25,549 bases of DNA from a virus, in the IMG/VR virus record IMGVR_UViG_3300021185_003104, positions 1 to 25,549 of that record. The stretch is one strand, 5' to 3'. Shown here piece by piece: positions 1-25,549 of the stretch. Numbering within the stretch: position 1 is the first letter of the stretch; every line of letters begins with the position of its first letter. The notes below the pieces were generated by a model. That model saw nothing but the letters and a program-made list of their open reading frames with translations, had not been told where the DNA came from and searched no databases. The translations under genes were made by a program, and so were the position numbers.

Positions 1-77
1 TACAACCAACAAAAACTGCTGAATTCATCGTGTTAGACTTCAACATCTTACCGACAGGGGCATCATTCTCGGCATAA
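1..77 (+). CDS. gp18: tail sheath protein, C-terminal end (partial)
   Basis: This is an open frame entering from the left edge, in phase from base 3, ending at TAA 75-77. Only 24 residues are visible. They include TAEFIVLDFNILPTGASF, which resembles the conserved C-terminal strand of T4-like contractile sheath proteins (the 'PTK.AEFIVL' segment). The tail tube gene follows after about 60 bp, the usual sheath-tube order. The identification rests on this short motif plus synteny. The rest of the gene lies outside the window. Confidence 0.72.
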   Translation, partial: QPTKTAEFIVLDFNILPTGASFSA

Positions 78-101
78 TTAATTAAAAATAAAAAAGAACT
101 A

Positions 102-109
102 TATTTATA
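102..109 (+). promoter_or_regulatory. TATTTATA motif upstream of tail tube gene
   Basis: TATTTATA lies 26 bp upstream of the tube start codon and is followed by an AGGAG ribosome binding site at 123-127. The same octamer precedes several other genes in the window. It is inferred to be a phage-specific promoter element, analogous in role to the T4 late motif TATAAATA. Confidence 0.5.
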
Positions 110-135
110 GTAGAATATAATTAGGAGAAAACAAA

Positions 136-627
136 ATGGCAGAAGTATTAGAATTTAACGATATGTTTTATACCAACTTCGAACCGAAGATGAAGAATAG
201 ATTCATCATGGAAATCGATGGTATCCCTTCATATCTTATAAAAACAGCAAACAGACCTTCAATTCAATTTGAAACTGTTACACTAGACCACATTAACGTT
301 AAAAGAAAACTTAAAGGAAAAGGTGAATGGCAAGATGTAGAGATTACTCTATATGACCCTATCGTTCCTTCAGGAGCTCAAGCAGTAATGGAATGGGTAA
401 GATTATCACATGAATCTTTAACAGGTAGAGATGGATATGCAGATTTCTATAAGAAAGATATCCAATGTTATATGTTAGGACCAGTTGGTGATAAAATTGA
501 ACAATGGACTATGAAAGGTGCATTTATCAACAATGCAGTGTTTAATGATTTAGATTGGTCAAATGCCTCTGACCCTGCTGAAATTACTTTAACACTATCT
601 TATGATTACGCAGTTTTAGAATTCTAA
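136..627 (+). CDS. gp19: tail tube protein (T4 gp19-like)
   Basis: The product has 163 residues, the same length as T4 gp19. It polymerises into the inner tube of the contractile tail, through which DNA passes. The sequence has the expected tube-fold character: FNDMFYTNFEPKMKNRFIME near the N-terminus, then alternating beta strands with VEITLYDPIVPSGAQAVMEW in the middle and a final strand ending EITLTLSYDYAVLEF. The ATG has a good AGGAG at 123-127. It sits between the sheath end and the gp26-like gene, in T4 order, and an 11-bp terminator hairpin follows. Family and synteny agree, so the call is firm. Confidence 0.93.
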   Translation: MAEVLEFNDMFYTNFEPKMKNRFIMEIDGIPSYLIKTANRPSIQFETVTLDHINVKRKLKGKGEWQDVEITLYDPIVPSGAQAVMEWVRLSHESLTGRDGYADFYKKDIQCYMLGPVGDKIEQWTMKGAFINNAVFNDLDWSNASDPAEITLTLSYDYAVLEF

Positions 628-640
628 TACATATTCAACA

Positions 641-648
641 TATTTATA
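641..648 (+). promoter_or_regulatory. TATTTATA motif immediately before a terminator
   Basis: TATTTATA starts 14 bp after the tube stop codon and ends only 4 bp before the terminator stem. It is either a chance AT-rich match or a promoter for a very short transcript. No gene starts between it and the terminator. Confidence 0.25.
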
Positions 649-652
649 AAGG

Positions 653-681
653 AAAAAGTTCTCTTAGTGAGAACTTTTTTT
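653..681 (+). terminator. intrinsic terminator after tail tube gene
   Basis: A perfect 11-bp stem (653-663 AAAAAGTTCTC with 669-679) has a 5-nt loop TTAGT and leads into a T run ending at 681. This is a textbook rho-independent terminator. It would isolate the abundant tube (and sheath) transcript from the gp26-like gene downstream. Confidence 0.9.
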
Positions 682-712
682 GTGCTTAATTTTTAAATTT
701 CTAAATATTATA

Positions 713-720
713 TATTTATA
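713..720 (+). promoter_or_regulatory. TATTTATA motif upstream of gp26-like gene
   Basis: TATTTATA lies between the upstream terminator and the gp26-like start (ATG 743), 22 bp upstream of the start. The placement just after a terminator supports a real promoter. Confidence 0.5.
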
Positions 721-742
721 TACAAATAAATAAACTAACGTT

Positions 743-1513
743 ATGGCAAAATTTGATTTCCCTACTGAAATAGTAGATTTACCTTCAGGTGGTAAAATGT
801 ACACCGAAGGACACCCGTTATCAAAGGGTACTGTTGAGATAAAGTATATGACCGCTAAAGAAGAGGATATACTTGCTTCACAAAATTTGATAAGGAAGGG
901 GGTGGTTCTCGATAAACTCTTTGAATCTGTTGTAGTAGAAGAAGGTTTGGATATTGGTGATATATTCATTGGTGATAAAAATGCAATCCTTTTAGCAACT
1001 CGTATCTTAGGATATGGACCAGAATACAAAGCAGAAATAATAGACCCTTCTAGTGGAGAACCACAAGAAGTACAAATAGACCTTTCTAAAATACAAATTA
1101 AAGAAGTAGATAGTTCTAAATTAAATGGTGATAATAGATATGACTTTGAATTACCAATTTCAAAGAAAAAGATTGTATTTAAATTATTAACTCATAAAGA
1201 TGAGGGAGATATAAATGCAGAGATACAGGCAATACAAAGACTTCAGAAAAAAGGAAGTGAACCTGTTTCACAAGAAGTATCAACAAGATTAAGATATATG
1301 ATTCAAGAGGTTGATGGTAATACCGATAGAGGTTTTATCAACAATTGGGTTAAAAACAATCTTTTAGCTCGTGATTCGAGAGCTTTGAGAAACTATGTAA
1401 GAGACATCTCACCTGATTTGGATTTGACATTCCAATTCACCTCTGACATAACAGGAGAAGAGGAGGCCCTAGATATCCCCTTTGGGGTTGGGTTTTTTTA
1501 CCCTTCCGAGTAA
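743..1513 (+). CDS. gp26: baseplate/tail assembly chaperone, T4 gp26-like
   Basis: The product has 256 residues. The N-terminus (VDLPSGGKMYTEGHPLSKG) and the following block (VEIKYMTAKEEDILASQNLIRKG...DKLFESVV) match the T4 gp26 baseplate family pattern 'LPSGG..Y......G.v.v..mt..dEdiL'. T4 gp26 is a hub assembly factor. The middle (residues about 90-170) is beta-rich. The C-terminus ends GVGFFYPSE, and its codons run through a T7 homopolymer (1493-1499) inside the overlap with the next frame. That arrangement suggests a gpG/gpGT-style frameshift fusion. There is no Shine-Dalgarno before ATG 743, only A-rich sequence. Exact identity with gp26, as opposed to another tail chaperone, is inferred from motif and order. 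Confidence 0.75.
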   Translation: MAKFDFPTEIVDLPSGGKMYTEGHPLSKGTVEIKYMTAKEEDILASQNLIRKGVVLDKLFESVVVEEGLDIGDIFIGDKNAILLATRILGYGPEYKAEIIDPSSGEPQEVQIDLSKIQIKEVDSSKLNGDNRYDFELPISKKKIVFKLLTHKDEGDINAEIQAIQRLQKKGSEPVSQEVSTRLRYMIQEVDGNTDRGFINNWVKNNLLARDSRALRNYVRDISPDLDLTFQFTSDITGEEEALDIPFGVGFFYPSE

Positions 1514-1520
1514 CTACTCG
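1461..1520 (+). promoter_or_regulatory. candidate programmed +1/-2 frameshift site
   Basis: Zero-frame codons are GGG TTT TTT TAC over a T7 run (1493-1499). Seven bases later comes a 5-bp hairpin (1507-1511 CGAGT, loop AACT, 1516-1520 ACTCG) that contains the zero-frame stop TAA 1511-1513. An AGGAGG lies at 1461-1466. The frame encoding the gp51-like protein is open from 1473 and is reached by a +1 or -2 shift. A +1 slip re-pairs both TTT codons perfectly. The result would be a fusion of about 325 residues. This is inferred, not demonstrated. Confidence 0.5.
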
Positions 1521-1721
1521 ATACAACTACATAACCAAATTTGGGAAATGGTTAACTATGGTAATGGATTTACTTGGTCAGAAGTATATTCGATGCCAAT
1601 TCATTGGAGAAACTTCTACTTTAAGAAATTAGTAGATGCCAAGAAAAAAGAAAAAAAGGAACACGATAAGGCCACTAAACAAGGTGGTGCTAAAGGACCA
1701 AATGTAAGAGTGAGGAAATAA
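1482..1721 (+). CDS. gp51: gp51-like hub assembly protein, or frameshift extension of gp26-like
   Basis: The frame encodes up to 79 residues, with the recognisable part HNQIWEMVNYGNGFTWSEVY then MPIHWRNFYFKKLVDAKKKE, followed by a lysine-rich tail. The pattern 'H..i......GfTw.dvy.MPi..R.fY.kkl' is what I associate with the short second tail-chaperone frame in T4-like phages (gp51 position, right after gp26). The translation start is unclear. TTG 1482 lacks a well-spaced ribosome site. ATG 1548 would remove the conserved-looking LHNQIWEM segment. Entry by frameshift from the gp26-like frame explains all of it. The stop codon lies inside the following terminator hairpin. Confidence 0.6.
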   Translation: MGLGFFTLPSNYSIQLHNQIWEMVNYGNGFTWSEVYSMPIHWRNFYFKKLVDAKKKEKKEHDKATKQGGAKGPNVRVRK

Positions 1722-1738
1722 TTCCTCACTTTTTTTTT
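1709..1738 (+). terminator. intrinsic terminator after gp51-like gene
   Basis: A perfect 9-bp stem (1709-1717 AGTGAGGAA with 1722-1730 TTCCTCACT) has loop ATAA and is followed by a run of T to 1738. The stem overlaps the last codons and stop (1719-1721) of the gp51-like frame. Confidence 0.92.
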
Positions 1739-1744
1739 ACCCTA

Positions 1745-1752
1745 TATTTATA
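1745..1752 (+). promoter_or_regulatory. TATTTATA motif upstream of tape-measure operon
   Basis: TATTTATA sits 6 bp after the terminator T run and 30 bp before ATG 1783, which has AGGAG at 1770-1774. This terminator-promoter-RBS arrangement is the clearest case for the motif being a promoter. It would drive genes 1783 to about 10352. Confidence 0.55.
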
Positions 1753-1782
1753 TTAGTATAAAACTATATAGGAGAAACTCAT

Positions 1783-1989
1783 ATGGCAAAAGAATTAAAA
1801 GAAGGATTATTTTCGGCTACGAAGAAATTCACAGATGCATTTTTTGATGGATTAAAATCAAATGCAACTAATAGTGCACTTAAGGCTGCAAAGAAAAACA
1901 AAAAAGTACCATCTCAACTTGTAAGAAAAATGACCGAGTTGGAGAAGTTATCAAAAGAATTAAAAGCAGATTTAGAAAAATACTCATAG
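1783..1989 (+). CDS. small lysine-rich helical protein before tape measure
   Basis: The product has 68 residues, is strongly basic and is predicted mostly helical, with a C-terminal heptad-like stretch (TELEKLSKELKADLEKY) suggesting a short coiled coil. I do not recognise the family. The start is well supported by AGGAG at 1770-1774, nine bases before ATG. It is the first gene of the transcript from the 1745 motif and precedes the tape measure by 12 bp. A small protein between the tail chaperones and the tape measure could be a tail assembly factor, but that is context only. Confidence 0.7.
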   Translation: MAKELKEGLFSATKKFTDAFFDGLKSNATNSALKAAKKNKKVPSQLVRKMTELEKLSKELKADLEKYS

Positions 1990-2001
1990 GATATCAAATA
2001 A

Positions 2002-4557
2002 ATGGCTGCATCAGACGAAATAAGAAAATTAAAGGAAACCACAGCTGCTGCTAAGGCAGAGATGGATAAACTATTGAAGGGTGCTGATGCCTTAGAAAGA
2101 AAGGCAATCAAAACAACAGATGCATATAAAGACCAAGTAACTATCCTTAGAGAAACTAATGAGCAAATTAAAGATAAATTAGGTAATGAAAAATCTGTCA
2201 TAGATTCTATAATTCAACAAGAAGGTAAATTAAAAGGGTTAACAGGATTACAAGCTTCTTTAGTAGAGTTAGATAGAAAAAGACTTAAAGAACAAGATAA
2301 AATAGATGCTTCATATGGAGGTACACATGATGCAATAAATTCAATAGCTTCTTTAAATCAAGAACTATTATCAATGTCTGCAGAAGATGTTATTGGTAGA
2401 GAAAGAATCCAACAATCAATTCAAGACCAATTATATGATTTAATTGGAATGGAAGGGGTTACTGATGGAATTGTAGAAAATTTAGAGTCTCAGTTTGAAA
2501 AAGCTAAAAAGGTATCTTCATTATCAGAAAAACAACAAGGTTTACTAAATAAACAAATGGCTGTATATGAAGGAATGAAGGATACTATTGGAGGAATCCT
2601 TGAAACTGCATCATTACTTTCAAAAACAGTAGGTGGAGTATTGGGTGGAGCTTTAATAGGAGCTGGATATGCAGCAGAGGCTATTGGTAAGAATGTTAGA
2701 GAATTTGGTGGATTCTTGGGAATGGCCACAGTTCAAACAACTGCACTTGGTCTTGTATTTGATGATGCGGCGGCAGTATCAAAAACACTTGCAAATGAAT
2801 TTGCGGGTGTAGAGGGAACTTCTTTTAGAACACAACTGAATACGAATCTAATGGCCGTTAACATGGGTATTAGTGGAGAATCAGCTGCAAAACTTACAGG
2901 TATTTTAGCAAGGTCTGCTAACTTAACCGCAAAACAGGCTCAAGATTTAGCACAACAGACAAAAGATTTTGCTAAACAACAAGGAGTTATACCATCACAG
3001 GCAATGGAAGATATTGCTCAGAATGCAGAATTATTTGCTTCATATGGTGCAAATGCAACAAAAGAATTAGCTAAATCAGCAGTTCAAGCGGCAAAACTTG
3101 GTGTATCGATGAGTACACTTGGTAAAGTAACAGATGGGTTACTTGATTTTGAATCATCAATTACAAAAGAATTAGAACTATCAGCTATATTAGGTAGAAA
3201 TATAAATCTAACGAGAGCAAGAGGACTTGCTTTCCAAGGAAAAATTGGAGCATCAGTTAAGGAAACAATAAAACAACTTGGTGGACAAGTTGCATTTGAA
3301 AAAATGAATGTTATTGAGAAACGAGCTGCTGCCGAAGCATTAGGATTATCAGTAGAAGAACTTTCCAAAATGGCTAAAAACATGGATAAGTTAAATGATG
3401 ATGGTACAATGCAATTATCAACATTTGAAACTTGGTCACAAAGTTTATCAGCATTTGCATCAGGACCACTTGGTAAATCATTAAAAGGATTAGGTGGATT
3501 TGCAATCGCTGCAGGACAAGCATCTCCTTTCTTAAAGGATATGGGTATAAACATGGGTGGTATGGTTAAAAACTCTGCAAAGGTACTTAAAAACCTAACA
3601 ATGATGGCTGCTTCTGGTATTGGAAAAGTATTTGGAGGAGCTGGTGGTGCATTAGGTAGAATGGCAACTGGCTCAGCTAAATTTTTGAAAAATTCAACTG
3701 TTGGCCAAAAGGCAAGTGGTTTATTTGGTAGGTTAAAAGCTGGAGCAATGAAAGGTGTTGGAGATACTCCAAAAATAACCGATTCAGTTACACCAGATGT
3801 TGGTGATAAAACAGGTGGTGGTGTTAGTAAATTAACAGGAGCCATGAAAGGAATAAAAATGACCGATGTAGTTAAAGGTGCGGCAGCAATGGTTTTAATT
3901 GCAGGTTCACTCTTTATACTTGGAAAGGCATTACAAGAATTTTCTAATGTTGGATTAAAAGAAATAGGAATGGCAATAGGTGGTATGGTACTACTAACTG
4001 CGGCGATGTTTGGATTGGGGTTATTATTTAGTGGACCTCAAGCGGCAGTAATATTAACCGCCGCCGCTGGAATGTTCTTAATCGGTGCGGCCGTTGCGGC
4101 ATTAGGATTTGGATTAAATCAATTAGCAAGTGGATTACAAACACTTACTGTAATTGGGCCACATCTAACTGGTCTAATATCGATGGTAGGTGGAATATTT
4201 ATGTTATCTGCGGCATTTGCTGCATTAGCTGTTTCACTTGGATTATTGGGAGTTGCTGGTATTGCGGCGTTACCAACTCTATTAGGATTGGGAGTTGCTG
4301 GAGCAGGATTAGGAATGTTATTTAGTGCATTTGGTGGTGGAGGTGATAATAGTTCATCCGAAGTATCATCTGTTGAAAATGAATCACTAAGTATTATAAG
4401 TGAACAAATAACTGCTGGATTACAAGGAGTTGTAACAGCAATACAAGATAAGAGTTTTGATGTTTATATAGATGGAACTATTGTAACTGATTTAATAGGT
4501 AAAAAATCAGAAAGTAAAATGAGTAACTCTGCATACGGAGCTTCTAACACAGGATAA
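2002..4557 (+). CDS. tail tape measure protein (T4 gp29 position)
   Basis: The product has 851 residues. Residues about 1-200 are charged and coiled-coil-like (LKETTAAAKAEMDKLLKGAD and similar). A helical, alanine- and glycine-rich middle (about 200-480) follows. Residues about 625-780 contain a series of hydrophobic segments (for example VLIAGSLFILGKAL and LTAAAGMFLIGAAVAALGFG), which is typical of tape measures that enter the host envelope during DNA ejection. The C-terminus is polar. Its position, after the gp26/gp51-like pair and before the gp48-like cap, matches T4 gene 29. T4 gp29 is 590 residues, so a longer tail or extra domains are implied. Identity rests on architecture and synteny, not on a specific motif. 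Confidence 0.82.
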   Translation: MAASDEIRKLKETTAAAKAEMDKLLKGADALERKAIKTTDAYKDQVTILRETNEQIKDKLGNEKSVIDSIIQQEGKLKGLTGLQASLVELDRKRLKEQDKIDASYGGTHDAINSIASLNQELLSMSAEDVIGRERIQQSIQDQLYDLIGMEGVTDGIVENLESQFEKAKKVSSLSEKQQGLLNKQMAVYEGMKDTIGGILETASLLSKTVGGVLGGALIGAGYAAEAIGKNVREFGGFLGMATVQTTALGLVFDDAAAVSKTLANEFAGVEGTSFRTQLNTNLMAVNMGISGESAAKLTGILARSANLTAKQAQDLAQQTKDFAKQQGVIPSQAMEDIAQNAELFASYGANATKELAKSAVQAAKLGVSMSTLGKVTDGLLDFESSITKELELSAILGRNINLTRARGLAFQGKIGASVKETIKQLGGQVAFEKMNVIEKRAAAEALGLSVEELSKMAKNMDKLNDDGTMQLSTFETWSQSLSAFASGPLGKSLKGLGGFAIAAGQASPFLKDMGINMGGMVKNSAKVLKNLTMMAASGIGKVFGGAGGALGRMATGSAKFLKNSTVGQKASGLFGRLKAGAMKGVGDTPKITDSVTPDVGDKTGGGVSKLTGAMKGIKMTDVVKGAAAMVLIAGSLFILGKALQEFSNVGLKEIGMAIGGMVLLTAAMFGLGLLFSGPQAAVILTAAAGMFLIGAAVAALGFGLNQLASGLQTLTVIGPHLTGLISMVGGIFMLSAAFAALAVSLGLLGVAGIAALPTLLGLGVAGAGLGMLFSAFGGGGDNSSSEVSSVENESLSIISEQITAGLQGVVTAIQDKSFDVYIDGTIVTDLIGKKSESKMSNSAYGASNTG

Positions 4558-4563
4558 TAATAT

Positions 4564-7167
4564 ATGCCAACATTAAAAGAAATATACGAAGGACAATCAA
4601 GTTGGATTTTTGGTACTAACTATACCTCTTTAAAATCTGATACAGAAACTCTTGTCGAACAAGAAACAAGTGGTATTAGAATCAAATCTGCAGTTGAAAT
4701 AAACAATCCTTTAATATATGGTAATGAATCAACTCGTATTGCAATAAGAAGTACCCCTACACTTGATAAGATGAAAGATTCTACTGGTGGTGAAGGAGGA
4801 GATGGTGGATTAATCGGAAAAGGTATAGCAGCATTAACAGGAGGAAGTTTAAACTCACTAAGTGATGTAAGAGATAAATTTAACTCAAAATTAGGAATAC
4901 CTACTTCGGCTATTCCAACTTTTGTAGATAATCATGGTGATTTACAAAAAGGTGCAGAACCTGATACCATGATTACACTTGGAAAAATACGAAAAGATGC
5001 AGCAGGAACTGAACTTGGTAAGTTTTTAAAAAATAGTGGTGGTGGTAATTTTCAAACAATTGGTAGAAATTTATTAGGACAAGGTATTTCTTTAGTTAAA
5101 GATAAAGCAAGAGATGTTCTTTTAGGTAAATCACAATCTATTGGAGAAAATATATTAGGTGGTGGAACTAGTGAAGATTCTGCTTTTCCATATAGTTCAC
5201 AACAATCATATTCAACTTCAATAAGAAATGCAAAAAATAATGAAGCTGACCCTAGTAAGATTCAATCACAAGGTACAGAAAAAGTATCTGAATTAACTAG
5301 TAAAACAAAAGAAGGTTTATTCAAGAAAAAAACAATAGGTGAAAGTATTTCTAATAGTAATAGTTCATTAGATAGTGATAGAGAATATCGTTCAGATGCT
5401 CCTTACACAAAATATGTAGAAACTTACCTAACAGAAGATAGTGAAGAAACTGATTTAGAAATACCATCTGCAGAAACAGAAGATGATTTAGCTAAAAAAA
5501 CAGCAAAAAGTCAAGAAAAAAATAAAAAATTAGGAGAAGATACTACTCCAAATATAGAATACTCAAAAGAAAATAAATATTCAAGTATAGTTAGAGATGA
5601 GGCAACAGATGATGACCAAAGTGGGGAATTTACTAGAATAGATTTAACTACATTACCACAAAACTCAACAGATAGAGGAACATCATTTTTTAGATTACCT
5701 CAATATTCTAAAAATCCATATGATATAGATTTGAGATATCCCAAAAAAGCTGGTTCTAATGAACCTAGTGCTAATATGGATTCTTTATATGGTATTACAA
5801 AAGGAAGTGATAAATTAAATTCAAATGGTATATCTGGTGAAGGTAATTCTAAAGAAGATTTAGAAAATTCTGATTTAATTCCATTTTGGATAAGACCATT
5901 GGGTGGTAATTCTGTACACTTCAGAGCTTCTTTAACTGGTATATCTGAAAATGTTACACCTTCTTGGAGTGGCAATAAATTTTATGGTAATCCATATAGT
6001 TTTTATACCTACCAAGGTGTTGAAAGAAATTGTACTTTTACATTACAACTGTTCTGTTATAATGAATTAGAATTGGCTGCAATGTGGGAAAAGATATCAA
6101 TTGTAACTAAACAATGTTATCCAACAATTGGTGGAGAGGTGGATAGTAGAAAATATGTAACACCACCTATTATTCAGTTTAGATTAGGTAGTATGTATAA
6201 TAATAAACAAGGGTTTATAGAATCATTAACATATAATATACCTGATAATGGAACTTGGGAAATTGCACAAAATGGACTTTATTTACCAAAACTTGTTGAT
6301 GTTGCATTAACAATTAAGTTAATTGAATCTGCTGGTGATGAAAATGTACTTTATAATTATGGAAGAAGTGATGAAGCAACAAAATCTATAAACGAAAAAA
6401 GAAAAAGTAGTTTCGAATCAGACCCTCAAACAGGTGGTGGTACTGATAATATAGGTGGAGGAGCACAATCTAATACAGAATCAAGTCCTAGTGTTAATGT
6501 TAACAACGAAGGTATTCCACAAACTGAAGAAGAACAAGCAAAAAGTAATGATGGTATAAATAAAAAACCAAAATCATTATCACCTAAAGGTTCTTCAGAA
6601 ACACCAAAAGAATCAGATAATGGAACATCAACTTTTAAAAGTGAACAATCACAAACTAGAACAGAATTAGAAAAAAAGAAAGAAAAACTAAAATCTAAGG
6701 GTGTAGATGATTGGGCAACTGAAAGAATTGCTGCATCTAATTTTGATGAAAATAGTGTAGAGAAAATTTCAAATATTGATGGTAATCCTTGTTTCTATTT
6801 TACTCAAATTGGTACTTTAAAAGGACAGGAAGTTAAAAAGGAGTTCGTTGTTTATCAAACAGATATTTTCAGTCCAACTATGGGTAGACAAATTATTGGT
6901 AAACAAGAATATAGAATTTGGGTAAAACAAAATGTAGATGACCCTATTGGAACTCAACAAGAAGTTTACAAAAAAGCAGTAGCTGAAGAAGATGCGAAAT
7001 ACGAAAAAGAAGAAACTCAAAGAAAAGCTAGAGAAGACAGAGAAAAGAAGAGAAATGAAACTAAAAAAGCAAATCGTGATGAGAATCTAAAAAAGATTAA
7101 AGAACGAGATGAAAAGAGAAAAGCTGATAAACAGACAAAATTAAAAGAATTAAAAGCAGGTATATAA
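4564..7167 (+). CDS. gp48: baseplate tail-tube cap protein, gp48-like, with long extensions
   Basis: The product has 867 residues, against about 364 in T4 gp48. The recognisable domain is at residues about 435-585: SDLIPFWIRPLGG, then FRASLTGISENVTPSWSG, then FYTYQGVERNCTFTLQLF, WEKISIVTKQCYP, and a strand block QGFIESLTYNIPDNGTWEIA ending LPKLVDVALTIKLIE. This is the tube-like fold of T4-type cap proteins that start tube polymerisation. The first 430 residues are low-complexity, rich in Ser, Asn, Glu and Lys. After the domain come a disordered linker, a small folded-looking block (about 710-800) and a highly charged helical tail (about 800-867). It follows the tape measure by 6 bp, as in T4 (29-48). 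It could equally be the related gp54. Confidence 0.72.
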   Translation: MPTLKEIYEGQSSWIFGTNYTSLKSDTETLVEQETSGIRIKSAVEINNPLIYGNESTRIAIRSTPTLDKMKDSTGGEGGDGGLIGKGIAALTGGSLNSLSDVRDKFNSKLGIPTSAIPTFVDNHGDLQKGAEPDTMITLGKIRKDAAGTELGKFLKNSGGGNFQTIGRNLLGQGISLVKDKARDVLLGKSQSIGENILGGGTSEDSAFPYSSQQSYSTSIRNAKNNEADPSKIQSQGTEKVSELTSKTKEGLFKKKTIGESISNSNSSLDSDREYRSDAPYTKYVETYLTEDSEETDLEIPSAETEDDLAKKTAKSQEKNKKLGEDTTPNIEYSKENKYSSIVRDEATDDDQSGEFTRIDLTTLPQNSTDRGTSFFRLPQYSKNPYDIDLRYPKKAGSNEPSANMDSLYGITKGSDKLNSNGISGEGNSKEDLENSDLIPFWIRPLGGNSVHFRASLTGISENVTPSWSGNKFYGNPYSFYTYQGVERNCTFTLQLFCYNELELAAMWEKISIVTKQCYPTIGGEVDSRKYVTPPIIQFRLGSMYNNKQGFIESLTYNIPDNGTWEIAQNGLYLPKLVDVALTIKLIESAGDENVLYNYGRSDEATKSINEKRKSSFESDPQTGGGTDNIGGGAQSNTESSPSVNVNNEGIPQTEEEQAKSNDGINKKPKSLSPKGSSETPKESDNGTSTFKSEQSQTRTELEKKKEKLKSKGVDDWATERIAASNFDENSVEKISNIDGNPCFYFTQIGTLKGQEVKKEFVVYQTDIFSPTMGRQIIGKQEYRIWVKQNVDDPIGTQQEVYKKAVAEEDAKYEKEETQRKAREDREKKRNETKKANRDENLKKIKERDEKRKADKQTKLKELKAGI

Positions 7168-7170
7168 TAG

Positions 7171-7464
7171 ATGGCAAATAGTAGATATACAAATAATAAA
7201 AGTAAAAAACTGAAAGATGGTAGAGAGGTATATAAATCTAAAATATACCCTACTATACCTTTACAAGATAGTGACCTATATATTGTAACTCAAACAGGAG
7301 ATAGGATAGATACACTTGCATATCAGTTTCTTGGTGATTCATCTTTGTGGTGGATAATTGCATCTGCAAATAAAATACATGATTCTTCACTTGCTTTTGA
7401 AGATGGTACTATTCTTAGAATACCAAAAGATTTTAGAAAAATTATAAACGATTTTAATAAATAA
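7171..7464 (+). CDS. LysM-like baseplate protein (gp53 / tail protein X type)
   Basis: The product has 97 residues. After a basic N-terminus, the block DLYIVTQTGDRIDTLAYQFLGDSSLWWIIASANKI, then FEDGTILRIPKD, follows the tail-protein-X/LysM pattern 'y.v..GDrlD.lA...lGd..lWW.Ia.aN....p..l..Gt.LrIP'. In T4, gp53 carries a LysM-type domain in the baseplate wedge. In P2/Mu-type tails gpX sits at the hub. It is packed between the cap (3 bp) and hub genes (4 bp), so it acts in the baseplate. Which of the two roles applies cannot be settled from sequence alone. Confidence 0.75.
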   Translation: MANSRYTNNKSKKLKDGREVYKSKIYPTIPLQDSDLYIVTQTGDRIDTLAYQFLGDSSLWWIIASANKIHDSSLAFEDGTILRIPKDFRKIINDFNK

Positions 7465-7468
7465 AAAT

Positions 7469-9628
7469 ATGTTATTTCCATTATTAGCAAATATAGAAGA
7501 TGCAGTAGCAAGTAAAATGACATCCAGAGCTGGAAAAAATGATGTAGCTAGTGGAATGACATCATGGATTCGTGTAGCTTCCGCAGCAAATGATGAAGGA
7601 TTTGTTATGGAATCACTTCCACCATCAGATTCATTTAATGACAGATATGGATTTAATAAAAATAATGATAGTGGAAGGATAGGACAAACATTTGCTGGTA
7701 AATCAATATCAGTAGATGTAACTGATAGAAAAGGAAGACCTTCACCTATAATTGAGGGATTAACAATAGAATTTGGAGCAGGGGGTTTAACAAAAAAAGC
7801 AAAATTTAATATTAAATGTTTTACATTAAACCAAGCAGATAAACTTTCAGAATATTTTATTGAACCAGGATATACTGTTTTAGTAGAGTGGGGATGGAAT
7901 ACCGATGCATCAGTTAATCAGAAAATTGATTTAAGCCCTTGTAATATGGCCAAGTTTAATTCGTTTCAACATAATAAGAAAAAAATAGTTGATTCTAATT
8001 ATGAATATGGTGGATTTTTAGGATTCATAACACAAGGTGGACTTACTTATGAAGAGGGAGAAATTTATAATTTATCAGTTGAATTAACTACTATTGGTGA
8101 GATACCAGCATATATTCAATCAAATAAAGGAGCAGTTGGGGGTAAAGTTGATGGAAAAAGTGGAAAAAGTTTTAAAGAAACAACAATAGAAAATGAAAGT
8201 GAAGATGGGCTTGTTGGAAAGGCTCTTTTTATGCAGATGTATAATAGGTTACCACAACAAAAACAAATTGAACCAATAAAGGTATTATATGAAAGTGGGA
8301 CAGATACACGAGGTAATCCATGGTCGGATGATGGTAACTTTATCAATATGGATGATGAAATTAGAAAATCATTAATAGAAGATTTAACTGATACTGATGT
8401 TGAAACTAATGAAGATGATTCTAGTGCAAAGATACCTGAAGGAATTCCTCTTGTAGCTAATCATTCATATATTAGATTAGAACTTGCATTTAAAATATTA
8501 TCTACATATCAAACAAATATGAAACCCAAGCAAGTTAAGAATTGTGAGGTTAAATCATATTCTTATGAAATATGTATTGATTATACATTATGTAGAGCAC
8601 ATAAATTTATGTTTTCTATTGATGGTGGTAAATTACTCATTCCAAATACAAATACTCCTGAATTTAATTTAGTAAGTTCATTAACATCAAGTGAACCAAT
8701 TGACAGTTACTTTAATGCTAGTGGAACTCCAAAGAAAACAGCAAACTTAAATCAATGGAGAAATTCCATATTTGCTGGGGGGATTACTAATGCAGAAGAT
8801 TATGCATTTCCACAAATAAAACCTTTAAATGAATATAAATGGCCAGATGGTGTGGTAACACAAGAATTTGAAGCACATACTTATGGATATTTAAAAGATT
8901 TATTTATAAATTTTGAATTCTTTCTTGAGGTACTTGGAAGAACAAATTATGTTAATAAAGATTTATATTACGAAATATTAAATGGATTATCAAATGGTGT
9001 AAGTGGATTTTGGCAATTTGAAATAAATGAAGTTCCAGATACAAGAAAAGGTAATGAGGGTAATTTTCATTTAGCAGTACATGATTTAACTTTATGTAAA
9101 CCAGATGCAACAATTTTTGATAAATGTGCAAAATTTGATTCATCAGGCCCAAATACTCCATTTTTACAATCAAATTTTGATTTATCAATACCAGCTGCAA
9201 TGCAGAACATGATAACAGGTCAACGAAGTGCGGCGGAGGTAAATACTCAAGAATCGGGTGATACTGATGTTACTGTGGCCAATTCTGCCTTATTTGCTAA
9301 AAAACCAGATAGAGTATTATCTATATTAGATTCATTTCAAATCAAAGAAGAACAAAAAGCTGATGATGATGGTGGTGAGGTTGATGAAGATTCTGAAGAT
9401 GAAATTAGAAAAGCAAACTATGAACTATTTATGTCAAAGGCTACTGTTCTACCTAGTGTTAAAGGAAGAGATGATGATTACGATGCAGCAGAAGGTGCTT
9501 GGTACAATGTCTTTAACAATGCAAATGCATCAATAGAAGATATACTTTTTGTAGGAGCATGGAATGATTCACTTGCATTAAGAAGGTTGTTTTTAGGAAA
9601 ATCTGATGGAATGATTCACTTGCATTAA
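7469..9628 (+). pseudogene. baseplate hub protein, N-terminal part, frame broken by a 47-bp duplication
   Basis: The visible frame gives 719 residues. The N-terminal region (KSISVDVTDRKGRPSPIIEG, then VLVEWGWNTDAS, then GGFLGFITQGGLTYEEGEIY) resembles T4 gp27-type hub proteins that form a ring under the tube. The frame runs off after ALRRLFLGKSD because a 47-bp tandem repeat (9559-9605, 9606-9652) shifts it into GMIHLH and a stop. Removing one copy joins it to the piece at 9634-9864, giving one continuous protein of 782 residues. The gene is therefore either mutated or mis-assembled here. The hub role is inferred from order and weak motifs. Confidence 0.7.
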
Positions 9629-9654
9629 GAAGGTTGTTTTTAGGAAAATCTGAT
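9559..9654 (+). repeat. 47-bp tandem duplication in hub gene
   Basis: Bases 9559-9607 equal 9606-9654 exactly, an offset of 47. The unit length is not a multiple of three, so it causes a frameshift. One copy encodes the in-frame segment WNDSLALRRLFLGKSD. Confidence 0.98.
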
Positions 9655-9864
9655 AATAAATCATCAACTAATGTTCTTGTACCAATAAAATTTGGTTTTA
9701 CAACACTTGGTATTACTGGAATAGTAACAGGACAGTTATTTAGAATTAATGATATACCAAAAAGATATGCTAAAAATGCTTTTCAAGTAACAAAAGTAGG
9801 ACATGAATTAACTGATGGTCTATGGAGAACAACCGTAGAAGGTACAATGAGGAACTTTGGATAA
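9634..9864 (+). pseudogene. baseplate hub protein, displaced C-terminal part
   Basis: This is the continuation of the hub gene in another frame. It encodes about 76 residues with FTTLGITGIVTGQLFRINDI, then KNAFQVTKVGHELTDGLWRT and TVEGTMRNFG. The pattern 'G..GI..G..f.id.iP.rY...aFqvtkv.H.l....W.Ttveg.mR' is a typical C-terminus of phage hub proteins. The only possible start is a TTG inside the repeat with no ribosome site, so independent translation is unlikely. It fuses exactly to the upstream part when one repeat copy is removed. Confidence 0.75.
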
Positions 9865-10352
9865 TGAGTAATATGATAGATAAATATGATAACCTAACTG
9901 GTTTTAAACAAAAATTTTCTAAGTTAGATGTAAAGACTCATTTTCCTAAATTAAATGAAAGTGATTATAATCGAGGATTTATTACTAGATATTTTGTACA
10001 AAAATCGAATGATACAAATTCGCCCATATATGAAATATCTTCATCATCATATTCAAGTTATAATAATAATCCATTTTTTATAGCATCTGCCGTTAGATGG
10101 AGAATAGTTGGACCTAAAGAAACAGTATATGATGAAGATGGGAGTATTGTTGATAAATCTGTCTCTGAATCAAATAGAATATCTATAAAATGGAGAATAG
10201 TTGGACCTAAAGAAACAGTATATGATGAAGATGGGAGTATTGTTGATAAATCTGTCTCTGAATCAAATAGAATATCTATAAATTTACAATCTAAAAAAAT
10301 TCCCAACCTAAAATTATATTTACCAAATTTATTACAATTTTACAAAAGTTAA
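9864..10352 (+). CDS. unrecognised tail/baseplate-region protein with 31-residue tandem repeat
   Basis: ATG 9864 overlaps the hub stop codon by one base (TAATG), indicating translational coupling. I prefer it to in-frame starts inside the hub gene. The product has 162 residues. Residues about 25-70 (YNRGFITRYFVQKSNDTNSP) look like a conserved structural segment, but I cannot name the family. A 93-bp exact tandem repeat doubles the segment WRIVGPKETVYDEDGSIVDK through SISIK. Without it the protein would be 131 residues. Position at the end of the baseplate operon suggests a virion or assembly role. Confidence 0.7.
   Translation: MSNMIDKYDNLTGFKQKFSKLDVKTHFPKLNESDYNRGFITRYFVQKSNDTNSPIYEISSSSYSSYNNNPFFIASAVRWRIVGPKETVYDEDGSIVDKSVSESNRISIKWRIVGPKETVYDEDGSIVDKSVSESNRISINLQSKKIPNLKLYLPNLLQFYKS
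10097..10282 (+). repeat. 93-bp in-frame tandem duplication
   Basis: Bases 10097-10189 and 10190-10282 are identical. The unit is 31 codons, so the frame is kept and the protein carries the 31-residue segment twice. Confidence 0.98.
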
Positions 10353-10383
10353 TATATATAGATATACAACTAAATTAGGTTAC

Positions 10384-11151
10384 ATGAATTATCTTACAGA
10401 AGAAGAAAAACAACAATTACTTTTTGATTGGAGATACAAAGGATTTTCTACAATAGAATTACTTAGTGAAGAGGAATGTGATGAATTGAATGAAGAATTA
10501 GAAAAACTTCGTAAGCAAAGACAAGAAACAACAAAAGAAGATGGTAGTGAATGGGGAGAATATGACCCATTTATGTATCCACACAAATTATCAGAAAAAT
10601 TTGAAAAAATATTTTCTCATCCTAAAATTATAGAAGCAACAGAATTTTTACTAAATGGTAAAATAAATGGAACACAAACTTGGTGTTACTTTAAACCACC
10701 AGGTCAATTAGGTAGAGATATGCATCAAAATGCATTTTATACAGGATGTAAACATAATGAATATTTAAACATTACTGTTGCACTAGATAATCACGATAAA
10801 GAAAATGGTGCAGTATGGAACTATGAAGGTACACATAGATTAGGTTTATTACCAATTGAAATAGATGAAGAAAGGGTAAAAACAAATCCTAAAAATTGGT
10901 CTAATGAAAGAGGTAAACCTTGTGTAATGCCTGAAGGACATAATTTCAAAAAAGTAGAAGGTACTACTAAAAAGGGTAATGTAGTTTTATTACATTCACA
11001 TACAATACACGGTTCAGAACCAAATTACTCAAATAGATTTAGAAGAAGTTTTTTAGCAGGATATTCGTTAAAAGGAATTGAATTTAAAAAGGGTGGACAT
11101 ATGAAGAGAGAACCTATTGATATTTATTCATTACAAAACAAATATTGGTAA
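10384..11151 (+). CDS. phytanoyl-CoA dioxygenase (PhyH)-family Fe(II)/2-oxoglutarate oxygenase
   Basis: The product has 255 residues. PhyH-type enzymes hydroxylate small substrates using Fe(II) and 2-oxoglutarate in a double-stranded beta-helix. Visible features are WCYFKPPGQLGRDMHQNAFY (H114), a mid strand ENGAVWNYEGTHRLGLLP, then GNVVLLHSHTIHGSEPN (distal H209) and RFRRSFLAGY (2-oxoglutarate Arg, R218-R221). The usual H-x-D iron motif reads H114-Q-N116, with Asn in place of Asp. No ribosome site is seen. The ATG follows AGGTTAC, a junction also found before ATG 21410. The next gene starts at or just after its stop. The substrate is unknown; sugars or lipids of the host surface or virion are possible. 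Confidence 0.8.
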   Translation: MNYLTEEEKQQLLFDWRYKGFSTIELLSEEECDELNEELEKLRKQRQETTKEDGSEWGEYDPFMYPHKLSEKFEKIFSHPKIIEATEFLLNGKINGTQTWCYFKPPGQLGRDMHQNAFYTGCKHNEYLNITVALDNHDKENGAVWNYEGTHRLGLLPIEIDEERVKTNPKNWSNERGKPCVMPEGHNFKKVEGTTKKGNVVLLHSHTIHGSEPNYSNRFRRSFLAGYSLKGIEFKKGGHMKREPIDIYSLQNKYW

Positions 11152-11153
11152 TT

Positions 11154-12113
11154 TTGACATTACAAGATAGATTAAAATACGAAAAGAATTTTATTGAATC
11201 TAATCCAATATTATGTTCACCATCTGAAAGTGAAATTAATAAAAGTGGTTTATTAGATAAATTTATAGAAAGATACGATAAATTTAGTATAGTAATATAC
11301 AATGAAGTTTTTAAAAATACCAATGCATTATACAAAATTTGTGATATTATAGATGAGAGTAAAAAGGAGGTGTTAATATCATCATCAACAACCACCGAAA
11401 ACTATCTTTTCATGCATCCACTTTCTAATTTATATTTTTGGCAAGGTAGTAAACATAAAAGTAAAATTAATTGGGATTCTGAAAATATTAACTGGTTTGA
11501 TAAATCTCTATATACTAATTTTAGTAAATCTGTAAAGGGGATTATATCTGTAAGAAAATCCAATGAGATAAGAACTAGAATTTTTAGTAAAATAAAAGAA
11601 TTTGAAGGTGTATGTAGATATGCAAATTGGGTTCATAGTGAAATAGAAGAGACAGAAGAAGTATTAAAGTTAGTAAATAACTTTCCAACTATAACTGAAC
11701 TAATATCGGAGTATTTAAAATCATATGTATCTTTCGTGGTGGAAACGTATCAAGAATCTGAAATACAAAACCAACTATCAGATAAAACATTATTTGCATT
11801 TCTTACAAAAACTATGCCTATTGTATATGGGGGTAAAAACTATATCAAAGAATTAAAGAAAATGGGTTTTTATGTTTGGAATGATGAATTTGGATATGGT
11901 GATGGTGATAATTATCATTCTTCTTTACCTATAAAAATAAATAAATTTTCTAATTGTATTGATTATTATAATAGATACTCAATAGATGATATTTCACTAC
12001 TTTATGATTTAAATAAAGAAAAAATAGAAAAAAACTTCGAAATAGCAAAAATAGTGTTAGAAAATAGAGATTGGTGGGAAACTAATATAAAAGAAGCAGA
12101 AAATTTCTTATAA
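11154..12113 (+). CDS. glycosyltransferase-like protein (fucosyltransferase-type C-terminal motif)
   Basis: No in-frame ATG lies near the start. TTG 11154, two bases after the preceding stop, or TTG 11145 overlapping it, is likely, giving about 320 residues. The C-terminal half contains YVSFVVETYQESE, then SDKTLFAFLTKTMPIVYGG, then ELKKMGFYVWNDEFGY. This matches the sugar-nucleotide-binding end of fucosyltransferase-like families ('VvEt......TEKt..a...g..Pi.yG....l..L...GF..f.d'). The glutamate of the usual TEKT is replaced: here it reads SDKT. The N-terminal half (about 1-150) is not recognised. Pairing with the PhyH gene suggests a small modification cassette, perhaps glycan-directed. Moderate confidence. 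Confidence 0.6.
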   Translation: MTLQDRLKYEKNFIESNPILCSPSESEINKSGLLDKFIERYDKFSIVIYNEVFKNTNALYKICDIIDESKKEVLISSSTTTENYLFMHPLSNLYFWQGSKHKSKINWDSENINWFDKSLYTNFSKSVKGIISVRKSNEIRTRIFSKIKEFEGVCRYANWVHSEIEETEEVLKLVNNFPTITELISEYLKSYVSFVVETYQESEIQNQLSDKTLFAFLTKTMPIVYGGKNYIKELKKMGFYVWNDEFGYGDGDNYHSSLPIKINKFSNCIDYYNRYSIDDISLLYDLNKEKIEKNFEIAKIVLENRDWWETNIKEAENFL

Positions 12114-12118
12114 AAAGC

Positions 12119-12160
12119 TTGGATATATCATTTATTTTTCGTATATTTACTATGTAAATA
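12119..12160 (+). promoter_or_regulatory. Bacteroidota-type promoter 1 with overlapping palindrome
   Basis: TTGG 12119-12122, a 19-bp spacer, and TATATTTAC 12142-12150, preceded by TTTTTCG. A perfect palindrome TATTTACTATGTAAATA (12144-12160) overlaps the -7 element and the expected start point. It drives the 92-residue gene at 12187. Confidence 0.78.
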
Positions 12161-12186
12161 ATTAATAACAGTTAAAACTTAAATAA

Positions 12187-12465
12187 ATGAATTACTTAGT
12201 ACATCCTCAACATATCGTATCAAGAGCCCTTGGTATCGATTCTTTCACAAAAATGATTAATGACGAACAAGTTCAATTCTCTGAATTGGTTGATACTTCA
12301 GTTGAGATAGCTGAAGAATGGACTAACGATTGGGATGAAGACCAAGGATTTGGTTCTTCCGATGGAACTTATCTTCTAAAAGATTTTATAGATACTATCA
12401 TATCATCTTATACTAAGGGATATAAAACAGTATTTAATCCTTCATTAAACATAATTAAACTTTAA
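12187..12465 (+). CDS. unrecognised 92-residue early-type protein
   Basis: An acidic 92-residue protein with HPQHIVSRALGIDSFTKMIN at the N-terminus and VEIAEEWTNDWDEDQGFGSS in the middle. No family is recognised. It is the first gene downstream of promoter 1 (leader about 30 nt, A-rich, no Shine-Dalgarno). The next gene begins five bases after its stop. The 15-bp junction AATTAAACTTTAAAA at its end recurs at the end of the 52-residue gene at 22616. A small acidic early protein could act in host takeover, but nothing in the sequence proves it. Confidence 0.75.
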   Translation: MNYLVHPQHIVSRALGIDSFTKMINDEQVQFSELVDTSVEIAEEWTNDWDEDQGFGSSDGTYLLKDFIDTIISSYTKGYKTVFNPSLNIIKL

Positions 12466-12469
12466 AAAC

Positions 12470-12823
12470 ATGAAAATAATAAAAGAAGTATATTCAGATG
12501 TTTTGAATAAAGATATTCAAATTACAAAACCCTGGTCAAAAGAAATGTATGACCATAATGATAAGGTTGCTGATATAATGAAAAAAGAAATTACATTTCA
12601 AATCAATTTGGCAGAAGAACTAGATGATTTCGATACCCTAAACGAACTAATGGTTCTTTGTGGTGGTATTAAGTATGGAGATAGTTACACACTTGGTGAA
12701 TTATGGGAAGATTGTTTAACAGAAGTAGAACGAGTAGAAAACTATTGGTTAAATGAGGAATGGGATTATGCTGTTGAAAAAGGGTATGTAAAAAAAATAA
12801 ATGAAAAATTTCTTGGATATTAA
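12470..12823 (+). CDS. unrecognised 117-residue acidic early-type protein
   Basis: The product has 117 residues, acidic and predicted mostly helical: AEELDDFDTLNELMVLCGGI, then TLGELWEDCLTEVERVENYW. No catalytic motif is visible and I do not recognise the family. It is cotranscribed with the 92-residue gene, with a four-base gap. Its last codons (FLGY and stop) overlap the TTGG and spacer of promoter 2. Confidence 0.75.
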   Translation: MKIIKEVYSDVLNKDIQITKPWSKEMYDHNDKVADIMKKEITFQINLAEELDDFDTLNELMVLCGGIKYGDSYTLGELWEDCLTEVERVENYWLNEEWDYAVEKGYVKKINEKFLGY

Positions 12824-12843
12824 AAATAAATTTTGTATATTAG
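12813..12843 (+). promoter_or_regulatory. Bacteroidota-type promoter 2, inside the end of the preceding gene
   Basis: TTGG 12813-12816, a 19-bp spacer, and TATATTAG 12836-12843. It overlaps the 3' end of the 117-residue gene. The palindrome seen at the other four copies is absent. The next ATG (12851) is only 7 bp beyond the -7 element, so the mRNA would be leaderless or nearly so. Confidence 0.65.
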
Positions 12844-12850
12844 TACCATT

Positions 12851-12985
12851 ATGAATAAAACAGATTTAACACAACAAGATGGAATGTATTATGTAGGACA
12901 CTTAATCGATATCGATGGAAGTGGTTATGTAGATGAAGAAACTGCAGAACTAATCCTATTAGAACATAATGCAGGAGTAAGATGA
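12851..12985 (+). CDS. 44-residue small protein
   Basis: ATG 12851 to TGA 12983-12985 encodes 44 residues. The centre, HLIDIDGSGYVDEETAELIL, resembles an EF-hand/dockerin-type calcium loop (D20, D22, S24, V27, D28), but the twelfth loop position is Thr, so calcium binding is only a possibility. Three things support a real gene: it lies directly behind promoter 2, it fills the gap, and its stop overlaps the next start (ATGA). Function unknown. Confidence 0.6.
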   Translation: MNKTDLTQQDGMYYVGHLIDIDGSGYVDEETAELILLEHNAGVR

Positions 12986-13110
12986 AACCAAAGTTTAAAC
13001 TTATAACAAGAGCGGGTATCTATGAAACAGATACTTTCTTTCAATTAGTATTAGAAGTACTAAAACATAGATTTTGGCATCTACGAACCCATGGAAAATG
13101 GATGGATTAA
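12982..13110 (+). CDS. 42-residue basic small protein
   Basis: ATG 12982 overlaps the previous TGA (ATGA), implying translational coupling. It encodes 42 residues, basic and aromatic-rich: TFFQLVLEVLKHRFWHLRTH. No family is recognised. It ends three bases before the polymerase start and so belongs to the same transcript. Support comes from tight packing and the coupled start. Confidence 0.55.
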   Translation: MKPKFKLITRAGIYETDTFFQLVLEVLKHRFWHLRTHGKWMD

Positions 13111-13113
13111 CAT

Positions 13114-14370
13114 ATGATTATAGTAGAAACTAATAAAGAGAAAGACCAGTTTCTCGAATATTGGAATAACGAAGAATCTAAGATTATTCCGATTTGGGAA
13201 GATTTGGATAGACATCCTATGACTAATGGGTTGTCATTTTTGTATGTCCGATTCTCAAACTTAGATTTTATACTTCCTTTTAATCATAATGATTGTGAAA
13301 AGTTAGAAATAGATTTATCAACCTCGAATCAAACAAAGTGGATTTGGAACAAAAAAGGTTTCTTACAAACCGATATTAAGGTAAATAACCTAAAAGATGT
13401 GCAAACTTCCTTATTCTTTGAGAAATTCCAATTATATAATATACAATCGAAATTAGAGGGTTTAACGAACTTTTACTATCGTTTGGGTATAAGAGATGGT
13501 TTGGGTAAGAGTATCCCTATAATGAAGTGGGGTGAAGTACTAGAAGGTATTGTTGATGAATGGGATATAAATGATACAAATCTTTGGGTTGATGATACAA
13601 TGATTCCTATCCTTTCAGATATCGAGAGAAAGGGTATCCAAGTCGATAGGGGAAAATTTTTTGATAGATGGCCAGATAATCGTAAATCTTTATGGTTTTC
13701 ACACACATTCACCGAGTACAATCCATACACGATTACATCAAGACCTTCAAACAGGCATTTAGGTATCAATTATGGTGCATTAAACAAAACCGATGGTAGT
13801 AGGGATGTATTCGTTCCAAAGAAAGGAAAGTTATTCTTACAATTCGATTACGATGCTTATCATGTCCGAATTATTGGTAAGTTGATTAAATACGATTTAC
13901 CCGATACTTCGGTTCACCAATGGTTAGCAGACCAATATGGTTGTGATTATGGGGAATCCAAAGGAAGAACGTTTAGAATCTTATATGGGGGAGTATCCGA
14001 TGAAGATAGAAAGATACCATTCTTTGATAAAGTAGATAAGTTTATTTCCAAGATGCAAAATGAAGCAGTGAGGAATGGTTATTTACAAACTCCAAAAGGA
14101 AGAAAAATACCTTTAGAGTGGATTGAAAAACCTAATTCTCAAAAGTTCTTTAATTATATTCTTCAAGCGACTGAAACTGAGTTCAACATTGAGGTACTGA
14201 GTAAACTTAAGAAGTTACAACTTCCTCTTCCTATATTATACACTTATGATTCGTTTTTATTTGAATTTGATGATTCTGAGGTTGAAACTATTAAATTAGT
14301 TAAATCCGTTCTCGAAAGTTATGGATTTCCTGTCAAAGCAGATTGGGGTAGTGATTATGGAAAAGTTTAA
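13114..14370 (+). CDS. compact family-A DNA polymerase
   Basis: The product has 418 residues. The polymerase core carries the family-A signatures in order: TSRPSN (208-213, the 'TGRLSS' region), motif A FLQFDYDAYHVR (catalytic D245, R252), motif B K283-x3-F287-x3-Y291-G292 (O helix), and motif C LYTYDSFLFE (D379, where most family members have HDE). Residues 1 to about 150 sit where a 3'-5' exonuclease would be (WEDLDRHP, LSFLYVRF, FNHND), but I see no intact DxE. So it is either degenerate or very divergent. Spacing between motifs is shorter than in Pol I. T4-like phages usually carry a family-B gp43, so this is unusual. The last 64 bp are repeated after the next gene. Confidence 0.85.
   Translation: MIIVETNKEKDQFLEYWNNEESKIIPIWEDLDRHPMTNGLSFLYVRFSNLDFILPFNHNDCEKLEIDLSTSNQTKWIWNKKGFLQTDIKVNNLKDVQTSLFFEKFQLYNIQSKLEGLTNFYYRLGIRDGLGKSIPIMKWGEVLEGIVDEWDINDTNLWVDDTMIPILSDIERKGIQVDRGKFFDRWPDNRKSLWFSHTFTEYNPYTITSRPSNRHLGINYGALNKTDGSRDVFVPKKGKLFLQFDYDAYHVRIIGKLIKYDLPDTSVHQWLADQYGCDYGESKGRTFRILYGGVSDEDRKIPFFDKVDKFISKMQNEAVRNGYLQTPKGRKIPLEWIEKPNSQKFFNYILQATETEFNIEVLSKLKKLQLPLPILYTYDSFLFEFDDSEVETIKLVKSVLESYGFPVKADWGSDYGKV
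14307..14370 (+). repeat. polymerase 3' end, left copy flanking the homing endonuclease
   Basis: A 64-bp segment encoding VLESYGFPVKADWGSDYGKV and the stop. It matches 16162-16225 with one mismatch (C14330 versus G16185, Pro to Arg). This copy is in frame with the polymerase. Confidence 0.97.
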
Positions 14371-14373
14371 GAT

Positions 14374-16158
14374 ATGATAATGTTACCTAAGAGAAAAAAT
14401 AAAAGAACCCTAACGTATGGACAATGTAAGTTGGAGGTTTCTAAATGGAATTCATTTACATCTTTAAACAAAAACGACCCAGCTATTATAATGAAAATAA
14501 AAAAGAAGGGTTGGGATGAGTTATTATCTCATTGGCCTCAACCATTTTCAAAAAAAAATCCAAAATGGACATATGAACGATGTAAAGAAGAAGTTTCTAA
14601 AATGGTTTATTTAAATGAATTACAGGGAACTTCAGTAGTAAATGTATTAAGAACAAATGGATGGTTTGATGAGTTAACATCTCATTTGATTAGAGTTATA
14701 AATCGACCATATACAAAAGATGATTGTATTAAAGAAGCTAAAAAATATAACAGAAGAGTAGATTTTCAGAACAATTCAAACGGTCAATATCATAAAGCAT
14801 TAAATGAAGGGTGGATGGATGACATATGTGAACATATGGCCAAATCAAATCACGAAAAACGATATACCAAAGAAGAAATATCAGAATCTGCTCGTAAGTG
14901 GAAAAATCAAAGAGATTGGCTTAACAATGAACCAGCTATTTTTAAATGCGCTAAAGGTTACATAAAACCAAACAGCTCTAATGAAGATAAAGAGTTTTGG
15001 AAAGAGTGTATATCTCATATGGAGTATATATTTAAACCAAATGGATATTGGACATATGAAAAATGTAAACCGATTGCATTAAGTTATAATGATAGAAGAA
15101 TTTTCCATAAAGAACAAAAAGAAGTTTACAAAGTTATTCAGAGGGATGGTTGGGATGATTTACTTCAACATATGATATGGACAACCCCAAGCGGTAACAC
15201 ACGATATACTGATGGATATTTTGATGATAAAGAAAAAGCAAGAGAAGAAGCTCTAAAATATAATACGAGAACTCAAATTTCTGAAAAATGTCCTTACGCT
15301 TATAATACAATACGAAAAAACGGATGGGAAGATGAATTGTTTTCTCATATGAAAAGACATGCCACCAATAAACCAAGACAAATTTATGTGTTTTATTGGA
15401 GTGATATGTCTGCCTATGTTGGTCAAAGTTGTAATTGGAAACGAAGGTATAATTACCATCTTAAAAAAGGTCCTGTATTTAATCATATACAAAAAACAGG
15501 TGAACAGCCTATTTTTAAAATTTTAACCAAAAGACCTGTTAAGGAAGAGAATACTCCTAAGTATGAAGATAAGTGGATGAACCACTATGAATCATTAGGA
15601 TATACAATGTTAAATTCAGCACCAGCCGGTTCACTTGGTGGAAAAAGGTCAGTATGGACTAAAGAAAATATTTGGAATATTGTTTCTAAGTGTAGTTCTA
15701 TGACTGAATTTTATAAAGCTACGAATTCAAACTGTATTCAGACGTGTTATCAAATGGGTATATATGATGATATTGTTGATAAATTAAAATCAGAAACCGA
15801 TGGCAAGTGGTACATAGGAGGATGGACGATTGAAAATGCATTGGAAGAAGCAAAAAAATATACTTTAGTCTCTAAGTTTCAAAAGGCATGTAGCGGTGGA
15901 TTTAAATGTTTGAACAGAAATGGTTTATTAAAAGTTGCTTTTCCCAAAACATCAAATGAACTAAAAGAAGAATATTACAACAATAAAGAAAATTGTAGAA
16001 CGGCAGCTTTAGAATGTAAAACTCGTTATGAGTTTTCTAAGAAACATAATCGATTTTATAGAACTGCCTGTAAAAATGATTGGATGGATGAAATATCTAA
16101 ACATATGGTAAAATCATTATCAAAAACAAAAAATAAAGTAAATCATTCATTTTGGTAA
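14374..16158 (+). CDS. GIY-YIG homing endonuclease with nine DNA-binding-type repeats
   Basis: The product has 594 residues. A GIY-YIG nuclease domain is seen at about 336-423: IYVFYWSDMSAYVGQS (Y338; Y348-V-G350), R357/R358 in NWKRRYNYHL, and a candidate metal-binding Glu (E398) in KYEDKWMNHYESLGY. Around it are nine copies of a module of about 45 residues following 'yT.e.c..ea.ky..r..f......y......gW.del..Hm', at about 12-54, 64-104, 112-155, 163-216, 225-267, 281-326, 427-471, 483-523 and 535-578. They probably recognise DNA. It starts three bases after the polymerase stop and is flanked by duplicate polymerase 3' ends, so it is a mobile gene inserted there. It has no promoter of its own that I can see. 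Confidence 0.85.
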   Translation: MIMLPKRKNKRTLTYGQCKLEVSKWNSFTSLNKNDPAIIMKIKKKGWDELLSHWPQPFSKKNPKWTYERCKEEVSKMVYLNELQGTSVVNVLRTNGWFDELTSHLIRVINRPYTKDDCIKEAKKYNRRVDFQNNSNGQYHKALNEGWMDDICEHMAKSNHEKRYTKEEISESARKWKNQRDWLNNEPAIFKCAKGYIKPNSSNEDKEFWKECISHMEYIFKPNGYWTYEKCKPIALSYNDRRIFHKEQKEVYKVIQRDGWDDLLQHMIWTTPSGNTRYTDGYFDDKEKAREEALKYNTRTQISEKCPYAYNTIRKNGWEDELFSHMKRHATNKPRQIYVFYWSDMSAYVGQSCNWKRRYNYHLKKGPVFNHIQKTGEQPIFKILTKRPVKEENTPKYEDKWMNHYESLGYTMLNSAPAGSLGGKRSVWTKENIWNIVSKCSSMTEFYKATNSNCIQTCYQMGIYDDIVDKLKSETDGKWYIGGWTIENALEEAKKYTLVSKFQKACSGGFKCLNRNGLLKVAFPKTSNELKEEYYNNKENCRTAALECKTRYEFSKKHNRFYRTACKNDWMDEISKHMVKSLSKTKNKVNHSFW

Positions 16159-16161
16159 ATA

Positions 16162-16225
16162 CGTTCTCGAAAGTTATGGATTTCGTGTCAAAGCAGATTG
16201 GGGTAGTGATTATGGAAAAGTTTAA
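16162..16225 (+). pseudogene. orphan polymerase C-terminal remnant (right copy)
   Basis: The 64-bp second copy of the polymerase end would encode VLESYGFRVKADWGSDYGKV and a stop. It lies after the endonuclease stop (16158) with no start codon. It is immediately followed by a TATTTATA motif, which suggests this was the original junction between polymerase and nuclease genes. Confidence 0.85.
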
Positions 16226-16233
16226 TATTTATA
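16226..16233 (+). promoter_or_regulatory. TATTTATA motif upstream of secreted nuclease
   Basis: TATTTATA begins directly after the orphan polymerase stop codon, 25 bp upstream of ATG 16259. An AAGGAA is placed as a possible ribosome site. A likely promoter that separates replication genes from the following module. Confidence 0.5.
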
Positions 16234-16258
16234 TATACATTAAAAAATAAGGAAAAAT

Positions 16259-16870
16259 ATGAAATTATTTAAAATATTACTGCTCTCATGTATCATGTTC
16301 GGATGTGAAGCAGAACAAATCGTTGCACAAGACCTAAGAGAAGAGGTGATTGTTGAAAACCAAGTTTTTAAAGTTTGGTACAATGAAGTAAAAGAACAAC
16401 CAGTAAAATTGATTTATACATCTACTAATAGACCAAAAAATGTTGATAGAGGTTCAATGAACTTTTATAAAGAATCAGATTATCATACTTCAGACAATGC
16501 TGATTATTATGCAAATGTATGGGATAAAGGACATCTTGCTCCAGCAGCAACATATTCGGATTCTAAAGAAAATCTACGACAAACATTTTCGTTTTTAAAT
16601 TGTGCTCTACAAGACCAATATCTAAACAGAGGTGAGTGGAGATTATTAGAAGAACAAGAAAGAGAATGGGATGATGAACAAAATTTAAGAATTATAGTTG
16701 AACTAATTTGGGAAGATGGATATGAAATTCTACCATCAGGTGGACATATTCCAACTCATATGAGTAAAACAATTTACTTTGAAGAAGATGGAACTTGTAG
16801 AAAGTTTGTATTTCCAAATTCTTCACCAACACAAGGTTGGGAAGAATATGAGGTAGAGTGTACTAATTAA
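16259..16870 (+). CDS. secreted DNA/RNA non-specific endonuclease, probable lipoprotein
   Basis: The product has 203 residues. The N-terminus MKLFKILLLSCIMFGC has a positive start, a hydrophobic core and a lipobox-like MFGC (C16), so it is probably exported and possibly lipidated. The nuclease core follows the NUC/Serratia-nuclease pattern: ANVWDKGHLAPAATYS (DRGH-like, catalytic H92), then FSFLNCALQDQYLNRGEWRLLEE split as FLN (N114) and LNRGEW (metal-ligand N123), with E131. The catalytic Arg of DRGH is Lys. It would degrade nucleic acid outside the cytoplasm. Roles could be salvage, exclusion of competing phage DNA, or virion-associated activity. The context (fibre genes next) does not decide. 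Confidence 0.8.
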   Translation: MKLFKILLLSCIMFGCEAEQIVAQDLREEVIVENQVFKVWYNEVKEQPVKLIYTSTNRPKNVDRGSMNFYKESDYHTSDNADYYANVWDKGHLAPAATYSDSKENLRQTFSFLNCALQDQYLNRGEWRLLEEQEREWDDEQNLRIIVELIWEDGYEILPSGGHIPTHMSKTIYFEEDGTCRKFVFPNSSPTQGWEEYEVECTN

Positions 16871-16878
16871 TATTTATA
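16871..16878 (+). promoter_or_regulatory. TATTTATA motif upstream of fibre genes
   Basis: TATTTATA starts at the nuclease stop codon and lies 19 bp before ATG 16898, with a strong AGGAG at 16885-16889. A likely promoter for the two fibre or adhesin genes. Confidence 0.5.
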
Positions 16879-16897
16879 CTAAAGAGGAGATTTAATT

Positions 16898-17389
16898 ATG
16901 GCTTTCAACTTTCCTGATGGAGCATCAAGTGGACAAACCCATACTGCAAGTAATGGTACGGTTTATCGTTATAATGGAACAACATGGATAGTTGATTCTG
17001 CGGCTACTACGACAACTTTTGATTCAAAATATTTAAACACAACAGGTGATGGTGTAGTAAGTGGTTCAGTACTAAGAAATTTAGATGGAACTGGTGTATT
17101 AAGTGGTTCAATCGTATCTCAATTACCAAATGGAGTAATTAGTGGTTCAACTCAAATCACAGATGGTAGTGGAATACTTTCAGGTTCAGTTGCGGCACAA
17201 TTACCAAGTGGTACTATTAGTGGTTCAACTCAAATAACAAATGGTAGTAATATCATTAGTGGTTCAAATCAGATAGCAAGTTTAGGATATGTGAGTTCAT
17301 CAACAGTAGATACGATACAAGTGATGACAACTGCTTCTTATCAAGCAATTACACCAGTTAGTGGTACTTTATATATCATACAAGGATAA
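16898..17389 (+). CDS. tail-fibre-like protein with SGS repeats
   Basis: The product has 163 residues. The N-terminus (FNFPDGASSGQTHTASNGTV, YRYNGTTWIVD) resembles fibre or virion proteins that bind the baseplate or head surface. Residues about 45-130 are a repeat with the pattern 'SGSt.QitdGsgilSGSvaaQLP.G.i', recurring about every 20 residues, as in trimeric beta-helical fibre shafts. It is preceded by AGGAG at 16885-16889. The next gene starts two bases after its stop, so the pair probably assembles together. Identification is by composition and repeat style. Confidence 0.72.
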   Translation: MAFNFPDGASSGQTHTASNGTVYRYNGTTWIVDSAATTTTFDSKYLNTTGDGVVSGSVLRNLDGTGVLSGSIVSQLPNGVISGSTQITDGSGILSGSVAAQLPSGTISGSTQITNGSNIISGSNQIASLGYVSSSTVDTIQVMTTASYQAITPVSGTLYIIQG

Positions 17390-17391
17390 TA

Positions 17392-18255
17392 ATGGATAGA
17401 AGAATTAATACTGCACAAGGCATTAATTTTAATAATGTTTCGGTGGATGGTGTTTATTATAATAACGAACACATCTGGCCAACAGGTAGTGCTTCAACTC
17501 CTTGGTCACCAAGTTCCGATATAACAACAGCATTGTGGTTAGATGCATCAGATACAACAAGTTATACATTAAGTGGAACAACTCTTAATACTGTAACTGA
17601 TAAAGCAGGTAACTTTAGTGTTACTATTGATAGTACACCAACACGAGTATCAAATGATTTAAATAGTTTGAATGTTTGGGATTTTAATGGAAGTGAAAGT
17701 TTAATAACGAATTCAGGTCCATGGGCAAGTAGTGGTAATCATTGGGCTATTGGTGTATTTGAATGGCATAATATTGATAGTACAAAAGATTCATTTTGGA
17801 GTGCAGATGGTACAAGAACTTATGCACTAAGTGCTCGTGGTTCAAATAGTTGGCTTGGTGAAATAGATTATGATGGTTCAAATACTATCGTTAGTGGTGT
17901 TGCTAAAAATGATTTTACAGTAAGTATATCATCAAATACTTGGACACTCGTATCACTTGTATTCAATAAAACAGGTAACCAAATATTTGGTAGATTAAAT
18001 GGTACACTTAGAACATCTACTCATTCTTATAGTAATTCTATGACTTCAAATGTATCAGATGTTAGAATGATGAGAAATCGTACAGGTAAAAAATTAAATG
18101 GTAGAATGGCAGAGTATTTCCATGTAGCAGGAGTTCCTGGTAGTGGTGGTACAAATATAGATGATGTTATAAAAGCAGAAGGATATCTTGCACATAAATG
18201 GGGATTAACAAGTTCCCTACCAAGTGACCATACATATAAGAATTCGGCACCTTAA
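17392..18255 (+). CDS. LamG-like adhesin / receptor-binding fibre protein
   Basis: The product has 287 residues. The N-terminal 30 residues (INTAQGINFNNVSVDGVYYN) look like a docking segment. From about residue 40 the sequence is a concanavalin-like (LamG) domain starting DITTALWLDASDTTSYTLSG, typical of surface adhesins. The end GYLAHKWGLTSSLPSDHTYK is the characteristic C-terminus of these domains. It would bind host-surface glycans as a fibre tip. It follows the SGS-repeat protein by two bases. Its last part lies within a 97-bp tandem duplication whose second copy is non-coding for this protein. Confidence 0.75.
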   Translation: MDRRINTAQGINFNNVSVDGVYYNNEHIWPTGSASTPWSPSSDITTALWLDASDTTSYTLSGTTLNTVTDKAGNFSVTIDSTPTRVSNDLNSLNVWDFNGSESLITNSGPWASSGNHWAIGVFEWHNIDSTKDSFWSADGTRTYALSARGSNSWLGEIDYDGSNTIVSGVAKNDFTVSISSNTWTLVSLVFNKTGNQIFGRLNGTLRTSTHSYSNSMTSNVSDVRMMRNRTGKKLNGRMAEYFHVAGVPGSGGTNIDDVIKAEGYLAHKWGLTSSLPSDHTYKNSAP

Positions 18256-18263
18256 TATTTATA
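18256..18263 (+). promoter_or_regulatory. TATTTATA motif, first duplicated copy
   Basis: Placed right after the adhesin stop. Transcripts from here would have a leader of about 100 nt containing the aborted 11-codon frame 18270-18305 before the 830-residue gene. Confidence 0.45.
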
Positions 18264-18269
18264 GTATAG

Positions 18270-18305
18270 ATGGATTATAAAATCTTGCACATAAATGGGG
18301 ATTAA
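18270..18305 (+). pseudogene. aborted 11-codon start copy of the 830-residue gene
   Basis: The duplication carries the start MDYK of the gene at 18367 into the first copy, where it reads MDYKILHINGD and stops. It is either a dead remnant or a short upstream reading frame. Confidence 0.6.
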
Positions 18306-18352
18306 CAAGTTCCCTACCAAGTGACCATACATATAAGAATTCGGCACCTTAA

Positions 18353-18360
18353 TATTTATA
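18353..18360 (+). promoter_or_regulatory. TATTTATA motif, second duplicated copy
   Basis: This copy ends only 6 bp before ATG 18367. If it acts as a -10-like element the transcript would be leaderless or nearly so. Confidence 0.45.
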
Positions 18361-18366
18361 GTATAG

Positions 18367-20859
18367 ATGGATTATAAAAAAGTAATAGATAAGTTAGTAA
18401 GAGAACTCTCATATAGGGTAGGTATCCCTGATGTAGAAAATAAAGAACACCAATCAATCATGTCTGAGATTCTTTCAGAATGGGGTGAGTATGATGTAAA
18501 AGAAACTATCTTTGAATTTCTAACTAATGAAGATGATACTGAAGGTGAAGATAAAGATTATGCTCACATTGGTAACGGATTTTATGTAAAGAAGGGTGAT
18601 GAGAAAAAAGATGGTGCTAAAAAATACAAGAAGGATGACAGTGGAAAACTAAAAGCGGTATCTGATTCTGATTATGAAAAAGAAAAGCAAAAACAAGGAG
18701 AAGAAGGAGAAGAAGCTGCTAAAGATTCGGAACAAAACTCAAGTGGTGATGGAAGTTCACCAGAAGAAGAAAAGGAAAAACAAGATTCTATAAAGAAAAC
18801 TTTTAATACTCCATCTCAAAAAGCTCAAAGAAAAAAAGAAAAAGAAATTGGAGATAAAATCCAAAAAGAAAAAGAAGATAGTCAATCTGATAAAAAAGAA
18901 TCTAAACCTAAAAAAGAATTTCCAAAAAAGGCATTAAATAATAAATGGGAAGGCAAAACAACAGAAGAGATTATTGATTCTGTTTCTACTTCAAATGACC
19001 CTAAAGTTATTCCAACAAAAGGTCCTTCAGATGTAGCAAAAAGAACATTAGAATCAAGAAAGGTTGCTTTTGGTGGTAAAGCTGGAAAGGGAGGTGGTGA
19101 TACTACTATTCAAGAAGAAATGACTAATATGGGTAGAGAGATTGTATTTGGAAACCCTAACATTACAAAAGAAGAATTAGCAGAAAAAATATCAGAAAGA
19201 GTAAAACAAGAGTTTCCTGATAGTAAGGTTGCTGGAAATGCTTCAAAACTTAAAAAACTATCTAATGCTTCAGTAGCAGGATTTGGTTCAGCTAAAAAAA
19301 TACAAAGTAATCCAAAATTTGATTTTAATCCAAACCAACCAGATGGATATCCATCAAATACTACTGATGGTATTCTTGTTAGAGATACCTTAGCAACTCA
19401 ACTTAGAGAAGCAGAAGAATCAGGTGACCAAGAATCGATTGACCATGCTAAAAATGAATTATATGAATTCCAAAAAAACGCAGCAGATAAATCTATTACT
19501 GGTAAAGAAGGTGATGCTGATACTATTGTAATTTACAAAGATAGTAAAGGTAGAGATAGAGTTTGTTATATTTCAAATAAACAATCTTTAAATGACCAAC
19601 AATCAAGTGGTACAATTGGTAGTTCTAAAAAATCACTTACATTTGCAGCCACGAGATTGGGGTTATCTGAAAACGAAAAACAAGATGTACTTACTATTGC
19701 TCAAGAACAATTTGATAAAGCGAATCAATTTGATGAAACATTTGCTCAAGGAGTTAAAGCAGCAGTTGAAAAACATAAAGAAAAATTATCTACACCACAG
19801 GCTCAAAAAGCTATGGCTAAAGCAGCACAAGCATTAAGTGGAAGAAGTAAGTTAGGTAAACCGAATAGTAAACTAACCCCTGCAGAAAAGAAAAAGAAAG
19901 AAAGTTATATAACTGATTCATTGAAGAAACCAGAAGTTCAAGCACATCTATTAGGATTAGAAGGGCCTCCGAATGATGATACTACTTCCAAAGAATACAA
20001 AAAATGGAAAAAGGATACAAGTGAACAATTCAAAGTAAATGGTGGTGAGTATTCAAATGAACAAATAACACACTCAGCTACAATGGTAACTGGTACTGGT
20101 GGTATTTCAAGAGGAAATCATCTTAGGACAAATGAAAAAGTAACTATTGTATCGAGAGATGTGCATTCTAAAATGAAAAAATTGATAGATAGTGGATTGA
20201 GTAAAGAAGAAGCTGCTTCAAAACTTAAAAAACAATTTGATAAACCAGATAAGAAGGGTGATGTAATGTATGGTGGAGTATTTGATGAATCTGATTTAAT
20301 TGAATTATATGAAAATGATGGTTTGAGGGATATGGAAACTTCTGAAAGACAACGAGGTGAGGATATCAAAAAAATGCAAACTGAAACCGTATCAAGATTA
20401 GTTGAAAAAGATAAAGAAGAAGGACACACTCCTCCACCTGTAAATGGTAAGAGAACACAAGCTTATGTTGCTGGGTTCTTTGATAGGGTACATATTACAC
20501 AAAATGTAGGTGGTACTGCGGATGGTAGAAAACTTACTGAAATGGGAGAACACTCTGTATCACCAAAAGATTATAGAAATGCATTAGCTGTATCAACTGA
20601 GTTCCCAACAGAAGATGAATACCTAAAAGATAATCCTGATGGAGATTATAATAAAGCATTAGAAGAACATTTAATAGGAAATGTTACTGTTGAAGGTGTA
20701 GAACAAGAACTTCATTATGTATCTACTGATGGTAAGAAAAAACATATTGGAACGGATACCCATAGAACAGCTGGAAAAATATCTAAAGTAGCTGGTCAAT
20801 ATGGAAAAGATTTACAAGAACAATTAGCTATCCAATCTAAAAAATCTTTAAATAGTTAA
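18367..20859 (+). CDS. large charged protein of unknown function (possible virion protein)
   Basis: The product has 830 residues and is very rich in Lys, Glu and Asp. Residues 1-50 look like a folded helical head (VIDKLVRELSYRVGIPDVEN, EWGEYDVKETIFEFL). Residues about 60-95 contain YAHIGNGFYVKKGDEKKDG, then KYKKDDSGKLKAVSDSDY, a short motif I associate with phage structural proteins. About 95-190 is disordered. From about 190 to the end there are mixed helical blocks with no recognised catalytic motif (for example DTIVIYKDSKGRDRVCYISN, AYVAGFFDRVHITQNVGGTA). There is no Shine-Dalgarno, and its promoter-start region is duplicated. Being under a TATTTATA motif next to fibre genes suggests a late or virion protein. 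That is inference only. Confidence 0.7.
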   Translation: MDYKKVIDKLVRELSYRVGIPDVENKEHQSIMSEILSEWGEYDVKETIFEFLTNEDDTEGEDKDYAHIGNGFYVKKGDEKKDGAKKYKKDDSGKLKAVSDSDYEKEKQKQGEEGEEAAKDSEQNSSGDGSSPEEEKEKQDSIKKTFNTPSQKAQRKKEKEIGDKIQKEKEDSQSDKKESKPKKEFPKKALNNKWEGKTTEEIIDSVSTSNDPKVIPTKGPSDVAKRTLESRKVAFGGKAGKGGGDTTIQEEMTNMGREIVFGNPNITKEELAEKISERVKQEFPDSKVAGNASKLKKLSNASVAGFGSAKKIQSNPKFDFNPNQPDGYPSNTTDGILVRDTLATQLREAEESGDQESIDHAKNELYEFQKNAADKSITGKEGDADTIVIYKDSKGRDRVCYISNKQSLNDQQSSGTIGSSKKSLTFAATRLGLSENEKQDVLTIAQEQFDKANQFDETFAQGVKAAVEKHKEKLSTPQAQKAMAKAAQALSGRSKLGKPNSKLTPAEKKKKESYITDSLKKPEVQAHLLGLEGPPNDDTTSKEYKKWKKDTSEQFKVNGGEYSNEQITHSATMVTGTGGISRGNHLRTNEKVTIVSRDVHSKMKKLIDSGLSKEEAASKLKKQFDKPDKKGDVMYGGVFDESDLIELYENDGLRDMETSERQRGEDIKKMQTETVSRLVEKDKEEGHTPPPVNGKRTQAYVAGFFDRVHITQNVGGTADGRKLTEMGEHSVSPKDYRNALAVSTEFPTEDEYLKDNPDGDYNKALEEHLIGNVTVEGVEQELHYVSTDGKKKHIGTDTHRTAGKISKVAGQYGKDLQEQLAIQSKKSLNS

Positions 20860-20941
20860 TAGCCTAACCCCTCGTACATAACTCTAATTCGATGTACATT
20901 ACTTTTAGTTAATATTTTAACATTTTCGTAAAATCCAATTA
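20860..20941 (+). other. intergenic stretch with weak inverted repeats
   Basis: It holds GTACAT 20874-20879 with ATGTAC 20892-20897 (12-nt loop) and GTTAA 20908-20912 with TTAAC 20917-20921. Neither leads into a strong T run. It may be a weak terminator after the 830-residue gene. Confidence 0.3.
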
Positions 20942-20949
20942 TATTTATA
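20942..20949 (+). promoter_or_regulatory. TATTTATA motif upstream of 133-residue gene
   Basis: TATTTATA lies 28 bp upstream of ATG 20978. A probable promoter for the 133-residue gene and perhaps the methyltransferase. Confidence 0.45.
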
Positions 20950-20977
20950 TACTAAGAAAAGTGGGTTAAGAAAATAT

Positions 20978-21379
20978 ATGCAAACACAGTTACTTTGTAC
21001 ATTTACATCTAAGGCAGAGCTACAAGATACACTTCAACTTATTCGAGAAACATACCATATAGTTTATAACTATATTTATGTTCTGCAAAATAAGGGAAAC
21101 CTAGACGAGCTCTTTATTACCTATAATATAGATACATCTGTAAAACCAGATAGACCACTTCAGGATACTATTTTGGTTCATAGAAAGAAACAATCTAATA
21201 CTCTTTATACAATCAATGCACTTAACGAATTAGTTAAAGAAGAAAATAATGGTGTATTGGATAAAAAATTCTCAATAGATTGGACTAAATTTAAAAATTC
21301 AATAATTGTTACCAATGTAGAGGGAACAAAAAAGATTTCTACACGAATCTTCGAAGTGATAGAATTTAATCAAAAATAA
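20978..21379 (+). CDS. conserved-looking 133-residue protein, function unknown
   Basis: The product has 133 residues: MQTQLLCTFTSKAELQDTLQ at the N-terminus, an aromatic segment YHIVYNYIYVLQNKGNLDEL, and LYTINALNELVKEENNG near residue 80. The mixed alpha/beta pattern suggests a small globular protein. I have an impression of similar short proteins in other marine T4-like phages but cannot name a function. It is preceded by TATTTATA and followed by the methyltransferase after 30 bp. Confidence 0.7.
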   Translation: MQTQLLCTFTSKAELQDTLQLIRETYHIVYNYIYVLQNKGNLDELFITYNIDTSVKPDRPLQDTILVHRKKQSNTLYTINALNELVKEENNGVLDKKFSIDWTKFKNSIIVTNVEGTKKISTRIFEVIEFNQK

Positions 21380-21409
21380 AAAGTTTAATATTTAAACTAA
21401 ACAGGTTAC

Positions 21410-22096
21410 ATGACAGACTACTCAAAATTCATATCAGATGAATCATCTGAAACGAAGGCTCTTATAAATAAAATATTAAATCATCCTTTACTAAATGATG
21501 ATAACCGAAAATGGGTAAATCATAGAGATAGAGAATTTGATTGTTCCGATGGTGGGTGTATTGATTTTTATGAGGATACAATAGAACACTCAACTATGGG
21601 TGTAACTTATATTGTAAAATTACTTCAAAAATACAAACCAAAAAGAATATTAGAAGTTGGAATGAACGCTGGTTCATTTTCTATAATAGCAAAATTAACA
21701 TTAGGTGATGTAAAAGTTTATACAGTAGATAGAGTTTGGGAGTTTATTGAAAGAGCCGAACAAATCAATGAATTTTTCGATGAGAAACTAATCACTTTAT
21801 TCCATGGTAGTTCGGATACTCAAGAATTTAGAAATTGGACTAATAACTTTACTCCATATGATTTTGCATGGATTGATGGTAATCATACTGAAGAAACCTC
21901 AACCTTTGATATAGAAACAGCTATTATTAATAAAGTTCCAATAATTGGATGTGATGATTGTGGGCCTGTTATACCAACTGGTGTTTGGGATTCTGTAAAC
22001 AAATTATCTGATAGAGGGTTGGTAGAAATTGTATCTGAATCAAAAATAGAATCAGTTGTAGGTGCTATTACAATTGTAAAAAATTTAAGAAAATAA
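21410..22096 (+). CDS. class I SAM-dependent methyltransferase-like protein
   Basis: The product has 228 residues. The Rossmann-type SAM site is at 79-89 (RILEVGMNAGS, motif I), followed by VKVYTVDRVW (motif II acidic residue D107) and DFAWIDGNHTEE (motif IV-like, 151-162), then PIIGCDDCG. The layout matches the Methyltransf_24/cephalosporin-hydroxylase-like group, which acts on small molecules, sugars or proteins. The target is unknown. ATG is preceded by CAGGTTAC, resembling the junction before the PhyH gene, and by TATTTAAA, a one-base variant of the TATTTATA motif. It could work with the oxygenase and glycosyltransferase-like genes, but this is speculative. Confidence 0.78.
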   Translation: MTDYSKFISDESSETKALINKILNHPLLNDDNRKWVNHRDREFDCSDGGCIDFYEDTIEHSTMGVTYIVKLLQKYKPKRILEVGMNAGSFSIIAKLTLGDVKVYTVDRVWEFIERAEQINEFFDEKLITLFHGSSDTQEFRNWTNNFTPYDFAWIDGNHTEETSTFDIETAIINKVPIIGCDDCGPVIPTGVWDSVNKLSDRGLVEIVSESKIESVVGAITIVKNLRK

Positions 22097-22108
22097 TTCA
22101 CTTTTTGC

Positions 22109-22150
22109 TTGGATTTCTCATTTATTTTTCGTATATTTACATAGTAAATA
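22109..22150 (+). promoter_or_regulatory. Bacteroidota-type promoter 3 with overlapping palindrome
   Basis: TTGG 22109-22112, a 19-bp spacer, and TATATTTAC 22132-22140. The palindrome TATTTACATAGTAAATA spans 22134-22150. It drives the zincin gene at 22160. Confidence 0.8.
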
Positions 22151-22159
22151 AGATAAGAT

Positions 22160-22546
22160 ATGACTGAGAAACAAGTAAATAAAATAATCAAAGAAATTTT
22201 TCCAAAGATAGAGAACCACTATGGTTTCTCAAAATTCCAAGAATGTACTCCTTATGTAGAAACTCATAGAAATATCTATGAAAAGTATAGTGGTGAGGAA
22301 GGTGCTCAAGGTGAGGAGGATAAGTGTCACGCTGAATATTGTTCAATGATGAATGAAATCACAGTTTACTATCCTCAGATGAAAAGTAGAAAGATGATAA
22401 TTAAAACTTTGATTCATGAATACATTCACTACTTACAATCTCCATCTTGGTTCAAACGATATTATAATATGGGATATCACTACAATGACCATCCATATGA
22501 GATTGAAGCTATCAGTTATGAAAAAGATTACAAATTGTTTATTTAA
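22160..22546 (+). CDS. small zincin-type metallopeptidase-like protein
   Basis: The product has 128 residues. It contains HEYIH at 86-90, the HExxH zinc motif, within MIIKTLIHEYIHYLQ, followed about 20 residues later by HPYEIEAISYE, where E114 or E116 could be the third ligand. This resembles compact SprT-like or phage zincins. No signal peptide is present, so it would act in the cytoplasm. It is the only gene directly behind promoter 3, with a short A-rich leader, and is likely expressed early. Substrate unknown. A degenerate, non-catalytic zincin is possible, but the motif is intact. Confidence 0.72.
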   Translation: MTEKQVNKIIKEIFPKIENHYGFSKFQECTPYVETHRNIYEKYSGEEGAQGEEDKCHAEYCSMMNEITVYYPQMKSRKMIIKTLIHEYIHYLQSPSWFKRYYNMGYHYNDHPYEIEAISYEKDYKLFI

Positions 22547-22562
22547 ATAAATGAAAAAAGAC

Positions 22563-22604
22563 TTGGATATATTAATATTTTTTCGTATATTTACATAGTA
22601 AATA
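22563..22604 (+). promoter_or_regulatory. Bacteroidota-type promoter 4 with overlapping palindrome
   Basis: TTGG 22563-22566, a 19-bp spacer, and TATATTTAC 22586-22594. The palindrome TATTTACATAGTAAATA spans 22588-22604. It drives the 52-residue gene and probably the two genes after it. Confidence 0.8.
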
Positions 22605-22615
22605 AGAGTTAAAAC

Positions 22616-22774
22616 ATGAAAAATTTAAGACAATTAAGTAGAGTTGAGTTAGAAAAAGTGTTGTTAAATCCAAATTTCATTGGAGAGATTGAATCAATCA
22701 GTACAATGATGAACCCAAGAGTTCTTTACACAGTTCTTAACAAAATTCAGAAAGTAAATAAAATTAAACTTTAA
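22616..22774 (+). CDS. 52-residue small protein
   Basis: ATG 22616 to TAA 22772-22774 encodes 52 residues: MKNLRQLSRVELEKVLLNPN at the N-terminus and VLYTVLNKIQKVNKIKL at the end. It is basic and helical. No family is recognised. Support comes from the strong promoter just upstream (22 bp from -7 element to ATG) and close packing with the next gene. It shares the 15-bp end sequence AATTAAACTTTAAAA with the 92-residue gene at 12187. Confidence 0.65.
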   Translation: MKNLRQLSRVELEKVLLNPNFIGEIESISTMMNPRVLYTVLNKIQKVNKIKL

Positions 22775-22785
22775 AATATAAAACA

Positions 22786-23079
22786 ATGGCAAAAATTATA
22801 GTTGATACTCAGTATTACGAAAATTATGGATTTCATGAGGGAACAACTCATTGGAAACCAAAAGGTGGACATAAGTTCACAATGGAAGTATCATCAGATG
22901 TAGCAATATGGACTGAAGATATGAAAGGTAAACTATCTAAGATAGTAGAAAAACAATCCAATGATATGGAGAGGTTTGAGTATATTGACCACGAGGTTAT
23001 ATTCCATAACCCAACCGAGTTATCATATGACTTGTTAATGAAGGAAATTGATATTAAAGATAGAGAATACGAGGTATGA
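22786..23079 (+). CDS. unrecognised 97-residue early-type protein
   Basis: The product has 97 residues. The N-terminus KIIVDTQYYENYGFHEGTTH, then WKPKGGHKFTMEV, suggests a compact beta-rich fold, with an amphipathic helix after it. No family is recognised. It lies 11 bases after the 52-residue gene and its end overlaps the next start by four bases, so it is part of the promoter-4 operon. Confidence 0.75.
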   Translation: MAKIIVDTQYYENYGFHEGTTHWKPKGGHKFTMEVSSDVAIWTEDMKGKLSKIVEKQSNDMERFEYIDHEVIFHNPTELSYDLLMKEIDIKDREYEV

Positions 23080-23330
23080 GAATAGGATATAAAAAATTTA
23101 AAGAAATTAAAAAGTGGTATGGTTCATCTGATTTTGAAATCGGATATGATTCTTACTTTACTAAAGGTAAAGGAATAAACCTAAGATTTGGTTATTGGCA
23201 AAAAGTAGATTTCGAAGGATTGCAAGAAATACTACCACATTACTGTAAGGTTAGTGAAAACATCGTTGATGAAGATGATGATTGTGGAGTTCTATACCAA
23301 TACAATATTACAGATTCAAGGATATATTAA
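23076..23330 (+). CDS. unrecognised 84-residue early-type protein
   Basis: ATG 23076 overlaps the previous stop (ATGA), indicating translational coupling. The product has 84 residues with GYKKFKEIKKWYGSSDFEIG and an acidic stretch NIVDEDDDCGVLYQYN. No family is recognised. It is the last gene of the promoter-4 operon. Promoter 5 begins 18 bp beyond its stop. Confidence 0.72.
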   Translation: MRIGYKKFKEIKKWYGSSDFEIGYDSYFTKGKGINLRFGYWQKVDFEGLQEILPHYCKVSENIVDEDDDCGVLYQYNITDSRIY

Positions 23331-23348
23331 AAAAAAAATAAAAAATAT

Positions 23349-23389
23349 TTGGAATTGTAAAAATAATTTCGTATATTTGTATAACAAAT
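23349..23389 (+). promoter_or_regulatory. Bacteroidota-type promoter 5 with covarying palindrome
   Basis: TTGG 23349-23352 (TTTG in the 23348 register), a 19-bp spacer, and TATATTTG 23372-23379, an exact TAnnTTTG. The palindrome ATTTGTATAACAAAT (23375-23389) keeps symmetry although both arms differ from the other copies. Confidence 0.82.
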
Positions 23390-23398
23390 TAAAAAAGT

Positions 23399-23761
23399 AT
23401 GATAGAAGAAACTACACAACCTACTGAAAATGCAGTAGAATTCTGTGAAAGAACATATCCACAAACTTGTGATGAGTTCAAAAAAATCCTAGATGAAATG
23501 TATGTAACATTTTGTAAGAAACAAAGAAACTACGGACCAGGTAATATTTCAGTTGGTTCTCAATTAGAAACTGATGATGATAAGAAAGTTGCTTTAACTG
23601 GATTATGGTTCAGAAAGAATGATAAAATTCAACGATTACTTCAATTAGTTGTTAAAGGACAACCTGATGAAGTAGGAGAAAATATTCAAGATACTTACGA
23701 AGATTTATCCGTTTATGGTATAATCTCACAACTTGTACAAAGGGATAAATGGGCTAAGTAA
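23399..23761 (+). CDS. DUF1599/Nmad1-type nucleotide-modification-associated protein
   Basis: The product has 120 residues. The pattern FCKKQRNYGPGNISVGSQLE, then GLWFRKNDKIQRLLQLVVKG, then NIQDTYEDLSVYGIISQLVQ matches the all-helical DUF1599/Nmad1 family ('k..dYG.gN......l.gl..R..DKi.RL..L.......E...DTy.DLavY..i'). The family is linked by context to modified-nucleotide metabolism and resembles MazG-like pyrophosphohydrolases. It has its own promoter 5 with a leader of about 15 nt. No other base-modification gene is visible in this window. Confidence 0.75.
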   Translation: MIEETTQPTENAVEFCERTYPQTCDEFKKILDEMYVTFCKKQRNYGPGNISVGSQLETDDDKKVALTGLWFRKNDKIQRLLQLVVKGQPDEVGENIQDTYEDLSVYGIISQLVQRDKWAK

Positions 23762-23810
23762 ATTGTTAATAAGTAATCACAAAAATTCGGTGTTTTTTGG
23801 GGTTTCTTTA

Positions 23811-23818
23811 TATTTATA
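23811..23818 (+). promoter_or_regulatory. TATTTATA motif upstream of ssb (gp32-like)
   Basis: TATTTATA lies 81 bp before ATG 23900. A start of transcription shortly downstream would place the candidate pseudoknot (from 23827) at the very 5' end of the mRNA. Confidence 0.5.
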
Positions 23819-23826
23819 TATACACC

Positions 23827-23863
23827 GAGTGTTAATAAGTTTGGCACTCAAAACTTTAAACTT
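23827..23863 (+). promoter_or_regulatory. candidate H-type pseudoknot in the gp32-like mRNA leader
   Basis: Stem 1 is GAGTG 23827-23831 with CACTC 23845-23849. The loop segment AAGTTT 23837-23842 can pair with AAACTT at 23851-23856 or, with an 8-nt crossing loop, at 23858-23863. An unstructured A/U-rich stretch and AAGG follow before ATG 23900. T4 gene 32 mRNA has a leader pseudoknot followed by A/U-rich sequence that mediates autogenous repression by gp32. The same layout here suggests the same control. Inferred from base pairing only. Confidence 0.5.
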
Positions 23864-23899
23864 AAAAAATAAATTAATTAAAACTAAAAGGTAAAAATC

Positions 23900-24709
23900 A
23901 TGGCTTTAGACATTAACGCAATCAGAAGCAGACTGAACAAACTGCAAAACACACAAAGGAAATCAGATTCATTATGGAAACCAACACCTGGTAAACACCA
24001 AGTGAGAATCGTTCCTTACCAATTCGATAAAGATAACCCATTCATCGAATTGTACTTTCACTACAACATTAACAACAAAACTTACTTATCACCACAATCA
24101 TTTGGTAGACCAGACCCTATTGTAGAGTTTGCGGATAAACTAAAAAGAATGGGTGATAAAGATGATTGGAAAGCAGCGAAGGCTATGGAGCCTAAGTTGA
24201 GAACTTTTGTTCCTGTTATCGTAAGAGGAGAAGAAGGTGAAGGAGTAAGATTTTGGGGATTTGGTAAAACTGTATATCAAGAAATCTTAGGTTACATTGC
24301 TGACCCAGATTATGGAGATATTTCAGACCCAACAAGTGGTAGAGATTTAACAATCGAGTACAAATCAGCAGAAGAAGCTGGTACTACTTATCCAACTACT
24401 ACTATTAGAGTTAAACCATCAACTACACCAGTGAGTGAAGATACTGATAAAGTAACTCAATTTTTAGAATCACAAACTGAAATTACAGATTTATATTCTG
24501 AATTATCTTATGATGAATTAAAATCAGTATTAGAAGGTTGGTTAAACCCAAGTGGAGAAGGTGAGAAAGAAACTGTATCTCAATCTACCTTATCACAAAG
24601 TACCCCAGCTTCTAAACCAGTAGAATCTGCACCAACTACTACAACAGAATCTTCATCGAAGAAAACTGATGATGTAGCGGCTGCTTTTGATGATTTATTT
24701 AACAACTAA
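23900..24709 (+). CDS. gp32: single-stranded DNA-binding protein (T4 gp32-like)
   Basis: The product has 269 residues. The N-terminus (INAIRSRLNKLQNTQRKSDS) is a basic cooperativity-type segment. The OB core includes WKPTPGKHQVRIVPYQFD, then LYFHYNINNKTYLSPQSFGR, then VPVIVRGEEGEGVRFWGFGK. The C-terminus is a Ser/Thr-rich linker ending in the acidic tip DDVAAAFDDLFNN, which in T4 gp32 recruits replication and recombination partners. There is no cysteine in the whole protein, so the zinc ligands of T4 gp32 are absent. Where a CPxxxGxxCPIC-type knuckle might be expected, it reads LSPQSFGRPDPIVE. UvsX/RecA follows by 10 bp. The long leader has a candidate pseudoknot for autoregulation. Confidence 0.88.
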   Translation: MALDINAIRSRLNKLQNTQRKSDSLWKPTPGKHQVRIVPYQFDKDNPFIELYFHYNINNKTYLSPQSFGRPDPIVEFADKLKRMGDKDDWKAAKAMEPKLRTFVPVIVRGEEGEGVRFWGFGKTVYQEILGYIADPDYGDISDPTSGRDLTIEYKSAEEAGTTYPTTTIRVKPSTTPVSEDTDKVTQFLESQTEITDLYSELSYDELKSVLEGWLNPSGEGEKETVSQSTLSQSTPASKPVESAPTTTTESSSKKTDDVAAAFDDLFNN

Positions 24710-24719
24710 ACCAAACTAA

Positions 24720-25549
24720 ATGGCGAAAAAGAAGGCAGTAAAGGAGTTAGACTTGGCGGATATTCTGGCAGGTGAACTTAACAAACAATCGAAAGATTCC
24801 AAAGTAGCATTTTTTCTTAACGATGATGAAGCACCTACAAACGTAGATGGTTGGATATCGACAGGATGTGCAATGTTGGATGTGGCTGTTTCAAATCGTC
24901 CTTATGGTGGTTTACCCGTTGGTAGAATAACTGAAATCACAGGATTAGAACAATCAGGAAAATCATTAGTATCAGCACACCTCCTTGCGGAAACACAGAA
25001 ACAAGGTGGTGTTGCTGTTCTTATTGATACAGAAACTGCAGTAAGTAGAGAATTTTTAGAGGCAATCGGTGTTGACGTTTCTAAACTTCTCTATGTTACG
25101 GCTGATTCGGTTGAACAAATCTTTGATTTTACAGAAACTATCATTGAGAAAGTTAGAGAAACTTCCAAAGATAAAATAGTAACAATAGTAGTAGATTCAG
25201 TTGCGGCTGCTTCTACAACTAATGAATTAGCGGCAGATTACAAGAAAGATGGATATGCTACTGATAAAGCTATTATTATCTCGAAGGCAATGAGAAAGAT
25301 TACCAATATGATTGGTAGACAGAAAATCTCATTGGTATTTACTAACCAATTAAGACAGAAGATGAATGCTATGTTCGGTGACCCTTGGACTACAAGTGGT
25401 GGAAAAGCTTTGGCTTTCCATGCATCTGTAAGATTAAGGTTAAAGAATATGGGACAAATCAAGATGAAGGTAAATGGTAAGGATAAGACAGTTGGTATGA
25501 AAGTACGTTGTCAAGTTGTAAAAAACAGAATGGGCCCACCTCTAAGGGC
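24720..25549 (+). CDS. uvsX: RecA/UvsX-family recombinase (3' end outside window)
   Basis: ATG 24720 opens a frame that runs off the right edge; 276 codons are visible. The core is RecA-fold: Walker A ITGLEQSGKSLVSAHLLA, the strand VAVLIDTETAVSREFL, Walker B IVTIVVDSVAAAS, then LVFTNQLRQKMNAMFGDPWT and a SGGKALAFHASVRLRL segment typical of RecA/UvsX. The protein forms filaments on ssDNA for recombination-dependent replication and repair. It directly follows the gp32-like gene, so the two partners are coexpressed. A cellular-type RecA label is possible, but the phage context favours UvsX. Confidence 0.9.
   Translation, partial: MAKKKAVKELDLADILAGELNKQSKDSKVAFFLNDDEAPTNVDGWISTGCAMLDVAVSNRPYGGLPVGRITEITGLEQSGKSLVSAHLLAETQKQGGVAVLIDTETAVSREFLEAIGVDVSKLLYVTADSVEQIFDFTETIIEKVRETSKDKIVTIVVDSVAAASTTNELAADYKKDGYATDKAIIISKAMRKITNMIGRQKISLVFTNQLRQKMNAMFGDPWTTSGGKALAFHASVRLRLKNMGQIKMKVNGKDKTVGMKVRCQVVKNRMGPPLR

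Follow-up and report, generated by a model that had tools for sequence, protein, structure and literature searches.

We found that the leader of a gp32-like single-stranded DNA-binding protein (SSB) gene in a virus record of 25,549 nt, the whole of which we call the window, can fold into an H-type pseudoknot whose two stems abut with 0 nt between them (Table 1). We propose, with a probability of roughly 0.6, that an autogenous translational operator of the kind known from T4 gene 32 occupies the 5' end of this SSB mRNA. This proposal is supported because the pseudoknot is beyond chance, with the T4 leader as a positive control and 209 other leaders as a negative control, and because the element is restricted to the SSB gene, its structure is conserved, with co-variation mainly in stem 1, and the protein is a gp32 relative. 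The pseudoknot taken by itself is very probably a real RNA structure.

Table 1. Features of the SSB gene and its leader (positions in the window)
Feature	Position	Strand	Basis or remark
Imperfect inverted repeat next to the -10 element, separate from the pseudoknot	23771..23808	+	Mean z -2.3 in type A, -3.4 in type D
Probable promoter -10 element TATATTTATATATA	23809..23822	+	Motif recurs before other genes
Pseudoknot stem 1 (S1), 5' strand GAGUGU	23827..23832	+	Scan; both-side changes among relatives
Pseudoknot loop 1 (L1), UAA	23833..23835	+	Scan
Pseudoknot stem 2 (S2), 5' strand UAAGUUUG	23836..23843	+	Core of six pairs kept by 12 of 13 distinct type A loops
Pseudoknot stem 1, 3' strand GCACUC	23844..23849	+	Scan and type A loop comparison
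Pseudoknot loop 3 (L3), AAAACUU, unpaired, contains first AAACTT copy	23850..23856	+	Scan
Pseudoknot stem 2, 3' strand UAAACUUA, contains second AAACTT	23857..23864	+	Invariant in 20 type A/B rows
Unstructured A/U-rich stretch with UUAAUUAA	23865..23885	+	Resembles T4 stretch UUAAUUAAAUUAAAUUAAAAAGG
AAAAGG, weak Shine-Dalgarno-like site, 8 nt before AUG	23886..23891	+	Sequence
SSB gene, gp32-like, 269 aa	23900..24709	+	Pfam, PHROG, fold

The pseudoknot scan sums nearest-neighbour stacking energies without loop entropies, and its energies are therefore crude. On this scale the window structure, with an S1 of 6 bp (final pair U.G), an L1 of 3 nt, an S2 of 8 bp (final pair G.U) and an L3 of 7 nt, reaches -19.4, and none of 3000 dinucleotide shuffles was as good. 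The identical scan recovered the known pseudoknot in the T4 gene 32 leader (-18.2; 0/300 shuffles as good), and of the 209 leaders that belong to other ORFs of the same contigs only 6 reached the weakest score of the leader classes A, B and E described below, 2 of them lying below -17. Nested RNA folding, to which pseudoknots are invisible, gave an unremarkable z of -0.61 for the leader, and the signal thus resides in the pseudoknot and its conservation.

The first-pass annotation of this DNA had placed the pairing elements exactly (GAGTG at 23827-23831, AAGTTT at 23837-23842, CACTC at 23845-23849, AAACTT at 23851-23856 and 23858-23863), and the H-type pseudoknot that it proposed is confirmed in a stronger form, both stems being longer than it described and no shuffle matching them. 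It had also regarded both AAACTT copies as complements of AAGTTT; the second copy holds, and TAAACTTA is unchanged across the 20 type A/B rows. The first copy was rejected as the S2 partner, because a loop 3 of 1 nt would remain and because this copy varies in relatives (AAAATTT, AAAAATT, AAAACAT); loop 3 is A-rich in every relative and otherwise variable in sequence.

Relatives were collected by SSB searches of IMG/VR and by one promoter-pattern scan, which together gave 194 unique leaders: 124 with an SSB identity of at least 60% and enough length to score, and 69 below 60%. We left out L029, whose contig end (1-90) repeats the SSB leader in inverted orientation and is probably an assembly artefact. 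Class counts were drawn from 107 leaders. Class A (33 unique leaders) resembles the window; class B (2) has S1 re-paired as GAUUCCU/GGGAAUC; class E (4) keeps the class A geometry with S1 AAGUGU/ACACUU or GAGUGU/ACACUU and S2 ACAGU/ACUGU, the latter extended to UUACAGU/ACUGUAA (7 bp) in L416. Classes C (51) and H (2 among the 107, 6 later) are shorter and carry a strong co-varying hairpin with A-GG-.. or A-AG-.. in its loop and CC or CU downstream. Class D (10 unique leaders) consists of close relatives with no hairpin, and five of the 107 leaders fall outside these classes. All 39 unique A/B/E leaders pass the pseudoknot scan (0/100 shuffles each for A and B, 0-2/100 for E), and failures dominate elsewhere, with passes in 3/51 of class C, where S2 has 2-3 bp at most, 0/10 of D and 0/2 of H. 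The scan finds a strong pseudoknot in 44 of the 124 unique leaders with an SSB identity of at least 60% and in none of the 69 below 60%. In leaders L192-L245 (SSB identity 50-57%), a TATACTTAT-like box is soon followed by a simple hairpin (ATCAAG..CTTGAT or GGTTACGAAAGTAAC) without a strong pseudoknot.

The strong pseudoknot precedes the SSB gene only. In seven of eight large records the element pattern has one match per genome, always at the SSB gene, and the eighth record is a type D phage; a pattern of promoter plus ACACC found 73 new contigs, in 69 of which SSB lies downstream. Mapped on the SSB tree, the leader class switches 19 times (minimum 6), which indicates that leaders and genes have often been exchanged or re-made. 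The SSBs of L049 and L051 are identical across 235 tree residues and their leaders belong to classes D and A, respectively, so here the leader was exchanged separately from the gene.

The first-pass annotation had named conservation and covariation of the stems in relatives beforehand as the comparison on which the structure could fall, and when we ran it the pseudoknot was not refuted. Because MAFFT shifts the E stem by two columns when A/B and E are aligned together, E was parsed by structure and A/B was counted alone. Pairing in types A/B extends to 93.9% of cells and drops to 45% or less once the partner is slid; the rows here and below are related sequences. At two S1 pairs of these types both sides have changed (L039, L372); S2 is conserved, with one-side changes only and zero both-side changes. 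From class A to class E, S2 is replaced wholesale (ACAGU/ACUGU, up to 7 bp) with the geometry unchanged, a switch that represents one or a few events. When tails were swapped between A/B and E, S2 became weaker in most combinations (e.g., -10.0 to -3.4 for L416), the exception being the L014 loop, which pairs slightly better with the E tail. S1 of C/H shows both-side changes at five of its six pairs. The first S2 pair of C/H is G-C in 34 of 40 rows, A-U in 6 and unpaired in none, and the second is G-C in 38 rows, the two unpaired rows being 8-nt loops misplaced by MAFFT. Among 38 scorable rows the GG/CC to AG/CU change of this S2 has no counter-example, and the C/H covariation score is 0.433; shuffles give 0.153, and sliding leaves no more than 0.083. 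As read from these alignments, the both-side evidence for S2 is the wholesale A-to-E replacement and one C/H pair.

The protein encoded downstream also points to gene 32. It matches Pfam PF08804 (gp32) at 2e-12 and 48 bits (cut-off 26.8) and PHROG 1192 (ssDNA-binding protein) at 2.9e-21, and profile comparison with T4 gp32 aligned 146 columns at an E of 1.3e-4. A Foldseek search with an AlphaFold2 model (mean pLDDT 64) placed the RB69 and T4 gp32 cores (2a1k, 1gpc) as best matches, with probability 1.00 and E-values of 3e-8 and 8e-8; a PDB sequence search with a 7-row SSB profile gave no match, although the fold search did find gp32. The window SSB has no cysteines and ends in an acidic tip, FDDLFNN, and 107 of 108 SSB family members lack cysteine, which means that the zinc site of T4 gp32 is absent. 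A structural zinc site is a feature of T4 gp32 and not a requirement of PF08804. Judged by its sequence and modelled fold, the protein is a zinc-less gp32 relative, and the earlier description of it as such is borne out by Pfam, profile comparison and fold alike. The gene after SSB encodes a UvsX-like RecA, and among 84,980 species genomes of cellular organisms no SSB relative was found at the sensitivity of the scan. The host is probably a member of Bacteroidota, to judge from the TTTG/TAnnTTTG-like promoters.

The element TATATTTATA, a putative -10 element of this phage group, is located 20-45 nt before structural genes in the window and in large relatives; its sites in the window are at 100, 711 and 1743 (structural genes), 20940 (ORF at 20978) and 23809 (SSB). 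Since the last of these lies directly before the pseudoknot, the mRNA should begin with the knot, and we expect transcription to start near 23818-23824. We considered and rejected the idea that promoters of this class generally give a structured 5' end, because their other leaders are plain: downstream of the other TATATTTATA-type promoters of the window and large relatives there are mostly short plain leaders. The class, which serves structural genes and SSB, is reminiscent of the T4 late TATAAATA. A second promoter class in the window (12139, 22129, 22583 and 23369; TTGG..TCGTATATTTR, of host Bacteroidota type) stands before small, probably early genes. Downstream of the pseudoknot, which begins 73 nt upstream of the AUG, the stretch 23865-23902 has a fold energy of 0.0, and the A/U-rich track (AAAAATAAATTAATTAAAACTAAAAGG) carries UUAA(A) repeats as far as the ribosome site.

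T4 gene 32 mRNA is controlled through an autogenous leader pseudoknot operator (PMC3014915, PMC535899), which according to a T4 review begins 67 nt before the AUG. The same scan describes it as an S1 of 4 bp, an L1 of 1 nt, an S2 of 7 bp, an L2 of 0 nt and an L3 of 5 nt, just upstream of the UUAAUUAAAUUAAAUUAAAAAGG track. The window leader shares with the T4/T2/RB69 operator the gp32-family SSB gene downstream, the H-type pseudoknot with 0 nt between the stems, and the UUAA(A)-rich unstructured leader that follows it and leads to an AAAAGG-type site. In S1/L1/S2/L2/L3 notation the geometry is 4/1/7/0/5 in T4, 6/3/8/0/7 in the window and 6/1/7/0/7 in L416. The differences from T4 are that no sequence likeness is visible by eye and the window stems are A/U-richer, that the protein has no zinc ligands, that the gene has a TATATTTATA promoter of its own, whose transcript probably begins with the window pseudoknot, and that relatives of the window swap several leader classes, some of them without a pseudoknot. 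The gene 43 (DNA polymerase) operator of T4/RB69 is comparable in being a leader hairpin of a replication protein that its product may bind; it differs in being a plain hairpin and not a pseudoknot (PMC3014915), the gene here being that of SSB. Searches of Rfam gave no match to the window leader (at the gathering score or with E up to 10) nor to eight relatives (at the gathering score). The preQ1-I and SAM-II riboswitches are small H-type pseudoknots with a short stem, an A-rich loop 3 and a short S2, like the C/H leaders; unlike these riboswitches, the window element has SSB and not metabolism as its gene context.

In the mechanism that we propose, transcription would start just upstream of the coaxial H-type pseudoknot, and when SSB is in excess over its single-stranded DNA ligand, a monomer would bind the pseudoknot. 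More SSB would then fill the unstructured A/U-rich leader cooperatively, with 23865..23885 as the track, across the AAAAGG site and the start codon, and the leader so filled would block the ribosome. We infer the transcription start, SSB binding, cooperativity and repression. The L049/L051 pair suggests, as far as sequences tell, that the same SSB copes with and without the element, and this pair and the hairpin-less type D leaders argue against a strict requirement for it.

The main rival is that the pseudoknot or hairpin is a 5'-end stabiliser that guards an abundant transcript from decay without SSB binding. A few nt separate the structure from the transcription start that we expect, T4 gene 32 mRNA is itself unusually stable (PMC3014915), and nearly all types have some hairpin despite varying loops and S2 strength, which a stabiliser could tolerate. 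Transcripts of the same promoter class, however, lack such a 5' structure, type D leaders manage without one, and a stabiliser would need no S2, yet S2 complementarity survives wholesale replacement; we regard this explanation as unlikely. Less probable again is that the leader is the target of another regulator, such as a phage RegA-like repressor, a host RNA-binding protein or a small molecule. The C/H loop letters (A-GG-A..G/C) and the conserved ACACC start do resemble recognition letters, but the element occurs at the SSB gene only, whereas RegA-type repressors act on many mRNAs, its geometry is kept between types while the sequence differs, and Rfam offers no matching family.

Two further explanations dispute the RNA structure itself. 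A nested-only program predicts for the window a simple 9-bp hairpin (GAGUGUUAA/UUGGCACUC), which, if it were the real structure, would make the AAACTT match accidental in A/T-rich sequence. We rejected this extended hairpin on conservation and consider it quite improbable, because its pairs 6-9 are complete in just 3 of 13 distinct type A hairpins and the six-pair S2 core is intact in 12, because shuffles do not match the pseudoknot, and because type E has a different S2 with the same geometry. That the conserved letters serve as promoter or operator sequence at the DNA level is the least probable explanation and very hard to sustain: the letters do adjoin the -10 element, which a CGGTG/CACCG inverted repeat flanks, but S1 arms change letters with pairing kept, G.U included, as is typical of RNA, and the CGGTG-to-CACCG spacing varies from about 27 to 44 nt between types (by eye), unlike that of a phased operator.

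As to the origin of the operator that we favour, the first-pass annotation had read the leader as a T4 gene 32-type autoregulatory one, with the control either kept or re-evolved. Layout, gene and location agree with that reading; 'kept' from a T4-like ancestor does not, because the pseudoknot is absent below 60% SSB identity, and 're-evolved' fits better. On this sequence evidence a separate origin is more probable than descent from a T4-like ancestor, since none of the 69 leaders of the more distant SSBs has a strong pseudoknot, in a sample that comprises no T4-like intermediates. To our knowledge, gene 32-type pseudoknot self-control was once thought to be unique to T4 and its kin, and the literature that we searched described no such leader beyond the T4 relatives. 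Our broader suggestion is tentative, and we put its chances at slightly short of even: a gp32-type autogenous pseudoknot operator would have arisen independently of T4 in a large uncultivated lineage, probably of Bacteroidota phages, and would have diversified there into four or more exchangeable classes of structured leader (strong pseudoknots that differ in S2, and minimal forms with an S2 of 2-3 bp) beside hairpin-less leaders; such self-control would be a recurrent gp32 solution, not a T4 oddity. A second lineage with the same geometry, unrelated-looking stems and a zinc-less protein would show whether gp32 proteins read shape, loop, A/U track or letters. Nature provides the variants A, B, C/H, D and E, some of them beside near-identical SSBs; as a set they lend themselves directly to tests of binding and repression, and they would supply the first curated family for a regulator class absent from Rfam.

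The inverted repeat at 23771-23808, examined in the window and in L007, L055, L094, L101 and L046, may not belong to the pseudoknot. Its arms vary between phages yet remain paired, hairpin-less type D leaders included. Its loop (23786-23793) contains CGGTG (23788-23792), which is complementary to CACCG (23823-23827) at the start of the pseudoknot; if transcribed from upstream, the repeat could form a second, overlapping pseudoknot with (C)ACCG, and otherwise it could be a DNA operator.

Elsewhere in the window, a 418-aa ORF at 13114-14370 matches family A DNA polymerase only in its C-terminal part (weak Pfam match, PHROG 17), and its sequence possibly represents a split or reduced polymerase. 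A DNA/RNA non-specific endonuclease (PF01223) with a lipoprotein-like signal sequence is encoded at 16259-16870, within the phage structural region, and the ORF at 9822-10352 has an internal tandem duplication of about 30 residues, in which WRIVGPKETVYDEDGSIVDKSVSESNRISI occurs twice.
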